64,000 nucleotides of DNA from Larkinella terrae. GTDB taxonomy: Bacteria > Bacteroidota > Bacteroidia > Cytophagales > Spirosomataceae. Below are positions 1 through 64,000 of this stretch, in pieces. The DNA is taken from the NCBI RefSeq assembly GCF_009668025.1, contig NZ_WJXZ01000014.1, positions 124,001-188,000 on the forward strand. The letters are read 5' to 3'. A program made the position numbers and the translations under genes. Each line of letters opens with the position of its first letter. The stretch's first letter is position 1. The notes beneath the pieces were generated by a model. The model did no database searches, was not told the origin of the DNA, and saw only the letters and a program-made list of their open reading frames with translations.

Positions 1-1764
1 TTTTGCGACCGCAATCTGCAGTTCGTCCAGTTGCGCCGGAGCAATTGCGGACGGCGAGTCGATCATGACGTCGCGGCCCGAGTTGTTTTTCGGGAAAGCA
101 ATGAAATCGCGGATGGAATCGGCGCCCCCGAAAATGGAGCAAAGCCGGTCGAAACCGAACGCGATACCGCCGTGGGGCGGAGCGCCGAACTCGAACGCAT
201 CCAGTAAAAAACCGAACTGCGCCTTGGCTTCTTCGGGCGTGAAACCCAGCAGATCGAACATGCGCGACTGCAAATCCCGCTGGAAAATCCGGATTGAACC
301 ACCACCCACTTCGGTGCCGTTGATCACCATGTCGTAGGCATTGGCCCGCACCGCGCCGGGATCGGTTTCCAGCAATTTAATATCTTCCGGTTTGGGCGAT
401 GTGAACGGGTGGTGCATGGCAAACCAGCGGTTTTCTTCTTCGCCGAATTCCAGCAGCGGGAAATCCAGTACCCACAACGCGCTGAACTGGTTCGGATCGC
501 GCAGACCCAGCCGACTGCCCATTTCCAGCCGCAATTCGCTCAGCTGTTTCCGGACCTTATTGGTTTCGCCGGACATAACCAGCAGTAAATCACCCGGTTC
601 GGCCTGGAACTGAACCACCCAATGTTTCAGGTCTTCTTCCGAATAAAACTTGTCGACCGATGATTTGATCGTTCCATCTTCGTTATACCGGACGTAAATC
701 AATCCTTTTCCGCCAATCTGGGGGCGTTTGATGAAGTCCGTGAGTTCGTCTACCTGTTTGCGGGTGTAATGGGCGCAGCCTTTGGCGTTGATCCCGATCA
801 CCAGCTCCGCTGAATCGAACACGACGAAGTTTTTCCCTGACGTCAGATCCACGGTGTCAAAAGCGCCTTTCAACTCAACAAACGACATCCCGAAACGCGT
901 ATCCGGTTTGTCGGAACCGTACAGGCGCATGGCTTCGGCGTAGGTCATGCGGGGCACTTCGTCCAGCGTGAGACCAATCACGTTTTTGAACAGGTGCCGC
1001 ACCAGGCCTTCGAACATCTGAAGAATATCTTCCTGCTTAATGAACGACATCTCGCAGTCGATCTGGGTAAATTCCGGCTGGCGGTCGGCCCGCAGGTCTT
1101 CATCCCGGAAACACTTGACAATCTGGTAATACCGGTCAAAACCCGATACCATCAGCAGTTGCTTGAACGTCTGGGGCGATTGCGGCAGGGCGTAAAATTC
1201 GCCCGGATTCATGCGGCTCGGCACCACGAAATCGCGGGCACCTTCCGGCGTCGATTTAATCAAAACCGGGGTTTCGACCTCAATAAAATCCTGGCCGTCC
1301 ATGTAAATCCGCGTCTGCTGCGCCATTTTGTGCCGCAATTCGAGATTCTTACGAACGGGATTCCGGCGTAAATCGAGGTAGCGGTATTTCATCCGCAGGT
1401 CGTCGCCACCGTCGGTATCGTCTTCAATCAGAAACGGCGGCAGTTTGGCCGGATTCAATATTTCCAGCTTTTCCAGCCGGATTTCGATGTCACCCGTTGG
1501 CAGATTAGGATTTTTGGATTTGCGCTCGATCACTTCGCCGGTGGCTTTCAGAACAAACTCCCGACCCAGCGTGCGGGTCAGGGCGATGGTTGCCGGGTCG
1601 GTTTTTCCTTCTTCGAGCAACAGTTGGGTCAGGCCGTAGCGGTCGCGCAGGTCGATCCAGATCAGACCCCCTTTGTCGCGGATACGCTGGACCCAGCCAC
1701 AGAGAATAACTTGTGTGTTAACGTGTTCGATGCGAATTTCTCCGCAGGTATGAGATCGAAGCAT
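1..1764 (-). CDS. aspS: Aspartyl-tRNA synthetase (nearly complete, C-terminus cut by window edge)
   Basis: Class II aminoacyl-tRNA synthetase that charges tRNA-Asp in the cytoplasm. I translated 588 codons from the ATG at 1762-1764 ([16 protein letters not shown]...), with no stop before the window edge. The N-terminal OB-fold anticodon-binding region is followed by the catalytic core with motif 2 ([16 protein letters not shown]), the bacterial GAD insertion and motif 3 ([11 protein letters not shown]). The last visible residues, [16 protein letters not shown], are typical of the very end of Bacteroidota AspRS, so only a few residues should be missing. The length suits the bacterial form. The next gene downstream on this strand lies off the window. 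Confidence 0.96.
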
Positions 1765-1844
1765 ACTCTTCAAATGGTTCAATAAGCCGCAAATGTAGCC
1801 AAAGTATACCCGCCTATCAAGCCGAAATAAAAATCGATGCCGGA

Positions 1845-2843
1845 TTATTGAGCAGCAACGACCGGCGCCTTTTGCAGGAAAGCCCGGGCAAAGCTTTGGG
1901 TGTAGCGGGTGGCGGTTTTCCGGTTCAGGTGTTTGCCGTCGTCGGAACAATCGGCGGGGAAGGGCGATGTGAATGCCCGATGAAAGGGAACGGCAATCCG
2001 GTAGCGGTCGGGGAGAGCCGCGTAAACGTTCGGCAGGATTTGTTGCTCCTCCTGCATCATCCGATTGGGCAAATAGAAGTAGATAGCCACATTTGCTGCA
2101 TTGCACTGCTTCACCAACTGCATCAATTGGTCGATGTAAAGCCGCTCGTTATCAGTGAATTGGTGGGAAATTTTAGCGGTATCGGGTGGGGAGCTCGTCC
2201 GTATTTTATTGGATAACCGGCTCGGAAACGCACCGGGTCGGAAATACCGAAAACCGGTGGACGTCATGATGTAATTCTCCGGATTGTCCCGAACAATCGC
2301 CAGGGCAAACAGGTAAACCGAGCTTCGGAGCATGAAAAAATGATTCAGGAAGGAATCGTAAATCGAGATACCCTTTTGTACCTGTTCGTGTCCGGACTGG
2401 GTTTCCCGCAGGAAATGGCTGTTCCTGAACGCAATGTCATTCAACGGGTTATCCCGCCCAAATGGGTCTTCGTGCGTGAGCGTAGGTGGAAAAGATAATT
2501 CCAGAAAGATGGTTTTCAGGTGCAAACCGTCCATTTTCAGGAGCTTTTCGCATTCGGCAAACGTGTTGGGCGCAAACATGGCACTGAGGCCGTGGTTGAA
2601 CGAACGCGTTTGATAATGCGTAACCGAATCAAAAACCGCCGGATTGAAACTGTGCGATGTCCGGCTGGAACCCACAAAAACCGTGTTGATCCGGTGCCGC
2701 ATCGGTTTCAGGAGCGAATCGAGTTTGTAACTGCTTTCGTCAAACTGTTTCATTCTGAAGGTGTGCAGGTAGGTCCAAAGGCTGATTTTGATGCTCAAAA
2801 GCACCACCGCCAGCACCAGCAGCTTCAGGAAAAATTTCAGCAT
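1845..2843 (-). CDS. Membrane-anchored SGNH-like protein, paralogue 2 (DltD/AlgJ-type partner of MBOAT)
   Basis: 332 residues: an N-terminal membrane anchor (about 5-25) and an extracytoplasmic domain with an SGNH-like block I (VFVGSSRT, residues 56-62) and a C-terminal D-D-G-x-H block (D301/D302, H305) fitting an Asp-His catalytic pair. Such proteins commonly accompany MBOAT acyltransferases and take part in O-acylation of surface glycans. It is the last gene of the minus-strand surface-glycan cluster and closely resembles the gene at 2931-3938 along its whole length, so it is a tandem duplicate. The acyl group and substrate cannot be read from sequence. The fold assignment rests on motifs and context only. 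Confidence 0.72.
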
Positions 2844-2930
2844 GATTTCAAAACAGACCGAAAGCGTTCGGATCGATGCGCCTGAGCAGGCGAGTGTGGA
2901 AAGCTACTAAAAATCCAGTGAATCAGCAAT

Positions 2931-3938
2931 TTACGGTTTTTTTGAATTACTGCTTTTAAATTGCTTCTGAATAAACGCCTGAGCAAAAAGCTGCGAATAA
3001 AGCGTAGCGGATTTTTCATTCAGGTGCTGCCCATCATCGGAATAGTCGGCGGGAAACGGTGGTGTGAATTCGCGTCGGTATGGAACCGCCAGGCGGTATC
3101 GGTCGGGCAGGGCGGCATACACGCCCGGCAGGATCGCTTTCTCCTCGGCCATCATGCGCGAGGGCAGATAAAAATAGATGGAAACCTTCTGCGCTTCACA
3201 CTCCCGGGCGAGCTGCATGAGCTGGTCTTTGTAAAGCTGGACCCGTTTCGTGTATCGAACGGGGAGAACCGTGGTGTCGGGCGGAGTCGTTAAACGCACG
3301 GGATTGCTGGACCGGTTTTGAAACGTGTTGGAATGAAAATACCGGTAGCCGGTGGGCGTCATGCTATATTCGAGCTCACCACCCCGGGCCAGCGCCAGCG
3401 TCAGCACATGCACAGCGTTTCGCAGCCTGAAAAATTGCGTCAGATACGAATCGTAAAGGGACGTTCCCCGTTGCACGCTTTCCGGTCCGTAGCTTTGTTC
3501 CTGCAGAAAATGCGTGTTTTTTAACCCGATTTCGGCAAAGGGTTCCGGCCGGCTGAACGGGTCGCCGTAAGTTTCCGTGGGCGGAAAAGACAATTCCAGA
3601 AAGATGGTTTTCAGTTTTAAGCCGTTTATCCCGAGAAGCTTCCGGCATTGAGAAAAGGTATTGGGAGCAAACAGTGCGTTGATGCCGAGGTTAAAAGAGT
3701 GGGTTTGGTGGTGGGTCACGGAATCGAAAACCGCCGGGTTAAAACCGTGCGCCGTTCGGCTGGAACCCACAAAAACCGTATTGATCCGGTGCCGGACGGG
3801 CTTCAGCAACGCATTGGTTTTGTAACCGATTTCGTCGGAATACTTCTCTTCGTAGGTGTGTAAATAAGCCCAGAGAACGATTTTGATGCCCAGAATGACC
3901 GTTGTCAACGCCAGCAGTTTCAGCACAATTTTTAACAT
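2931..3938 (-). CDS. Membrane-anchored SGNH-like protein, paralogue 1
   Basis: 335 residues starting at the ATG at 3936-3938, four bases after the MBOAT stop; this start matches that of the paralogue (MLKIVLK versus MLKFFLK), whereas a further-upstream ATG would overlap the MBOAT gene. One N-terminal membrane segment, then the same SGNH-like elements: FVGSSRT near residue 60 and SDDGQHLN with H305. The tight spacing argues for translational coupling with the MBOAT acyltransferase. Expected role by family: extracytoplasmic part of an O-acylation machine acting on a surface polysaccharide. The most divergent stretch between the copies is around residues 150-230, which may affect substrate or partner choice (inference). 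Confidence 0.72.
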   Translation of the reverse strand: MLKIVLKLLALTTVILGIKIVLWAYLHTYEEKYSDEIGYKTNALLKPVRHRINTVFVGSSRTAHGFNPAVFDSVTHHQTHSFNLGINALFAPNTFSQCRKLLGINGLKLKTIFLELSFPPTETYGDPFSRPEPFAEIGLKNTHFLQEQSYGPESVQRGTSLYDSYLTQFFRLRNAVHVLTLALARGGELEYSMTPTGYRYFHSNTFQNRSSNPVRLTTPPDTTVLPVRYTKRVQLYKDQLMQLARECEAQKVSIYFYLPSRMMAEEKAILPGVYAALPDRYRLAVPYRREFTPPFPADYSDDGQHLNEKSATLYSQLFAQAFIQKQFKSSNSKKP

Positions 3939-3942
3939 CGGA

Positions 3943-5370
3943 TCAGAACTGGTAATAAAAAAAGGGACTGTCGCTAATCCGTCCAAAAGTGAGAATCAGG
4001 ATACAAACGATCAAATAAAAACTCCAGCGGCTGAGTCCGCCATACGACGCCACCAGTTCGGGAAGCTCCCGGTTTTGCAGTTTCCGGTTGATGAAATCCA
4101 TCAAACCCAAAGCCACCAGAATCGGAAGAAACGGTTTCAGGTTGACAACATCCGTCAGGTGCCAGCGGTTTTTGGAAAACAATCCGCCCAATAAGGATCC
4201 GGTTGCCCCAATCGACGGCGCGCGCAGGAAGGCGCTGGTAAACATCCCAACGTGATAAGCCAGCAGGGTGGACAAAAACCGGTGCAGGGGCGTGTTCAGA
4301 TCGGGCCAGATCCGGCGGAAAAAAGCCTGTCGCTGTTCTTTGGTGGCGTGTTCAGCCACGAGCCAGAGCCCATTGAGCAGGCCCCAGAGGATGTAGCCCC
4401 AGGTGGCACCGTGCCACAGTCCGGTCAGGAAATAGACGATCAATAGATTGATATATAGGCCGGTACGGGAGCGTAACTGTTTGCTCAACGGGAAATAAAC
4501 ATAGTCCCGAAACCAGGAAGTCAGGCTGATGTGCCAGCCTTTCCAGAACTCGATGCGGGAAGTGGAAGCATACACCCGGTCGTCAAAATTGCGCATGAGC
4601 CGAATGCCCAGCATGCGGGCAGATCCCAGGGCAATGTCGGAATAGCCCGAAAAATCACAGAAAATCTGAAGCGGTACGAGGACGAGGGAAAGGTATAAAA
4701 CCGGTCCGGAGTACGCGTCGGGCTGAATAAAAACCGGATCGATCAGGCCCGCGATGTGGTTGGCCAGTACGACTTTCTTGAATAAACCCCAGGCAATGAG
4801 TTGCAAACCGGCCACGGCGTTTTCGTAGCGGAATGGCTGGGGTGTTTGCAATTGCGTCAATACCCTCTTGGCGCGTTCGATGGGACCCGCCGAAAGCGTC
4901 GGAAAAAAGGCCAGATAGGTGGCAAAATAGCCGAAATGAAGGGCAGGTTTGAGGTAGCCCCGACGAATGTCGATCAGGTAACTGATGGCCTGAAAGGTAT
5001 AAAACGAAATGCCGATCGGCACCAGGGGCGACCAGGCTGGCAGCGGACTGATTTCGCCCCAAAGGCCCAGCAGGCTCGCCAGATTCTGGTTCAGAAATGC
5101 GTAATATTTATAAAAAAGCAACGGCAGCAGCAGCAAACCGATGCCCAGCCAAAGCGTAAACCGGCTGCCGGAGGGCTTTATGAGTCGGCCAAAGACGTAG
5201 GCCACGGTGGTCGATGAGGCCAGGAGAATCAGGTAAAAGGGTTGCCAGGTGAAATAGAAAAAATAACCGGCCAGCAGCAGCCACATCCACCGAAAGCGGT
5301 GCGGTAGCAGGTAGTAAACGAAAAAAATCAGCAGTAAAAAAAACAAATAAAGCGTAGAACTTAACGACAT
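3943..5370 (-). CDS. MBOAT-family O-acyltransferase (AlgI/DltB-like)
   Basis: 475-residue polytopic inner-membrane protein of the membrane-bound O-acyltransferase family, which moves acyl groups across the membrane for transfer onto exported glycans. Visible family signatures are FCDFSGYSDIALG (238-249), EFWKGWHISLTSWFRDYVYFP (about 274-294, H280) and FLTGLWHGATW with the invariant histidine H320. Length and hydrophobic profile suit AlgI-type members. It is followed by two SGNH-like partner genes and preceded by a GT4 glycosyltransferase and a polysaccharide deacetylase on the same strand. The modified polymer is unknown; no alginate biosynthesis genes are present, so the AlgI resemblance is structural only. 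Confidence 0.93.
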   Translation of the reverse strand: MSLSSTLYLFFLLLIFFVYYLLPHRFRWMWLLLAGYFFYFTWQPFYLILLASSTTVAYVFGRLIKPSGSRFTLWLGIGLLLLPLLFYKYYAFLNQNLASLLGLWGEISPLPAWSPLVPIGISFYTFQAISYLIDIRRGYLKPALHFGYFATYLAFFPTLSAGPIERAKRVLTQLQTPQPFRYENAVAGLQLIAWGLFKKVVLANHIAGLIDPVFIQPDAYSGPVLYLSLVLVPLQIFCDFSGYSDIALGSARMLGIRLMRNFDDRVYASTSRIEFWKGWHISLTSWFRDYVYFPLSKQLRSRTGLYINLLIVYFLTGLWHGATWGYILWGLLNGLWLVAEHATKEQRQAFFRRIWPDLNTPLHRFLSTLLAYHVGMFTSAFLRAPSIGATGSLLGGLFSKNRWHLTDVVNLKPFLPILVALGLMDFINRKLQNRELPELVASYGGLSRWSFYLIVCILILTFGRISDSPFFYYQF

Positions 5371-5430
5371 GGGCTCAGGCGTTCGGTTTCTATGGACACA
5401 TGAAGATAAGAAAGTTAAACCGAAAACCGT

Positions 5431-6495
5431 TCACACCAATTCCGTGTACAACTGCCAGTATTGCTCGGCTGCGCGTTCCCAGCTAAACCGGGCGGCTTGC
5501 TGGCGCAATCGGTTCGCCCGAAAGGGATTGGCGGCAAAATCGTTCAGGCCGTCGAAAATCGTTTCGGCCATCGCTTCCGGTTCGAACGATTCGAAATAAT
5601 ACGCATCCGGGCCGCCAATTTCGGGCAGGCTGGTCAGTTTCGACAGGAAAACCGGTTTGCCGCAACTCATCGCTTCGACCACCGGCAGCCCAAATCCTTC
5701 GGAAATCGACGGAAACAAAAAGGCATCACATTGTTGATACAAGCCGGTTTTGGTGGCTTCGTCGACGATTCCGGTCAGAATCAGCCGTTCGCCAATGCCC
5801 AGCTGTTGCGCCTGTTCGCGGAGGTGAGCGGCATACGGATGGCTGTCGGGACCGGCCAGCACCAGTTGCCATTCGGGAAAAGCTTCGAGCAACGGCAGCA
5901 GCGTGTGCAGGTTTTTTTTGGGATGGATGACGCCAACGAACAGGAAAAACGGGTTTGGGAGATTGAGCGATTGACCGGGCCGCCGGGCGGATACTGGGTG
6001 ATTGAGTGTGTGGTTTAATGAATTTCCGTTGTGGATAACAGTAAGTGGTATGTTGGGAATGGTTACATGCTGGCGAACGACGGAAGCGGTGTATTCCGAA
6101 ATCGTGGTGAGGGCCGAAGCCCGGTCGATCTTGCGCTGGAGAGCCGCGAGCTTACCGGTTTTTTTGGCGTCGCTGTAGTCCGGCCGTTCCAGAAAATTGA
6201 GATCGTGAATCGTGAGAGTCAGGCGGCTTTTTTTCGACGGAGGGAGAAAACCGGAATCCTGATGGGTACAATGCCAGACATCGAATGAGGCCGGATTAAC
6301 CCATTTGCGCCACCAGACGGCGGTTTGATACTGGACGTCCGGCCCGAAAATACCCTGCTGGCCTTCGGGAACCAGAAACGTGAGTTGGGCCGCGTCCGGC
6401 CGCTGGCGAACGAGTTCGGCGCCCAGTTGCCGGCAGAATTGCCCCAAACCACTGTTCAAATCCCGAAGCCGTTCGGTATCGATAAAGATTTTCAT
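5431..6495 (-). CDS. GT4-family glycosyltransferase
   Basis: 354 residues from the ATG at 6493-6495 (MKIFIDTERLRD), four bases after the stop of the upstream deacetylase gene; an in-frame ATG further upstream would run into that gene. GT-B fold: the C-terminal half has the nucleotide-sugar binding signature FVGVIHPKKNLHTLLP and the FPSISEGFGLPVVEAMSCGKP block with the E-x7-E pair of retaining family 4 enzymes. It probably adds a hexose to a surface glycan; sugar and acceptor cannot be told from sequence. The tight coupling to the deacetylase and the following MBOAT/SGNH genes points to one envelope-glycan modification operon. Confidence 0.92.
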   Translation of the reverse strand: MKIFIDTERLRDLNSGLGQFCRQLGAELVRQRPDAAQLTFLVPEGQQGIFGPDVQYQTAVWWRKWVNPASFDVWHCTHQDSGFLPPSKKSRLTLTIHDLNFLERPDYSDAKKTGKLAALQRKIDRASALTTISEYTASVVRQHVTIPNIPLTVIHNGNSLNHTLNHPVSARRPGQSLNLPNPFFLFVGVIHPKKNLHTLLPLLEAFPEWQLVLAGPDSHPYAAHLREQAQQLGIGERLILTGIVDEATKTGLYQQCDAFLFPSISEGFGLPVVEAMSCGKPVFLSKLTSLPEIGGPDAYYFESFEPEAMAETIFDGLNDFAANPFRANRLRQQAARFSWERAAEQYWQLYTELV

Positions 6496-6499
6496 TTCG

Positions 6500-7297
6500 T
6501 TAGAGTATTTTCCCAAAACGCACTTTCCGGGCAAACTGCGCCATTGAATCGGTGCCGCGAATATCGAGTCGCTGTAGCTCAAACCGGTTTGAGACCGGAA
6601 AGGGATTCAGGCGGTTTCCGATCCGGAAAGCGAGCCGGATGCCGGATTCGCTCAGGGCGGTTTTCATGGCCTGTTTAATCGTGGCGTCTTTGGGCCGACC
6701 GCCATACGGGTACGCAAATGCCCGCACGTACGGCAGATTCAGCGCATCGAAAGCCGCCGTGTTTTGTAATAAATCGGTTTTGATTTCACTGGCATTCAGG
6801 TGTTTGTAATTCATATGCTGGTGCGAATGCAGCGCGAGTTCAAACGTTGGCAACAGTTGGCGGAGCTGGTCGGGCGTCATCAACGGTTCGGTGCAGCCAT
6901 CCCACTGGTTGCATTGGCCGACAAAAGCCGTGGGGACAAAAACGACGGCATTCATCCGGAAAGATTGCAAAACCGGCAGCGCGTGGGTCAGGTTGTTAAC
7001 GTAGGCGTCGTCGAAGGTAATCAAGACCGAGCGGGCGGGTAGCGGTTTTTGCCGGTCGACGGCGGCAATGAGTTGTTCGAGCGTAATGGACTGGTAGCGC
7101 CGGGCCTGAAGCCACTGCAATTGCCGTTCAAACCGGGCTACCGAAACCGTCAGAGCATCCTGCCGTTCCGGGTCGATTTTGTGGAACATTAACACAGGTA
7201 GGGCCTTTGAAGTGCGGAAAAAATACCACACCGTTCCAACCGCTAACAGACCCGCCAGGAACCACATCATAAATATTTTAAGGTTAATACGGATCAA
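6500..7297 (-). CDS. Polysaccharide deacetylase (NodB domain, membrane-anchored)
   Basis: 265 residues with an N-terminal signal anchor (about 9-27) and a NodB-homology domain: TFDDAY (D96 and D97, catalytic base and metal ligand), H-S-H-Q-H (H157 and H161, metal ligands) and AYPYGG. Members of carbohydrate esterase family 4 remove N- or O-acetyl groups from chitin-like, peptidoglycan or exopolysaccharide substrates in the periplasm or at the surface. First gene of the minus-strand cluster continuing into GT4, MBOAT and two SGNH-like proteins. A shorter start at the paired Met10/Met11 is possible. The gap to the divergent Hsp20 gene (7298-7456) should hold both promoters. Confidence 0.9.
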   Translation of the reverse strand: MIRINLKIFMMWFLAGLLAVGTVWYFFRTSKALPVLMFHKIDPERQDALTVSVARFERQLQWLQARRYQSITLEQLIAAVDRQKPLPARSVLITFDDAYVNNLTHALPVLQSFRMNAVVFVPTAFVGQCNQWDGCTEPLMTPDQLRQLLPTFELALHSHQHMNYKHLNASEIKTDLLQNTAAFDALNLPYVRAFAYPYGGRPKDATIKQAMKTALSESGIRLAFRIGNRLNPFPVSNRFELQRLDIRGTDSMAQFARKVRFGKIL

Positions 7298-7456
7298 AAA
7301 TCAGGATTATTTGCGTTATAAAACAAATTACTGCCCAATTGGCAGCTTATTTTCGTCGCATCGGTTTTTAACCGCCACAATGACGCTAAAATTGGCCAGT
7401 TGTAAGTTGGGTACGCAATTTGTTTAACTAATAGTACACAACCAACAAGTACGATT

Positions 7457-7849
7457 ATGAAACCGATAGAGAATACGCTGAAGGGAATGGGTGGGCAATT
7501 CGATTTGCTGAACACATTGTATGGCGGATCGAGCATGACCCGTATGGAAACCGAGCAGGAAGAGGACCGGTTGCTGATTAAATTGTCTGCCCCCGGCGTT
7601 GGGCCGGAAGCGTTCAATGTATTGATCGATGGCAAAAAGCTGGTTTTATATACGTTGCTCCAACAAAAAAATCCGACCGAAGGTCAAAGTCTGGCGGTGC
7701 CGATGTTTTTGCGGGTGATCGATATTCCGGATTTCGTCGATGCTGAACACATTGAAGCCATTCAGGACCACGGTCAGGTGCTGATTAATCTGCCGTTCAA
7801 AGACGGCCAGCACTTCCAGAACCGGGTCGAAATCAAGAATCTGTTTTAA
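7457..7849 (+). CDS. Hsp20/alpha-crystallin-like small heat-shock protein
   Basis: 130 residues. After a variable N-terminal arm of about 30 residues comes an alpha-crystallin-like beta sandwich (EEDRLLIKLSAPGVGPEAFNVLIDGKKLVLYT ... QVLINLPF), the layout of small heat-shock holdases that bind unfolding proteins without ATP. The classical C-terminal I-x-I tail is poor here (RVEIKNLF), and the protein is on the short side. Single gene, divergent from the surface-glycan cluster and convergent with the HTH regulator, with a shared hairpin terminator between the two stops. No heat-shock operator could be recognised upstream. Confidence 0.82.
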   Translation: MKPIENTLKGMGGQFDLLNTLYGGSSMTRMETEQEEDRLLIKLSAPGVGPEAFNVLIDGKKLVLYTLLQQKNPTEGQSLAVPMFLRVIDIPDFVDAEHIEAIQDHGQVLINLPFKDGQHFQNRVEIKNLF

Positions 7850-7889
7850 GAGGATAGTAATACGCAGGAAGTCAATGTCCACATTGGCC

Positions 7890-7926
7890 AAAACCGGTAG
7901 GGTTGACAAAACCGTACCGGTTTTTT
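7890..7926. terminator. Bidirectional hairpin terminator
   Basis: Perfect 10-bp stem AAAACCGGTA / TACCGGTTTT (7890-7899 with 7915-7924), 15-base loop, then a T-run on the plus strand and an A-run at the other side, placed between convergent hsp20 and HTH genes. Both arms contain the overrepresented AAAACCGG octamer. Confidence 0.75.
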
Positions 7927-7929
7927 GTT

Positions 7930-8229
7930 TTAAACCGAACCCCGGATAAAGTCTTCCAGTGCGTTCAGGTGGTCGGTGAAGGCCTGCCGTCCAACGGGCG
8001 TGGCCGAATAGGTCGTGTTCGGTTTGCGACCCACAAATTGTTTTTTCACGGAGACATACCCCTGCTCCTCCAGCGCCCGCAGGTGCGTCGCCAGATTCCC
8101 GTCGGTCATTTCCAGCAGTTCTTTGAGTGAATTGAAACTCAGGGATTCATTCACGATCAAAACCGACATGATGCCTAACCGGGCTTTACTTTCAAATGCT
8201 TTATTAAATCCTATCAGGAACTCTCGCAT
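7930..8229 (-). CDS. Winged-helix transcriptional regulator (HTH_34 type)
   Basis: 99 residues forming a single winged-helix domain: an N-terminal helix (FNKAFESKARLGIMSVL), helix-turn-helix (SFNSLKELLEMTDGNLATHLRALEEQGYV) and a wing (KKQFVGRKPNTTYSATPVG). This is the short MarR/ArsR-like group often paired with a membrane protein. Its start overlaps the stop of the upstream membrane-protein gene (TGATG), so the two are almost certainly co-translated. By analogy with such pairs the regulator may control its own two-gene operon (inference). No metal-binding cysteine motif is visible. Confidence 0.9.
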   Translation of the reverse strand: MREFLIGFNKAFESKARLGIMSVLIVNESLSFNSLKELLEMTDGNLATHLRALEEQGYVSVKKQFVGRKPNTTYSATPVGRQAFTDHLNALEDFIRGSV

Positions 8230-8882
8230 CAGCGCTTCAGTTCGTCTCGTTCATACTTGAGATACATGACGGTGCCGTACACAATGTGCAGCACGCCAAA
8301 CCCCACGGCCCAGGTCAACAGCGAATAACCGGTCCAGAATAACGCCAGTAAACCCAGCAGAATCTCCGACAAACCGAGGTATTCGACGTCGCGGACGGTG
8401 TATTTACTGCCGCTGTAGAGGGCCATCCCGTAAAAAATCAATGTGGTCGGAAACGTCAGCCAGATCAGGTTAAACCGGATCAGGGCCAGACAGAAAATAC
8501 CGCCCGTTACCAGTGGAATCAACAAAGCCCAGAGCAGCCGTTTCGAAATCGTGTTCCAGACGCCGTGACCCTGCCGCCGGGCCTTGCGGACCGTAAAAAA
8601 AATGCCCAGCAATAAAGCCGCTGCCAGAACGATGGCGCCATCGAGGATCAGAAAATCGACCATATCCTGACGGGCCGGGCCGTTGAGCCGGCTCATGCGT
8701 TCGTAGCTGAGCAGCGTGAGGTTATTGTTCTGTAGTTTTACAAAGGCTACACCCGCTCCAATAAGCGCTACAATACCCGCCGAAATTCCCGATAAACCGC
8801 TCAATGACAGGAATTTCGATGAGCGTTCCATCAAACTCCGTATCTCCGTCAGGGTCTGTAAATGTTCGTGCGATTCGGACAT
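8229..8882 (-). CDS. Integral membrane protein paired with HTH regulator
   Basis: 217 residues: a hydrophilic N-terminus (about 1-22), then probably five membrane segments (around 30-48, 75-97, 113-133, 137-155 and 168-205), ending in a basic tail. I do not recognise a named enzyme family. Small multi-spanning proteins of this layout are frequent just upstream of short HTH_34-type regulators in Bacteroidota. The TGATG overlap with the downstream regulator is the main functional clue: a membrane component and a cytoplasmic regulator produced together. Upstream lies the ATGGTT palindrome, so its promoter is in or next to that repeat. Confidence 0.75.
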   Translation of the reverse strand: MSESHEHLQTLTEIRSLMERSSKFLSLSGLSGISAGIVALIGAGVAFVKLQNNNLTLLSYERMSRLNGPARQDMVDFLILDGAIVLAAALLLGIFFTVRKARRQGHGVWNTISKRLLWALLIPLVTGGIFCLALIRFNLIWLTFPTTLIFYGMALYSGSKYTVRDVEYLGLSEILLGLLALFWTGYSLLTWAVGFGVLHIVYGTVMYLKYERDELKR

Positions 8883-8897
8883 CGGAAAGTGTGATTG

Positions 8898-9060
8898 TTA
8901 TGGTTTAGATGGTTTTTTATGGTTCTAATGGTTGAAAATGGCTGAATGGTTTTGATGGTTAAAAATGGTTCTGGTGGTTGAATTACCGATGTTCTTTAAC
9001 CATTTAGCCATCAGAGCCATTTTAACCATTAAAATCATTCAGCCATTTTTAACCATCCAG
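8898..9060. repeat. Intergenic long palindrome made of ATGGTT words (copy 1)
   Basis: The left half consists of repeated ATGGTT/AATGGCTG words and the right half of their complements (AACCAT, CAGCCATT), giving an imperfect palindrome of about 160 bases. It contains the last codons and stop of dgkA (9039-9056) and extends to within 16 bases of the next gene's start. A related element lies at 21001-21125. Confidence 0.8.
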
Positions 9061-9431
9061 TCCATTTCGATCAATTTAGTCCCAAAAATCAAAATACCTA
9101 CTATTACCGCAATAATAACTACTAATAATACGCCTGCGGCCGACAGATCCTTAACGGCTTTGATTTGCGGGTGCCGTTCCGGTGAAACCACATCGGCCAG
9201 TTTTTCGATGGCGGTATTGAAAGCTTCGGCGGCCAGCACCAGCCCGACCTGCGTCAGGATGAGCGCCCATTCCGTCCGATTTAACCGGAGCCAGATTCCG
9301 GCGATGACGACGGCAATGGCGGCCAATAAATGAATTTTAGCGTTATTTTCAAACCGGAACAGAGTGCCAATGCCCTCAACGGCAAATCGAAAACTCCGTA
9401 AATTTTTCCGAACGTCAATCCAGCGACTCAT
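9039..9431 (-). CDS. dgkA: Diacylglycerol/undecaprenol kinase family protein
   Basis: 130 residues from the ATG at 9429-9431 (MSRWIDVRKNLRSFRFA); a start 18 bases upstream is possible. Three membrane helices with the DgkA-family core: ENNAKIHLLAA, the AAEAFNTAIEKLAD stretch bearing the catalytic glutamate, and VKDLSAAGVLL. In Gram-negatives DgkA phosphorylates diacylglycerol; in many other bacteria the family recycles undecaprenol to its phosphate for cell-wall synthesis, so the lipid substrate is open. The gene overlaps the 3' end of the DUF1361 gene by 17 bases. Its C-terminal residues (WMVKNG) and stop are encoded by the palindrome arm. Confidence 0.9.
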   Translation of the reverse strand: MSRWIDVRKNLRSFRFAVEGIGTLFRFENNAKIHLLAAIAVVIAGIWLRLNRTEWALILTQVGLVLAAEAFNTAIEKLADVVSPERHPQIKAVKDLSAAGVLLVVIIAVIVGILIFGTKLIEMDWMVKNG

Positions 9432-10080
9432 GCGTACGGCGTTGAACAAACTGCGTGAAGCCGGTATAAAGCGTCACCAACGCGAAAGTATACGAAAGTG
9501 TCAGTTTCAATGCAAACGGGCTGAACAGGCTGCGGCCGATAATCTGGGACAGTTCCAGCGGATTCGTGAATAAATCCCAGCTATTCAGTCGGATGAAACG
9601 GCCGAGGTAAATGCCGAAACTGGTCAGAATCAGGCAGCCGATCATCACGGCCCAGGTGCGGACGTGGCCCATGCGCTGGAGGAGCATCCGGTGAACCAGC
9701 AATTGCGAATACAATCCGGTCAGCAGCCCCGTGAGGGCGCACATGAAAATCATCATGGTGTCGAACCAGACGGTTTCTTCCGCAACGTGCCGGACATGGA
9801 ACAAATCGGTGATGATATAGGGCGAATTAGGCAGAAAGAGTAGCCAGAACGCCAAACCAGGCCAGAAAAACCACTTTGGCAGTTGGCGACTTTCCAGTCC
9901 TTCACGCAGAAAGAGGATCACGGCGAGTGGAATCCAGGCTAGAAACAGGTTCCAGCTCAGCATTTTGAAGAACCAGTAATTCTGGCGAACCGCCACCATC
10001 GTTATGCTCATGACGGATAGCAAAATCAGCATTCGCAGGCCTTCGCCGGACCGGTATACCGCAAGTAATTTGTTCAGCAT
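9415..10080 (-). CDS. DUF1361 family membrane protein
   Basis: 221 residues from the ATG at 10078-10080 (MLNKLLAVYRSGEG). About seven membrane segments, with the DUF1361 hallmark WLLFLPNSPYIITDLFH, then WFDTMMIF and a conserved GLYS loop. The function of the family is not established. The stop overlaps the start region of dgkA, so the two are co-expressed. Divergent from mazG, with 175 bases between starts. A longer start 54 bases upstream exists but adds a non-family leader. Confidence 0.87.
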   Translation of the reverse strand: MLNKLLAVYRSGEGLRMLILLSVMSITMVAVRQNYWFFKMLSWNLFLAWIPLAVILFLREGLESRQLPKWFFWPGLAFWLLFLPNSPYIITDLFHVRHVAEETVWFDTMMIFMCALTGLLTGLYSQLLVHRMLLQRMGHVRTWAVMIGCLILTSFGIYLGRFIRLNSWDLFTNPLELSQIIGRSLFSPFALKLTLSYTFALVTLYTGFTQFVQRRTHESLD

Positions 10081-10210
10081 ATGGATAAAAGAACTTTGGT
10101 TTACAAAGTAGCACATTGCAGCAATGCCGGTCAAGAAAATAGGCGAAAATATTTAGGAATGGAGGATTTTTTCGATTTGTTGCCGAAACCAGCGGGTTTG
10201 CACCAGGCGT

Positions 10211-10240
10211 TTTTTGTCGAGGTTGAAAGGTGTAACTTTG
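10211..10240 (+). promoter_or_regulatory. Probable Bacteroidota promoter of mazG
   Basis: TTTTTG at 10211-10216, 16 bases, then TAACTTTG at 10233-10240: a full match to the Bacteroidota -33 TTTG / -7 TAnnTTTG pattern, though the spacing is a little short. The predicted transcript starts just ahead of the mazG ATG at 10256. Confidence 0.55.
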
Positions 10241-10255
10241 TAAAAAATATTCCCG

Positions 10256-11092
10256 ATGCAGACCAACCTGAATCAACGACTGGAAACCATGCCCGCCCGG
10301 CGGCAGGAACAATTGCTGGCATTCGACCGCCTGCTGACCATTATGGACGAGCTTCGCGAGCAGTGCCCCTGGGACCGCAAGCAAACCATGGACACGCTCC
10401 GCCACCTGACGATCGAAGAAACGTACGAGTTGTCTGACGCCATTCTGGAAAAGGACCTGCCCGAAATCCGGAAGGAACTGGGCGATGTGATGCTCCACCT
10501 GGTTTTCTACGCCCGCATTGCCTCCGAGCCGCAGTCGGGTGCCACGTTTGATATTGGCGATGTACTAAACAGCGTCTGTGACAAGCTGATTTCGCGCCAT
10601 CCGCACATTTACGGCGACGTCGTCGCGGATACCGAAGAAAAAGTGAAACAGAACTGGGAGCAACTGAAGCTGAAAGAGGGCAATAAATCCGTTCTGGCGG
10701 GGGTGCCGGGATCGTTGCCTGCGCTGGTAAAAGCCATGCGGATTCAGGAAAAGGCGCGGGGTGCCGGTTTTGATTGGGAAGAAAAGCAGCAGGTTTGGGA
10801 AAAAGTGGAAGAGGAAATGCAGGAATTTAAAGCCGAATTCAACGCCGAAACCGACGAGGTGATCGACTCCGAGCGCGCCGAGAAGGAATTTGGCGACGTC
10901 TTGTTCTCGCTGGTCAACTATGCCCGGTTTATTGATATCAACCCCGAAACCGCACTGGAACGCACCAACAAGAAGTTCATCAAACGCTTTCAATACCTCG
11001 AAGAACAGGCCCGGAAAAACGGTCGTCAGTTGAAAGATATGCGGCTGGACGAAATGGAAGTGTACTGGCAGGAAGCCAAGCAATTTACCTGA
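10256..11092 (+). CDS. mazG: Nucleoside triphosphate pyrophosphohydrolase MazG
   Basis: 278 residues with the two-domain layout of full-length MazG: an N-terminal domain with CPWDRKQTMDTL and EETYELSDAI then KELGDVMLHLVFYA, and a C-terminal domain with EEEMQEFKAEF and KEFGDVLFSLVNYARF. The acidic clusters bind magnesium and hydrolyse (d)NTPs to monophosphates and pyrophosphate, cleaning aberrant nucleotides from the pool. A start at Met12 (MPARRQEQ) would also give a normal protein; the earlier ATG is used because it is closest to the promoter. Single gene, cytoplasmic. Confidence 0.95.
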   Translation: MQTNLNQRLETMPARRQEQLLAFDRLLTIMDELREQCPWDRKQTMDTLRHLTIEETYELSDAILEKDLPEIRKELGDVMLHLVFYARIASEPQSGATFDIGDVLNSVCDKLISRHPHIYGDVVADTEEKVKQNWEQLKLKEGNKSVLAGVPGSLPALVKAMRIQEKARGAGFDWEEKQQVWEKVEEEMQEFKAEFNAETDEVIDSERAEKEFGDVLFSLVNYARFIDINPETALERTNKKFIKRFQYLEEQARKNGRQLKDMRLDEMEVYWQEAKQFT

Positions 11093-11230
11093 GCCTCACA
11101 AATAATTTACCAAAAGTGCCACTTTTCAGTGCTAAATAGCACTTTGTCGGGAATAAGAATGACTTTTTAAATCTGTCTTCGTCATACAAGAGATTTTGGG
11201 ATTTCCATCTGCACCATAATTCTCGGTAGT

Positions 11231-12382
11231 ATGAAACACGGTTTTCTGCTTTCAGCAGGGCTGATGGCCCTGCTGAATCTAACGCCCGCATTTGCTCAGG
11301 ATCTGGATTTTAATACAACCTCGCCACTTTATCCGCCTGGTGCAAATTCGCATTCTTACACAGCTATCGGAACACCAGCTGTGAATGTGTATATTAGCGT
11401 AAGTTCAGGACATACAACATCTTTAGCTGCTCCTCAAAGAGCTTCTACAGGTTTGTATTCTCCAAATTTAGATTTTGACAATCCGAATGAAACCAAAAGC
11501 TATAGTTTTACCTTCGGTGATCCTGTTACAGGCTTAGAGTTTTCGCTTATTGCCCTTCAGTATAGAATTACTACAAACCCTGACCACAGCTATCAGGATA
11601 AGGTGATTATTCTTGCTACGGATGAATTCGGCAATACCGTCATGCCGGTTATTCCTGCCGGAACCGGATATAGTGTGGCTGGGAACGAAGTTCTAGCAAC
11701 CTCGTCAACAGCGTCCGACGTTAATAAAGTCCGATTTCCAACAAAAGTTAAGAATGTAACTATTGTCTACGGAAATGGCCCATTGGCGGGCTCAAATCCA
11801 AACTCACAGGGATTTACAATAGGAGATATGGATTGGTCGGGCATCGTGTTACCGGTTGAGCTGGCTAATTTCCGGGCCAAGCCGATTGGCAGCGTTGTCC
11901 AGCTTGCGTGGGAAACGACCTCCGAACACAATGCGAACTATTTCACGGTTGAGCACAGCCTGGATGTGATGAATTTTACACCCATCGGTCGGGTGAAAGC
12001 CGCCGGTAATGCCACCCGCCGTCAGTCCTATGCTTTTGTCGATGATCAGTCGCATCGGATGACCAATTATTACCGGTTGCAGCAGGTCGATACCGACGGA
12101 TCGAAACGGTATTCCAAAATCATCGCGGCCCGGCCCGATCACCTTCTGCCTGCGCTAACAACCTATCCCAATCCCTCCGACGGCAAAACGTTTGGCCTGC
12201 AATTCAACGACATAGATACCGGATCGTTGCAGCTTGTCGACTTCAACGGGCGAAAAATCGACTTCCAATTGATTGAAACCCCGACTGGTCACGTTACCCT
12301 GAATCCGCTCGTCCCGTTAAAAACCGGTTTGTATTTTCTGCATGCCACGGGTGTGAAAACCGCCCGTTTAGTGGTCAACTAA
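11231..12382 (+). CDS. Secreted protein with T9SS type A sorting domain
   Basis: 383 residues: signal peptide (HGFLLSAGLMALLNLTPAFAQ), a unique N-terminal domain (about 24-195), a bridging beta-domain (LPVELANFRAKPIGSVVQLAWETTSEHNANYFTVEHS) and a C-terminal region with the YPNPSDGK box and TGLYFLHATGVKTARLVVN typical of type IX sorting domains. It should cross the outer membrane and be anchored or released at the surface. The unique domain matches no family I know. Base composition changes within the gene: roughly 11300-11830 is visibly more AT-rich than the C-terminal part. The last 190 residues closely resemble those of the next gene. Confidence 0.85.
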   Translation: MKHGFLLSAGLMALLNLTPAFAQDLDFNTTSPLYPPGANSHSYTAIGTPAVNVYISVSSGHTTSLAAPQRASTGLYSPNLDFDNPNETKSYSFTFGDPVTGLEFSLIALQYRITTNPDHSYQDKVIILATDEFGNTVMPVIPAGTGYSVAGNEVLATSSTASDVNKVRFPTKVKNVTIVYGNGPLAGSNPNSQGFTIGDMDWSGIVLPVELANFRAKPIGSVVQLAWETTSEHNANYFTVEHSLDVMNFTPIGRVKAAGNATRRQSYAFVDDQSHRMTNYYRLQQVDTDGSKRYSKIIAARPDHLLPALTTYPNPSDGKTFGLQFNDIDTGSLQLVDFNGRKIDFQLIETPTGHVTLNPLVPLKTGLYFLHATGVKTARLVVN

Positions 12383-12435
12383 ACAAGTGTGTACAAGCAT
12401 TTTATTGCCCCATTTTTCATTTTGACACTCTATCC

Positions 12436-13677
12436 ATGAACCATCTTTTACGACTTTTGAGAGACTTTCTACAATTCAGATTTTCCCTTTCTTCGGTCTG
12501 CCCCCAACCCCCTAAAGGGAGCTTTGAAATGCCGATTAAAGCCCCCTTTAGGGGGTTGGGGGCAAATTGGAAAAGGAAAATTATAAATTTTAGGCAGTCT
12601 CTGAGTTTTGTTATTTTTCTTTTAACTGCGCAATCCGCTTTGGCGCAATCCATTTACTCCCAGAATTTTACCTCCGGGTTAAATGGCTGGACAGCCAGTA
12701 ATTCAACCGCCATTAGCGTAACGACCACTTCCGCCAGCTCGGGTTACACGACGCCCATTGCGGCTTCGGGTGGAAACAATCTGTCGTTTGGTGAATGCGG
12801 TGGAAATTCGGAATATACTGCGACATCGCCAGCGATCAATACCGTGGGACGGACCAACATTATGGTTGGCTTTGGACGACGAAAAACGAATGCGTTTGGA
12901 CCTCAGGTGGTCATGTTTGAATTCAGTACCGACGGCGGCACCAGTTGGACGAACATATCTTCCGATGTGTCAACCGTGGCAACGACCACCTGGGGGCTAT
13001 CGGTTTTTAATTTGCCAGTGTCTGCCGAGAACCAGACAAGCCTGATTTTCCGGTTTCGATACACACCGCCGAGCGGTGCCGCCTGCGCAACCGCGTTCCG
13101 GATTGATGATTTTACGGTAAGTGAAAACAGTTCGTTACCGGTTAAATGGACTTATTTCAACGGCACCGCTGAGCGGAACGGCAATCGCCTTGGCTGGGAA
13201 ACCGCCTGGGAACAGAATGCCAGTTACTTTGTCGTGGAACGGAGCGCCGACGCTGCGACTTTCGAAAGTATTGGTCAGGTAACGGCCGTCGGAAATTCGA
13301 CCAGTAAACAAATGTATACTTTTACGGATGGCGAGCCTCTGCCGGGAACCAGTTATTATCGGTTGCAGCAGGTTGATAAAGAAGGGCTAACGTATTATTC
13401 CAAAATCATTACGGTTCGACCCGATTACCAGTTGTCCAATGTCATCGTTTATCCCAATCCGACCGACGGTCGGTTCATTTACCTTCAGACCAACGATCTC
13501 GATTTATCATCGATTCAATTGATGGACCAGAGCGGACGCAAAATCAATTTTCGGCTTGTCGACCAGAGTAACGGACGAATCAGGCTGGAACCGCTATTGC
13601 CACTAAGGGCCGGTGTGTACTTTATCAGTTTTGTACAAGGCAACCAGCGCCGGACCATTCGGTTTGTGGTTCGTTAG
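12436..13677 (+). CDS. Secreted protein with T9SS type A sorting domain; start region invaded by a palindrome
   Basis: 413 codons from the first ATG, but residues 1 to about 50 are encoded by an imperfect palindrome and look unlike a natural leader. A clear signal peptide follows (SLSFVIFLLTAQSALAQ), then a jelly-roll-like domain (SIYSQNFTSGLNGW ... FRIDDFTV), the LPVKWTYFNGTAERNG bridging domain and a C-terminal sorting region (VYPNPTDGR ... AGVYFISFVQGNQRRTIRFVVR). The true start is uncertain: ATG 12436, ATG 12529 or a non-ATG codon after the palindrome. Probably surface-exposed or secreted; function of the N-terminal domain unknown. The C-terminal half is paralogous to the preceding gene. 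Confidence 0.8.
   Translation: MNHLLRLLRDFLQFRFSLSSVCPQPPKGSFEMPIKAPFRGLGANWKRKIINFRQSLSFVIFLLTAQSALAQSIYSQNFTSGLNGWTASNSTAISVTTTSASSGYTTPIAASGGNNLSFGECGGNSEYTATSPAINTVGRTNIMVGFGRRKTNAFGPQVVMFEFSTDGGTSWTNISSDVSTVATTTWGLSVFNLPVSAENQTSLIFRFRYTPPSGAACATAFRIDDFTVSENSSLPVKWTYFNGTAERNGNRLGWETAWEQNASYFVVERSADAATFESIGQVTAVGNSTSKQMYTFTDGEPLPGTSYYRLQQVDKEGLTYYSKIITVRPDYQLSNVIVYPNPTDGRFIYLQTNDLDLSSIQLMDQSGRKINFRLVDQSNGRIRLEPLLPLRAGVYFISFVQGNQRRTIRFVVR
12460..12604. repeat. Long palindrome with CCCCCAACCCCCTAAAGGG core
   Basis: Near-perfect 21-base arms at 12500-12520 and 12544-12564 (one starts TGCCCCCAACCCCC, the other ends GGGGGTTGGGGGCA) with a 23-base spacer, flanked by weaker complementary arms (AGAGACT...TTTTCCC against GGAAAA...AGTCTCT). 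Similar CCCCCTAAAGGGG palindromes are familiar as dispersed elements in Bacteroidota. It lies inside the open frame of the adjoining T9SS gene. Confidence 0.85.
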
Positions 13678-13700
13678 AAAACCGCTTTTTTGAAAAGGAC

Positions 13701-13749
13701 AAAAACCGGTCAGGTCGATCAGTCGGGGATTCAGGTCGGCCGGTTTTTG
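13701..13749 (+). terminator. Hairpin terminator after the T9SS gene pair
   Basis: AAAAACCGG (13701-13709) pairs with CCGGTTTTT (13740-13748), enclosing further GACCTGA-like partial complementarity, and ends in a T-rich tail just upstream of recJ. Both arms carry the overrepresented octamer. A bare stem of nine pairs with a long loop makes this a moderate call. Confidence 0.5.
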
Positions 13750-13776
13750 TTTTCCGTACTCCCTTTTTTTAATTTG
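13744..13776 (+). promoter_or_regulatory. Possible promoter of recJ
   Basis: TTTTTG at 13744-13749 and TAATTTG at 13770-13776 (one base short of TAnnTTTG) with 20 bases between. The -7 element ends four bases before the recJ ATG, which would make the transcript leaderless or nearly so. Confidence 0.4.
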
Positions 13777-13780
13777 CGGT

Positions 13781-15514
13781 ATGAGTGAGAAACGCTGGCT
13801 ATACCGACCAATTCCGGAGTCACCTGAGGAGTTACAGGCAGTAGAGAATTTGATCCGTGATTTGAAAGTAAACCCGTATATGGCCACGTTGCTGGTACAA
13901 CGGGGGGTATATAATTTTGACCAGGCCCGCACCTATTTCCGCCCCGAGCTTCCGCACCTGCACGACCCTTTTCTGATGAAAGACATGGAGAAGGCGGTTC
14001 AACGGCTGCAAATGGCGATAGTCAGAAACGAAAAAATCCTGATTTACGGGGATTACGACGTAGACGGTACCACGTCGGTTGCGCTGTTCTACGGTTTCCT
14101 GCGGACTATTTATGCCAATCTGGATTATTACATTCCGGATCGGTACAAGGAAGGGTACGGTATTTCCAGTCAAGGCATCGAATGGGCCGCCGAAAACGGT
14201 TTTTCGTTGATTGTCAGCCTGGATTGCGGTATTAAATCCGTTGAGCGGGTGGACGAAGCCTGGGAAAAAGGCATCGAGTTTATCATCTGCGATCACCACC
14301 GGCCCGGTGCCGAACTCCCGCGAGCGGCTGCCGTTCTCGACCCCAAGCGGGCGGATTGTGAGTATCCCTACAAGGAGCTGACGGGTTGCGGAGTTGGTTT
14401 TAAGTTATTGCAGGCTTTCTGTCTCTTCAAGGATATTCCGGCGGAGCGCTTATTCGACTACCTGGATTTGCTGGCAATCAGCATTGCGTCGGACATTGTG
14501 CCGATTGTGGGCGAAAACCGGGTGCTGGCCTATTACGGCCTGAAAAAACTGAATTCGTCGCCCGGTTTTGGGGTGCAGGCACTCATCAAAATAGCCGGTT
14601 TTAGCTCCACTTTGGATATTACCAATGTCGTATTTGGATTGGGTCCGCGGATCAATGCCGCCGGGCGAATCAAACACGCCAAAGCCGCCGTGCAGTTGTT
14701 GCTGGCCGAAACCGAAGAAGCAGCCACCGATTTTGCGTTCGAGATCAACGAGCACAACAACAGCCGCCGGCAATACGACACCAGCATTACCGAACAGGCG
14801 CTGGCCATGATCCAGAGCGACGAATGGCTGCTGAACGCCAAAAGCACGGTGCTTTTCAACAATACCTGGCACAAAGGCGTCATCGGGATTGTGGCATCGC
14901 GCTGCATCGAAAAATACCATCGGCCGACCATTATCCTGACCGAATCGCACAACCGCGCGGCTGGGTCGGCGCGGTCGGTGCCGGGATTTGATGTATACGA
15001 AGCCATCGAGGAGTGTTCCGACCTGCTTGAGCAATTTGGCGGACATACGTTTGCGGCCGGCTTAACGCTCAAACTGGAGAATATCAAGGCGTTCCAGCAA
15101 AAGTTCGAAGAAGTTGTCACACGCCGTATTCAGGAGGAGCAACTGATTCCGATGATTGAAATCGATTTACAACTAGATCTTGACGCGATCGACCAGAAAT
15201 TTTACAATGTTCTCAAGCAGATGTCGCCCTTCGGTCCTCAGAATATGACCCCGGTTTTCTCGACCAGCGAGGTCTATCTGGTGGGGGAACCGTATATTAT
15301 GAAGGAAAAACATTTGAAAATGACCGTTCAACAGGCGGGTTCTTACCAGCGGTTTACGGCCATTGGCTTCAATATGGCCCACCATGCTCTTTTTCTCCGG
15401 CGCGACCAGCCTTTTGCCATTTGCTATCAGATCGAAGAGAATAATTATAACGGGAACAAATCGTTGCAGTTATATTTGAAAGATATTAAGGCCGCCGTTG
15501 GCGCTGAGCAGTAA
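13781..15514 (+). CDS. recJ: Single-stranded-DNA-specific exonuclease RecJ
   Basis: 577 residues of the DHH/DHHA1 superfamily. Metal-binding motifs seen: [19 protein letters not shown] and the eponymous CDHHRPG in the first half; the DHHA1 [11 protein letters not shown] motif near residue 425; a C-terminal OB-like domain with [21 protein letters not shown]. RecJ degrades single-stranded DNA 5' to 3' in recombinational repair, mismatch repair and restart of stalled forks. Length suits bacterial RecJ. It is followed by lptB, 49 bases on, on the same strand; recO lies nearby but convergent. Confidence 0.96.
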
Positions 15515-15563
15515 ACTGCCGTGCTCGTTTGGAGGAAAACCAGCGCAGGCGCGGAATAAAAAC

Positions 15564-16295
15564 ATGATTCTTCGAACCGAAAATTTAGTCAAAAAATACG
15601 GCTCCCGACTGGTCAACGACCGCGTGACTTATCAGGTCGAACAGGGAGAAATCGTCGGTTTGCTCGGACCCAATGGTGCGGGTAAAACCACTTCGTTTTA
15701 CATGGCCGTCGGTTTGATCAAGCCGAATAGCGGCAAGGTTTATCTTGACGATCAGGATATTACGAGTTTGCCAATGTATAAACGCGCCCGGTTGGGCGTC
15801 GGTTATCTGGCGCAGGAAGCGTCGATTTTCCGGGATTTAACCGTAGAAGAAAACGTGCTGGCGGTGCTGGAAATGACCGATCTGTCGCGGCAGGCGCAGA
15901 AAGAGAAAGTGGAACTGCTGCTGGAGGAATTTAGCCTGACGCACGTTCGGAAGAACAAAGGCAAAGTGTTGTCGGGCGGTGAGCGCCGACGGACCGAAAT
16001 TGCCCGCTGCCTGGCCGTTGATCCCAAATTCATTCTGCTCGACGAACCGTTTGCCGGTGTTGACCCCATCGCCGTTGAGGATATACAGAGCATTGTCGCT
16101 CAATTGAAACACCGCAACATCGGTATTCTGATCACCGACCACAACGTCAACGAAACGCTTTCGATCACCGACCGCGCGTATCTGCTCTTTGAAGGCAAAA
16201 TCCTGAAGCAGGGAACCGCCGAGGACCTGGCAAACGACGAGCAAGTCCGGCGCGTCTACCTGGGGCAAAACTTCGAATTGAAACGGAAGATTTAA
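15564..16295 (+). CDS. lptB: LPS export ABC transporter ATPase LptB
   Basis: 243 residues from the ATG at 15564 ([17 protein letters not shown]); an in-frame ATG 66 bases upstream overlaps recJ and adds an unrelated leader. ABC ATPase with Walker [11 protein letters not shown]-loop YLAQEASIF, signature LSGGERRR, Walker [14 protein letters not shown] and H-switch ITDHNV. The LSGGERRR and [13 protein letters not shown] wording is specific to LptB, which powers extraction of lipopolysaccharide from the inner membrane with LptFG. The lptFG and lptC genes are not in the window. Confidence 0.95.
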
Positions 16296-16300
16296 AAAGG

Positions 16301-16410
16301 GTTATTTCGCGGAGGTAAGCGGAGTAAAAAGAGTTTAGCAGAGGTTTTATTTTTCTTCGCGTAACTCCCTTTTACTCCGCTTATCTCTGCGAAACAGTCC
16401 TCTTAAAATC
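16301..16410. repeat. Palindromic element, GCGGAG family (copy 1)
   Basis: Imperfect palindrome starting six bases after the lptB stop. The left arm GTTATTTCGCGGAGGTAAGC continues into GGAG; the right arm is ACTCCGCTTATCTCTGCGAA. It fills the gap between convergent lptB and recO. Copies at 19680-19780 and 39407-39517 share the outer arms and the inner words. Confidence 0.85.
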
Positions 16411-17103
16411 TTAACTCAACACCTCCCGCAAAACCGCCAGCGACTTGATTTCCCCCAAACTATCGATGTGAATATGGTAAAATGCCACCATCGCATCCAG
16501 CAGTTCGGCGCGGGTTTGGCGGGAGATTTTGACGTGAGCGGCCAGCGGCTGGCGCAAAAAGTGATTCAGGGCGCGTTCGGCGGATTCGTCGGGAAGAAAC
16601 GGGTATTTCTGTTCCTGCAATTGACCTTCAAATTCGCGGGCGTTGGACGGACCGAAGCCCAGGAAAAACGCCAGTTTCAGGAAAAACGCGATGTGAAAAT
16701 TCTCGTAATCGCTTTCCGCTTCTTCCAGGTACAGGATGCTATCCACCAGAAAATAGTACAAAGACGGGTTGCTGGATTCTTCCTTCAGCGTTTTGGTCAG
16801 CATCTCGCTCACGAATAACGCCATGCTGGACTTGGCAATGTCGAACGGAATATGCTGGAGCGGATGGTTGATTTTCACTTCCGAAAGCCGGTGCAAGTCC
16901 TTGCCCGGTTTGTAATAAACCACCATATCGAGCAGCGTCAGGGGCTGAAAGAAGGCAATCCGGTTGGTTTTGCTCTTGGCCGAGCGCACGCCATTGACGA
17001 GGTAACTTTGTAACCCAAATTCTTCCGTGTAGATGCGGACAATGACGGACGTTTCGCGATAGCGAAAATAACTCAGAACGATTCCTCGGGTTTTGTGGAG
17101 CAT
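16411..17103 (-). CDS. recO: DNA repair protein RecO
   Basis: 230 residues. N-terminal OB fold (MLHKTRGIVLSYFRYRETS, then VRIYTEEFGLQSYLVNGVR) and a helical C-terminal half with EMLTKTLKEESSNPSLY. RecO anneals single strands and helps load RecA with RecR in the RecF pathway. As in most Bacteroidota RecO proteins, the C-terminal zinc-binding cysteines are absent. Single gene on the minus strand, convergent with lptB across a palindrome. Confidence 0.93.
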   Translation of the reverse strand: MLHKTRGIVLSYFRYRETSVIVRIYTEEFGLQSYLVNGVRSAKSKTNRIAFFQPLTLLDMVVYYKPGKDLHRLSEVKINHPLQHIPFDIAKSSMALFVSEMLTKTLKEESSNPSLYYFLVDSILYLEEAESDYENFHIAFFLKLAFFLGFGPSNAREFEGQLQEQKYPFLPDESAERALNHFLRQPLAAHVKISRQTRAELLDAMVAFYHIHIDSLGEIKSLAVLREVLS

Positions 17104-17307
17104 TTTTTAGTAAAAAAACAGAGTCGGCTAGTATGAAAGTTGCCAAAAGTAGTACTAAAGCAAAGCGCTTTGGTTTTTTGAAAAAAATCAAAAGCTTTCT
17201 AATTTAACCCCTTTTACTCAATTTTCAAACCGGAATTTGCTGAAATCCTGCCTAAAATTGACCATTTTTGCGGGCTTTAAAGTCAAACTCAATTCCTTCA
17301 ATCCTTC

Positions 17308-18147
17308 ATGAAACTGTACCGCACCCGCCAGGGCATCGTTGTTGAACACGAAAACCGCTTCCACCGCGCCCCGAGTGACGATTGGGATTATCTGGTCAAT
17401 CAGGACGATTTGTACGCCTTTCTGCAACAGGAAGTTCCGTCGACAACCGCTTCCGATGAATACAAAACCTGGACCGAAACCCAATTGTTACCACCCATCA
17501 GCCAGCAGGAAATCTGGGCGTCGGGCGTCACCTACCTCCGCAGCCGCAATGCCCGGATGGAAGAGTCGAAAGACGCCGGGGGCGGGGACTTTTACGAACG
17601 GGTTTACGACGCCGAGCGCCCTGAATTGTTCTTTAAATCGACAGCCGCCCGCGCCGTGGGATCGGGCGATGCCGTCCGGATTCGGAAAGATTCGACCTGG
17701 AGCGTCCCGGAACCGGAATTGACCCTGTTTTCGACCTCAAGCGGAAAGATTGTTGGCTACACGGTTGGCAACGACATGAGCTCGCGGAGCATTGAGGGCG
17801 AGAACCCGCTGTATCTGCCACAGGCCAAAACCTACGACGGCGCGGCTGCCATCGGCCCCTGCCTGTACGTACCGGGCGAACCCATTTCGTCGGATACCGA
17901 AATCCGGCTCGAAATCCGGCGCGATGGTCAGACGGTTTTTGACGAAAAAATTGCCATCAATCGCATGAAACGCCAGCACCCGGAACTGGTTTCTTTCCTG
18001 TATCGGGAAACTACTTTTCCGCACGGTTGTTATCTGATGACAGGCACCGGCATTGTTCCGCCCGACAGTTTTACGCTGGCAGCGGGCGACGAGGTGCGCA
18101 TTTCGATTGAAGGAATTGGTACATTGATCAACAGCGTCCAGGCGTAA
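17308..18147 (+). CDS. Fumarylacetoacetate-hydrolase-family protein, probable 2-keto-3-deoxy-sugar-acid dehydratase
   Basis: 279 residues with a FAH fold: [13 protein letters not shown], metal-binding [11 protein letters not shown] and the acidic pair [10 protein letters not shown], and [28 protein letters not shown]-family enzymes with this pattern include 2-keto-3-deoxyarabonate dehydratases, which make 2-oxoglutarate semialdehyde. The aldehyde dehydrogenase starting four bases downstream is of the type that oxidises exactly that product, so a Weimberg-type oxidation of a pentonate is the best reading (inference). No sugar dehydrogenase, lactonase or aldonate dehydratase gene is adjacent, and the substrate sugar is unknown. 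Confidence 0.87.
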
Positions 18148-18151
18148 CAGC

Positions 18152-19678
18152 ATGAGTTTTACAGGCATAAACCCCGCGACCGGCGAAACATTGGCCGGTA
18201 CGTTTGAAGAATCAACCCCCGAAGAAGTGGCCCACGCGTGCTGGCAGGCAGCCGCAGCGTTCCACACCTACCGCAAACTTTCCGGCGAAGCCAAAGCCCA
18301 GTTTCTGGAGCGCATCGCCGACGAAATCATGGCTCTCGGCCCCGAATTGCTCGAACGCGCCAACCTCGAAACTGCCCTGCCCATCGCACGGCTGACGGGT
18401 GAACGTGGACGCACGACGGGCCAGTTGCGGCTGTTTGCGCAGTATCTCCGCGAAGGTTCGTGGGTAGATGCCCGCATCGATACGGCGTTGCCCGACCGGC
18501 AACCGTTGCCCCGTCCGGATTTGCGGCAAATGCTGATTCCGCTGGGCCCCGTCGGTATTTTCGGCGCGAGCAATTTCCCGCTGGCGTTTTCCGTCGCGGG
18601 TGGGGATACGGCCTCTGCTCTGGCATCTGGCTGTCCGGTAGTGGTGAAAGCGCACCCGGCGCACCCCGGCACCTCGGATTTAGTGGGGAAAGCCATTCGC
18701 AAGGCCGTGGAAGCCAGCGGTTTGCCGGAAGGTGTTTTCCAACTGGTTCACGGTACGACGGTGGAAGTCGGGATGGCGATTGTGGAAAATCCGCTGATCA
18801 AAGCCATCGGTTTTACGGGTTCGTTCCGGGGCGGAAAAGCCATTTTCGATGCTGCCGTTCGTCGGCCGGAACCGATTCCGGTTTACGCCGAGATGGGCAG
18901 CACGAACCCGGTTTTCTTCCTGCCGGGCATCCTGAAAGACAAAGGCTTGGATCTGGCGAAAGCCTACGTCGATTCGGTGACGCTGGGCGTTGGGCAGTTT
19001 TGTACGAACCCCGGTCTGGCGATTGTCAAGCAGTCGGATGGGGGCGATGCGTTCATCAGTCAGGCCCGGTTGGCAATGGCACAGACGCAACCGACGGCGA
19101 TGCTGACGAAAGGCATTTACCAGGCCTACACCAGTGGAATTGAAAAACTGAATTCGCATTCGCGAGTGTTGATAGCCAGTAAATCCGAAACCGTCGTCGA
19201 AGGTTTTGCCACCGCGCAACCCACGCTGTTGTCAACGACGGCCGACGTGCTGGTGGACAACCCGGAACTGACGGAAGAAGTGTTTGGCCCGAGCAGTTTG
19301 CTGGTGACGGCTGATACCAAAGAAGAAATGCTGTCCGTGGCCAACGGGCTGGAAGGCCACCTGACGGCGACGGTTTTTGGCAATCCGGACGAACTCGCGG
19401 AGTACGCCGATCTGCTGGAAGTGCTGGAACAGAAAGTCGGCCGCGTGCTGATCAACGGTTTTCCAACGGGCGTGGAAGTGAGTCACGCGATGAATCACGG
19501 CGGCCCGTATCCGGCCACGACGGATGTGCGGTCTACCTCGGTGGGCACGAACGCCATCCGGCGTTTTGCGCGCCCGGTTTGCTACCAGAACTTCCCGGAT
19601 GCGTTGCTACCCGATGCCCTGAAAGCCGATAACCCGCTGTCGATCTTCCGATTGGTGGATGGGGCTTGGCAGAAATAA
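18152..19678 (+). CDS. 2-oxoglutarate semialdehyde (2,5-dioxovalerate) dehydrogenase, NADP-type
   Basis: 508-residue aldehyde dehydrogenase. Visible: FGASNFPLAFSVAGGDTASALASGCPVVVKAHPAHPGTS (substrate tunnel and cofactor lysine), GFTGSFRGGKAI, catalytic-glutamate region YAEMGSTNPVFFLP and the cysteine in GVGQFCTNPGL. The GGDTASAL and EMGSTNP wording and the late NHGGPYPATTD stretch mark the KGSADH subgroup, which converts 2-oxoglutarate semialdehyde to 2-oxoglutarate. Four bases follow the preceding dehydratase stop, so the pair is an operon delivering carbon to the TCA cycle. Confidence 0.93.
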   Translation: MSFTGINPATGETLAGTFEESTPEEVAHACWQAAAAFHTYRKLSGEAKAQFLERIADEIMALGPELLERANLETALPIARLTGERGRTTGQLRLFAQYLREGSWVDARIDTALPDRQPLPRPDLRQMLIPLGPVGIFGASNFPLAFSVAGGDTASALASGCPVVVKAHPAHPGTSDLVGKAIRKAVEASGLPEGVFQLVHGTTVEVGMAIVENPLIKAIGFTGSFRGGKAIFDAAVRRPEPIPVYAEMGSTNPVFFLPGILKDKGLDLAKAYVDSVTLGVGQFCTNPGLAIVKQSDGGDAFISQARLAMAQTQPTAMLTKGIYQAYTSGIEKLNSHSRVLIASKSETVVEGFATAQPTLLSTTADVLVDNPELTEEVFGPSSLLVTADTKEEMLSVANGLEGHLTATVFGNPDELAEYADLLEVLEQKVGRVLINGFPTGVEVSHAMNHGGPYPATTDVRSTSVGTNAIRRFARPVCYQNFPDALLPDALKADNPLSIFRLVDGAWQK

Positions 19679-19679
19679 A

Positions 19680-19780
19680 AAAGAGTTGTTTCGCGGAGTT
19701 AAGCGGAGAAAATCAGAGGTACACAGAGAAAAACTCTGCTTAGCTCCTTTAGCCTCCGCTTAACTCTGCGAAATAACTTT
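19680..19780. repeat. Palindromic element, GCGGAG family (copy 2)
   Basis: Starts at the aldehyde dehydrogenase stop. The left arm reads GTTTCGCGGAGTTAAGCGGAG and the right arm is CTCCGCTTAACTCTGCGAAA (near-perfect). Inner words (AGAGGTACACAGAGAAAAAC) are the reverse complement of those in the copy at 39407-39517, so these two copies lie in opposite orientation. It separates convergent genes. Confidence 0.85.
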
Positions 19781-20995
19781 TTACACAAAACTCAGCGTTT
19801 CAAACTTTCTCCCTAAAACCGCTACATCATCCACCTTCAGCCAGTCGCGGAGCAAGGTTGCGTAGATGCTGCGGAAATCGACGGAATATTTCAAGTTGCC
19901 TTCGTCGAGGTTCGTTAAGTTCGGCGCTTCGTTGAAAACCTTCCCCGGTGTCAAGCCTCCGCCGATCAGAAAAAGATTATTGGCCGTGCCGTGGTCGGTG
20001 CCGTTGCTGGCATTCTGCTTCACCCGCCGACCAAATTCCGAGAACGTCATCAGCAGCACATCGTTCAGTTTACCCGTCGATTTCAGGTCTTTCGTAAAAG
20101 CCGCCACCGCTTCGGCGTATTGGCGCAGTAAGCGTTCCTGCTGCCCCGGCTGGTTGATGTGCGTATCGAACCCCGAAATGGAAATGTAATACACATTCGT
20201 ATTGACGCCCGACGTGATCAATTCCGAGACGGTTTTCAGGCGGTTTCCCAGTTCGCTGGCCGGATAAACGGTTTGGGAGCGGTTCACTTTCGATTTGTCG
20301 TAAATAAATTCCGCCGATGAAGCGGTTTCCGCCAGCGTTTTATAGAGATAGGAAATGTTTGGATTGGCGGCCGCTAACCGGGCATCCGGTTTCAGGTGGG
20401 CCAATTCCGTGACCAAACCGCTGCGGGTCTGGTTGTACAGTTTCTTCGGATCGAGCAGCGCCAAACCGTTCAGTTCTTGTCCTTTCAGCGCCAGACTCAG
20501 CGTATCGTCCACCTCAATTGCCCGGTGCGCAACGCAGTCCGATCCGTGACAATTCGCATCCAGATACCGCCCTAACCAGCCCGTTGTCAGGTACTTATCC
20601 GAATCGCTGGCGGTTTGCCAGATGTCCATCGACCGAAAATGGGACCGATCCGGATTGGGATAGCCGACGTTGTTGACCACCGTCACCAGGCCGTCGTCGT
20701 ACAATCCTTTCAACGCTTCGAGTGCCGGATTAAAACCGATTTCATCGTTCAGTTTCAGTACTTTATCCGGAGCAATACCGATCGTTGGCCGTTCACGGTA
20801 ATAAATGTCGTTACGGAACGGCACCACGGTATTCAATCCGTCGTTTCCGCCCGACAACTGAACGATCACCAGCGTTTTGCCCGCCGACGGCCCGCCCGTT
20901 AATGAATGGGTTTCATAGGCTTTCAGGAAGTGGGGAATCAGCAGGGTTCCCACCGTTCCCAAAGCCGAGTTCCTGACAAAATCGCGCCTTTTCAT
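19781..20995 (-). CDS. DUF1501 family secreted protein
   Basis: 404 residues with a Tat-like N-terminus (MKRRDFVRNSALGTVGTLLIPHF) and the DUF1501 landmarks VQLSGGNDGLNTVVPF, WLGRYLD and FSEFGRRVKQNASNGTDHGTANNLFLIGG. The DUF1501 domain is related to the sulfatase/alkaline-phosphatase-like fold, but no catalytic role is proven. It is exported, probably folded. The upstream DUF1800 gene on the same strand is its standing partner in many Bacteroidota and Proteobacteria, and the gap between them holds an ATGGTT palindrome. Confidence 0.92.
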   Translation of the reverse strand: MKRRDFVRNSALGTVGTLLIPHFLKAYETHSLTGGPSAGKTLVIVQLSGGNDGLNTVVPFRNDIYYRERPTIGIAPDKVLKLNDEIGFNPALEALKGLYDDGLVTVVNNVGYPNPDRSHFRSMDIWQTASDSDKYLTTGWLGRYLDANCHGSDCVAHRAIEVDDTLSLALKGQELNGLALLDPKKLYNQTRSGLVTELAHLKPDARLAAANPNISYLYKTLAETASSAEFIYDKSKVNRSQTVYPASELGNRLKTVSELITSGVNTNVYYISISGFDTHINQPGQQERLLRQYAEAVAAFTKDLKSTGKLNDVLLMTFSEFGRRVKQNASNGTDHGTANNLFLIGGGLTPGKVFNEAPNLTNLDEGNLKYSVDFRSIYATLLRDWLKVDDVAVLGRKFETLSFV

Positions 20996-21000
20996 AGACT

Positions 21001-21125
21001 ATGAGGGTTATGATTGTACAGTGATGGTTCTGATGGTTTGAATGGCTGGATGGTTAAATGGTTGATCGGGCAGGGGCAATTCAACTATTTTAACCATCCA
21101 GCCATTCAAACCATCAAAACCATTT
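21001..21125. repeat. Intergenic palindrome made of ATGGTT words (copy 2)
   Basis: The left half runs GTGATGGTTCTGATGGTTTG then AATGGCTGGATGGTT; the right half is the complement (AACCATCCAGCCATTCAAAC then CATCAAAACCATT). It lies between DUF1501 and DUF1800, and the DUF1800 stop codon is at its edge. Related to the element at 8898-9060. Confidence 0.8.
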
Positions 21126-22584
21126 AACACAATTGGTATTCCGGTAACGATAGAATGGCCGTAGTTAAATTCCGGATTTTCTCGCTTCGAAGACGCTCTT
21201 TGGTAACCTTACTCAGGAGCAATGTTCGTTGCGGAGCTGTCAGTGGTTGCGGCAAAAAATAGAGCGCCAATTCATCCACCAAACGCTCTTCGCTGACTTT
21301 CCGGAAGGCGTTCTCAAAGTTGGTCCAGTCGACTTGTGAAGCAAATAACCGGTTGACTTTCCGGGCCAGCAGTTCGGTATTGACGTCGCCATCGTCCTTC
21401 GGCTTGACCGTCACTTCGCCCGCTTTCAGAATCAGGTCCGGCAATTTCATCCGAAACAGCAGGCTCGAACTGTCAATCCAGTTGCGTCCGCCCGGCCAGC
21501 CCGCAACGTTCGGCGGATACAGCAAAACCTGCCCCAGCGTTCGCTGAACGTACAAAACCGGTTGTTTCTGCTCGAACTGAATGCCCAGGCTGTGCTGCAT
21601 GCCGGCCAGTAATTCCACCGGTGATTTGATGCGCGCACCGACGTACTTCGGGTCGTAAAACCAGTCGCTGGTAAAGATCGTTTCCAGCAAATTGGCAATG
21701 TCGTAGTTGCTCCGGTAAAACTGATCGGAAAGTTGGGTAATCCGTTGATGATCAGTTAAGTTGTCGGTAATTTCGTCCGTAACCAGAAAGCGGTAGAGTT
21801 TGGTCGTTACGAACGTGGCGGTTTCTTTCCGCTCCAGCAGTAGCCGGATAATGTCTTCGCCCTGAAAAGCGCCGGCTTTGCCAAACACGGTTTTTTCGCC
21901 TTCGTCGTGGACATTCCGGCGGAAAACAAACTCGCCCTGCGGATTGAAACCCCAGCCGGTGAAAGCGCGGGCGGCTTCTTTAATGTCGTGTTCGGTGTAG
22001 TTGGCGCGGCCGAGCGTAAACAGCTCCATTACCTCGCGGGCGAAGTTTTCGTTGGGCGCGTTCTTGCGGTTTTGCTGGTTGTTCAGAAACTGCAACATCG
22101 CCGGTGATTTGGAAACCGCCATCAGCAGATCGCCGAAGTTGCCCAGCGCGTGCTCGCGGAGAAGGTTCACGTACTGCTGCACCATCCCGACATTGTTCTG
22201 GTTGCGGCAGGCAAAATGCCCGTGCCAGAACAGCGCCATTTTTTCCCGCAGTGCCCCCCGTCCCGACGCCATTTGCTGCATCCACTGCACGTTCAGGTCG
22301 CGGATGGACTCCCGGTTTTCGCGGATGCGGTCTTTCAACGTGTCGCGATCCAGTTTGCCTTCTTTAAACAAACCCTTCAGTTCTTTTTTGGCGGGCTGAT
22401 CGCCGTCGGCAACCGTCAGGGGGACGAAATCGCGGCTGTCGGTAAACAACGCCCGCACCACTTTGCGCACCGACTGGTGTTCGGCTTCGCGAAGCTGGTG
22501 CGGGTTTGCGCCAAAACCCGCCCGCCAGAACAGATGCTGCTTGTTGACTTGCTCCTTCATAACCTGGATTTCGGGGTTTGACAA
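21124..22584 (-). CDS. DUF1800 family protein
   Basis: 486 residues; a start at Met9 (22560, MKEQVNKQHLFWRAGFG) is equally plausible. DUF1800 landmarks: HLFWRAGFGANPHQ near the N-terminus, MALFWHGHFACRNQN, NENFAREVMELFTLG, AARAFTGWGF, and PPNVAGWPGGRNWIDSS. No signal peptide is evident. Family function is unknown; it is nearly always beside a DUF1501 gene, as here, and the pair is read as one operon. The catalogue of neighbours gives no substrate clue. Confidence 0.92.
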   Translation of the reverse strand: MSNPEIQVMKEQVNKQHLFWRAGFGANPHQLREAEHQSVRKVVRALFTDSRDFVPLTVADGDQPAKKELKGLFKEGKLDRDTLKDRIRENRESIRDLNVQWMQQMASGRGALREKMALFWHGHFACRNQNNVGMVQQYVNLLREHALGNFGDLLMAVSKSPAMLQFLNNQQNRKNAPNENFAREVMELFTLGRANYTEHDIKEAARAFTGWGFNPQGEFVFRRNVHDEGEKTVFGKAGAFQGEDIIRLLLERKETATFVTTKLYRFLVTDEITDNLTDHQRITQLSDQFYRSNYDIANLLETIFTSDWFYDPKYVGARIKSPVELLAGMQHSLGIQFEQKQPVLYVQRTLGQVLLYPPNVAGWPGGRNWIDSSSLLFRMKLPDLILKAGEVTVKPKDDGDVNTELLARKVNRLFASQVDWTNFENAFRKVSEERLVDELALYFLPQPLTAPQRTLLLSKVTKERLRSEKIRNLTTAILSLPEYQLC

Positions 22585-22695
22585 AGCAAACCGGCGAAAG
22601 GTTTAATCAAAAAACAATTCAGTAACCAACATAAAACCGGTGCGACGGGTAAGGCAATTCAATTGATGAAGTGTAAGCTGGGTATTTAAGGTAAT

Positions 22696-22812
22696 TCAGG
22701 AAAATTCAGTTTCGGTTTCCTCGTCGCAAACCAGCCCGGTATACGTCAGAAAGTCGAAATTACGGTGTTTGAATACCAACCGGGCCAATAAGCAACAAAG
22801 TAGGGTTTTCAT
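22696..22812 (-). CDS. Possible small protein (38 aa)
   Basis: ATG at 22810-22812, stop TGA at 22696-22698, encoding MKTLLCCLLARLVFKHRNFD and ending in an acidic DEETETEFS tail. A short hydrophobic cysteine-rich N-terminus followed by a polar tail. Nothing recognised; it may be chance. Same strand as the DUF1800 gene and the next candidate. Confidence 0.25.
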   Translation of the reverse strand: MKTLLCCLLARLVFKHRNFDFLTYTGLVCDEETETEFS

Positions 22813-22861
22813 GGCTTTTTGCGTGGATTTGAAAGAAAATAAGTTTTAATTTCTGCAAGGC

Positions 22862-23026
22862 TTAACCCAACCCGCGATCTACGCCGATGGCGTTGGTAAT
22901 TTCCAGCTTGACGAGATCGACAACGAACGAAAACAGCTCGCGGTTGACCATTGCTTTGATCGAACGTAAAAACCGGTTCTGGTCCTCTTCGGTCACCTGA
23001 AGCGGCCATTCGACGGCCGGTAACAA
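22862..23026 (-). CDS. Possible small protein or gene remnant (54 aa)
   Basis: The minus-strand frame from a TTG at 23024-23026 to TAA at 22862-22864 encodes LLPAVEWPLQVTEEDQNRF, LRSIKAMVNRELFSFVVDLV and a short KLEITNAIG tail. The amphipathic, protein-like composition reads more like real coding sequence than the longer overlapping frame. There is no ATG before KAMVN, so it either uses TTG or is the 3' remainder of a decayed gene. Confidence 0.35.
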   Translation of the reverse strand: MLPAVEWPLQVTEEDQNRFLRSIKAMVNRELFSFVVDLVKLEITNAIGVDRGLG

Positions 23027-23124
23027 CTGATTGCAACTGGTCTACAAAATTCCGGTTTTGCGGTTTCTTTTACCGGTACTTATGTTGCATAGAAGGATAG
23101 ATTTGTTGCATTTCGGGGCCGACC

Positions 23125-23157
23125 GTTGCTATGTTGGGAGAACTTGTCTTACTTTTG
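23125..23157 (+). promoter_or_regulatory. Possible promoter for the hybrid kinase gene
   Basis: TTG at 23125-23127 and TACTTTTG at 23150-23157 (exact TAnnTTTG) with 22 bases between. The gene start at 23296 would leave a leader of about 130 bases. Confidence 0.35.
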
Positions 23158-23295
23158 CAACTGATTGATTTTCTGCAACTTTTGCGTTGCGCGAATTCCC
23201 TGCTTCTGCTACCCAAACACGACCATTAGATCCGTTGCGCGCCCTTATTGAAAGGGTTGACGGTCGTTTTATCCTGAAATCTGATTTGTGTTGGT

Positions 23296-26082
23296 ATGAA
23301 TGGTTTGGCGATTCCTTCTTTTTTGAAAAGAACTCCGTTTGCTGTGCTTCTGATGGTTGCGGGCTGTTTCGCATCCCGTGCGGTTTTTGCGCAGTTGATG
23401 CCTATTGACAGTTTAAAACAGGAACTGCGGTTACATCCAAAACCGGATACAAACCGGGTCGTGCTGCTGAATCTGTTGAGTAATCAATACATCAGCATCG
23501 ATTACCAGCAGGTGAAAATCATTGCGGAGGAAGCCCTGAAGCTGGCGGAAAAGTTGTCTTACCAGGCTGGCATCGCCAACGCCAAAAACCGGCTGGCGCT
23601 CTGCTACCACATGATTGGCGAAGATGAACTGGCCATTCAGTTTGCCCTGAGCGCGGAGTCGATTGCCGAAAAGAACCAGATGGCTGAAGCGCTGGCCGAA
23701 AGTTACCGGATTCTCGGATCGGCGTACATGAATCAGGAAGATCTGAAAACGGCGGAAAACTACCACATCCGGGCCGAAAAAATGGCCCGGAAAACGAAAA
23801 ACCGGCGTCTTCTGGCCCGCATTCTCAACGGCGCCGGAACGGTTCAGTTTCGGAAGCAGAACGACCTGGCTGCACTGAAACTCTACCAGCAAAGTCTGGG
23901 TATTTTGAGGGAAGAAAACGCGATCTTTTTTATGCCCATCGCCCTGTCAAACATTGGGGAAATTTACAGCCGACCGACGCTTCGAAACCCGGCGCTGGAA
24001 CGGCAGTTTTTTGAGGAAGCGTTGTTCTACGCGCTCAAAAGCAAAAACCGGTTTGCCGAGGGAAGCGCCCTGTCCAATCTGGGAATGCTATTTACGACCC
24101 GGAATAATTACCCGAAAGCGGAACGATACCTGTCGCAGGCCCTGAAGCTGTCGCAGGAAACGGGCACACGCAGCGTGACAACCCGGATTTACCTGCATCT
24201 GGTGGAGCTGAACATGAAACGGGGGAAGTCCCCGCAAGCGCAGAAATACCTGAAGAGTTACTACGACTTGCGCGACAGCCTGCAGAATGAGAAACGAACC
24301 CGGCAGATTGTTCGGCTGGAGGCCCAGTATAAATCGGAGAAGAAGGAGCAGCAAATCAAGCTGCTGGAGCAGGAAAAGCGGTTTTACATGGCCTCGAAAA
24401 ACTTCTGGATTGGCGGTTCTGTTTTGCTGTTCATTGCGGTTATTATCATCTATTACCTGCTGCAGTCGCGAAACCGCAAGGCCGGGCAATTGCTGGAGGT
24501 ACAACAGACGCTGATCGAGAAACTGCGGGAAACCGACCTGCTGAAATCCCGGTTTTTTGCCACTATTTCGCACGAATTCCGGACGCCACTGGCGCTCATT
24601 CTGGCTCCGCTGGAAGAAATGCTGCTGGCTCCGCGCTCGTCGCCGGTCGATCCGAACGACCTCAAACTGGTGAAACGAAACGCCAACCGCCTGCTCGATC
24701 TGGTGAACCAGTTGCTGGATTTGTCGAAGCTCGAAGCCGGAAAAATGAGCCTGCAAATCCAGACCGGCGATCTGGAGACCTGGCTCCGGTTGCTGGTTTC
24801 ATCATTCGATTCGCTGGCCGAAGCCCGTGGCATTCAGTTTATTAAACGGATGGCGGTTTCGTCGGACAACACCTGGTTTGATCCGGACAAGCTGGAAAAA
24901 ATCGTCACGAACATCCTGTCGAATGCCTTCAAATTTACCGGCCCCGGCGGCTCGGTGGCGCTGTCGATCCAGACCAGCGACGACGCGTCCGACTTGTTTA
25001 TTACGCTGACAGATACCGGAAAAGGCATTCCCGAAGAAGACCTTCCGCATATTTTTTCGCCCTTTTACCAATCGCGGAAACTGGCCGACGACGGGCAACC
25101 GGGAACGGGGCTGGGCCTTGCGCTGGTGAACGAGCTGGTGAAACTGCACAAAGGGGAGATTGATTTTGCGAGCCAGCTCAACACCGGCACCACCATCTCG
25201 ATTACCTTGCCGGTTAGTCGGGAAAAGCTTGATTTTGCGGAAGCGGTTTTTGTTAGAAATCAGGAGTTTGCGCCAAAACCGCAAACCGCTGACGATTTTC
25301 CGGCGGTGGAAACGGAACCGGACGCCGGTACGTCCGACTGCCTGCTGGTGGTGGAGGACAACCCGGAATTGCGGAATTTTATCGTGACGATTTTTCAAAA
25401 CCAGTTTCGGGTCGTGACGGCGCAGGACGGCGAAGAAGGGCTTCAACTGGCCGTCGATCTGCTGCCCGATTTGATTATTTCGGACGTCATGATGCCCAAA
25501 ATGGACGGCATTGGCCTGACCGAACGCATCCGCACCAACGACCTGACGAGCCACATACCGGTTTTGCTGCTGACGGCCAAATCGGACGCCGAATCCCGCA
25601 TGGACGGTTTTCGGACCGGTGCCGACGATTACCTGATCAAGCCGTTTTCGACCGAGGAACTGCGCGTTCGGGTCGCGAATCTGGTGGAGCAACGGAAAAA
25701 ACTGGCCGCCAAATACCGCAGCGAAATCTGGGCACCAGCTTCGCCCACCCGGACGCTGTCGTACGACGAAAAATTTGTGATCAGTCTGCGGGCCGTGGTC
25801 GAAACGCACCTGAGCGATTCGTCATTCAGCGTGGAGCAACTGGCCGAGGAAATGTGCCTGAGCCGAACGCAGCTGTTTCGCAAGGTGAAGGCGCTGCTCG
25901 AAATTTCGCCGAACGAACTGATCAACGACATCCGCCTGCAGCGCGCAGCCGAACTGATCCGCTCCAAAGCCGATTCGCTGACGCAGATCAGCTACTCGGT
26001 TGGGTTCAGCGAGCAGTCGTATTTTGCCAAGCGGTTCCGTAAAAAATTCGGCGTTTCGCCCGGCGAATACGCCAACGCCTGA
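23296..26082 (+). CDS. Hybrid two-component protein: TPR sensor, histidine kinase, receiver, AraC output
   Basis: 928 residues carrying a whole signalling path in one chain. Order: signal peptide (about 1-33, ending SRAVFAQ); TPR repeats in the periplasm (about 60-330); coiled coil; one membrane segment (about 370-391, FWIGGSVLLFIAVIIIYYLL); HisKA with FATISHEFRTPLAL (H426); HATPase with EKIVTNILSNAFKF, DTGKGIPEEDLPHIF and GTGLGLALV; receiver with VVEDN and ISDVMMPKMDG (D730); a C-terminal AraC HTH (about 825-928). It resembles the hybrid systems of Bacteroidota that control polysaccharide use, but with TPR instead of Reg_prop sensor repeats. No susCD genes adjoin it, so its target is unknown. 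Confidence 0.94.
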   Translation: MNGLAIPSFLKRTPFAVLLMVAGCFASRAVFAQLMPIDSLKQELRLHPKPDTNRVVLLNLLSNQYISIDYQQVKIIAEEALKLAEKLSYQAGIANAKNRLALCYHMIGEDELAIQFALSAESIAEKNQMAEALAESYRILGSAYMNQEDLKTAENYHIRAEKMARKTKNRRLLARILNGAGTVQFRKQNDLAALKLYQQSLGILREENAIFFMPIALSNIGEIYSRPTLRNPALERQFFEEALFYALKSKNRFAEGSALSNLGMLFTTRNNYPKAERYLSQALKLSQETGTRSVTTRIYLHLVELNMKRGKSPQAQKYLKSYYDLRDSLQNEKRTRQIVRLEAQYKSEKKEQQIKLLEQEKRFYMASKNFWIGGSVLLFIAVIIIYYLLQSRNRKAGQLLEVQQTLIEKLRETDLLKSRFFATISHEFRTPLALILAPLEEMLLAPRSSPVDPNDLKLVKRNANRLLDLVNQLLDLSKLEAGKMSLQIQTGDLETWLRLLVSSFDSLAEARGIQFIKRMAVSSDNTWFDPDKLEKIVTNILSNAFKFTGPGGSVALSIQTSDDASDLFITLTDTGKGIPEEDLPHIFSPFYQSRKLADDGQPGTGLGLALVNELVKLHKGEIDFASQLNTGTTISITLPVSREKLDFAEAVFVRNQEFAPKPQTADDFPAVETEPDAGTSDCLLVVEDNPELRNFIVTIFQNQFRVVTAQDGEEGLQLAVDLLPDLIISDVMMPKMDGIGLTERIRTNDLTSHIPVLLLTAKSDAESRMDGFRTGADDYLIKPFSTEELRVRVANLVEQRKKLAAKYRSEIWAPASPTRTLSYDEKFVISLRAVVETHLSDSSFSVEQLAEEMCLSRTQLFRKVKALLEISPNELINDIRLQRAAELIRSKADSLTQISYSVGFSEQSYFAKRFRKKFGVSPGEYANA

Positions 26083-26285
26083 TGAATGTAATGGCGGACA
26101 ACCATGCGGTGTACAAATGGATATGCAGGAGCCTGGCAGGCAAAACCACTGAACTGGCCACTTACAGATTCAGGGCAGGGAAGTATCAACCCGATGGCAC
26201 CAGTTGTTGGTTGTGGCTGGGGGATCGTTGACAGCACGTCTACTTTTGTGCCGTTCAATTGATTTTTATCCACATCCAACAACAA

Positions 26286-27185
26286 ATGAAAATGAGACTG
26301 TTCTCAAAAAATGCGCTTACCCTGTTCGGGTTGATCGTTTACATGGGTTTGATTTCCTGCGAAAAAGACAGCCAGCTGCTTCAGCCGGATAACGGGCAAG
26401 GTTCCGGCAACGGTACCACGCGGCCCACTCAAACGACCGAAAACGGTCCGATCATTATGGTCCCCGGTGGGACGATTCAGGTAACTCCCGTACTGGTGAA
26501 ATACGGCCACTGGCAGTTGAGTTACAACGCAAAAGGCGATCTGGAAAAGCTGCAATCGTCGGTCGACCCGACCTTATACCGGGAATACAGCCGCGCTTCC
26601 AACGGCACCGGAATGACCATTATGGATTACAACGGCGGAAAAATGAAGGGCAAAACGCTGATTCTGTTCGATGCCAAAGGCCGCTGCAAAGAGTCGTACG
26701 TGACCAGCTACGGAATTGCGAATGGACAGGTAACGACGTCGACCAAGCGGTTTAATTATTACTACAATGCCAATAACCAGCTGGAGAAGATCATGGATCA
26801 GGACAATAACCAGCGGTACGATCTGTTTACGTACACGAACACGGGCAATCTCTGGCAGGTAAAGCGGTATAACAACGGCCACAAATTTACCATGACGTAC
26901 TGGGTTGACGCCGTGGGAATTCCGGCCGTTACGGATAAAAACCACCTGAACGCTCTCTGGTTTGAGCACGCCGACCAGGTAGACGAGTTTCTGCCTATCT
27001 ACGGAAAGTTCCGGAAACAACTGGTGTATAAGTTCGAGAACATTGATGTCGTGAATGGCACGAGCGTCGATCAGGTCTATTACAGTTACAAGTTGAATAA
27101 TGCGGGATATATCACCGAAAAGGAAGACACCCGGTATACGGCCGGTCAAACCGTGAAAGATACCTATGTATTTGGTTATAAGTAG
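26286..27185 (+). CDS. Lipoprotein of unknown function
   Basis: 299 residues from ATG 26286 (MKMRLFSKNALTLFGLI). The lipobox GLISC directs lipidation, followed by a low-complexity linker (GQGSGNGTTRPTQT). The rest has repeated Tyr/Asn-rich strands such as GRCKESYVTSY, KRFNYYYNANNQLEKIMDQD and YDLFTYTNTGNLWQVKRYNNG, recalling DUF4595/RHS-like beta-repeat lipoproteins. Single gene between the hybrid kinase and a strong terminator. Location: outer or inner membrane, periplasmic or surface side. No catalytic residues recognised. Confidence 0.8.
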   Translation: MKMRLFSKNALTLFGLIVYMGLISCEKDSQLLQPDNGQGSGNGTTRPTQTTENGPIIMVPGGTIQVTPVLVKYGHWQLSYNAKGDLEKLQSSVDPTLYREYSRASNGTGMTIMDYNGGKMKGKTLILFDAKGRCKESYVTSYGIANGQVTTSTKRFNYYYNANNQLEKIMDQDNNQRYDLFTYTNTGNLWQVKRYNNGHKFTMTYWVDAVGIPAVTDKNHLNALWFEHADQVDEFLPIYGKFRKQLVYKFENIDVVNGTSVDQVYYSYKLNNAGYITEKEDTRYTAGQTVKDTYVFGYK

Positions 27186-27204
27186 TGTGTATTAGGTAAT
27201 GCTT

Positions 27205-27237
27205 AAAAACGCCCGGCCCGAGTCGGGCGTTTTTTTT
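27205..27237 (+). terminator. Rho-independent terminator
   Basis: AACGCCCG / CGGGCGTT stem with a GCCCGAGT loop followed by a run of T, 20 bases after the lipoprotein stop. The clearest classical terminator in the window. Confidence 0.9.
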
Positions 27238-27395
27238 GCCGTTTAGTCAAAGCCGGGAGCAACTTAACCGGATTTTCCCGCCCGTTATTGCCCGGAAACG
27301 ACCAGTTATTCATTTCGGGTTTCAAAAGAATGGAAGAACCTGTACTTTAGATCAACTAATCCGATAGCGGTTTCCCATACATCAAACAGACTAAA

Positions 27396-28637
27396 GTGTT
27401 AAAAAATGAAAAACATAACCAGGCGGATCACGAAAGAAAGACGTTAGAAGAAGAGCTCGAAACCGAACGGGCCATCAATTTTTTTGCGATTTCACTCATT
27501 GATCAAACCACCGTCGAGGAGGTTTTGTGGGACGTTGCCAAGAACTGCATCGCCCGCCTGAACTTCGTCGACTGCGTGGTTTATTTGCGGGATGAAAAGC
27601 GGGACGTTCTCGTGCAGAAAGCGGCCCACGGCCCCAAAAATCCCCGGTCGTACGAGATTTTCCAGCCAATCGAAATTCCGATCGGTCAGGGCATCGTGGG
27701 GTCGGTGGTGCTGAGCGGAAAAGCCGAGATCATCAGCGATACCTCGCTGGACCCCCGCTACATCCGGGACGACGAAATGAGGTATTCCGAAATTACGGTG
27801 CCGATTGCGCTGGACGGAAAAGTGATCGGAATCATCGACGCCGAGCATCCCGAAAAGGATTTTTTTCAGCCCCGGCACCTGCACATTCTGACGAGCATTG
27901 CCCGGCTCTGCGCCCAAAAAATCCGGCGCGTCGAGATCGAGCAGGCGTATCAGCAAACCGAACGGCAATTGCTCGAAAACAACAAGCGGATTGCCGAAAC
28001 GAAGCTGCTGGCGCTGCGCATGCAGATGAACCCGCACTTTGTTTTCAACAGCCTGAATGCCATCAATAAGTTCATTCTGCAAAACGACGTGGACGAAGCG
28101 TCGACGTATCTGACCAAGTTTTCGCGGCTGATGCGGCAGATGATCGACAATACCCAGACCGAGTGGGTTTCGCTGCGGAACGAACTGAAGGCGCTGCAGA
28201 CCTACGTGGAGTTGGAACAGTTGCGGAGCGATAATACCTTTGATTTTTCGCTGGTCGTCAGTCCGACGCTCAGTCAGGATACCGTTCACGTGCCGCCATT
28301 GCTGATTCAGCCCTACATTGAAAATGCGATCCGGCACGGCTTACTGGCCCAGAAAGCCGAAAAACCGCTTCTGCAGATCGACTGCCAGCAGGTGGCCGGT
28401 TTTCTGGTGATCTGCATTGCCGACAACGGCATCGGCCGCGAAGCATCGCTGCGGTCACAAGGCAGCGGTTTGATGGCGCACAAAGCCCACGGCAGCCGGA
28501 TTGCGGAAGAGCGATTGCAGATTGTGAATGAAATTTACGGCGTCGATGCGCGGATCGACGTGGCCGATCTGGTCGATTCGGTCGGAGCCCCGGCCGGAAC
28601 CTGCGTTACGTTTACCATGAAACTCAAACAATCATGA
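27396..28637 (+). CDS. GAF-domain sensor histidine kinase (LytS type)
   Basis: 413 residues, soluble. A short coiled N-terminus, a GAF domain (about 35-175, with IEIPIGQGIVGSVVLSGKAEII and TVPIALDGKVIGIIDAEHP), then a His_kinase domain with MQMNPHFVFNSLNAINKF (H214) and a HATPase part (LLIQPYIENAIRHGL, ADNGIGREAS). The signal is probably a small ligand or redox/gas cue bound by GAF; the ligand is not inferable. Its stop overlaps the start of the LytTR regulator (ATGA), forming a cognate pair. There is no membrane segment, unlike the second LytS-like kinase at 58557. Confidence 0.94.
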   Translation: MLKNEKHNQADHERKTLEEELETERAINFFAISLIDQTTVEEVLWDVAKNCIARLNFVDCVVYLRDEKRDVLVQKAAHGPKNPRSYEIFQPIEIPIGQGIVGSVVLSGKAEIISDTSLDPRYIRDDEMRYSEITVPIALDGKVIGIIDAEHPEKDFFQPRHLHILTSIARLCAQKIRRVEIEQAYQQTERQLLENNKRIAETKLLALRMQMNPHFVFNSLNAINKFILQNDVDEASTYLTKFSRLMRQMIDNTQTEWVSLRNELKALQTYVELEQLRSDNTFDFSLVVSPTLSQDTVHVPPLLIQPYIENAIRHGLLAQKAEKPLLQIDCQQVAGFLVICIADNGIGREASLRSQGSGLMAHKAHGSRIAEERLQIVNEIYGVDARIDVADLVDSVGAPAGTCVTFTMKLKQS

Positions 28638-29374
28638 CAGCCATTATTGTCGACGACGAAAAACATTGCCGCGATGTACTCGCCCTGTTACTCCAGCGGT
28701 TTTGCCCCCAGGTGCAACTGCTGGCCACCTGTGTAGACGGAACGGAGGGCTACCAGGCCATCGAAATGCACCACCCGGACCTGGTTTTTCTGGACATCGA
28801 AATGCCCGGCATGAGCGGTTTTGACATGCTCGAAGCCTGCCGGTTTACCAAATTTGACGTTATTTTTACGACGGCCTACAACGAGTACGCGATCAAGGCC
28901 ATCCGGCACAACGCGCTGGATTACATCCTGAAACCGATCGATAAAGACGAACTGGTGCAGGCGGTTCAGAAAGCCGAACAGGAGCGCCTGACCCGGACGC
29001 CCGCCAAGGTAGAAAGTTTTGTCGATTACCTCCACCGGCAGAAAACCGGTGATCGCATTGCGTTGCCGACGCTGGAAGGCTTGCAGATCATCAACAGCGA
29101 AGAGATTTATTACTGCGAATCGGACGGTGGCTACACCCGGTTTTTCCTGACGAACGGAAAAGTTGTCCTGATTTCCAAGACGTTAAAAGAGGTGGAAGAC
29201 GTGCTGGAAACCAAAGGTTTCTGCCGCGTTCACCACGGTTACCTGATCAACCTGCGCTACGTGCAGCGCTACATCCGGGGCGACGGGGGCGAAGTAATCA
29301 TGGAAAACAACAAAAACATCCCGGTTTCGCGGAACAAGAAACAGGAGTTTTTGAATCTGCTGGAGAAGATTTAA
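28634..29374 (+). CDS. LytTR-family response regulator
   Basis: 246 residues: receiver domain (1-120) with IIVDDE, phospho-acceptor D54 in FLDIEMPGMSG, the conserved Thr in FTTAYN and Lys in ILKPID; then a LytTR DNA-binding domain (about 145-246; IALPTLEGLQIINSEEIYYCESDGGYTRF, HHGYLINLRYV). Translationally coupled to the GAF kinase by ATGA overlap. The target genes are unknown; a PAS protein is adjacent but convergent. Confidence 0.95.
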   Translation: MTAIIVDDEKHCRDVLALLLQRFCPQVQLLATCVDGTEGYQAIEMHHPDLVFLDIEMPGMSGFDMLEACRFTKFDVIFTTAYNEYAIKAIRHNALDYILKPIDKDELVQAVQKAEQERLTRTPAKVESFVDYLHRQKTGDRIALPTLEGLQIINSEEIYYCESDGGYTRFFLTNGKVVLISKTLKEVEDVLETKGFCRVHHGYLINLRYVQRYIRGDGGEVIMENNKNIPVSRNKKQEFLNLLEKI

Positions 29375-29381
29375 ATAACTA

Positions 29382-29496
29382 GTTTAGGGTATATGGTTTA
29401 ACGTTTATGGTTGGCTGACGCATTCAATGTTCGGTATTCGCTATTCAATATTAATTAGACGCGCGTCAGCCAACCATAAACACTAAACCAGAAACG
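29382..29496. repeat. Palindromic element with GGTTGGCTGACGC arms
   Basis: TATGGTTGGCTGACGC (29406-29421) pairs exactly with GCGTCAGCCAACCATA (29463-29478); outer words (TTTAACGTTT, GTTTAG) also pair. It runs from just after the LytTR stop to the stop of the PAS gene, whose TAA lies at its rim. It shares the GGCTGACGC word with the element at 32065. Confidence 0.85.
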
Positions 29497-30024
29497 TTAA
29501 ACTTCCTTTTCCACCGCAATAAAATGCGTCAGTTCACCTTTTTTGGTGCGGATGGGGTCGATTTCGATGTCGCAGAGATAGGACGTTCCGTTTTTGCGGT
29601 AATTGATGAGTCGATTACGAATCGGGCCGGTCGAGCGGTCGTGCTGCGCGGCTACCAGGTCTTTCGATAATTGACGAAGGCGCACCGGATCGGTTTCGGG
29701 TCCCTGCAAGAAGTGCGGAGTCCGACCGATGGCTTCCCGCGGCTGATAACCTGTCATGGCCAAAAACCGGTGATTGGTCCACAAAATCGACTTGGCAAGA
29801 TCGGAAACCACGATTGTATACCCCTCACTCAGCACCTTTTCATAATCCCGAACCAGTTTCCAGTCAAAAATCTCCGCAAATTCCCGCAGCTTTTCCACTT
29901 CGCGCCGGTGGTGACGATCCTGAGCCTGATCGAGTAAAAAGATTTCCAGACATGCCGCCGGAAACAGCCGGGTCGAAACCACATTGCGCTGTAAATAGTC
30001 AGTGTAGGATTGATTCAAATGCAT
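29497..30024 (-). CDS. LOV-like PAS domain protein lacking the photoactive cysteine
   Basis: 175 residues. An N-terminal helical region (1-55) then one PAS domain. The segment NHRFLAMTGYQPREAIGRTPHFLQGPETD aligns with the LOV signature GRNCRFLQG, but the cysteine that forms the flavin adduct is a proline here (P103), so a normal LOV photocycle is not expected. The C-terminal KNGTSYLCDIEIDPIRTKKGELTHFIAVEKEV is typical PAS/LOV. No output domain follows, so it is probably a regulatory partner of another protein. Whether flavin is bound is open. Single minus-strand gene. Confidence 0.85.
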   Translation of the reverse strand: MHLNQSYTDYLQRNVVSTRLFPAACLEIFLLDQAQDRHHRREVEKLREFAEIFDWKLVRDYEKVLSEGYTIVVSDLAKSILWTNHRFLAMTGYQPREAIGRTPHFLQGPETDPVRLRQLSKDLVAAQHDRSTGPIRNRLINYRKNGTSYLCDIEIDPIRTKKGELTHFIAVEKEV

Positions 30025-30118
30025 AAGTGTTCCTTTTTCAGGTGTTTATGTACTTTGCGACCAGTTCACAAAATGGAAAAGTATAGCCGGATTACGGATC
30101 GTTACCAGGCAAAAACCG

Positions 30119-30991
30119 TTATTTAACTTCCAGCACCAGGCCCGTTGTCCAGCGGAAATCGTTGTTTTTTCGGCCGATGGCCACCACGCTTTCGTACGAA
30201 TTCTGCACCATGGTCCGCACGCTGATGAGCGAACTGAGCCGGATCTGAAACGCCACGTTTCCGTTCCAGCGCAGGTTGGGCTGGTTGAGGGCCGGTTGAA
30301 AAAAAGCCGTATGTGTGATCGAATACCGCCCGTCGTGCCACTGGTATTCGCCCACAACCCGGGTCGAATTTCGTAACACGTTGATATCCTTCACCTCCGC
30401 CGTGTTGGTGATGAAGTCGGTGTATTCATACAGCAGCACGTTCGTCACCGACAGGTAAGCGTTTTTTTTGCTGATCAGTTTATAACCAACCCCCGCCCCG
30501 CCGGTTAGCCGCCGTCGGATCTGACGCAGATTGCTGATTTCGATGGCCCCAAAACCCAGGTAGTAAAACCGCTTTTCCTGCAGAAATGTTGTCCGGAAAT
30601 CGGCCAGAATTTCCCTTTCATTCAATTGCTGATTCTGTCGGCCGTAGGCAAACGACGGGCTGCTGGCAAACCGGAACAAGCGGCTCACGGCCCAGTCGAA
30701 CGTACTGCCCACCTGAATCAAGGCCCGGTTGACGTTCCCGGCGGTTACCGTTCCATCCGCCGTAATTTTGTAATGAAAACCCGACAGGTCACTGGCCGCA
30801 ACGGTGTCGCCCTGGGCTTCGTCCGGGTCATCGCCCGCAGCCGTGGTGTCGGCGACAACGGTGTTCGTCGTGTCGGCAACCACCGTATCGGCCGGAACGG
30901 CGGTTTGTAGCGTGTCTGGCGTAACGATTTGAGCAATACCGCCAAACGGCAAAAAGAGGCAAAAAAGAAGAATGATTTTCCAATTGATCAT
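30119..30991 (-). CDS. DUF481-like outer-membrane beta-barrel protein
   Basis: 290 residues from ATG 30989-30991 (MINWKIILLFCLFLPFGGIAQ, a signal peptide). A Thr/Ala/Asp-rich linker (about 22-65) precedes alternating strands: DGTVTAGNVNRALIQVGSTFDWA, FYYLGFGAIEISNLRQIRRRLTGGAGVGYKLI, LYEYTDFI, ending in FRWTTGLVLEVK. The GNVNR start and barrel-like repeats match DUF481 proteins. Probably in the outer membrane; function unknown. Divergent from the oxidoreductase gene with 89 bases between starts. Confidence 0.8.
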   Translation of the reverse strand: MINWKIILLFCLFLPFGGIAQIVTPDTLQTAVPADTVVADTTNTVVADTTAAGDDPDEAQGDTVAASDLSGFHYKITADGTVTAGNVNRALIQVGSTFDWAVSRLFRFASSPSFAYGRQNQQLNEREILADFRTTFLQEKRFYYLGFGAIEISNLRQIRRRLTGGAGVGYKLISKKNAYLSVTNVLLYEYTDFITNTAEVKDINVLRNSTRVVGEYQWHDGRYSITHTAFFQPALNQPNLRWNGNVAFQIRLSSLISVRTMVQNSYESVVAIGRKNNDFRWTTGLVLEVK

Positions 30992-31080
30992 GGGCAAAAA
31001 TACGATGGCTTCTTGTCTATAACCCATCATGCCGTACATTTGGTCTGCTTTTGTTCCAAAATGATTCAATCGACCTGCTT

Positions 31081-32064
31081 ATGGCCGTGATTCGTTGGGG
31101 CGTTCTGGGGTTAGGCCGGATTGCCCATAAATTTGTTCAGGATCTGCTGACCGTTCCGGATGTCGAACTCCTCGCGGTGGCGTCGACCAGCCAGCAGCGG
31201 GCTGATGAGTTTGCGGCTCAATACGGCGCGAAACACGCGTACGGTTCGTACGACGAGCTGGTGAACTGCGAAGGGCTGGACGTGGTGTACATTGCCACAA
31301 CCCACAATCACCATTTCGAAAATACGCTGCTGTGCCTGAACGCGGGCATTGCGGTTTTGTGCGAAAAACCGTTCGCCATGAACGCGGAACAGGTTCGGCA
31401 GATGGTCGAAACCGCGCGCTCAAAACGGGTTTTTCTGATGGAAGCCCTCTGGAGCCGGTTTATGCCGTCGGTGCAGAAAGCGCTCGAACTGATCGAAAAT
31501 CAGGCCATTGGACAAGTGAAAGGCTTGCGCGCCGATTTTGGTTTCGTGGCACCGGTGGTTCCCGAAAAACGGATGTATAACAAGGCGCTGGGTGGGGGTT
31601 CGCTGATGGACATCGGTATTTATCCGCTCTTTCTGTCTTATCTGTTTTTAGGAAAACCGGCAACCGTTAAAGCAACGGCGGTTTTTGGCGCAACCGGCAT
31701 CGACGAGCAATGCGGGATGGTGTTGACCTACGACCAGAATCAGCTGGCCGTTTTGAACAGCACGGTGGTCTCGAAAACGGAAACCGATGCGGTTTTGTAC
31801 GGCGAAAACGGGAGCCTCTATTTGCCCGGTCGTTTTCACGAAGGCGATTCGGTTATTCACCAACCTCATGAAGGTGAGCCGGAAACCTTTACCTTTGCGC
31901 GGACAACCTGGGGCTACGACTACGAAGCCGAACACGTTTCGGACTGTTTGCGCCAGCAGAAAACCGAAAGCCCGTTGTGGTCGCTCGACGACAGCCTGAA
32001 CCTGATCGGTCTGCTCGACGCCATCCGCGCCGAAGCGGGAATTTTGTATGAAGAGGATAAATAG
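31081..32064 (+). CDS. Gfo/Idh/MocA-family oxidoreductase
   Basis: 327 residues from ATG 31081 (MAVIRWGVLGLGRIAHKFV). Rossmann fold with GLGRIA, the family EKPFAMNAEQVRQMV motif (lysine near residue 95) and a C-terminal substrate domain with GGGSLMDIGIYPLFLSYLFLG. Resembles the trans-dihydrodiol dehydrogenase/glucose-fructose oxidoreductase-like branch: NAD(P)-dependent oxidation or reduction of a sugar or cyclic polyol, exact substrate unknown. Ends directly at a palindrome; the following Kelch gene may be separately expressed. Confidence 0.92.
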   Translation: MAVIRWGVLGLGRIAHKFVQDLLTVPDVELLAVASTSQQRADEFAAQYGAKHAYGSYDELVNCEGLDVVYIATTHNHHFENTLLCLNAGIAVLCEKPFAMNAEQVRQMVETARSKRVFLMEALWSRFMPSVQKALELIENQAIGQVKGLRADFGFVAPVVPEKRMYNKALGGGSLMDIGIYPLFLSYLFLGKPATVKATAVFGATGIDEQCGMVLTYDQNQLAVLNSTVVSKTETDAVLYGENGSLYLPGRFHEGDSVIHQPHEGEPETFTFARTTWGYDYEAEHVSDCLRQQKTESPLWSLDDSLNLIGLLDAIRAEAGILYEEDK

Positions 32065-32190
32065 TTTACGGTTTTCAGTTTACGGTGGCTGACGCATGTT
32101 GGCTAACACTTGAACAAGAATGCGTCGGCCCGGCGAAGCGTCGGCCCGGCGAAAACCGTATACCGAAAACTGTAAATCGAAAACCGATAG
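32065..32190. repeat. Palindromic element with TTTACGG/CCGTAAA-type words and a 16-bp tandem repeat
   Basis: Begins right after the oxidoreductase stop. The left words TTTACGGTTTTCAGTTTACGG pair with CCGTATACCGAAAACTGTAAA near 32157-32177. The middle holds GCGTCGGCCCGGCGAA twice in tandem (32122-32137, 32138-32153). Related to 34783-34888 and, by the GGCTGACGC word, to 29382. Confidence 0.8.
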
Positions 32191-32194
32191 TATT

Positions 32195-33163
32195 ATGAAC
32201 AAAAAACTCCTTGCTTTTTCAGCCTTGCTGCTTTCTGGCCATACGTTGGTAATGGCTCAATCGTGGGAACAGGTGAAGCCGAAAAATGAGTGCGAAAAGC
32301 GCCACGAAAACGCTGCCGCCCTCGTTGGTGATAGTTTGTATGCGATTGGTGGTCGCGGGATGAAACCACTGGAGGCCCTGAACCTCAAAACCCTGATGTG
32401 GAAAAGACTGCCGGTTGCGCCGGTGGAAATGAATCATTTTCAGGCTATTAATTACAAAGGTGAAATTTATGTGATGGGCGCTTTTGAAGGCAAATACCCG
32501 CACGAAACGCCCATTCCGAACATTTATATTTATAGTCCCAAAACCGGTAACTGGCGGAAAGGCCCCGAAATTCCGAAAGCGATTCAGCGCGGGTCGGCGG
32601 GTGTGGTGGTCTATAACGACAAGATTTACATGGTTTGCGGGATTACCGACGGCCATTTCGACGGCCACGTTTCGCGTCTCGACGAATACGATCCGAAAAC
32701 CAATACCTGGAAGCAACTGGCCGACGCGCCCCGCTCGCGCGACCACATCAGTGCGGCCGTGGTCGGCACCAAAATGTACCTGGCGGGTGGCCGTCGTTCG
32801 TCGGCCAAAACCGGTCACGTGATTGATACGACGATGCCGGAAGTGGACGTGTACGATTTTAAAACCGGTAAATGGGAAACGCTGCCGTCGGAGAGCAATT
32901 TCCCGACCCTGCGGGCCGGGAGCACGGCGGTAACGAAAGACAACAAAGTGTGGGTGATTGGCGGTGAAAGCGAACAGCTTTTGTCGCACAACGAAGCCGA
33001 AGTGCTCGACCCGAAAACCAACCGCTGGACGTCGGGGCCGAAGCTCCACGAAGGCCGTCACGGTACGCAGGCGGTGGTGTATAAAAACAGCATTTACATC
33101 CTGGCGGGATCGGCCAACCACGGCGGTGGCCCGGAACTGAATACCGTCGAAGTGTTAAAATAA
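32195..33163 (+). CDS. Secreted Kelch-repeat protein
   Basis: 322 residues from ATG 32195 with a signal peptide (NKKLLAFSALLLSGHTLVMAQ). Five or six Kelch blades follow, each with a gly-gly or equivalent turn and W/Y spacing, for example LVGDSLYAIGGRG, YNDKIYMVCGITDG, VVGTKMYLAGGRRS, TKDNKVWVIGGESE and YKNSIYILAGSANHGGG. A beta-propeller in the periplasm or outside the cell, probably for binding glycan or protein; no enzyme residues identified. The stop is three bases before purM, so the two may share a transcript although the functions look unrelated. Confidence 0.9.
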   Translation: MNKKLLAFSALLLSGHTLVMAQSWEQVKPKNECEKRHENAAALVGDSLYAIGGRGMKPLEALNLKTLMWKRLPVAPVEMNHFQAINYKGEIYVMGAFEGKYPHETPIPNIYIYSPKTGNWRKGPEIPKAIQRGSAGVVVYNDKIYMVCGITDGHFDGHVSRLDEYDPKTNTWKQLADAPRSRDHISAAVVGTKMYLAGGRRSSAKTGHVIDTTMPEVDVYDFKTGKWETLPSESNFPTLRAGSTAVTKDNKVWVIGGESEQLLSHNEAEVLDPKTNRWTSGPKLHEGRHGTQAVVYKNSIYILAGSANHGGGPELNTVEVLK

Positions 33164-33166
33164 CGA

Positions 33167-34339
33167 ATGAATCAACCAACTGATCGATACGCGCAACGCG
33201 GTGTTTCGGCTTCCAAGGAAGACGTTCACAAAGCTATTGCTAAACTGGATAAGGGGCTGTTCCCCAAGGCTTTCTGTAAAATCGTACCCGACGCGCTGGC
33301 GGGCGATCCGGCCTATTGCACCATTATGCACGCCGATGGCGCCGGAACCAAGTCGTCGCTGGCGTATCTGTACTGGAAAGAAACCGGTGATTTGTCGGTC
33401 TGGCGGGGCATTGCGCAGGACGCCGTGGTGATGAATACCGACGACCTGATTTGCGTGGGTTCCGTCGGCCCGATGTTGCTTTCGTCGACCATTGGCCGGA
33501 ACAAAAATCGGATTCCGGGTGAGGTCATCGCCGAAATTATCGACGGAACCGAGGAAGTACTGGACATGCTGCGGCAACACGGCGTCGATATTTCCAGCAC
33601 CGGGGGCGAAACCGCCGACGTGGGCGATCTGGTCCGGACGATCATTGTCGACAGCACGGTCATTGCCCGGATGCGCCGGGCCGATGTCATCAGCAACGAT
33701 CGGATTCAGGCGGGTGATGTGGTGGTGGGGCTGGCCTCGTTCGGACAGGCGACCTACGAAAAATCCTACAATGGTGGCATGGGAAGCAACGGCCTGACCT
33801 CCGCCCGGCACGATGTGCTGGCACATTTCCTGGCCGATAAATACGCCGAAAGTTTCGACCCTGCCGTTGATCGGAGTCTGGTTTACAGTGGCTCGAAGCA
33901 ATTAACGGATCCGGTTCCGAATACCGGTTTGAACGTCGGGCAATTGATTCTGTCGCCCACGCGGACCTACGCGCCAGTCGTGAAAGTGTTGCTGGATGAA
34001 CTGCGGTCGCAGCTTCACGGCATGGTGCATTGCAGCGGAGGAGCGCAAACGAAAGTGCTGCATTTTATTGATGATCTGCACGTTGTAAAAAATAACCTTT
34101 TCCCGATACCGCCTTTGTTTCAACTGATTCAGCAGGAAAGCGGCACGAGTTGGCAGGAAATGTATAAGGTTTTCAACATGGGCCACCGGCTGGAAATCTA
34201 TCTGTCGGAAGCGAACGCCCAGCGGGTGATCGACATTGCGGGTCAGTTTGGCATTGAAGGCCGGATCATTGGCCATGTCGAAGCGCTCGAAGGCAAGCGC
34301 GTCACCGTTCAAAGCGAAGCCGGAACATTCGTTTATTAG
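33167..34339 (+). CDS. purM: Phosphoribosylformylglycinamidine cyclo-ligase (AIR synthetase)
   Basis: 390 residues, the longer PurM form seen in Bacteroidota. Landmarks: DRYAQRGVSASKEDVHKAI at the start, HADGAGTKSSLAYLYWKETGDLS, MNTDDLICVGS, STGGETADVGD, GLASFGQATYEKSYNGGMGSNGLTSARHD and the C-terminal ATP-domain part MVHCSGGAQTKVLHF. It closes the imidazole ring to make aminoimidazole ribonucleotide in purine synthesis. No other pur genes are nearby. Three bases separate it from the Kelch gene. Confidence 0.95.
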   Translation: MNQPTDRYAQRGVSASKEDVHKAIAKLDKGLFPKAFCKIVPDALAGDPAYCTIMHADGAGTKSSLAYLYWKETGDLSVWRGIAQDAVVMNTDDLICVGSVGPMLLSSTIGRNKNRIPGEVIAEIIDGTEEVLDMLRQHGVDISSTGGETADVGDLVRTIIVDSTVIARMRRADVISNDRIQAGDVVVGLASFGQATYEKSYNGGMGSNGLTSARHDVLAHFLADKYAESFDPAVDRSLVYSGSKQLTDPVPNTGLNVGQLILSPTRTYAPVVKVLLDELRSQLHGMVHCSGGAQTKVLHFIDDLHVVKNNLFPIPPLFQLIQQESGTSWQEMYKVFNMGHRLEIYLSEANAQRVIDIAGQFGIEGRIIGHVEALEGKRVTVQSEAGTFVY

Positions 34340-34391
34340 ATAAAGACAAAAACTGTCCCTTGTCTCAAGTCTCACTTCTCCTATCTCGCCA

Positions 34392-34781
34392 ATGAGCCAG
34401 GTCAAAATTTACGGCGTGAAGGAACCGCTGCGGGCCATTCGGGATCGCTTGTCGGACGTGATTCACGCGTGCGTGGTCGAAGCCCTGCAGTTTCCGCCGA
34501 ACAAACGGGCACACCGGTTTTTGTACCTCGAACCGGAGGATTTTTTCATGCCCGAAGGCCGTTCGGAAAACTACATCATTATTGAGTTCATCATGATCGA
34601 AGGGCGGACGATCGAGACGAAGAAAAAGTTGATCAACCTGCTTTTTGAGCGAATCAGCCAGCAACTCGGGTTGTCGCTGGCCGATATCGAAATCTGTATT
34701 CTGGAAAGCCCGGCCCACAACTGGGGTTTTCGCGGCAAAACCGGTGATGAAGTATCGATCAATTATAAGATCAATGTGTAA
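34392..34781 (+). CDS. Tautomerase-superfamily protein without Pro-1
   Basis: 129 residues of the 4-oxalocrotonate tautomerase/MIF superfamily, single-chain type (Tautomerase_2 layout): a beta-alpha-beta unit with KIYGVKEPLRAIRDRLSDVIHACVVEAL and a second with ENYIIIEFIMIEGRTIETKKKLINLLFERISQQLGLS. The superfamily's catalytic residue is an N-terminal proline after Met removal; this protein begins Met-Ser-Gln. It may be inactive in tautomerisation or use other residues. Short gap after purM; co-transcription is possible. Confidence 0.85.
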   Translation: MSQVKIYGVKEPLRAIRDRLSDVIHACVVEALQFPPNKRAHRFLYLEPEDFFMPEGRSENYIIIEFIMIEGRTIETKKKLINLLFERISQQLGLSLADIEICILESPAHNWGFRGKTGDEVSINYKINV

Positions 34782-34782
34782 G

Positions 34783-34888
34783 ATTTCGGTTTTCAGTTTA
34801 CGGTATACGGTTTTCGCCGGATTGCAGCCGGTTTCCCTTTTTACCGAATCAGTTGACTGACCGAAAACTGTATAGCGTAAACCGGATA
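34783..34888. repeat. Palindromic element with CGGTTTTCAGTTTACGG words
   Basis: Starts right after the tautomerase stop. The left words CGGTTTTCAGTTTACGGTAT pair imperfectly with CCGAAAACTGTATAGCGTAA and ACCGGATA near 34861-34888. The same CGGTTTTCAGTTTACGG word occurs in 32065-32190. It ends six bases before the DUF167 start. Confidence 0.75.
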
Positions 34889-34893
34889 CTAAC

Positions 34894-35163
34894 ATGACGC
34901 TGCATCTGAAAGTCAAACCGGGCAGCAAAATCGATAAGCTGTTTTTCGACGCGGCCGGTCAACTGAACGCCAAAATCAAAGCCCCGGCCCAGGACGGCAA
35001 AGCCAATGCCTACCTGGTGGACTTTCTGGCGCGCCAGTTTGCGGTTTCCAAATCCTCCGTTGAGATCGTAGCCGGTTTTACAAATCCGCATAAACGGCTG
35101 GAAATCACTATAGATGAAGTTGAACTGACCCGGTTTTTATCGGGTTTGGAAGGGTATCAGTGA
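34894..35163 (+). CDS. DUF167 (YggU) family protein
   Basis: 89 residues with the family signature LHLKVKPGSKIDKL, LNAKIKAPAQDGKANAYLVDFLARQFAVSKSSVEIVAG and HKRLEITI. Small cytoplasmic alpha/beta protein found in bacteria and archaea; biochemical role not established. It sits between a palindrome and the sigma-factor gene. Confidence 0.9.
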   Translation: MTLHLKVKPGSKIDKLFFDAAGQLNAKIKAPAQDGKANAYLVDFLARQFAVSKSSVEIVAGFTNPHKRLEITIDEVELTRFLSGLEGYQ

Positions 35164-35248
35164 GCAGGTAAAAAAAATAATTGGCCTAACGTGTGACAAT
35201 TACGAGCTTGCTGCAACTAATACCGTTGAATCCATTCGTTGTCTTTCC

Positions 35249-35755
35249 GTGGCCAAAGCATCGTTACATCAGGAATTTGTCCAGCTCATCGCGCGGCATC
35301 AGAAGCTGATTCACAGCCTTTGCAGCCTGTACTATCCGCTGCCCGAAGATCGGAAAGACCTTTTTCAGGAAATTGTGCTCCAGCTCTGGAAATCCTATCC
35401 GGCTTTTAATTACCAATCGAAAGTAACCACCTGGCTCTATCGGGTAGCACTCAATACGGTTTTCGCCCGAATCCGGAAAGAGAAAGCCCGGCCTAAAACT
35501 GGGCCGCTTTCCGAAAAAACCGACCAACTACCGGCATTGGATTCTGAGCGCACGGAGAACTCGGCGACGCAGGAATTATACCGCGCAATTAGCCAGTTAT
35601 CAGACGAAGATAAAGCAATCATCCTGTTGCATCTGGACGAACACAGCAACGATGAAATTGCCGCAATGATGAACATGAGTCGAACCAATATTAGCACACG
35701 AATGAGCCGGATTAAAAACCGGTTGAGCAAACTATTCAAAAAAGAAATGTTATGA
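35249..35755 (+). CDS. ECF-type RNA polymerase sigma factor
   Basis: 168 residues from a GTG start at 35249; no ATG is available before the sigma-2 region. Region 2: FVQLIARHQKLIHSLCSLYYPLPEDRKDLFQEIVLQLWKSYPAFNYQSKVTTWLYRVALNTVFARIR. Region 4: YRAISQLSDEDKAIILLHLDEHSNDEIAAMMNMSRTNISTRMSRIKNRLSKLF. A group IV sigma factor that redirects transcription to a small regulon. Its stop overlaps the next start (ATGA), the usual place for an anti-sigma gene, but that gene is very short here. Confidence 0.93.
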   Translation: MAKASLHQEFVQLIARHQKLIHSLCSLYYPLPEDRKDLFQEIVLQLWKSYPAFNYQSKVTTWLYRVALNTVFARIRKEKARPKTGPLSEKTDQLPALDSERTENSATQELYRAISQLSDEDKAIILLHLDEHSNDEIAAMMNMSRTNISTRMSRIKNRLSKLFKKEML

Positions 35756-35949
35756 ATACCGACGATTTAAAACCGCTCTGGGAAGCTTATAAAGAGGAGG
35801 TAGGTAACTCGATGCACTGGAGTGAGAAAGAACTTCTGCAATTGATTAAACCAGCGACAGTCGCTTATCCATGGTATCAATCCTATCGGCACGCCATTTT
35901 AAATGTTGGCGTGAGCGTTTTGTTATTGGGAATTACATCCGGTTGTTAA
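35752..35949 (+). CDS. Short membrane protein, possibly a truncated anti-sigma factor
   Basis: 65 residues: a cytoplasmic N-terminus MNTDDLKPLWEAYKEEVGNSMHWSEKELLQLI and one membrane segment (about 48-62), stopping at GITSGC. ATGA overlap with the sigma factor. Proteins in this position of Bacteroidota usually run on past the membrane segment, so the gene may have lost its 3' end, or it may be a minimal partner. There is no zinc-binding anti-sigma motif. Confidence 0.6.
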   Translation: MNTDDLKPLWEAYKEEVGNSMHWSEKELLQLIKPATVAYPWYQSYRHAILNVGVSVLLLGITSGC

Positions 35950-35974
35950 TCTCCGTTCATTTCAATTTTATGGT

Positions 35975-36823
35975 ATGCTACCCTTCATTATCTGGGATGT
36001 TCCTTCACGCCTTTATACGCTCGAAATCTTCGGTTTCGAGCTTCCGATTGCCTGGTACAGTTTGCTGTTTGCCGCCAGTTTTTTAGTCGGCCAATGGCTG
36101 ATTTCGTATCTGTACGCCCGTGATCATAAACCTGCTTCAGATGTTGAATTGCTGACTTTGTACGTTGTGATTGCGACCGTCGTGGGCGCCAGATTGGGCC
36201 ATTACCTGTTCTATGAGTGGGAGTTACTGATTGCTGATCCCTGGAAATGGGTTTCGTCGATGGTGCATTTACCGTTCGAAGGGCTGGCCAGTCACGGAGC
36301 GACCATTGCCATTTTACTAGCGCTGTTTTTGTACAGCCGAAAACGGAGCGATCAGCCGTTTTTGTGGGTGGCCGACCGGGTCGTTATTGTCGTCAGTTTG
36401 GGAGGAGCGTTGATCCGGCTGGGGAATTTAATGAACTCCGAGATTTACGGAAAACCGACCCCTTTACCCTGGGGATTTGCGTTTGTTCGGGAAACCGACC
36501 CAGCGCTTCTGCCCGTCGTTCCGCGCCATCCGACGCAGTTATACGAAGCGCTTTTCTGCCTGTTTCTGCTTACCTTAACTTTCTCGTTGTGGAAGTATAA
36601 ACGTCAGCTACTACCAAGCGGTTTTATTACGGGACTCTTTCTGGTGTTGTTATTTAGTTTTCGGCTTCTGGTCGAATTTCTGAAAGCCAACCAGGAAGAC
36701 TTCGAAAACAATATGGCTTTAAATATGGGCCAAATGCTAAGCATTCCGGCCATTTTAGCGGGATTAATAATTTTAATTCTTGCTCAAAAAAAGCATAAAC
36801 CAGCTTTAATTACCAGATTATAA
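35975..36823 (+). CDS. lgt: Prolipoprotein diacylglyceryl transferase
   Basis: 282 residues, seven-helix inner-membrane enzyme that attaches diacylglycerol to the lipobox cysteine. Landmarks: IAWYSLLFAASFLVG, GARLGHYLFYE, LPFEGLASHGATIAI (conserved His), ALIRLGNLMNSEIYGKPT (the Lgt signature), PRHPTQLYEA and the late FENNMALNMGQMLSIP stretch. Starts at ATG 35975, downstream of the sigma/membrane-protein pair. It serves lipoproteins such as the one at 26286. Confidence 0.95.
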   Translation: MLPFIIWDVPSRLYTLEIFGFELPIAWYSLLFAASFLVGQWLISYLYARDHKPASDVELLTLYVVIATVVGARLGHYLFYEWELLIADPWKWVSSMVHLPFEGLASHGATIAILLALFLYSRKRSDQPFLWVADRVVIVVSLGGALIRLGNLMNSEIYGKPTPLPWGFAFVRETDPALLPVVPRHPTQLYEALFCLFLLTLTFSLWKYKRQLLPSGFITGLFLVLLFSFRLLVEFLKANQEDFENNMALNMGQMLSIPAILAGLIILILAQKKHKPALITRL

Positions 36824-36833
36824 GGGTTGCGAT

Positions 36834-37394
36834 TTATGGTTTCCATTCTTTCGGCAAACCGATCTGGCGGGCGTAAAAAACCGGGCCGTAGGAGTGAATA
36901 AAATCCAGCGCCTGATTGACGTCCGTTTCGAATTCGATGTAATAATCCGGATCAATTTTCTGGAGTTTTTTCAGAATCGACTCCGCTTTTTTCGCGACAA
37001 ACGTGCAGGAGTTCTGGTTGTGGTGATTCAAATGCGCAAACTGACTCGGCTGGACGTTGAAAAAAGCCGTCAGCAGGTAGAGATTCAGCTCCACCTCACC
37101 GTATTTGTCCTTCGTAATTTTAACGTGGTGCGTAATGGCCGAAGTCAGCGACCGCAGGGCTTTCAGCATCCAGCCGTCGGGGTGCGTGTAGTGGCCGTTG
37201 GCGGTTTGGGCAATTTTCTCCTTCAGTTCGTGCCGCCGTTCTTCGGTTGTCGTTTCACCTTCGATCAGGACAAAATGCAGCCGTTCCACCAGATCTTTGT
37301 CTTTGGCAATCAGGCGGAGCAGCAATTTGTCCTTCTCACCCGTCGGCAGTTTCAGGATTTCTTTTTTGAGGTCTTTATCGATGGCTGCGGGCAT
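36834..37394 (-). CDS. Conserved hypothetical protein
   Basis: 186 residues, soluble, mostly helical. The N-terminus (MPAAIDKDLKKEILKLPTGE) is followed by KDKLLLRLIAKDKDLVERLHFVLIEGETTTEERRHEL, a His-rich middle (HVKITKDKYGEVELNLYLL ... FAHLNHHNQNS) and a C-terminus rich in aromatic residues. No family recognised. The start codon lies in the arm of a small palindrome just upstream. Downstream of fabF on the same strand, convergent with lgt. Confidence 0.8.
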   Translation of the reverse strand: MPAAIDKDLKKEILKLPTGEKDKLLLRLIAKDKDLVERLHFVLIEGETTTEERRHELKEKIAQTANGHYTHPDGWMLKALRSLTSAITHHVKITKDKYGEVELNLYLLTAFFNVQPSQFAHLNHHNQNSCTFVAKKAESILKKLQKIDPDYYIEFETDVNQALDFIHSYGPVFYARQIGLPKEWKP

Positions 37395-37442
37395 CTCCTA
37401 ACATTTCCAAATTTTACCAAAATTAGGAAATGTTAGGAGATG
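37392..37442. repeat. Short perfect palindrome at the gene start
   Basis: CATCTCCTAACATTTCC (37392-37408) pairs exactly with GGAAATGTTAGGAGATG (37426-37442) around a 17-base AT-rich loop. The start codon of the downstream gene is the last three bases of the left arm, so the transcript would fold its own start. Confidence 0.85.
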
Positions 37443-37445
37443 TTA

Positions 37446-37478
37446 AAACCTGTCAGGTCTTGAAGACCTGACAGGTTT
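37446..37478. repeat. Palindrome AAACCTGTCAGGTCT...AGACCTGACAGGTTT
   Basis: Perfect 15-base arms around a three-base loop. A T-run follows on the plus strand. Elements with the CTGTCAGGTCTTGAAGACC motif are common intergenic elements in Bacteroidota. It shares the CTGTCAGG word with the element at 47899. Confidence 0.9.
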
Positions 37479-37494
37479 AGTAGCTTTTTTTAAG

Positions 37495-38736
37495 TTACAC
37501 GCGCTGAAACGCCACAATCGCATTGTGTCCACCAAAGCCGAAGGTGTTGCTCATGACCACATTGACCGGTTTTTGAACGGCCACGTTGGGCGTCAGATTC
37601 AGATCGGAGCTGATCCGCTCGTCGACGGTCTGGAGGTTGATCGTGGGCGGAATGGTGTTGTGCTGGATCGCGAGAATACCGGCAATGGCCTCAATGGCTC
37701 CGGCGGCTCCAAGCAAGTGGCCCGTCATCGACTTGGTGGCGCTGAGGTTGAGTCGTTCGGGTTTATGACCGAATACTTTCTGGATGGCCTGCGATTCGCT
37801 GAGGTCACCGACGGGCGTGGAAGTTGCATGAACGTTCAGGTAATCAACGTCTTCCGGTTTTAAATTGGCTTCGCGCAGGGCTTCGCTCATGGCTAAGGTA
37901 GCGCCCAATCCCTCCGGGTGAGTCGCCGTCATGTGGTAAGCATCGGCGGTTGCCCCGGTTCCGACCAATTCCGCGTAGATCCTGGCACCCCGGGCTTTGG
38001 CGTGTTCGTATTCTTCCAGCACAAGGGCGGCACCGCCCTCGCCCAGCACAAAACCGTCGCGGTTGGCATCGAACGGGCGGGAGGCCGTGGCCGGATCGTC
38101 GTTGCGTTCCGACAGGGCTTTCATCGCATTAAAACCGCCAACGGCTACTTCCGTCACCACGGCTTCCGAACCTCCGGCAATGATCACCTCGGCTTTGCCC
38201 AGACGGATGTAGTTGAAGGCGTCGATCAGGGCGTGGGTCGCCGAAGCACAGGCCGAAACCGGGGCAAAATTGACACCCCGAAAACCGTACCGGATCGAAA
38301 TCAGGCCGGACGCCATGTTGGCAATCATTTTCGTAATGAAGAACGGGTTGAAGCGCGGATTACGACCACCGGCTCCGTAGGCAATGACCTCTTCCTGAAA
38401 GCTATACATTCCGCCAATGCCCGACGCCCAGATGACGCCGACACGGTTGGGGTCCACTTTATCGTCGACCAGACCCGCATCCCGAACCGCTTCATCGGCG
38501 ACAACAATCGCGTACTGGCTGTATTCGTCCATTTTGCGGGCTTCTTTTTTCTCCAAAAACTGAAGCACATCGAAGCCTTTTACTTCGCAGGCAAACTTCG
38601 TTTTAAACAACGTCGTGTCGAATTTGGTGATCAGAGCGGCTCCACTGCGGCCCTGTACCAAACCGTTCCAATATTCTTCTACGGTATTACCAATGGGCGT
38701 CAAAGCGCCTAATCCCGTTACAACAACTCTCTTCAT
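37495..38736 (-). CDS. fabF: Beta-ketoacyl-ACP synthase II
   Basis: 413 residues, thiolase-fold condensing enzyme for fatty-acid elongation. Catalytic triad: Cys163 in PVSACASATHA, His in NVHATSTPVGD and His in KSMTGHLLGAAGA; N-terminus RVVVTGLGALTPIGN and C-terminal SNTFGFGGHNAIV. Cys163 has the same number as in E. coli FabF. No acpP or other fab gene is adjacent within the window. Preceded by a TetR gene on the same strand. Confidence 0.96.
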   Translation of the reverse strand: MKRVVVTGLGALTPIGNTVEEYWNGLVQGRSGAALITKFDTTLFKTKFACEVKGFDVLQFLEKKEARKMDEYSQYAIVVADEAVRDAGLVDDKVDPNRVGVIWASGIGGMYSFQEEVIAYGAGGRNPRFNPFFITKMIANMASGLISIRYGFRGVNFAPVSACASATHALIDAFNYIRLGKAEVIIAGGSEAVVTEVAVGGFNAMKALSERNDDPATASRPFDANRDGFVLGEGGAALVLEEYEHAKARGARIYAELVGTGATADAYHMTATHPEGLGATLAMSEALREANLKPEDVDYLNVHATSTPVGDLSESQAIQKVFGHKPERLNLSATKSMTGHLLGAAGAIEAIAGILAIQHNTIPPTINLQTVDERISSDLNLTPNVAVQKPVNVVMSNTFGFGGHNAIVAFQRV

Positions 38737-38803
38737 CTGATCGTCCGGAGTTAAATCCGGCTGTTAAATGCCTGACTTTTTTCAAAAACCGCAGCATACG
38801 GTT

Positions 38804-39358
38804 TTACAAACGTTCGACTGCCCGATTGCGGCAGTCGGTAAGCAATTGCTCGTTGCCGAATAATTTAACCAGGAGCAACGATCCCTGAATGTCAACGGTC
38901 ACTTGTTGAGCCAGTTCCTGCGCCTTTTCGTCCGAATGGCTTGTCCGGTAAAGATGCGCCAGCGCAGCGATTGCATTGTTAAAATGGACGCGCAACGGTT
39001 CTTTAAACTCCTCGGTTACTAAAGCGGTTTCCAGGACGGTATTACCCATTAGGCAACCGCCTTCCGTCCGCAAAACACCATCAAACAGCGCATCGAGCAA
39101 ATCCATGAGCCGCTGTTTGGGCGTACCGGATTCCTGGTAAGCGATGGAAAAAATGTGCTTTTCGTTGTAGGTATTGGCGTGCCAGAGCACCTCTTTCATC
39201 AGCATTTCCTTGCTGCTGAAGTAATGGTAAAAACTGCCCTTCAGCAAACCGCACGCCCGCGCCAGATCGTCCATCGTGGTCCGATGAAAACCCTGTCGTT
39301 TGAATACGCGCATGGCTTTCTGCAAAATCTCTTCCCGTGTAACTTTCTGAACCGGCAT
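38804..39358 (-). CDS. TetR/AcrR-family transcriptional regulator
   Basis: 184 residues. N-terminal HTH (EEILQKAMRVFKRQGFHRTTMDDLARACGLLKGSFYHYFSSKEML) and a helical ligand-binding domain with GGCLMGNTVLETA. The GCLMGN wording places it with the NemR/AcuR-like branch that often senses reactive electrophiles or lipids. Lies 68 bases upstream of fabF on the same strand; it could regulate fabF (inference), but the operator cannot be seen. Confidence 0.9.
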   Translation of the reverse strand: MPVQKVTREEILQKAMRVFKRQGFHRTTMDDLARACGLLKGSFYHYFSSKEMLMKEVLWHANTYNEKHIFSIAYQESGTPKQRLMDLLDALFDGVLRTEGGCLMGNTVLETALVTEEFKEPLRVHFNNAIAALAHLYRTSHSDEKAQELAQQVTVDIQGSLLLVKLFGNEQLLTDCRNRAVERL

Positions 39359-39406
39359 GCGGCAAATGTAAACGAGTAAAATGATTTTACCAAACGTTTG
39401 TTTGAT

Positions 39407-39517
39407 AAAAGAGAGTTATTTGGCAGAGATCAGCGGAGTAAAGGAGAGTTTAGCGAAGTTTTTTTCTCTGTGTACCTCTTTTAAACTCCGCTCAACTCTG
39501 CGAAATAACCTCTTAAC
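39407..39517. repeat. Palindromic element, GCGGAG family (copy 3)
   Basis: The left arm reads GTTATTTGGCAGAGATCAGC then GGAG; the right arm is CTCCGCTCAACTCTGCGAAA then TAAC. The inner part (TTTTTCTCTGTGTACCTCTT) is the reverse complement of copy 2. It separates divergent TetR and hemE genes and ends just before the hemE promoter box. Confidence 0.85.
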
Positions 39518-39522
39518 CAAGC

Positions 39523-39530
39523 TATCTTTG
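39523..39530 (+). promoter_or_regulatory. hemE -7 box TATCTTTG
   Basis: Exact TAnnTTTG match four bases before the hemE ATG. A transcript from it would be leaderless or have only a few leader bases. No convincing -33 TTTG lies at the usual distance, where the GCGGAG palindrome sits. Confidence 0.5.
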
Positions 39531-39534
39531 CCCC

Positions 39535-40569
39535 ATGACTTTACAAAATGACCTGTTGCTGCGGGCGGCCCGTGGCGAAAACGTAGAACGCGTTCCCATC
39601 TGGCTGATGCGTCAGGCTGGCCGGATTTTGCCGGAATACCGGGCCGTTCGGGAAACCGCCGGTAGTTTTATCAAACTGGCGACAACGCCGGAACTGGCGG
39701 CCGAGGTGACCATTCAACCGGTTGATATTCTGGGTGTTGATGCCGCAATTATTTTCTCCGACATTCTGGTGATCCCGGAAGCGATGGGCCTGCCGTACGA
39801 GATGGCCGAGCAACGCGGACCGGTTTTTCCGGAAACCGTGCGGACATCGCAGGACCTGGCGCGGTTGAAAGTCGCCGATGCCGAAAGCGACCTGGCGTAC
39901 GTGCTGGATGCCATCAAAATCGTGAAGAAAGAACTCAACGGCCGCGTGCCGCTGATCGGATTTGCCGGGGCGCCGTTCACGATTTTCTGCTACATGACCG
40001 AAGGCCGGGGCTCGAAAACCTTTTCGGTCGCGAAAAAGCTCCTGTATACGGACCCGATTTTTTCCCACGCGCTGCTGCAACAAATCACCGACAGCACGAT
40101 CGACTACCTGAAAGCGCAGGTGCGGGCGGGTGCCGATCTGATTCAGCTATTCGATTCGTGGGCCGGTATTTTGTCGCCGGATCAATACCGCACGTTTTCG
40201 TTGCCGTATATTAAACAGATTTGCGACGCGCTGGCGACCGAAACAACGGTTCCGGTGACGGTTTTTGCCAAAGGAGCGTTTTTTGCCCGGCAGGAAATCG
40301 GGCAGTTGAGTTGCTCGGTGGTGGGGCTCGACTGGAACATGGACGCGGCCGAATCGCGGAAACTCATTCCGGACAAAACCCTGCAGGGCAATCTCGACCC
40401 CTGCGTGTTGTACGCCGAATACAGCCAGATCAAAGCGGAAGTCCGGAAAATGCTGGCGACGTTCGGGACGCAGCGGTACATTGCCAACCTCGGCCACGGC
40501 GTTTACCCCGATACCGATCCCGAGAAGGTGAAATACTTCATCGAAACCGTTAAAGAATACTCCGCATGA
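39535..40569 (+). CDS. hemE: Uroporphyrinogen decarboxylase
   Basis: 344 residues. TIM-barrel enzyme that removes four acetate carboxyls from uroporphyrinogen III in haem synthesis. Landmarks: [19 protein letters not shown] (Arg-rich substrate clamp), [40 protein letters not shown] and the C-terminal [15 protein letters not shown]. Ends with ATGA overlapping the next small gene. The nearby truncated haemoglobin at 60456 would consume its product, but they are not linked. Confidence 0.96.
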
Positions 40570-40799
40570 GCGAGCGGAAAAAGGCGTTAGCCGTTTTTAC
40601 GCGGCACGCGGAACCGGAAACGCAGTCGTTCGATACAAAGGATGAAGCCGTTCGCTTCCTCGAACAGGGCGTGAAAGACAAGGAAATCCAGCCGATTGCG
40701 GTGATTGTCAATTACAAAGTGGCCTGGCGATACCACAACAACCGGGGCAGGGAGTACACCGACGATTACATCAACGAAATCCGGAAACGGGCCGAATAA
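40566..40799 (+). CDS. Small conserved hypothetical protein coupled to hemE
   Basis: 77 residues: [20 protein letters not shown], then [52 protein letters not shown]. Charged, probably a small alpha/beta protein. No family known to me. ATGA overlap with hemE suggests co-translation. Confidence 0.75.
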
Positions 40800-40811
40800 T
40801 CCGACCGGTTT

Positions 40812-41252
40812 TTATTGCCTGATGGCCTGATCGTCAAATTTTTCCATGATGGTTTCCGGTTTGGCGAGTTCCGTAAAACCGAACTGTTTGTATAAACCGT
40901 GGGCGTCGCGGGTGGCCAGCAGCCAGCGCCGGATCACCTGCAGATCGGGGTGGGCCATAACCGTCGCCATGAGCCACTTCGACAGGCCCTGTCCACGGTA
41001 TTTTTCCAGCACGAAAACGTTGCCGAGGTATGCAAACGACGTAAAATTGGTGAGCACCTGGGCGTAGCCAATCTGATTTTCACCGTCGTATAGGCCAAAA
41101 TGCAGCGTCGAGTTGTCCATCTGCTTTTGCAGCGTTTCGCGGCTGATGCCGGTTGCCCAATAGGAATGGTTCGCCAGAAAATCGTGAATAACGTCGAACT
41201 GCAGCCGCGACGGATCGGTCGAGATGGTGTAGTGGTCCTGCTTGACTTCCAT
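40812..41252 (-). CDS. GNAT-family N-acetyltransferase
   Basis: 146 residues with a GNAT fold: DGENQIGYAQVLTNFTSFAYLGNVFVLEKYRGQGLSKWLMATVMAHPDLQ, where R-G-Q-G-L contacts acetyl-CoA, followed by WLLATRDAHGLYKQFGFTELAKPETIM. Close to the group acting on small molecules or free amino groups; substrate unknown. Convergent with the hemE pair; upstream is a palindrome. Confidence 0.9.
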   Translation of the reverse strand: MEVKQDHYTISTDPSRLQFDVIHDFLANHSYWATGISRETLQKQMDNSTLHFGLYDGENQIGYAQVLTNFTSFAYLGNVFVLEKYRGQGLSKWLMATVMAHPDLQVIRRWLLATRDAHGLYKQFGFTELAKPETIMEKFDDQAIRQ

Positions 41253-41265
41253 AGGTCGTAGTTAA

Positions 41266-41330
41266 TCAGTTTATCATTTCTGGTTTATCGTTGTTGTCAC
41301 CATACACCAGAAACGATAAACACTGAACGC
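41266..41330. repeat. Palindrome with GTTTATC / GATAAAC words
   Basis: CAGTTTATCATTTCTGGTTT pairs imperfectly with ACCAGAAACGATAAACACTG. It lies between the heptose-kinase stop and the acetyltransferase start, resembling in style the elements at 29382 and 34783. Confidence 0.7.
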
Positions 41331-41340
41331 TTTTAACGGA

Positions 41341-42333
41341 TTACAATTTTTCCTGAATTGCTTCCTTTTTCAGGCGGTTTTTGTCGATGGGAACAACGCC
41401 CAGCGATTCGCAAACCAGCCCACCGGCCAGGTTGGATAAACCGGCAATAAAACCGGGTGGTAAACCGAGGGCGACGCAGCAAGCCGCCACGCTGATGACC
41501 GTATCGCCCGCGCCCGACACGTCCGAAATCTGGCGAATGTGGGCCGGAAACCGGTGTACTTCGTTTTGGAAATCGATAAAAACCCCCCGTTCCGAGAGCG
41601 TAATCAGGGCCCCTTTCAGGTTCATCCGGGCTTTCAACTGATCGACGGCGGCCTGAAATTCCTCCGCCTTTGTCACATCGAAATCAATTTTCAACCCTTC
41701 TTTCAACTCTTTCAGATTGGGTTTGAACAGTGTCGTGTGGTTGTAAGCCAGAAAATTCCGCTTTTTCGGATCAACCACCGTCGGAACACCTTGCGCATTC
41801 GCAAAAGTCGTAATCTCGGCAATGGCTTCCGCACTCAGCACACCTTTGTCGTAATCCTGGAAAATAACCACCTGACAGGTCGGAATCAGCTTTTTTGCTT
41901 TGACAATGAGTGAGTTGCGTTCGGATTCGGTAATGTATTTATCGGTTTCCGTATCCACCCGAACCACCTGCTGCGAGCCCGCCATGATGCGTTCCTTGAT
42001 GGTCGTAATGCGCGAGTTGCTGCGAATTAGTCCGTTGCAGTTCAGCCCGTGTTCTTCCAGTTGATTGACCAGCCGGTCGCCCGGTTCGTCGGTTCCGATG
42101 ACGGAGCAAATGATGGGTTCGGCCCCTAGCGCCTGCACATTCAGAATGACGTTTCCGGCCCCGCCCAGCCGCAATTCCCGCCGTTGAACGGTCACCACCG
42201 GCACGGGTGCTTCCGGCGAAATCCGATCCACACGACCCCAGACGTAGGAGTCGAGCATGACATCGCCAACAATCAGGACGCGGAGCGAATTGAATGCTTC
42301 AAAAATTTCTTCAATGGATGTGGTATTGACCAA
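41341..42333 (-). CDS. hldA: D-glycero-beta-D-manno-heptose-7-phosphate kinase-like protein
   Basis: 330 residues of the ribokinase (PfkB) family, RfaE-domain-1 type. Landmarks: LIVGDVMLDSYVWGRVDRISPEAPVPVV, LGGAGNVILNVQALGAE, RITTIKERIMAGSQQVVRVD, and the ATP/catalytic DVSGAGDTVISVAA (the Asp of GAGD). The RfaE/HldE kinase phosphorylates heptose-7-phosphate for the LPS inner core. The nucleotidyltransferase domain is absent, so this is the single-domain HldA form; whether the strain makes heptose is not shown. The start is near a short TTTACGG repeat. Confidence 0.87.
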   Translation of the reverse strand: MVNTTSIEEIFEAFNSLRVLIVGDVMLDSYVWGRVDRISPEAPVPVVTVQRRELRLGGAGNVILNVQALGAEPIICSVIGTDEPGDRLVNQLEEHGLNCNGLIRSNSRITTIKERIMAGSQQVVRVDTETDKYITESERNSLIVKAKKLIPTCQVVIFQDYDKGVLSAEAIAEITTFANAQGVPTVVDPKKRNFLAYNHTTLFKPNLKELKEGLKIDFDVTKAEEFQAAVDQLKARMNLKGALITLSERGVFIDFQNEVHRFPAHIRQISDVSGAGDTVISVAACCVALGLPPGFIAGLSNLAGGLVCESLGVVPIDKNRLKKEAIQEKL

Positions 42334-42368
42334 AACGGTTAGATGGTTTACAGTTTACGGTAAACTTC

Positions 42369-43025
42369 TTATTTCAACAGCGGTTTCAGTTTTTCGGTCC
42401 AGAGTGCGTAACCGGCTGGCAGCATGTGCAGGCTATCGGCCCGGAAATACTCGCCTTTGATCTGGCCATTGGCGTCGAGCATGGCAGAGTAAATATCCAG
42501 ATACTGCGCCCGGCGCTGTTTCGCAATATAGTTCTTAATCAACGCATTAGCCTCCTGCGTGATCGGCAGGTATTTCCGGCGCGAGGGGCTGGGTTTCATT
42601 GAAATAAAGACAATATCGGTCTGGGGCAGCGGTTTTCGGATGGCGGTGAACAGCGTCACAAACCGGTCGAACACCTCCTGCGCCGTCACTTTTCCGCTGG
42701 CTACGTCGTTTTCACCGACGTAAATAACCACCTGTTTGGGTTTGTAGGGAATAATGGCGCGGTCGGCAAAGCGAATGACATCCGGTAGGGTAGAGCCGCC
42801 AAAACCACGGTTGAGCACCACTTTATCCGGAAAATCAGTTTTGAGACTTTCCCACAGCCGGATCGACGAACTGCCCGTGAACAGAATCGGATTTTTGGGT
42901 GGCTGGGTCGTCTGGTCCTGCTGCTCGAAGGCTTTGATTTCATTCTCAAACGGAACCGGCTGCTGGGCAATCGCAACGCACTGAATAACAAGGGTAAACA
43001 GGAATAGGAGTACGTAGTTTTTCAT
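42369..43025 (-). CDS. Secreted SGNH/GDSL-family hydrolase
   Basis: 218 residues from ATG 43023-43025 (MKNYVLLFLFTLVIQCVAIAQ, signal peptide). SGNH blocks: I, LFTGSSSIRLW (Ser); II, NRGFGGSTLPDVI (Gly); III, VIYVGENDVASG (Asn); V, ADSLHMLPAGY (Asp and His). Acts outside the cytoplasm on an ester or acetyl group; substrate unknown. It is not the same family as the SGNH-like anchors at 1845-3938. The gene is separated from hldA by only 35 bases. Confidence 0.9.
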   Translation of the reverse strand: MKNYVLLFLFTLVIQCVAIAQQPVPFENEIKAFEQQDQTTQPPKNPILFTGSSSIRLWESLKTDFPDKVVLNRGFGGSTLPDVIRFADRAIIPYKPKQVVIYVGENDVASGKVTAQEVFDRFVTLFTAIRKPLPQTDIVFISMKPSPSRRKYLPITQEANALIKNYIAKQRRAQYLDIYSAMLDANGQIKGEYFRADSLHMLPAGYALWTEKLKPLLK

Positions 43026-43075
43026 AAAGTATTGTTTAGGAATCAATCAAAAATTGCATTCGGTTTTTTTGTATC

Positions 43076-43231
43076 AGCCCACGGTTTTAACCGTGGGGCA
43101 GGTTTCGTAATTCTCTAATTTGCACAAACCGTTTTAACGGTTTACCCCAACTTGCAATCGCCAAAACCGTTGAAACGGTTTTTTGTATTAATTGGTATTT
43201 CGCTGTATTCCAAGGTTAAAACCTTGGGCTG
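43076..43231. repeat. Cluster of four small palindromes
   Basis: GCCCACGGTTTTAACCGTGG then GGC (43077-43099), AAACCGTTTTAACGGTTT (43126-43143), AAAACCGTTGAAACGGTTTT (from 43163), and CCAAGGTTAAAACCTTGG (43210-43227). The outermost AGCCC/GGGCT bases also pair across the whole set, so they could nest. Two of the stems are similar in pattern (xCCGTTTTAACGGx). Located between murF and the hydrolase start. Confidence 0.85.
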
Positions 43232-43253
43232 TTAATTTCTGCATCGACATCCA

Positions 43254-44540
43254 TTACAAAAACTGCACAACCGACTCCAGCCCCATGCCCCGCGAGCCTT
43301 TGATCAGAATCGCCGTGTTTTGAAACGGATTGTCCATGATCCAGTTGTGCAACGAAAACTTGTCGGGGAAATAATACGCTTTGGGCAATGCCGCCAGTGC
43401 GTATTTCATGTCTTTTCCGGCCAGAATCACGGTGTCAAATTGACCCTGCGCAATCAATTCGCCCAAAGCCGCGTGTTCGGCGGGGCTTTCGTCGCCGAGT
43501 TCGTACATGTCGCCCAGAATCACCACTTTACGGGCCGCTTCCTGTTTCATAAAGTTCTGAATGGCCGCGGCCATTGAACTTGGATTGGCGTTATACGCAT
43601 CCATCAACAGCAGGTTGCTGCCCTTCTGAATGACTTGCGAGCGGTTATTCGTCGGGTTGTAGGATGCCACGGCCGCATTCGCTTCCTCCGCCGGAACGCC
43701 GAAAAACTTCCCGATGCAGAGCGCAGCCGCCATGTTGTCGAAATTGTAATGACCCGCCAAATGCGTCGTCACCACCTGACCGGCTTCGTCCCTGTAAACC
43801 ACCGCCGGGTTTTCGGTAATGATTTCGTATTGATCGGTAAGCTGGTAAAATACCGCTTCGCGGAAAAGCCGCTCGCCAAACATCGCCGTCAGCACCGCGC
43901 TCTGGGCGTTAACGAAAACCGTACCGCCGGTTTCGGCCAGAAAATCGAAGAGTTCACCTTTGCCTTTCCGGACGCCCTCAACCCCGCCGAATCCTTCCAG
44001 GTGCGCTTTGCCGACATTCGTGATCAAGCCGTGCGTGGGCCGGGCGATGGAACACAGCAGCCGGATTTCGCCCTGGTGGTTGGCTCCCATTTCCACCACC
44101 GCCATTTCGTAGCTGTTATCAATGGCCAGCAGCGTCAGCGGAACGCCAATGTGATTGTTCAGGTTACCCAACGTCGCGTACGTCCGGTATTTTCGAGACA
44201 ATACGCTCGCAATCAGCTCTTTGGTTGTGGTTTTTCCGTTTGATCCCGTCAGGCCAATGACGGGAATCGTCAGCGTGTTCCGGTGATGCCGGGCCAGTTC
44301 CTGCAAAGCCGTGAGGCCGTCGTTGACCAGTAAAAACCGGCTGTCCGTGGCCAGCGCCGGGTTATCGATCAGGGCGTAACGGGCGCCTTTTTCCAGCGCG
44401 TCATTCGCGAATAAATTTCCGTCAAATTGATCGCCTTTCAGCGCGACATACAGACAACCTTCTGTAATTTTACGGGTATCGGTCGATACGCCCGCGCATT
44501 CGCGGAAGCGATCGTACAATTCAGGAATGGAAATAACCAT
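43254..44540 (-). CDS. murF: UDP-N-acetylmuramoyl-tripeptide--D-alanyl-D-alanine ligase
   Basis: 428 residues. N-terminal MurF domain (VSTDTRKITEGCLYVALKGDQFDGN), ATP-binding GLTGSNGKTTTKELIASVL, central EMGANHQGEI and GKAHLEGFGGVEGVRKGKGELF (carbamylated-Lys region), C-terminal LLMDAYNANPSSMAAAI. Adds D-Ala-D-Ala to the cell-wall precursor in the cytoplasm. Divergent from the following T9SS gene with 97 bases between starts; no other mur genes near. Confidence 0.95.
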   Translation of the reverse strand: MVISIPELYDRFRECAGVSTDTRKITEGCLYVALKGDQFDGNLFANDALEKGARYALIDNPALATDSRFLLVNDGLTALQELARHHRNTLTIPVIGLTGSNGKTTTKELIASVLSRKYRTYATLGNLNNHIGVPLTLLAIDNSYEMAVVEMGANHQGEIRLLCSIARPTHGLITNVGKAHLEGFGGVEGVRKGKGELFDFLAETGGTVFVNAQSAVLTAMFGERLFREAVFYQLTDQYEIITENPAVVYRDEAGQVVTTHLAGHYNFDNMAAALCIGKFFGVPAEEANAAVASYNPTNNRSQVIQKGSNLLLMDAYNANPSSMAAAIQNFMKQEAARKVVILGDMYELGDESPAEHAALGELIAQGQFDTVILAGKDMKYALAALPKAYYFPDKFSLHNWIMDNPFQNTAILIKGSRGMGLESVVQFL

Positions 44541-44637
44541 TTTCCGGAAAGAAGTAAACCAACGTTGTGAGTCTGTTCGTTATCCATTAACCGCACGGCC
44601 GACTTTGTCAATAATGTGGTTAATGAGCCAAAGTTAC

Positions 44638-46908
44638 ATGAAAAAGCTGTTTACCGTACTTTGTTTTCTGATTCTTCCATTCGCCCGGGCCCAAACCGGC
44701 GGTTCCTTTTCGTTTCGTTACGACGCCGGAGCGACCGTCAAAATTGTGGGCCGCAACCTGACGAATCCGTGGGCAGGGGGCATCAATGGGGCGCAATATT
44801 CCAGAATTCACCTCAATACCGATACCGTCGAGGACCTGGTCTTTTACGACCGGCAAACCAGCCGGGTGACCACTTTTCTGGCTGAAAAACAGGCCAACGG
44901 GAGCTACCTCTGGCGGCATGCCCCGCAGTATGAAGAGCAGTTTCCGGCCATCACGTTCGGCACCTGGATGTTGCTGGTCGATTATGACCACGACGGTAAA
45001 AAAGACCTTTTTACGCACACCAACGGCGGTTTGCGGATTCTGCAAAATACCTCTGCAAACGGCAAACTGTCGTTTAAAACCGTGGCCGACCCGGTTTACC
45101 ACGAAGGACTTTCCGGCATTCTGAACCTCTACATCAATTCGGTCGATATCCCGGCGATTCTGGATGCGGATGGCGACGGTGACATCGATATTCTGACGTA
45201 CGACATCAACGGCGGAACGGCAAATTTGTACCAGAACATGAGCGTTGAGCGGAAAAAAGACCCCAATGGGCTAGATTTCAAGCGAATCGGTTTTTGCTGG
45301 GGGAATTTTAAAAGCGACGACGACTGCGACGAGTTTACATTTGGGCTGGATTGCGTTTATGTCGGGAACGAAGCCGGGGGCGGGGGCGACAATTCGGGTG
45401 CGCGGGTGAAACACAACGGAAATTCGATGCTGCTGATCGACCTCGACGGCGACGGCAACAAGGATTTGCTGACGGCCCACGTCACCTGTCCGCACGTTTC
45501 GATGTTAACCAACTCGGGGGGCAACGGGGCTTCGACGGTTTTTGCGAAGTATAGCAATACCTTTCCGACGATTAATCCGATTTCGTTCAATCTTTTTCCG
45601 GCTTTATACGCTGAAGACCTTGATTTTGATGGCCTTACGGATCTTGTTGCCTCGCCGAATACGTACGGCAACGACGGTAATCTGATCGATTTCCGGATCT
45701 CGAACTGGCTTTATAAAAATACCGGCACGAATAACCGGCCCAATTTTCAGTATGTCTCCAAAAGCTTTTTGCAGGAAGACATGATCGATTTCGGTGAAAA
45801 CGCGACCCCGGTTCTGGCCGACCTCGACGGCGACGGCGACATGGATTTGCTGATCGGGAACGCGGGCGTCCGCGATGCCACCGGCTACCGCGCCAGCATT
45901 GCCCACTTCGAGAATGTTGGGACCAAAACCAAACCGGCGTATGACCTGAAGACGACGGATTACCTGGGCCTTTCCCAGAAGTTTCAGTTGACGGACCTGA
46001 AAGTGGCCATTGCCGACATCGACGGCAACAACAGTTTTGATCTGATTTTCACCGGTAACTCGATCAATCGCGCGCCGGAAATCCGGTACATTCTGAATCA
46101 GGGCGCGCGCGGGGCGGCTTTTCAACTCGACGCAACCAAAGTGCAGCAAATCCCGACGCCCGACCGGCTGGGCATCATCGACCTGCCAACCTGGTACGAC
46201 GTGGATCGCGACGGGAAAACCGATCTGCTGATCGGCAAACAGAATGGCGGTATTGAATATCACCGCAATACCGGCACGGCAACGGCGCCCAAATACGAAT
46301 TGCAGCAGCAGAATTACGGACAGGTGAACGTGCTGCCGGGAGCGACCAGCCCGTCCATCGTCATTACCGATTTCAACGGCGATCAGATTCCGGAGCTGCT
46401 GACCGGCACGCGCGACGGCATGATGCGGCTGTACAAATTGCCTGCCCAACCCGCCGACAAAATGCAGTTGCTGGATTCGACGCTGGTAATCAATGAATTA
46501 TCGCAAACGACCGACAACGCCATTCCCGGCGGAAATCTGGTGCTGACGGCGGCCGATCTGGACAACGACGGTCTGGCGGATGTGCTCGCCGGAACCCTGA
46601 CCGGGGGCGTTCGCTACCTGCGCAACACCTCGGAGAAAGTGTTGATTACGGGCACGGAAGAAGAGGAAATGAAACAACCTTGGGTGTATCCGAGCCCGAC
46701 CGACCGGTTTTTGCGGATCAAATCGTCCAACAACGGCGTCGTTGAGGTATTGAACCTGCTCGGACAACCGGTGACGGCCCGGCAGGCGGTGCAGGCGCAT
46801 ACGGAAGCCACCATCGATCTCGGAACCTTGCCGATCGGGATTTACCTGGTTCGCCTGTTGCGCGACGGACAACCCGTGCGGCACCAGAAGGTCATTTTGT
46901 CGAAGTAA
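44638..46908 (+). CDS. Secreted FG-GAP/VCBS-repeat protein with T9SS sorting domain
   Basis: 756 residues from ATG 44638 (MKKLFTVLCFLILPFARAQ); an upstream in-frame ATG would lie in the murF start region. Repeated D-x-D/N-x-D-G calcium-loop motifs: DYDHDGKKDLF, DADGDGDIDIL, DLDGDGNKDLL, DLDGDGDMDLL, DIDGNNSFDLIF, DVDRDGKTDLLIG, DLDNDGLADVLAG, forming a beta-propeller of FG-GAP/VCBS type. The C-terminus (WVYPSPTDRF ... GIYLVRLLRDGQPVRHQKVILSK) is a type A sorting domain. A surface or secreted binding or scaffold protein; ligand unknown. Confidence 0.9.
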   Translation: MKKLFTVLCFLILPFARAQTGGSFSFRYDAGATVKIVGRNLTNPWAGGINGAQYSRIHLNTDTVEDLVFYDRQTSRVTTFLAEKQANGSYLWRHAPQYEEQFPAITFGTWMLLVDYDHDGKKDLFTHTNGGLRILQNTSANGKLSFKTVADPVYHEGLSGILNLYINSVDIPAILDADGDGDIDILTYDINGGTANLYQNMSVERKKDPNGLDFKRIGFCWGNFKSDDDCDEFTFGLDCVYVGNEAGGGGDNSGARVKHNGNSMLLIDLDGDGNKDLLTAHVTCPHVSMLTNSGGNGASTVFAKYSNTFPTINPISFNLFPALYAEDLDFDGLTDLVASPNTYGNDGNLIDFRISNWLYKNTGTNNRPNFQYVSKSFLQEDMIDFGENATPVLADLDGDGDMDLLIGNAGVRDATGYRASIAHFENVGTKTKPAYDLKTTDYLGLSQKFQLTDLKVAIADIDGNNSFDLIFTGNSINRAPEIRYILNQGARGAAFQLDATKVQQIPTPDRLGIIDLPTWYDVDRDGKTDLLIGKQNGGIEYHRNTGTATAPKYELQQQNYGQVNVLPGATSPSIVITDFNGDQIPELLTGTRDGMMRLYKLPAQPADKMQLLDSTLVINELSQTTDNAIPGGNLVLTAADLDNDGLADVLAGTLTGGVRYLRNTSEKVLITGTEEEEMKQPWVYPSPTDRFLRIKSSNNGVVEVLNLLGQPVTARQAVQAHTEATIDLGTLPIGIYLVRLLRDGQPVRHQKVILSK

Positions 46909-46923
46909 AAACGGCTGATTCGT

Positions 46924-46931
46924 TACTTTTG
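46924..46931 (+). promoter_or_regulatory. TAnnTTTG box ahead of the hydroxyacid dehydrogenase
   Basis: TACTTTTG, exact match, 25 bases before the ATG at 46957. A TTTTG about 24 bases further up could be the -33 element at unusually wide spacing. Confidence 0.4.
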
Positions 46932-46956
46932 CAGTCATACACCTAACTCCGCTGGC

Positions 46957-47886
46957 ATGATTGTCTTTGTAAATACCCCTTTCAACGCGTCTGATAAAGC
47001 TTATTTTCTCGGAAAATTCCCGTCCGGTCACGAAGTTATTTTCAAAAAAGACCTGCCTGAAAACGAACAGGCTGCGGCCTTTCAACGGGCTGATGTGGTG
47101 TTGGGCAATCCGCCCGTTGCCTGGTTTTCGGAGGCTACCAATCTGAAATGGTGGCAGTTAGACTCGGCGGGATTCGACGGATATAAAAATCTGAAACTGA
47201 CGAATCCGGTGACGAACATGGGCGATTATTTCGCCTGGCCCTGCGCCGAAACCATCGTGGCCGGTATCATTGCCTTTTACCGGGACATTCACGGACTGGC
47301 GGTTTTGCAAACCCAGAAAAAATGGGTCGGGGTGCCGCTGCGTTTCAAGCTGGGTTTACTCAAGAATAAAAAAGTGATCATTCTGGGGTCGGGCACCATC
47401 GGGCAGGCCGTGCGGCAGATGCTGACCGGTTTTCAGTGCAGCGTCCGGTTTCTGGCCCGCACCAATCCGGATGCTGAACTGCATACGGCCGACGAATTGA
47501 AAGCTGCGTTGCCCGAAACCGATCTGGTTGTCAACTGCTTACCCGGAACGGCAAAGGGTTTTTTCTCCGCCGAACTCATTGATGCCATGAAAACCGGGAG
47601 CGTTTACGCGAACATCGGCCGGGGCAGCACCACCGACGAAACCGCCCTGATCGGAGCGCTGAAAAGCGGTCAGCTGACCGGAGCGGTTCTGGACGTGACG
47701 GAAGTGGAACCGCTGCCAACGGACAATCCTCTGTGGGAAATGCCGAATGTGATTCTGACCCAGCATACGGGTGGAGGACTGGCGACGGAAGACATTGGAA
47801 AGGCCGACCTGTTTGTCCGGAACATGAACCAGTTTCTGGCTGGAAAACCGCTTGAAAATCAGGTCGATCTGTCGAAAGGGTATTGA
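46957..47886 (+). CDS. D-2-hydroxyacid dehydrogenase family protein
   Basis: 309 residues of the formate/glycerate dehydrogenase family. NAD-binding domain with KVIILGSGTIGQAVRQML, LVVNCLPGTAKGFFSAELIDAMKTGSVYANIGRGSTTDETALI (catalytic Arg equivalent region), EVEPLPTDNPLWEMPNVILTQHTGGG (catalytic His). Glyoxylate/hydroxypyruvate reductase-like; substrate unknown. Sits between a T9SS protein and GH43. Confidence 0.9.
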   Translation: MIVFVNTPFNASDKAYFLGKFPSGHEVIFKKDLPENEQAAAFQRADVVLGNPPVAWFSEATNLKWWQLDSAGFDGYKNLKLTNPVTNMGDYFAWPCAETIVAGIIAFYRDIHGLAVLQTQKKWVGVPLRFKLGLLKNKKVIILGSGTIGQAVRQMLTGFQCSVRFLARTNPDAELHTADELKAALPETDLVVNCLPGTAKGFFSAELIDAMKTGSVYANIGRGSTTDETALIGALKSGQLTGAVLDVTEVEPLPTDNPLWEMPNVILTQHTGGGLATEDIGKADLFVRNMNQFLAGKPLENQVDLSKGY

Positions 47887-47898
47887 AAATATTTTTTA

Positions 47899-47968
47899 CC
47901 GCTGTCAGGGTTTTCAACCGCTGACAGGGTTTCGTCGCCCTGTCAGCGGTCGGAGACCCTGACAGCGG
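47899..47968. repeat. Nested palindrome with CCGCTGTCAGGG arms
   Basis: Outer arms CCGCTGTCAGGG (47899-47910) and CCCTGACAGCGG (47957-47968), inner arms CCGCTGACAGGG (47918-47929) and CCCTGTCAGCGG (47938-47949). All four words are near-identical up to inversion, so alternative foldings are possible. Shares CTGTCAGG with 37446. Confidence 0.9.
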
Positions 47969-47999
47969 CAAAATCAATTTCCTCACCCATCCTGCTTCC

Positions 48000-49025
48000 A
48001 TGAAAAAATTACTACTTGCCGGGTTCTTATTCTGCACCTTCATTGGCTTCGGGCAGACATTGACCAACCCCTTGCTGCCGTCGGGCGCGGATCCGTGGAG
48101 CATTCACAAAGACGGTTTTTATTATTACACGAACACCACCGGCCGCAACCTGACGCTGTGGAAAACCCGCTCGCTGGCCGATCTGAAAACCGCCGAAAAG
48201 AAAGTGGTCTGGACGCCCCCCGCAACCGGCCTGTATTCCAAAGAAATCTGGGCACCCGAACTGCATTTTATCAAAGGGAAATGGTACCTGATTTTTGCCG
48301 CCGACGATGGTCATAACCGCAACCACCGCCTGTGGGTGCTGGAAAACGCATCCGCCGATCCGCTGGAAGGGACCTGGACGATGAAAGGCCAGATCAAAAC
48401 GCCCGACGACAAATGGGCCATCGACGGTTCGATTTTCGAGTTCAGGGGAAAACTCTACCTGGTGTGGTCGGGTTGGGAAGGCGACGAGAATGGGGAGCAG
48501 GATATCTACCTCTGCCAGATGGAAAATCCGTGGACGGCAACGGGCAAACGCATCCGGATTTCATCGCCAACGTATGCGTGGGAAATCGATGGGAAAATAC
48601 CGAAACCGGGACCGGATGATAAGCCCATTGTGCTGGTCAACGAAGGGCCGCAGCCGCTTCAGCGAGGAGACCGCCTGTTTGTTGTTTTCTCGGCCAGCGG
48701 CTGCTGGACCGACAGCTACGCGTTGGGGATGCTTTCCTTCAACGGTGCCCAGGACATCATGACGCCCGGCAATTGGAAAAAGCAGGACAAACCGGTTTTC
48801 AAGGCGGTCAACGTGACCGGTACGAGCGCGGCCGGTCACAACTCCTTTTTCAAATCGCCCAACGGCCAGGAAGACTGGATCTTGTACCATGCCAACGACG
48901 AACCGGGGCAGGGCTGCGGAGGGCATCGTTCCCCGCGGGCGCAGAAGTTTACGTGGGGAGCCGACGGCATGCCGAACTTCGGCCAGCCGGTCGCGCTGGA
49001 CGTGACCATGCCGATTCCGAAGTAA
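48000..49025 (+). CDS. Secreted glycoside hydrolase family 43-like protein
   Basis: 341 residues with a signal peptide (KKLLLAGFLFCTFIGFGQ). Five-bladed propeller of the GH43 kind: LPSGADPWSIHKDGFYYYT (catalytic base Asp), EIWAPELHF, DKWAIDGSIFEFRGKLYLVWSGW (pKa-modulating Asp), SSPTYAWEIDG and VNEGPQ (acid Glu region), and the late CGGHRSPRAQKFTWGADGMPNF. Likely an arabinan- or xylan-side-chain-acting enzyme, acting outside the cytoplasm; specificity not inferable. A second copy of its 3' end lies 800 bases downstream. Confidence 0.92.
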   Translation: MKKLLLAGFLFCTFIGFGQTLTNPLLPSGADPWSIHKDGFYYYTNTTGRNLTLWKTRSLADLKTAEKKVVWTPPATGLYSKEIWAPELHFIKGKWYLIFAADDGHNRNHRLWVLENASADPLEGTWTMKGQIKTPDDKWAIDGSIFEFRGKLYLVWSGWEGDENGEQDIYLCQMENPWTATGKRIRISSPTYAWEIDGKIPKPGPDDKPIVLVNEGPQPLQRGDRLFVVFSASGCWTDSYALGMLSFNGAQDIMTPGNWKKQDKPVFKAVNVTGTSAAGHNSFFKSPNGQEDWILYHANDEPGQGCGGHRSPRAQKFTWGADGMPNFGQPVALDVTMPIPK

Positions 49026-49107
49026 CGTCACCGGCGGTTTTCCAACCATTCGATTTCGCGGTGGATCAACGTTATATTCCTGAGTAGATTTTTATAAGCT
49101 TCTTGCC

Positions 49108-49743
49108 ATGATTCAAAGAAATTGGTATGCAGTTTTGATCTGCATTGGCGTGTTCGTCGCTTGCAACCGGGGAGCGTTGGCCCAGACAGATTCATCTAAT
49201 TCCCGGAAAAGCCATGACCGGTATTGGGTCAGCTTCGGCCTCGGACGGGTTATCAGCCAATATCATCCAGGGGGAATTCCCGCAATCATGCCCGCCAATT
49301 ACGTTCCCGAAACCGGGAAAACCGCCCAATTTTTTGGTCTGGTGGGAACGGCGCATTTCCAGCCCCGGAATACGGGAAGCGTAGTTTCGCTTCGCTACGT
49401 CCTGAACGCCGAGTGGATGTATCACGATTTTCCGGGCATCCGGTACGAAGAATTGGCCGCCCTGTACGGCATCCGGCTTAACAACTTCCTGCTTTCTGCG
49501 GGTGTCAGTAAAAACCACGGCGTCGATCGGGGGAAATTCGTTCGGAGCTCCGATCCTGGGAGCCTTTTAGACGGTGATTACTACGAAAAAATTACGTATA
49601 AAGACGTTGGCCTGCCACTGGAAGCCCAATTCATCTTTCCTTTTCAGGGATTCAGTTTCAGGCTGGCGGCTTTCGGCAACATCAATGACGGCCACTCCTA
49701 CGGCGGTTTCAACTTTTCGATTTGCCTCGGGAGAATGAACTGA
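49108..49743 (+). CDS. Secreted/outer-membrane hypothetical protein
   Basis: 211 residues with a signal peptide (about 1-25, ending RGALAQ; a cysteine within the hydrophobic stretch is not a good lipobox). Glycine-rich beta strands (WVSFGLGRVISQYHPGG, FFGLVGTAHFQPRNTGSVVSLRYVL, LPLEAQFIFPFQGFSFRLAAFGNIN) suggest a small beta-barrel. Terminates exactly where a GH43-derived remnant begins. No family recognised. Confidence 0.75.
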   Translation: MIQRNWYAVLICIGVFVACNRGALAQTDSSNSRKSHDRYWVSFGLGRVISQYHPGGIPAIMPANYVPETGKTAQFFGLVGTAHFQPRNTGSVVSLRYVLNAEWMYHDFPGIRYEELAALYGIRLNNFLLSAGVSKNHGVDRGKFVRSSDPGSLLDGDYYEKITYKDVGLPLEAQFIFPFQGFSFRLAAFGNINDGHSYGGFNFSICLGRMN

Positions 49744-49850
49744 GGGCATAGCTTTCTGCGGGGACAGAAATTTACGTGGGGAGCCGACGGCATGCCGAAC
49801 TTCGGTCAGCAGGTTGCGTTAGACGTGACCATGCCGATCCCGAAGTAACG
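49742..49850 (+). pseudogene. 3' remnant of a second GH43-like gene
   Basis: 109 bases align without gaps to 48919-49027 (about 87 percent by eye). In frame it reads GHSFLRGQKFTWGADGMPNF and on to PIPK with a stop, matching the end of the GH43 protein at 48000. The 5' remainder is missing: the hypothetical gene's stop codon abuts the remnant. It reflects a tandem duplication later broken, or replacement of an upstream segment. Confidence 0.85.
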
Positions 49851-49882
49851 ATTTTGCAAACAAAATGATGTTACTAAAGAAA

Positions 49883-50037
49883 TCCCGTAGGGATGTAATC
49901 TTTGTAGCCAAAAGTTTGATTTGCATGGTCCAGCGTGCCGTAGGTACGCAATAAGGAATTAAGATTGCGTACCTACGGCACGCTGGAAAGAAAGCGAGGA
50001 CCAGCGCATTTTCTACAAACATAACGTCCCTATGGGA
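49883..50037. repeat. Double palindrome (CCGTAGGGATGTAAT outer, CGTGCCGTAGGTACGC inner)
   Basis: Inner arms CCAGCGTGCCGTAGGTACGC then AAT (49930-49952) and its perfect complement (49964-49986). Outer arms TCCCGTAGGGATGTAATCTT then TGTAG (49883-49907) and CTACAAACATAACGTCCCTA then TGGGA (50013-50037). Outer words of this type are frequent Bacteroidota intergenic repeats. With the GH43 remnant it fills the 354-base gap before the zinc-finger gene. Confidence 0.9.
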
Positions 50038-50097
50038 CTCAAAACGTTAGTTCACGTCAGCATCCGCGGGATTTATCTGAAAAGAAGAATGGGATAA

Positions 50098-50379
50098 TCA
50101 GAAACGATACGGCGTAATCAGTTCATCGACGTAACACCAGAGCCAGAATTCACCAGGTTCGGCGGAGGCAATAACCGGGTGGCTGGTCTGGTGGAAATGC
50201 CTGGTTGCATGCTGGTTACGGGACGAGTCGCAGCAATGCGTCTGGCCACAGGTCTGGCAGGTTCGCAGGTGTACCCAGTGATCACCGGTTTTCACACATT
50301 CTTCGCAAACCGCCGGTAAATCCGGCAGCGTAACGGTTTCAATCGCATCAAGATGTGAACAGCCTTTTCGTTTCAGCAT
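50098..50379 (-). CDS. UBP-type zinc finger protein
   Basis: 93 residues from ATG 50377-50379 (MLKRKGCSHLDAIE). Zinc-ligand pattern: C7/H9, C25/C28, H34/H37, C41/C44, C49/C50 and H57/H61/H63/H67; the sequence HLRTCQTCGQTHCCDSSRNQHATRHFHQTSHPVIAS matches the ZnF_UBP (PF02148) pattern known for binding free ubiquitin C-termini in eukaryotes. Bacteria have no ubiquitin, so it must bind something else, perhaps a flexible protein C-terminus. Third gene of the operon with the REC-flavoprotein (7 bases after its stop) and the CNB kinase. Confidence 0.9.
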   Translation of the reverse strand: MLKRKGCSHLDAIETVTLPDLPAVCEECVKTGDHWVHLRTCQTCGQTHCCDSSRNQHATRHFHQTSHPVIASAEPGEFWLWCYVDELITPYRF

Positions 50380-50386
50380 AGCAATT

Positions 50387-52048
50387 TTAGGTTTCTGCCA
50401 GGTATTTATGAACAAAACTGACCGCCATCGCTCCTTCGCCCACGGCCGAAGCCACGCGGTTCATGGCCCCGGCCCGCACGTCACCGGCGGCAAAAATGCC
50501 CGCACTGCAGGTTTCCAGCAGGAAGGGATCACGGTCTAACTTCCAAAACTCCTTATAATCCGGGTATTTCGCAAGGTCACGACCGGTTTCGATGAAGCCT
50601 TTGGGGTCTTTAATGATGTTCATTTCGATCCAGTCGGTAAACGGTTTGGTCCCGATAAAAATGAACAGCGCGCTGGCGGGCACTTTCGTACGCTCGCCGG
50701 TCGGAATGTCTTCCAGCATCAGGCACTCCAGGTGCGATTCGCCCAGGCCTTCGGCCACCGCCGTACAGGGGTGGACGTGAATATTCGGCGTTTGTGCAAT
50801 CTGATCGATCAGGTACTGCGACATGGTGGCTGTCAGGTCGGGACGACGGATGATGATGTGTACTTCCGAAGCCATTCGGGACAGGTACATTGCGCCCTGA
50901 CCCGCCGAATTGCCGCCCCCGACCACATAAACCGGTTTCCCCTTGAACGCATACGCTTCGGTCGTGGCTGCTCCGTAATACACCCCGGCGCCCGTCAGTT
51001 TTTCCAGACCGGGACAATCCAGTTTGTGGTAAGCAACGCCCGTACTGAGCACAATACTCCGGGCCACAACCTCATTTCCGTCGCTCAATTCAATGTGTTT
51101 ATACTGCCCTTTGGGTTTGATGGCGACCACCTCGTGCGGGGCCAGAAACTCCACGCCAAACCGGGTGGCCTGCGTAATGGCCCGGCGCGCCAGTTCGGCC
51201 CCGCTCAATCCCGACGGAAAACCGAGGTAATTCTCAATCCGCGAGCTGGTTCCGGCCTGTCCGCCCGGCGCGCGTTTGTCGATCAGAATGGTTCGTAAGC
51301 CTTCCGAACCCGCATAAACGGCGGCCGCCAACCCCGCCGGACCCGCGCCAATAATGGCCAGATCATACAGCGACTGGGCGGCTTTGGCACTCAGGCCCAG
51401 CTTTTCGCCCACGGCGGGCATCGACGGTTGTTTCAAAACCGTACCGTTTTCCAACACCACCACCGGCAGATCTTTTGGCTCGATCTGGTGTAGGTCAACC
51501 AGCTTTTTAGCTTCCGGATTGGCTTCAAAATCAAGCCATTGGTACGGAAAAAGGTTGCCCGCCAGAAAATCTTTCAACTCGTGGGTCTGGGGCGAAAACT
51601 GGTAGCCGATGAGCTTGAGCCCTTCAAAACCGGGGCGGTAATTCGACTGCCAATCGTTCAGCAATTCGTCCAGAACGGGGTACAATTTTTCCGTCGGCGG
51701 GTCCCAGGGTTTGTTCAGGTAATAATCCAGTTGAATATCGTTGATGGCCCGGATGGCCGCTTCAATGTCGGAATACGCCGTCAGCAACACGGTTTTGGCG
51801 CGCGGATACAGCTTGCGGGCTTTGATCAGCAAATCGACGCCCAGCATATCCGGCATCCGCTGGTCCGACAGAAACAACGCCACTTCCTCGTTTTTTTTCT
51901 GCAATTCGACCAGCGTTTCCAGGACTTCGTTGGCCGAGGTCGTGGCCAGAATCTTGTAATTTTTCCGGTATTGCTGCCGTAAATCCCGCTGGATGGCCTG
52001 CAAAACCGCCTGGTCGTCGTCAACGGCAATGATAATGGGAAGTTTCAT
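50387..52048 (-). CDS. Response regulator fused to thioredoxin-reductase-like FAD oxidoreductase
   Basis: 553 residues from ATG 52046-52048. Domains: receiver (1-130; IIIAVDDD, phospho-acceptor D62 in SDQRMP, K113 in NKPWDP); a thioredoxin/glutaredoxin-like unit without CxxC (about 150-220; FPYQWLDFEANPEAKKL, LPVVVLENGTVLKQPS); TrxR-like flavoprotein (230-553) with IGAGPAGLAAAVYAGSEG, APGGQAGTSSRIENYLGFPSGLSG and NADPH-type GGGNSAGQ. The place of the redox cysteines reads YYGAATTEA (358-365), so it lacks the disulfide of true TrxR and the substrate must be different. Phosphorylation by the neighbouring kinase may gate flavin chemistry (inference). Confidence 0.93.
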   Translation of the reverse strand: MKLPIIIAVDDDQAVLQAIQRDLRQQYRKNYKILATTSANEVLETLVELQKKNEEVALFLSDQRMPDMLGVDLLIKARKLYPRAKTVLLTAYSDIEAAIRAINDIQLDYYLNKPWDPPTEKLYPVLDELLNDWQSNYRPGFEGLKLIGYQFSPQTHELKDFLAGNLFPYQWLDFEANPEAKKLVDLHQIEPKDLPVVVLENGTVLKQPSMPAVGEKLGLSAKAAQSLYDLAIIGAGPAGLAAAVYAGSEGLRTILIDKRAPGGQAGTSSRIENYLGFPSGLSGAELARRAITQATRFGVEFLAPHEVVAIKPKGQYKHIELSDGNEVVARSIVLSTGVAYHKLDCPGLEKLTGAGVYYGAATTEAYAFKGKPVYVVGGGNSAGQGAMYLSRMASEVHIIIRRPDLTATMSQYLIDQIAQTPNIHVHPCTAVAEGLGESHLECLMLEDIPTGERTKVPASALFIFIGTKPFTDWIEMNIIKDPKGFIETGRDLAKYPDYKEFWKLDRDPFLLETCSAGIFAAGDVRAGAMNRVASAVGEGAMAVSFVHKYLAET

Positions 52049-52133
52049 CGATCGGTATTGAGTAAATGAGTGATGGGGCGATTGTGTGAAATCAGGTCCC
52101 GATTTTGCTTGTAAATCAGCGTTTTCCAGGGCT

Positions 52134-53546
52134 TCAGGCCGATACCGTTTCGGGTTGCGAATGCATCGGAATGCACACTTTAAACTCGGTGCGGCCCGGT
52201 TTGGAATTGACATAAATCCGGCCGTTGTGGTGGCGGATAATGCCCTGCGCAATGTCCAGCCCGAGCCCGGTTCCTTTGCCAATCGCTTTGGTTGTATAAA
52301 AAGGCTCGAAAATATGGTCGAGCTGGTCGGCCGGAATCCCCGAACCGTTGTCGATGACGCGGATCAGCTCAAATTCGTGATCGACTTCGCCGGTAATTTC
52401 CAAACGACCGCCCTCGCTCATGGCGTCCACGGCATTGTCGATCAGGTTGGTCCAGACCTGGTTCAGTTCGCTCGGATACGCGTCCAGTTGCGGTAAATCA
52501 TCCGGAATCCGGACGTCGACCTGAATGTTTTTTTCTTTCAGTTTGTGTTTGAGTAACACCAGCGTACTGTCGATTCCCTCCCGAATGTGAATGCATTCCC
52601 GACCCGTTCCGCGATCCATGTGCGTATAGGATTTAATCGCATTCACCAGCACCGCAATGCGTTTGGAGGCTTCTGTAATATCGTTGACCAGCCGCTCCGT
52701 CACCAGGTTATTGACCATCCAGTTCAAAACCGTCGCCCGGCCTTCCGGCGCCACATCCTCCAGCAGCGTGTCCAGATCGTCGATCGTAAAACCAAAATCG
52801 ATGAGGGATTCGGTCAGGTCGTCGCCGTCCGAAACCCCGTTGTCGTCAAACCAGTCGAGTAGCGCATCTTCCAGATTGCTGCGTTCCAGCAGCGACAGGC
52901 GGTTTTTTCCGGCTTGCTCGTTCATTTTTCGGAACAGCAGATCACTCACCCGGTCCACCATTTCGTTGGTTACGCGCAGCGCCATCACGTCCTTAAACCG
53001 CTGGGGCGTGTTTTGTAAATGCGATTTCAGCGTATCCGAACTCCGCACCACCGCCGAAACCGGGTTGTTCAGTTCGTGAGCCAGGCCCGCCGACATGCGT
53101 CCCAGCGCCATCATTTTGTCGTTTTGCTGCATCAGCCGCGTCGATTCCCGCACCCGCGACGTCATGACCTGCACCAGCGTTTCCGTCAGTTCGTATTGAT
53201 TCTGAATCATTTCGCGAAAATGGTCGCGGTGCATCGACAGCAACGCAGTCGGTTCCAGCGTTTGCCAGTAGGCGATGGATTCCACCATGCGCGAAAAGGG
53301 CAGTACGCCTTCCAGACCGCCTTCTTCCGCCGTCCGCAACTCCTGCTGCTGCCCCTGCTGGATGAAGTAAAACCGGATTCGCCCTTTGAGCAGGATGTAA
53401 AAATGATCGGTCGGATCACCGGGTGAATAGAGAATGGTGTCCGCCGGATACTCGAGACAGTCGGACTGATCGACCAGCCAGCTTAGCTGCGCTTCCGGCA
53501 CGTGCTGAAAATTCGGATTGTTTTTTAGTAAGGCAAGGCAATCCAT
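52134..53546 (-). CDS. CNB-domain (Crp-like) histidine kinase
   Basis: 470 residues from ATG 53544-53546 (MDCLALLKNNPNFQHV); a longer start adds eight residues. N-terminal cyclic-nucleotide-binding domain (1-125; LEYPADTILYSPGDPTDHFYILLKGRIRFYFIQ), then DHp with AGLAHELNNPVSAVVRSSDTL (H157), a long middle insertion (about 190-300), and HATPase (NQVWTNLIDNAVDAM, DNGSGIPADQLDHIFEPFYTTK, GKGTGLGLDIAQGI). No membrane segment. The CNB domain lacks the clear RxAxV phosphate-binding motif (visible instead: EGVLPFSRMVES), so ligand binding is open. 85 bases before the REC-flavoprotein gene, same strand. Confidence 0.92.
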   Translation of the reverse strand: MDCLALLKNNPNFQHVPEAQLSWLVDQSDCLEYPADTILYSPGDPTDHFYILLKGRIRFYFIQQGQQQELRTAEEGGLEGVLPFSRMVESIAYWQTLEPTALLSMHRDHFREMIQNQYELTETLVQVMTSRVRESTRLMQQNDKMMALGRMSAGLAHELNNPVSAVVRSSDTLKSHLQNTPQRFKDVMALRVTNEMVDRVSDLLFRKMNEQAGKNRLSLLERSNLEDALLDWFDDNGVSDGDDLTESLIDFGFTIDDLDTLLEDVAPEGRATVLNWMVNNLVTERLVNDITEASKRIAVLVNAIKSYTHMDRGTGRECIHIREGIDSTLVLLKHKLKEKNIQVDVRIPDDLPQLDAYPSELNQVWTNLIDNAVDAMSEGGRLEITGEVDHEFELIRVIDNGSGIPADQLDHIFEPFYTTKAIGKGTGLGLDIAQGIIRHHNGRIYVNSKPGRTEFKVCIPMHSQPETVSA

Positions 53547-53606
53547 GGATAAAGCGGGTTTGGAAATCAAAAGATAAGAAATCGGCGGCTAGTTTCAATA
53601 ACTAAC

Positions 53607-55010
53607 TTATCGTTCAGACCGGCGGTTAGGTTCCGCGTTTTGTTTCCGCACGATACCCTCAAACCGGTTGGCAACGGCGTCAATCCGGGATGGATTACCA
53701 GTTAAGGTATGATCGAAAAATGCATCGACCAGGCTGACAGTTGCCCGATGCGTTTTTGCTGATTGTTGACCAAAGCGTAAGAGGTAGCCTGCCAACAGGC
53801 GGGCAGGAGGAGCTAACAGGAGCGGGACATCCGTAAAACTGTAATGATCGGCGTCCACCAGTTCGTACCTGAATCCACTACCAAATTGCCTGAATAACAA
53901 CCGATTGCCCGCTTCGTATCGGGCGTACCGACCGGTTTCACCTTTTTCGTCTTTATTACTTTCGACCAGTAGAAAAGGACGAGACGTCGTTGATTCGGGC
54001 AATCCGCCGTACAAGGTGCCATCGATATTGACCGCTGCTTTAATTCGTGCATCATGAGCCATCGCAACGGCCCCCGTGGCACCACCAAAGGAATGACCGG
54101 CGATACCAATCCGGTTCAGGTCAAGCGAGGTGAAGAATGGATTCGTGGAGGAATTTTTATTTTCTAATTGATTGAGCACGAACTGCACATCGGCAACACG
54201 GATGTCAAGCCGGTTTTTCATAAACCCAAGCCGGTCGGGGGCACCCGGTTCAAAGTTTTCAATCGTGGTGGCCAGTTTCCCGTTGGCCAGTTGCGTAAGA
54301 GCGGCTTCGTAGGGATGATCCAGACAGAAAACAACGTAGCCCTGACTGGCCAGGTCAACGGCCAGGCTGGTATAAAACGCCCGCGCGGCTCCGTAGCCCG
54401 GTAGAAAAAGCACAACCGGCCATTTTCCTTGAGCTGGTGTTGCATTTGCGGCCGCATAAGTATCAATTTGATCGTAGTGATCCAGTAAAAAGCTCGGTAA
54501 AACACTCACCTTTGGTGGCAGGTTGGGCCACCCATCCAAATAGAGGGAGTGAGTGCCATTTACGTCCCCCTGGGCTGGATACCAAGCTTGCACAATTACA
54601 TTCCGTTTGTCAAAGGGGTCTTTGGTTATTTGTTCCGCTCTGGTTGAATCGACCCAGCGAAAAACCCGGGTTCCAACGGCATACTTGCCTGAAGGCTCGG
54701 TTAAAACAGGAACTGGTAAAAAGATAGCCCAGGGCATCAGGGCAACAACCAGTAACAGCCCTAAGCTGATGCGCTGCAGTTTTCGAGGTAATGCGGTTTT
54801 GCTAAAGACGACGATGATCAGCAAACCGATTAGCAAATAGGCCGGAATGTATTGCCAATAGAAGCCTTTCCAAAGAAATTGAATCACCACTAACAGGGTC
54901 AATAAGCTGATTAAAATGGTGAGTACGCCTTTGGCCCGATTCGAAGCGACGATTGCAGAAACCGTAGTTATGACCAGAATGACCAAAATCAAGATATCCA
55001 GGCTGTTCAT
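53607..55010 (-). CDS. Alpha/beta hydrolase with N-terminal membrane region (PAF-acetylhydrolase-like)
   Basis: 467 residues. N-terminal four membrane segments (about 5-100), then an alpha/beta-hydrolase domain similar to platelet-activating-factor acetylhydrolase: VVLFLPGYGAARAFYTSLAVDLASQGYVVFCLDHPYEA (oxyanion region), nucleophile elbow IGIAGHSFGGATGAVAM, NIDGTLYGGLPES, and ELVDADHYSFTDVPLL (His). Probable esterase or lipase facing the periplasm; substrate unknown. Single gene, downstream boundary with the CNB operon; base composition is a little more AT-rich than neighbours. Confidence 0.9.
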   Translation of the reverse strand: MNSLDILILVILVITTVSAIVASNRAKGVLTILISLLTLLVVIQFLWKGFYWQYIPAYLLIGLLIIVVFSKTALPRKLQRISLGLLLVVALMPWAIFLPVPVLTEPSGKYAVGTRVFRWVDSTRAEQITKDPFDKRNVIVQAWYPAQGDVNGTHSLYLDGWPNLPPKVSVLPSFLLDHYDQIDTYAAANATPAQGKWPVVLFLPGYGAARAFYTSLAVDLASQGYVVFCLDHPYEAALTQLANGKLATTIENFEPGAPDRLGFMKNRLDIRVADVQFVLNQLENKNSSTNPFFTSLDLNRIGIAGHSFGGATGAVAMAHDARIKAAVNIDGTLYGGLPESTTSRPFLLVESNKDEKGETGRYARYEAGNRLLFRQFGSGFRYELVDADHYSFTDVPLLLAPPARLLAGYLLRFGQQSAKTHRATVSLVDAFFDHTLTGNPSRIDAVANRFEGIVRKQNAEPNRRSER

Positions 55011-55255
55011 TAGTTAGTAGTAACGGTTTTATAAAAAGTTGTCTGATAGGTCGTTAGCCGGAAAGGGCCGACCATAAAACTAGCCATCCGTTCAGTCGGG
55101 AATTGTTGAAAAGGACAAAAGGTATAACGAGCGGATAATCGGTGGCCGCTTCCAGCCCCTGGGCTGCTCTGCGCTCACTGTTGGTGGATGTTGCCAAATG
55201 AAAGTGGACCGATGCGGTTTTTGCCGATCAATTAGATTTTCATCAACGGTTGTGG

Positions 55256-55284
55256 TTGACACTGCGCCGGGCGGTTGTAATTTG
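55256..55284 (+). promoter_or_regulatory. Possible promoter of the phosphoesterase gene
   Basis: TTG at 55256-55258, 19 bases, TAATTTG at 55278-55284 (one base short of TAnnTTTG), four bases before the ATG at 55289. The same TAATTTGCGGT-ATG arrangement precedes recJ. Confidence 0.45.
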
Positions 55285-55288
55285 CGGT

Positions 55289-57130
55289 ATGAAGCCTTTC
55301 TATCTCCTGCTGGCAGCCCTCTTCGGGTTCGGTACGACCTCGGCGCAGCCCATTCGTTTTGCGTTTGTAACCGACACCCACGTGGGCGCACCCGCAACCG
55401 CGGCCGAAGATCTCCAGCGCACCGTCAACGACATCAACGCCCAAACCGACCTCGATTTTGCGGTTTTTACGGGCGACGTCACCGACTTTGGTTCGGACGA
55501 GGAATTCGCGGTTGCCAAACGCATTCTGGACGGTCTGAACAAGAAATGGTACATTTTTCCGGGAAACCACGACACCAAATGGTCGGAAAACGGCTGCAAC
55601 AGTTTCCGGCGGTTTTTCGGGGCCGAGCGGTTTGCCTTTACGGTTGGCAACTACCGGTTTATCGGCTGCGGCAGCGGCCCCAACATGCGGATGTCGCCGG
55701 GGCTGGTGGCCCGCGAAGACGTTCTGTGGCTCCGATCCGAAGTCGAAAAGCTAAAAGGCAGCAATCAACCGGTGATTTTTATGAACCACTATCCGCTCGA
55801 TGAGTCGCTGGAAAACTGGTACCTGCTGATCGACGAACTCAAGAAAACCAATATTCAGGCGGCTTTTTGCGGCCACGGTCATGCCAACCGCGAACTGAAT
55901 TTTGAAGGCATTCCGGGCACGATGGGGCGCTCCAACCTGCGGGCGAAAGACGAGTTCGGCGGCTACAACATTGTGACGATGCAAAACGACACCATGACCT
56001 TTGCCGAACGAACGCCCGGTTTTTCGACCAAAGCCGTCTGGCGAACAATTGTGCTGAAAAACCACCATTTCGATCCGAAAGAAGCCGCCAAATTTCCGCG
56101 TCCGTCGTACCAGCTGAACACGCAGTATGCCAACATAAAACCGGTCTGGGCCAAACAGGACAGCAGCGACATCGGCGCGGGCATCGTCGAAAGCGACGGT
56201 TTTTGCATGTATCCCAACACCAGCGGCCAGATTGTTGCGCTGGGAACGGCTGACGGAAGCCTGCGTTGGCGGTTTGCGACGGGCGGAAAAATCTATTCGA
56301 CTCCGGCGGTTCGGAAAAACCGGGTGGTGGTGGCTTCCACCGATGGAACAATTTATTGCCTTGATAAACGAAACGGTAACTTACTCTGGAAACAGGAAAC
56401 CGGTAAGCCCATTGTGGCATCGCCGGTGATTGATCGGAATACGGTTTTCATCGGCAGTTCCGAAGGGAAATTCCGGGCGTTGTCGCTGGCCGACGGTTCG
56501 GTAAAATGGACATTCACCGGCGTAAAAGGCTTCGTGGAATCGGTAGCGGTTTTTGATAAAAGGAAGGTCTATTTTGGTTCGTGGGGCTCGTCGTTGTATG
56601 CACTGAACAAGAAAACCGGTGATTCGGTCTGGCGGTGGACCAACGGCAAAATCCGTAATTTCTCGCCCGCAGCCTGTGTGCCGGTGCTGGTCAAAAACCG
56701 CTTGTTTATCCAGACGCCCGACCGCACCGTAACCGCCATCGCCACCGAAACCGGGCGGGAAATCTGGAAAACCAGCCAGCACAAAGGCTTTGAGTCGATG
56801 GGCGTGTCGGCCGACCAATCGCTGATTTACGTCAAGTGCATGCAGGATTCGGTCTGGGCCATTCCTACGAATTCGGCCGACGGACGGGGCGCGTGGTTTG
56901 TCAATTGCCGGTTCGGCTACGAAATCAGTCCGGGCCCACTGACCGAGCGCGACGGCCTGGTGTATGTCCCGACCGACGAAGGCGAATTGTACACGATTGA
57001 CCGCGAAAACCGGCGGCTGCTGTGGGCGCACAAACTCTCCAACGCCATGCTCAACCGCGTCTGGCCGCTGAAAAACCGCCGGGTGCTGGTGACGACGATG
57101 GACGGAAAAATTGCGTTACTGGCGGAGTAA
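55289..57130 (+). CDS. Secreted metallophosphoesterase fused to PQQ-like beta-propeller
   Basis: 613 residues from ATG 55289 (MKPFYLLLAALFGFGTTSAQ, signal peptide). N-terminal calcineurin-like phosphoesterase (about 20-270): FVTDTHVG, VFTGDVTDFG, FPGNHDTKW, MNHYPLD and FCGHGHANR carry the metal ligands. C-terminal PQQ-type propeller (about 300-613) with blades such as DGSLRWRFATGGKIYSTPAV, DGTIYCLDKRNGNLLWKQETGKP, SLYALNKKTGDSVWRW and GELYTIDRENRRLLWAHKL. Periplasmic; phosphate ester substrate and propeller ligand unknown. Confidence 0.93.
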   Translation: MKPFYLLLAALFGFGTTSAQPIRFAFVTDTHVGAPATAAEDLQRTVNDINAQTDLDFAVFTGDVTDFGSDEEFAVAKRILDGLNKKWYIFPGNHDTKWSENGCNSFRRFFGAERFAFTVGNYRFIGCGSGPNMRMSPGLVAREDVLWLRSEVEKLKGSNQPVIFMNHYPLDESLENWYLLIDELKKTNIQAAFCGHGHANRELNFEGIPGTMGRSNLRAKDEFGGYNIVTMQNDTMTFAERTPGFSTKAVWRTIVLKNHHFDPKEAAKFPRPSYQLNTQYANIKPVWAKQDSSDIGAGIVESDGFCMYPNTSGQIVALGTADGSLRWRFATGGKIYSTPAVRKNRVVVASTDGTIYCLDKRNGNLLWKQETGKPIVASPVIDRNTVFIGSSEGKFRALSLADGSVKWTFTGVKGFVESVAVFDKRKVYFGSWGSSLYALNKKTGDSVWRWTNGKIRNFSPAACVPVLVKNRLFIQTPDRTVTAIATETGREIWKTSQHKGFESMGVSADQSLIYVKCMQDSVWAIPTNSADGRGAWFVNCRFGYEISPGPLTERDGLVYVPTDEGELYTIDRENRRLLWAHKLSNAMLNRVWPLKNRRVLVTTMDGKIALLAE

Positions 57131-57212
57131 TGCCTTATTTATAAAATAGTTACGCACCAAAAACGTAAAATCCTGAGCGGGTGCTTACTTTTAGATTCTA
57201 AATCTTACAACA

Positions 57213-57578
57213 ATGCTAGCTAAAATCCTGATTGGGCTGGTTGCCGCGATTCACGTCTACATTCTCTGGCTCGAAATGTTCGCGTGGACAACCCGTGGGC
57301 CGAAAGTTTTCAAGAATTTTCCGGCCCATTTATTTCCCGCAACCAGGTCGCTGGCGGCTAATCAGGGGTTGTATAACGGTTTTCTGGCGGCAGGTCTGGT
57401 GTGGTCGCTGTTGATTGGCGATCCCCAGTGGCAGCACAACGTCGGCTTATTCTTTTTGTCCTGCGTGGCTGTTGCCGGTATTTACGGAACGGTTACTGCT
57501 GATAAAAAGATTTTCTTTACCCAGGCGCTGCCCGCGCTGCTGGGGATCGGGGCGTTGCTGATCCAGAAATACGTTTAA
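57213..57578 (+). CDS. DUF1304 family membrane protein
   Basis: 121 residues with four membrane helices. Family start MLAKILIGLVAAIHVYILWLEMFAWTTRGPKVF and ANQGLYNGFLAAGLVW, GIYGTVTADKKIFFTQALPALLG identify DUF1304; function unknown. The last 132 bases are antisense to the C-terminal coding region of the convergent hypothetical gene. Confidence 0.92.
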   Translation: MLAKILIGLVAAIHVYILWLEMFAWTTRGPKVFKNFPAHLFPATRSLAANQGLYNGFLAAGLVWSLLIGDPQWQHNVGLFFLSCVAVAGIYGTVTADKKIFFTQALPALLGIGALLIQKYV

Positions 57579-58283
57579 CGGTTCTGAAATCGGTTTTCCA
57601 GGCGTCGGTTGTACCGGTTCAGCATAGGCCGATAGCAAAACCGGGCGGTTTTTCGCGTTTGGATAGTGAACACCCAGGCGGTAACTATAACGATACTGCG
57701 AGTTTGACAGGATCAACCGAAATTCGCCATAACCCAGATTTCCCAGATCAAGGTAGCGTTTGTATTTCAGATGGCTGATAATTTCCTGATAGACAGCATT
57801 TCCGGTTGGATCGAGCAGCATAATTGACACCAGGTTTTCGTCGGGCTGCGTATAATACAGGGCAATTCTGTCGCCGGGCGTTGGAACAACTGTGGCCCGA
57901 AAACCGGCAAATGCGGAATCCGGCACGGCTGTTCCCAAGAGCGAAAACCGTTCGGGTACTTCCAGCATCTGACTGTCAGGAGCCTGGGCCAAAATCCGGT
58001 CGGGCTGGATTGTTGAGGTAACCAACTGCTTGTTTGCCAGGAGTCTAGAGGTCTGGTCGAGCCGCCGGACATTTTTCCGGGTTAACCGGATGTGTTTACC
58101 CGGCAGGGTTTCCTGGTAAATAATCCGATTGTGATTGTCGTAAAAAGCCACCACGGTTTGCTGCGAAACGGCGTCGGTGTGGAGCTGCCAATGGTACGAC
58201 TGGTAATACGCATCGGTTTGCGCAAAAGCAGAGCAGGCAGTTAACAACGTGTAAACACACATTGTCAGTTTTCGGAAGTTCAT
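57447..58283 (-). CDS. Secreted hypothetical protein with antisense overlap
   Basis: 278 residues from ATG 58281-58283 (MNFRKLTMCVYTLLTACSAFAQ, signal peptide); a start 12 bases upstream is possible. Beta-rich middle (SYHWQLHTDAVSQQTVVAFYDNHNRIIYQETLPG ... LYYTQPDENLVSIMLLDPTGNAVYQEI ... YRYSYRLGVHYP). No family recognised. The last 44 codons run over the DUF1304 gene in the other direction. The overlapped tail (residues 235-278) is Gln/Arg/Asn-rich and unlike the rest, so the original stop may have been lost. Confidence 0.65.
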   Translation of the reverse strand: MNFRKLTMCVYTLLTACSAFAQTDAYYQSYHWQLHTDAVSQQTVVAFYDNHNRIIYQETLPGKHIRLTRKNVRRLDQTSRLLANKQLVTSTIQPDRILAQAPDSQMLEVPERFSLLGTAVPDSAFAGFRATVVPTPGDRIALYYTQPDENLVSIMLLDPTGNAVYQEIISHLKYKRYLDLGNLGYGEFRLILSNSQYRYSYRLGVHYPNAKNRPVLLSAYAEPVQPTPGKPISEPLNVFLDQQRPDPQQRGQRLGKENLFISSNRSVNTGNSHAGQKE

Positions 58284-58556
58284 TCGTTGTTGCATCTGAT
58301 TCGGATCGGGAAGGTGAAACCGGCATTTTTCTGCTAAAAAAGGGCCTATTCAATCACGAAACCGGATTTTTAGCCCAAACCGAATGCCGACCGGACAGAA
58401 GCTGGTCAAACCGTATGAAATGCGTTTGCGGGGCAGAACCGCCGTTTGTCGGACGTTGGTGTTGTTCGTCTAAAAAAAGTGGTTTTCGGCGGGCAGGATC
58501 AGGCAAAACGGTACCTTTAACTGGTTTAACGGCAGCGCAGGCCAAACGACAACCCA

Positions 58557-59687
58557 ATGGAATCACTTATTAAGCTCTTATTTCGCCACCGAATCAGCTG
58601 GCACGGCCTGTTCTGGCTGCTGCTGTTGGTGTATGAAGGATTGATTCTGGGCAGTGTCGACGACTCGTACCGTCAACGGTTTACCATTTCGCTCATCGAG
58701 CTGCCAGTCAAGATGCTGGCTACGTATACGATGCTTTACCTGCTGATTGACAAGCTGTTACTTCACAAGCGGTACGGTTATTTTCTCGTTTGGTTGCTGC
58801 TGGCAATGGCCGTTACCGGAACGGTTCAACGAATGATGGCCTACTATTTCATTTACCCGTTGTATTATCCGGCGGCTCTGGCGGCACCGGTTTTTTTCTG
58901 GCCTAAAGTGCTGATTTATACCTTTGCGACCTACGCCATGGTGTCGATTCCGACCACGATTCACCTGCTGAAAAAATGGTATGTCGACCAGCAATCCACC
59001 CAGCAACTGCGGGCTATGAGCCAGCAACTGGCCAAAGAAAAACTGGAGGCCGAACTGAAATTATTAAAGTCGCAGATTCACCCTCATTTTCTGTTCAACA
59101 CGCTCAACAACCTCTATGCGCTGACCGTCAATCAATCGCCCAAAGCGCCCGAAATCGTTTTCAAACTGTCGGAATTGATGAGTTATATGCTGTACGACAG
59201 CAATTTAGCGCAGGTGCCGCTGCGGAAAGAAATTCAGTATATCGAGAATTACATTACGCTCGAAAAAATCCGGTACGGCGACCGGCTGGACGTTTCGCTC
59301 AATAGTTACGCCCCGCTCGACGGCATTCTGATTGCCCCCCTCATCATTCTTCCGTTTGTCGAAAACAGTTTTAAACACGGTGTGAACCGCCAGCTCGACA
59401 GTGTCTGGGTGCGGGTGGATGTGCTGACGAACGATAACGCCTTGATTTTCAAGATTGAAAACAGCAAGGCCGTTGATCCGGCGGCATCGATTCCCGAAGT
59501 TCAGTCCGGCATCGGGCTGCGGAACGTGCGCAAACGGCTGGACATTATTTACGGCACGCGCTATTCCCTCCAACTGTTCAATGAGGAGGATACATATCTG
59601 GTGGTTCTGAAAATCGAACTGGAGCCATCCGATTTAGAATCAGCCGGTTCCGTTGGACAACTGACCGAAAAAGTGTTAACGAGCTAG
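58557..59687 (+). CDS. LytS-type membrane sensor histidine kinase
   Basis: 376 residues. Four membrane helices (about 15-33, 45-67, 76-95, 110-135), a short coiled coil, then His_kinase with LKSQIHPHFLFNTLNNLYAL (H177) and HATPase (LIILPFVENSFKHGV ... SGIGLRNVRKRLDIIYGT). The signal is unknown. Three bases separate it from the LytTR gene. The N-terminal helices are the layout of the YehU/BtsS-like group in Bacteroidota. Confidence 0.94.
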   Translation: MESLIKLLFRHRISWHGLFWLLLLVYEGLILGSVDDSYRQRFTISLIELPVKMLATYTMLYLLIDKLLLHKRYGYFLVWLLLAMAVTGTVQRMMAYYFIYPLYYPAALAAPVFFWPKVLIYTFATYAMVSIPTTIHLLKKWYVDQQSTQQLRAMSQQLAKEKLEAELKLLKSQIHPHFLFNTLNNLYALTVNQSPKAPEIVFKLSELMSYMLYDSNLAQVPLRKEIQYIENYITLEKIRYGDRLDVSLNSYAPLDGILIAPLIILPFVENSFKHGVNRQLDSVWVRVDVLTNDNALIFKIENSKAVDPAASIPEVQSGIGLRNVRKRLDIIYGTRYSLQLFNEEDTYLVVLKIELEPSDLESAGSVGQLTEKVLTS

Positions 59688-59690
59688 CGC

Positions 59691-60413
59691 ATGAACTGTG
59701 TCATTATTGAAGATGAACCGCTGGCCCTGAATCTGCTGGAATCGTACGTCCGGCAGGTGGAAGGGCTGACTTTGATCCGGAGTTACACCAACGCTGTGGA
59801 TGCTTTCACGTTTCTGCAATCCAAAACCGTCGATTTGTTGTTTCTGGACATCGAATTGCCGCAGATTTCGGGGCTGGAATTGTTGAAATCGCTCAAAAAC
59901 CGCCCGCCGGTCATCATGACAACCGCCTACCGCGATTATGCCGTCGATGCCTACGACCTCGATGTGGTGGATTATCTGCTAAAACCGGTGACGTTCGAGC
60001 GGTTTTTGCGCTCCATCAGTAAAGTCTATCAGGGCAGTCAGTCGGCCAGTGTCGAGGTCCCGGCTAATCCGCTGACCAATGATTTCGACCGGGCCTATAT
60101 TTTTCTGCGCGAAGACCGCGAAATGGTAAAAGTTTACCTGAAAGATATTCTGTACATTGAAAGCCTGCGCGATTACGTCCGGGTGAAAACGCATGATCGT
60201 CAGATTGTTACGTATCAGAAAATCAGTTACCTGGAACAGAAATTACCCGAAAATAAATTTATTCGGATTCACCGTTCCTTTCTGGTTGCGATCGAAAAAG
60301 TGACGGCTTTCACGCCCCTTTCCGTCCTGATCGGCGAAAAAGCACTTCCGCTGGGGCGCAATTATAAACAGCAGGCACTCAAGGCTTTCCACAGCGACAA
60401 TGTAATGTTTTGA
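59691..60413 (+). CDS. LytTR-family response regulator
   Basis: 240 residues: receiver (1-118) with VIIEDEP, phospho-acceptor D53 in FLDIELPQISG, MTTAYR and LLKPVTFE; LytTR DNA-binding domain (about 140-240; RAYIFLREDREMVKVYLKDILYIESLRDYVRVKT, FIRIHRSFLVAIEKV). Cognate partner of the kinase just upstream. A truncated haemoglobin follows after 42 bases on the same strand and may be part of the transcript. Confidence 0.95.
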   Translation: MNCVIIEDEPLALNLLESYVRQVEGLTLIRSYTNAVDAFTFLQSKTVDLLFLDIELPQISGLELLKSLKNRPPVIMTTAYRDYAVDAYDLDVVDYLLKPVTFERFLRSISKVYQGSQSASVEVPANPLTNDFDRAYIFLREDREMVKVYLKDILYIESLRDYVRVKTHDRQIVTYQKISYLEQKLPENKFIRIHRSFLVAIEKVTAFTPLSVLIGEKALPLGRNYKQQALKAFHSDNVMF

Positions 60414-60455
60414 GAAGAAATACAATATTTTTCCCGCTGGTTCGACTCCGGTAAC

Positions 60456-60935
60456 ATGAACGAAAAGAAGATTCCGACCTTAAACGACTGGCTGGGCGGC
60501 ACCGATCGGCTGGAACAACTGACCACGCTTTTTTATCAGAAAGTGCTGAAAGACGATTTGCTCGAACCCGTGTTTCGGCACATGTCGCCCGAACACGCCA
60601 GCCACGTTGCCCATTTCATCGGTGAAGTGTTCGGCGGGCCGAAACTTTACACGAAAGCCGACGGTGGGAGCCACGCCAGCATGGTGGCGCATCACCTCGG
60701 GAAGCACCTCGACGAAGCCAAACGTCGTCGCTGGATGAGTCTGCTACTCGAGACAGCGGACGAGATCGGCCTGCCCGATGATCCCGAATTTCGTTCGGCC
60801 CTGCTGGGTTATCTGGAATGGGGCAGCCGGATTGCGGTTCTGAATTCGACGACAACGGACAATCCGATTCAGACCGACGCGCCGATGCCGGTCTGGGGCT
60901 GGGGAGAAACCGGCGGACCCTATTTGCCGGAGTGA
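60456..60935 (+). CDS. Group II truncated haemoglobin-like protein
   Basis: 159 residues. Two-on-two globin: LTTLFYQKVLKDDLLEPVFRHMSPEHASHVAHFIGEVFGGPKLYTKADGGSHASMVAHH, with GGP-x-x-Y(T) and GG-x-H-x-x-M; H80 is the likely proximal haem ligand and W93 the G8 tryptophan of the group II type. Length is longer than the core because of a C-terminal tail (ETGGPYLPE). Such proteins bind O2, NO or act in peroxide/NO detoxification. Downstream of a LytS/LytTR pair, which could respond to gas or redox (inference). Confidence 0.93.
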   Translation: MNEKKIPTLNDWLGGTDRLEQLTTLFYQKVLKDDLLEPVFRHMSPEHASHVAHFIGEVFGGPKLYTKADGGSHASMVAHHLGKHLDEAKRRRWMSLLLETADEIGLPDDPEFRSALLGYLEWGSRIAVLNSTTTDNPIQTDAPMPVWGWGETGGPYLPE

Positions 60936-61681
60936 GGTTTTTTTTAAAGAATAGAGTTTCTTCCCGATTCACTATATGCCCTGATTGCGTATAGCCAATA
61001 CGTTATTTCCCTTTTACTCCTGCTTCATTTCTTCGACTGTGCCAAATCGGGACGAAAGCTCGTACGTTTTTTACGGCCTGAACGGTTTTCTCCGGCACAA
61101 CGGTTCTTTTCAAGAAAATGGTACTTTTTTTCGTTTGGTTAGTTTGCAAAAAAACCGCTTCAAGTTAGTCCGGTAAACGTTCTGTAAATTTTCCCTTCCG
61201 TTTTTTTCTACTCCTTCGTCCGCTGAGCCCGGCTGGGAACGGACTTGCCCTTCCGGTATCGCTCGATACTTCAAAAATATAGCCAACTTTTTCAAACCCC
61301 GCCTGGGCTGCAATTTTAGCGTGCCAAAAAAAGAATTACGGTATTCGGTAAAAAAGCTAATTCATTGAATAGTACTGTCGTTCCGGTAAGTAGAAACCGT
61401 TCTCTAAATTTTATAAATCAAGGCGAAAAAAGTGTAAATAATTGAATTACACAATATTATACCAAAAAATAACAAATCGTTTCGTTGGCATCGCTTTTGC
61501 ATAGCTCATTTTCGAACCAAACCTTTGAAAGATTATCAGACAAAAAGAGTGAATAGCTTAAATAACTACGACCATAGTTCAATAACGATGAATAGGTTGT
61601 GTGAAGTGTAAGAGATTGAAAAAGGGTATGGGTTCAAAATACTCTTTTGTTGGATCACATTTAAAATTGCTCAACGTTATT
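60936..61681. other. 746-base AT-rich gap upstream of the surface glycosidase
   Basis: No gene recognised on either strand. The right part (about 61300-61680) is strongly AT-rich and is probably the regulatory region and leader of the gene at 61682. Two imperfect copies of a CCGTTCTCTAAATTTTA-like word occur (near 61168-61195 as ACGTTCTGTAAATTTTC, and near 61395-61415). No tRNA or palindrome seen. Confidence 0.6.
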
Positions 61682-64000
61682 ATGATTTCAAATTTACCTG
61701 TCCGCATCCCGGGTTTAAAACTCTATGTGCAAATTGCGAAGAATGCCATTCAAGCAGCATGTCTTCTGGTTGTATTTTTCCACGTTGCTGTGGCTGGTCC
61801 GAATGACAATTCGCCCTCCAATTCTTCAAGGGGAGGGCGGTTTGCTCCGCCGGTGATCGACGGCCAGCGCTACATTGGTCTGACCATTTTCAATTTCGAA
61901 ACGAACGCCCGAATCGATGATGAACGCATCGAAAATTCGGCCGCCAGCGGTTGTAACGCCGTCGAAATTACGATCAACTGGGACCGCGTTTATCCCAATA
62001 TCAACAGCGCTCCCGGTTGGGATGTGGTCGATTCCCACATCCAGACTGCCCAACGGCTGGGCCTCAAAATCGCTCTGCGTGTACACGTTGGCCGTGATGC
62101 CGACCGGCTGGGCGGTTTCTGGGGCGTTCACGAAACCATGCAGGCGGCCGACAGTTCCCGGAGCACCAACCAGGGAATTATTCAGTTCTCATTTTCCCAC
62201 AAACGGACCGTCGACCGGGCCAATGAATTCGTGCGGGAAGCCGTAAACCGCTACCGTTACCTGCAGGATCAGGGGCAGCTGCTGTTTTTCTCGGTGGTTT
62301 CGTCGCCCGCACTGGAGTCGGAATATTCACCGGTTTACAATCCGCCAACGGGTAACAAATACGTCGTTCCGTACGATTACAGTGTGTCTGAACTGGCGGC
62401 TTACCGGCAGTATCTGCAGGCTCGTTTCAGCCTGGCCCAACTGAACCAGCGCTGGGGAACCGATTACAGTCAGTGGGGCCGGGTGATGCCGCCTGCCAAC
62501 AATCCCGCCGATCCGTACGCTTCCCAGACGGGCGTTCGGGGGGAGGACTGGTATGTCTTCCGCCACCGCCAATTACAGGGCTTTATCGAAAAAATCAACA
62601 GCACGGTGAAGGGAATCGATCCCTCGATTGTGGTGGTCAACCAGCACGGTTGCGTGTGGGACCGTCTGTCGGGTCTGCGGGCTACCTTCGCGTTCAAGAG
62701 CCTGGGCCAGTCGGCTGATGGACTGAAGTTTAACGATGGACCGGATTATAACCACCGGTTTTCGATGGACGTGGTGCGGACCAACCTGAAACCGGGCGCG
62801 TTTTTGATCAACGCCGTGGACGGGATGTTCCACAACTCGGTGTCGGTGGATAAATATTACGAGCAGATTTCGCAGTGTTACGAACACGGTGCAAAAATGC
62901 TGACGCTGGCCAATTTTGGCGGTATGGACGCCCGGCAAAAGTTGACGGATTTGATCAAGATGGTGGTTAACAACGGGTTGCTGAATCAGCCGGTTACGCA
63001 GGTACAAACTGCGGGTACCGCCATTGGCTATAAATTATCGGACATTCTGAAGTCGTACTCCATTGCGCAGGAGCGCTGGGGAACGCGTTACAATCAGAAC
63101 GGAAAAAAACCGGTGCGGATTGAAATTGACGAAGATTTGCTCCGGAACGAACCGCCGATTATCAACAGCCTGCCGGTTTTGAGTGTCTCGCTCACCGATC
63201 AGTCGGCGACAGTGGGTCAGCCGTTTAGCTACTCGATTGGTCAGGCCTTTACGGATTCCGACGGATCGATTGTTTCCGTCGAGGCCAGCAATTTGCCGCA
63301 GGGAATCCAGTGGAAGAGTGCCACGGGTGAATTTACCGGAACACCAACCCGGGCGGAAGCAACGCTGGTAACGCTCACGGCTCGTGATAATCTGGGCGCT
63401 ACGGTTACCGGGAGCTTCCGGATAACGGTTACGGACCTCATCGGAACCAACCTGCCGCCGATTGCGCCGATCCTCGCCCTGCAAATCGGGGAGGTAGGAA
63501 AAAGCTTTTCGTATGCATTGCCTTCGTTTCGGGACCCCGAAAATCAGCCGCTACTTCACCGCCTGGCGGGTATTGTGCCCGGTTTAACCTATTCGGCGGA
63601 AACCAATACGCTGAGCGGTACGCCAACCTCCGTCGGGGTCTATGTATTAGCTTATACGGCCGCTGACCCTCTGGAGGTTACATCGTCTACCGTGCTGCAA
63701 CTCACGATTCGGGAAGCCACCCCGCCGACCAAACGGACCGGGAATTTTGAAGGCTATCTGGATAAATACAATTGCGAGGGAGATATCTGGGGTTGGGTTT
63801 GGGATCGTAATTTACCCAATACACCCATGCCCGTGGAAATTCTTGATGGCTTGAACGTTATCGCTACGTTTACGGCAAACGTCAACCGGCCGGACCTGGT
63901 GGCTGCCAAAAAAGGCAACGGCGCCCACGGCTATCAATTTATGATTCCGGCCAGTATTAAGGACGATAAACCGCACGTCATTACCATGCGGGTCGAAAAT
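61682..64000 (+). CDS. Secreted glycoside-hydrolase-like multi-domain protein (C-terminus outside window)
   Basis: 773 codons with no stop in the window, ATG at 61682. Signal peptide-like segment at about 20-40 (NAIQAACLLVVFFHVAVA). A TIM-barrel-like domain (about 58-460; GLTIFNFETNARIDDERIENSAASGCNAVEITINWDRVYPN, NRWGTDYSQWGRVMPPANNP-type region, SIVVVNQHGCVW) resembling GH42/GH5-like beta-glycosidases. Then two putative-Ig (He_PIG/cadherin-like) domains with the PPIINSLPVLSV and PPIAPIL starts and GTPT boxes, and a further domain (YLDKYNCEGDIWGWVWDRNLPNTPM). Likely T9SS cargo, but the sorting domain would be off the window. Substrate unknown. Confidence 0.85.
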   Translation, partial: MISNLPVRIPGLKLYVQIAKNAIQAACLLVVFFHVAVAGPNDNSPSNSSRGGRFAPPVIDGQRYIGLTIFNFETNARIDDERIENSAASGCNAVEITINWDRVYPNINSAPGWDVVDSHIQTAQRLGLKIALRVHVGRDADRLGGFWGVHETMQAADSSRSTNQGIIQFSFSHKRTVDRANEFVREAVNRYRYLQDQGQLLFFSVVSSPALESEYSPVYNPPTGNKYVVPYDYSVSELAAYRQYLQARFSLAQLNQRWGTDYSQWGRVMPPANNPADPYASQTGVRGEDWYVFRHRQLQGFIEKINSTVKGIDPSIVVVNQHGCVWDRLSGLRATFAFKSLGQSADGLKFNDGPDYNHRFSMDVVRTNLKPGAFLINAVDGMFHNSVSVDKYYEQISQCYEHGAKMLTLANFGGMDARQKLTDLIKMVVNNGLLNQPVTQVQTAGTAIGYKLSDILKSYSIAQERWGTRYNQNGKKPVRIEIDEDLLRNEPPIINSLPVLSVSLTDQSATVGQPFSYSIGQAFTDSDGSIVSVEASNLPQGIQWKSATGEFTGTPTRAEATLVTLTARDNLGATVTGSFRITVTDLIGTNLPPIAPILALQIGEVGKSFSYALPSFRDPENQPLLHRLAGIVPGLTYSAETNTLSGTPTSVGVYVLAYTAADPLEVTSSTVLQLTIREATPPTKRTGNFEGYLDKYNCEGDIWGWVWDRNLPNTPMPVEILDGLNVIATFTANVNRPDLVAAKKGNGAHGYQFMIPASIKDDKPHVITMRVEN

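Follow-up and report, generated by a model that had tools for sequence, protein, structure and literature searches.

In the KefF-KefC and KefG-KefB systems, a soluble flavoprotein is paired with a CPA2 antiporter carrying a TrkA-N/KTN domain, and the pair serves in electrophile stress (PMC10224563). KefF is an oxidoreductase, and its catalysis is reported to be dispensable for KefC activation (PMC10224563), while opening of KefC seems to proceed via RCK detachment (PMC11150392). The E. coli CPA1 antiporter YcgO is under the control of a soluble phosphorelay protein, PtsN, the phosphorylation state of which sets antiport; this relay is of the PTS type, and the abstract mentions neither a flavoprotein nor a zinc finger (PMC11808508). 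The kefB gene of the tLST provides protection from chlorine (PMC8407380), and this locus of heat resistance (sHsp20, ClpK, YfdX, HdeD, Trx, KefB) is a loose parallel only to the module described here (PMC8407380, PMC8290217).

Our module comprises a CNB-domain histidine kinase, a receiver-flavoprotein and a UBP-type zinc finger. Unlike in KefF and KefG, its flavoprotein is TrxR-like and not of the flavodoxin fold, carries a receiver and has an accompanying kinase, and its zinc finger is found beside or fused to an antiporter. No antiporter is adjacent in the window, by which we mean the whole stretch of 64,000 nucleotides of Larkinella terrae DNA that was analysed. There, the three proteins are encoded in the order given (5' to 3') by adjacent minus-strand ORFs (Table 1), which confirmed the coordinates and the 7- and 85-base gaps of an earlier note on this DNA. 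Promoter-like sites (3, shuffle mean 2.9) and terminator-like sites (8, shuffle mean 6.5) were about as frequent as in shuffled sequences.

Table 1. Features of the kinase, flavoprotein and zinc finger locus in the window.
Feature	Position	Strand	Basis
CNB-domain histidine kinase, soluble, 470 aa	52134..53546	-	ORF, Pfam, 50-row alignment
CNB-like sensor domain, residues 32-116	53199..53453	-	Pfam; G-x-L-P-x-S-R motif replaces usual cNMP pocket
Predicted phospho-acceptor His157 codon	53076..53078	-	His in 50/50 aligned kinases
Spacer kinase / receiver-flavoprotein, 85 bases	52049..52133	-	
Receiver - glutaredoxin-like - TrxR-like flavoprotein, 553 aa	50387..52048	-	ORF, Pfam, structure model, Foldseek
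Receiver domain, residues 6-117	51698..52033	-	Pfam; D10, D11, D62, T90, K113 in 71/71 rows
Predicted phospho-acceptor Asp62 codon	51863..51865	-	Asp in 71/71 rows
Glutaredoxin/mycoredoxin-like domain, residues 144-217, Ser for catalytic Cys	51398..51619	-	Profile match, secondary structure
TrxR-like FAD/NAD(P)H core, residues 228-539	50432..51367	-	Pfam Pyr_redox_2, Foldseek
YYGAATTEA, residues 357-365, at TrxR CxxC site	50954..50980	-	Alignment of 71 rows
Spacer flavoprotein / zinc finger, 7 bases	50380..50386	-	
UBP-type zinc finger protein, 93 aa	50098..50379	-	ORF, Pfam; nearest solved structure 2ida / RPA1320

The window kinase matched the Pfam families cNMP_binding, HisKA and HATPase_c, in agreement with its previous description as a soluble kinase with an N-terminal CNB-like domain. 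H157 is part of the motif HELNNP, and HELNNP or HEINNP is present in 65 of the 69 kinases, while D62 of the receiver is located in LSDQRMP. The H-box His and the D-D-D-T-K residues that mark a two-component system in sequence are thus both present. A CRP-type cyclic-nucleotide pocket is formed by Gly-Glu and the Arg of the phosphate-binding cassette. Among the 50 kinases that resemble the window's, Glu is absent from position 81 and Arg from positions 89-90, Arg occurring at 88 in three and at 91 in three. The pattern LPxSR occurs in 52/69 kinases, and a canonical-like pocket was found in two by script and additionally in L152 and L161 by eye. The CNB domain of the window kinase does not have the usual pocket residues, and cAMP sensing through these residues was rejected.

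The window receiver-flavoprotein matched Response_reg and Pyr_redox_2 in Pfam, and did not match PF02525 (Flavodoxin_2). A 32-row profile of its middle unit matched 2lqo (E 2.6e-9), and Pfam Glutaredoxin was matched in 17 of the 32 members, the window row not being among them. All 32 rows, which were picked from 71, have Ser at the column aligned with the catalytic Cys of 2lqo, so that neither the CxxC nor the CxxS motif of glutaredoxins is found. The unit, earlier called a degenerate Trx-like one, is glutaredoxin/mycoredoxin-like. The core has a two-dinucleotide-domain fold (Foldseek E 1e-25 to 1e-29 in the best 50 rows), with AhpF (4xvg, 1hyu) as the top rows among the matches listed; the structure model of the flavoprotein is middling (pLDDT 75, pTM 0.46), which weighs against the mechanism proposed below.

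A thioredoxin-fold N-terminal unit followed by a TrxR core is also the design of AhpF and bacterial TrxR, from which the module protein differs by the receiver in front, by the Ser in the glutaredoxin unit and by the missing cysteines at the redox positions. Counting back from the GGG motif, we take positions 360 and 363 to be the register of the TrxR redox CxxC. Cys occurs at 360 or 363 in 0/71 receiver-flavoproteins, which bears out the claim that YYGAATTEA replaces both redox cysteines and that the output has no TrxR dithiol. As these cysteines are missing throughout, an assignment as thioredoxin reductase proper was rejected. CxxC is likewise absent at this site in the 22 of 23 receiver-less flavoproteins caught by the motif search. 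Some of the module's flavoproteins are named thioredoxin-disulfide reductase in public records, yet do not have the cysteines for that chemistry. The protein annotated as "Cyclic nucleotide-binding domain-containing thioredoxin-disulfide reductase" resembles the module protein in its TrxR-like core without the redox CxxC and in adjoining UBP zinc fingers, but has a CNB domain fused in front (by Pfam in L018, by annotation in L090) and no receiver. This CNB-fused, receiver-less reductase looks like a one-component form. The earlier note had proposed that phosphorylation gates an oxidoreductase; a regulator without catalysis would fit as well.

A Kef-type antiporter is encoded alongside 18 of the 21 Bacteroidota trios; the window trio has none adjacent. 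Among Bacteroidota receiver-flavoprotein stretches, a Kef gene was present in 18/21 with a finger versus 3/27 without a finger. The KefF fold (PF02525) gave no match at the Kef locus in any of the 18 trio-plus-Kef genomes. Moreover, the finger is fused to Kef at five loci (L049 and L054 by Pfam; L011, L052 and L060 by frame length and BLAST) and to a Na+/H+ exchanger at four (L107, L144, L147 and L163, all by Pfam), as the C-terminal part. In a single case (L156), it is fused to a CNB kinase beside a receiver-flavoprotein. The frames of 980 aa in L127 and 648 aa in L157 only looked like fusions and were excluded from the count, as Pfam found nothing in them but zf-UBP; long frames of the kind seen in L125 were judged to be overlapping GC-rich frames. 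Genes flanking the 22 Kef-finger loci belong to the DsbA/thioredoxin fold (11), the glyoxalase/dioxygenase superfamily (13) and the carboxylesterases (12), each of which was found in 2/45 other Bacteroidota stretches. A Rhodococcus plasmid has the order dnaK-grpE-J-cbpM-clpB-trxA-finger-CNB-flavoprotein, and on a Tsukamurella plasmid an S-(hydroxymethyl)mycothiol dehydrogenase gene neighbours the module.

The trio is a conserved, apparently unstudied signalling module, most likely for stress. In our preferred reading, to which we assign a probability of about 40%, a flavoprotein that does not use thiols has its state set by a phosphorelay and, held in place by the finger, controls the gating of an antiporter or of some other stress client, in the manner of KefF and KefC. 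The kinase would phosphorylate D62 of the receiver, and this modification would reposition the FAD/NAD(P)H-binding core. The core would read the nucleotide or redox state and not act as a thioredoxin reductase, and may in addition reduce quinones or similar electrophiles. The zinc finger would dock the flavoprotein subunit on its client. Where an antiporter is linked, it would be this client, with the module replacing a KefF/KefG-type ancillary flavoprotein and switching cation/proton exchange on or off in response to electrophile or oxidative stress.

Several findings speak against this gating mechanism. A scripted search of the stretches of the window and its Larkinella relatives turned up no antiporter, and the best Kef match of the window's genome is 27-34% identical and located on another contig, with a second, weaker match on the window's own contig but outside the window. 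In this genome, the client would be unlinked, either a distant Kef relative elsewhere or another protein. Furthermore, a single family (f24) accounts for 14 of the 18 trio-plus-Kef loci in Bacteroidota. An antiporter is present at 15 Actinomycetota loci and lies on the opposite strand at seven of them, at least five of which are one syntenic lineage. The 10/10 Pseudomonadota fingers adjoin a receiver-less flavoprotein, with no antiporter found there, and the fetched stretches of Nostoc, Deinococcus and Caballeronia plasmids contain the receiver-flavoprotein and kinase without finger or antiporter.

The flavoprotein could instead be a working, phosphorylation-activated NAD(P)H-dependent enzyme that detoxifies quinones, peroxides or other electrophiles, to which the finger delivers a substrate or partner, the antiporter linkage reflecting a shared stress regulon only. 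The residues G234, G236, G377, N380 and S381 of the FAD and NAD(P)H motifs, invariant in 71 rows, agree with such an enzyme, as do the glyoxalase/dioxygenase, carboxylesterase and mycothiol dehydrogenase neighbours. We regard it as doubtful, since it leaves the finger fusions to antiporters and kinase unexplained and since the TrxR site has no dithiol.

The window finger has the zf-UBP fold with its zinc ligands (Pfam zf-UBP 42.3 bits, cut-off 22.7). The closest solved finger, RPA1320 of Rhodopseudomonas palustris (PDB 2ida), shares 50% identity with it over 85-88 residues. RPA1320 is a structural-genomics entry for which a name search of the open-licence PMC literature gave no paper, and a role assigned to the UBP zinc fingers of bacteria was not found in that literature either. 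C25, C28, C41, C44, C49, C50, H57, H61 and H67 are kept in 143 to 145 of 145 finger rows. This conservation and the C-terminal fusion to antiporters are consistent with a redox or electrophile sensor, that is, an input and not an adaptor, in which Cys modification or zinc release alters the complex with flavoprotein, kinase or antiporter. Such a role is unlikely, as a structural zinc would conserve the same residues, and the conserved non-ligand residues R39 (145/145), W79 (138/145), D51 (136/145) and S53 (138/145) suggest a binding surface. It is less probable still that the finger binds free C-terminal tails in the style of eukaryotic ZnF-UBP domains and recruits to the flavoprotein a protein that is tagged or ends naturally in Gly. 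Position 52, aligned with the Arg of HDAC6 CGRY, which we take to be a residue of the ubiquitin-tail pocket, is Arg or Lys in 0/145 rows, so that the HDAC6/USP5-type feature is missing and eukaryotic-style binding of ubiquitin tails by the finger is improbable. The fusions to antiporters, and once to the kinase, favour viewing the finger as a docking unit.

One refutation test set beforehand was conservation of the trio beyond close relatives, and the trio passed it by occurring in two phyla: 21 of 37 zf-UBP loci in Bacteroidota and 10 of 72 in Actinomycetota have all three genes. Forty loci showed nine arrangements, including five of the six possible gene orders. Among 395 Bacteroidota genomes, the flavoprotein is present in 33 of the 36 with zf-UBP above the cut-off versus 20/359 others (Fisher p 8.6e-31, kinship ignored), and in all three zf-UBP genomes without it, Kef is beside or fused to the finger. 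The weak zf-UBP matches G023 and G131 (below the cut-off, with stops) were dropped before counting; one partial Actinomycetota place (G590:C20) and the L208 stretch, which had no match, were left out, and two places of G645 share the stretch L156. A kinase lies on the same strand at 44/48 Bacteroidota receiver-flavoprotein loci, within 1.2 kb at 41 and with an antiporter gene between at three more, and at 0/5 receiver-less loci, a count that leaves out a sixth such flavoprotein (G187:C6) cut by its stretch. This upholds the pairing of kinase and receiver-flavoprotein, and co-occurrence, varied orders and fusions uphold the three genes as one functional unit. Chance neighbourhood was rejected on the trio counts, genome co-occurrence and gene orders. 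Functionally independent neighbours that common descent and co-transcription have kept adjacent would fit the six other Larkinella loci with the same gene order (parts 66-99% identical to the window's), but are highly improbable given five gene orders, two phyla, fusions and presence/absence linkage. Against the preferred gating mechanism, none of the tested partners lies within 5 kb of 43/72 Actinomycetota and 10/37 Bacteroidota fingers, and the finger tree (113/145 rows, half of the partner-less rows left out) is poorly resolved, with partner labels mixed on it. A known anti-phage system was rejected, as PADLOC matched neither the trio proteins nor a Kef protein, and so was phage cargo, as a viral_contigs scan with the window finger, reaching close relatives only, gave seven pattern matches and none confirmed.

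A broader reading, tentative and as a whole rather unlikely, is that the UBP fingers of prokaryotes serve for docking in a previously undescribed family of antiporter regulators under phosphorelay control. In it, a thiol-dead glutaredoxin-TrxR protein, switched by a kinase or a fused CNB domain, would read the pyridine-nucleotide or thiol-adduct state of the cell and open cation/proton antiporters as an alternative to KefF, and the ubiquitin-binding finger of eukaryotes would have a common origin with the module. Together, the antiporter linkage, the fusion of kinase and finger and the absence of KefF give flavoprotein and UBP finger alike a testable job, and outline a possible path by which phosphorelay signalling could reach the control of ions and pH during stress.

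The earlier note had described three genes on one strand, separated by 85 and 7 bases, and the minus-strand reading frames agree with this description. They encode a histidine kinase with a cyclic-nucleotide-binding-like (CNB) domain, a flavoprotein composed of receiver, glutaredoxin-like and thioredoxin reductase (TrxR)-like units, and a UBP-type zinc finger (the finger), together referred to as the trio.

Positions of the trio genes in the window
Gene	Position	Strand	Basis
Kinase	53546-52134	minus	ORF + Pfam
Receiver-flavoprotein	52048-50387	minus	ORF + Pfam
Zinc finger	50379-50098	minus	ORF + Pfam

The window finger shares 92% identity with its L. rosea counterpart, and no promoter or terminator signal at the trio stood out above shuffles. 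A same-strand gene for a PAF-acetylhydrolase-like alpha/beta hydrolase (53607-55010) lies upstream of the kinase with a 60-base gap and belongs to no neighbor cluster of the other loci compared. Downstream of the trio lies a perfect 24-nt inverted repeat with an 11-nt spacer (49929-49987), which has one further genome copy with one mismatch (C1:1045982-1046028). A 109-nt direct repeat with 87% identity (48919-49027 and 49742-49850) represents the 3' end of a GH43 gene, copied behind a 211-aa ORF without Pfam match.

The finger domain (zf-UBP, PF02148) was found in 38 of 395 Bacteroidota genomes (36 above the cut-off), 52 of 150 genomes of the window's family, 56 of 246 Actinomycetota genomes, and 10 of 299 Pseudomonadota genomes. 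Around the places found in the three phylum-level searches, 10-14 kb were fetched (less on small contigs) and neighbors were classed by BLAST. A locus was counted as a trio if the kinase and flavoprotein genes lay on the finger's strand no more than 5 kb from it; 21 of 37 Bacteroidota finger loci (window counted) and 10 of 72 in Actinomycetota qualified. None of the 10 Pseudomonadota loci did, and all 10 had a receiver-less flavoprotein on the finger's strand. The relatives search added trios at 7/17 loci (six Larkinella, one Rufibacter). The trio is thus conserved beyond close relatives; the earlier note had named the lack of such conservation as a refutation. Two annotated actinobacterial plasmids (Streptomyces fungicidicus, Tsukamurella) carry the order flavoprotein-kinase-finger. 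Over 40 trio loci, five of the six possible three-gene orders were seen; counting antiporter and thioredoxin-fold genes as well, the arrangements number nine.

A flavoprotein search of the same 395 Bacteroidota genomes (E up to 1e-70) identified 53 carriers. Finger and flavoprotein co-occurred in 33 genomes, 3 had only the finger, 20 only the flavoprotein, and 339 neither (Fisher p 8.6e-31, kinship ignored). Most partner-unlinked Bacteroidota fingers are therefore still in flavoprotein-bearing genomes, and in all three finger-only genomes a Kef-type cation/proton antiporter (Kef) adjoins or is fused to the finger. No tested partner lay within 5 kb of 43/72 Actinomycetota and 10/37 Bacteroidota fingers, which reflects either an incomplete partner list or other finger clients. 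Partner labels mapped on the finger tree for 113 of 145 rows, with many forks unresolved, required 27 changes as compared to a minimum of 4 and a shuffled mean of 60, indicating that partners cluster by kinship yet were repeatedly gained or lost.

A Kef gene was fused to the finger or lay on its strand within 5 kb at 18 of 21 Bacteroidota trios, loci that are not independent (14 from genome family f24, two from f30, and one each from f42 and f54), as opposed to 3 of 27 receiver-flavoprotein loci without finger, which served as the comparison set in place of a matched random-gene control. Kef-type here means Na_H_Exchanger plus TrkA_N, assigned by Pfam for four of the 18 or their kin and by BLAST for the others. 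The flavobacterial-type operons of f24 have the order Kef, finger, kinase, flavoprotein, and a DsbA/thioredoxin-fold gene was detected between Kef and finger in 9 of 14. In fusions, the finger is C-terminal. Among the fetched stretches, Kef-finger fusions were recognized by Pfam in L049 and L054 and by frame length and BLAST in L011, L052, and L060; Na_H_Exchanger without TrkA_N (termed CPA1-type) is fused to the finger in L107, L144, L147, and L163 (Pfam). The kinase, too, occurs naturally fused, as CNB-histidine kinase-zf-UBP (L156:4986-6743, Pfam); a second, free finger lies in that stretch (9184-9564). Antiporters are near 15 of 72 Actinomycetota fingers (4 fused, 4 same strand, 7 opposite strand), and the Kef protein of L063 ends in a glutaredoxin domain. 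The KefF fold (PF02525) was matched at the Kef locus in none of the 18 trio-plus-Kef genomes, with matches elsewhere in the genomes. The best Kef-like protein of the window's genome is a distant relative on another contig.

At 41 of 48 Bacteroidota receiver-flavoprotein loci, a same-strand kinase lies no more than 1.2 kb away; three more have an antiporter gene in between, and one has a divergent kinase. This test found no kinase at the remaining three, of which L207 has a kinase-like frame cut at the stretch end and L192 is at a contig end. None of the five receiver-less Bacteroidota flavoprotein loci has the kinase. By Pfam, a CNB domain is fused in front of one receiver-less flavoprotein (L018) and is not present in another (L080). 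Receiver-less and receiver forms may thus represent a one-component and a two-component design of the same device. The kinase CNB domain has G80, P83, S85, and R86 in 50/50 and L82 in 48/50 window-like kinases, and the usual cyclic-nucleotide-pocket Glu and Arg are absent from these 50. A script picked out canonical-like pockets in L132 and L156, and inspection by eye added L152 and L161; the L186 kinase has no CNB-like pattern, and the remaining non-window-like kinases have other sequences. Judging from these sequences, the kinase input varies and the kinase-flavoprotein pair is constant.

The receiver residues are invariant in all 71 receiver-flavoproteins, and the FAD and NAD(P)H motifs are preserved. 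Foldseek placed AhpF and thioredoxin reductases at the top. Positions 360 and 363, where TrxR has its redox cysteines, are Cys in 0/71. Residue 368, five residues past the lost CxxC and not in its register, is Cys in 35/71 and Phe in the window; by eye, 19 of 22 receiver-less flavoproteins also have this Cys. The middle unit resembles mycoredoxin/glutaredoxin (match to 2lqo, E 2.6e-9), and Pfam Glutaredoxin was found in 17 of 32 middle units (E up to 1), the window row not among them. An AlphaFold model shows glutaredoxin-like strand/helix order with moderate confidence, and Ser replaces the catalytic Cys in all 32 rows taken. Because both sets of cysteines are lost, TrxR-type thiol-disulfide transfer is very unlikely.

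Finger residues R39, C41, C44, C49, H57, and H61 are present in 145/145 aligned rows, C25, C50, and H67 in 144, and C28 in 143. The nearest solved protein is 2ida/RPA1320, followed by HDAC6 and USP domains. The fold known for ubiquitin-tail binding, to which the earlier note pointed, is hence shared, but in none of the 145 rows does an Arg or Lys align with the Arg of HDAC6 CGRY, which contacts the tail carboxylate. Tail binding through the HDAC6 contacts is thus not supported by the alignment.

Neighboring genes suggest the type of stress. Glyoxalase/dioxygenase-superfamily genes occur at 13 of 22 Kef-finger loci versus 2/45 elsewhere, and carboxylesterase genes at 12/22 versus 2/45; we take both to be similar to quinone-resistance genes, and the glyoxalase-superfamily neighbor reached no NCBIfam cut-off. 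In one Bacteroidota genus, an OsmC-like gene directly precedes the finger (L059 by Pfam, L072 by cluster). On a Rhodococcus sp. PD04 plasmid (L090), finger and CNB-flavoprotein end a dnaK-grpE-J-cbpM-clpB-trxA row. On a Rhizobium plasmid (L089, 3284-6297), the finger precedes a receiver-less flavoprotein frame and directly follows genes annotated as ATP-binding protein, response regulator transcription factor, and response regulator.

Published work offers precedents. The flavin oxidoreductase KefF is needed for full KefC activity, and catalysis-poor KefF mutants still activate KefC (PMC10224563). RCK domains hold KefC shut, and KefF is thought to stabilize their detachment (PMC11150392). An E. 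coli CPA1 antiporter is inhibited by a phosphorelay protein (PMC11808508), and tLST-borne KefB protects from chlorine (PMC8407380). The sequences themselves establish which genes are present, how they are linked and fused, and that the cysteines are lost. By analogy with these systems, the module resembles an ancillary subunit switched by phosphorylation, in which phosphotransfer from the kinase would set the state of the receiver-flavoprotein and the zinc finger would serve as the dock for gating.
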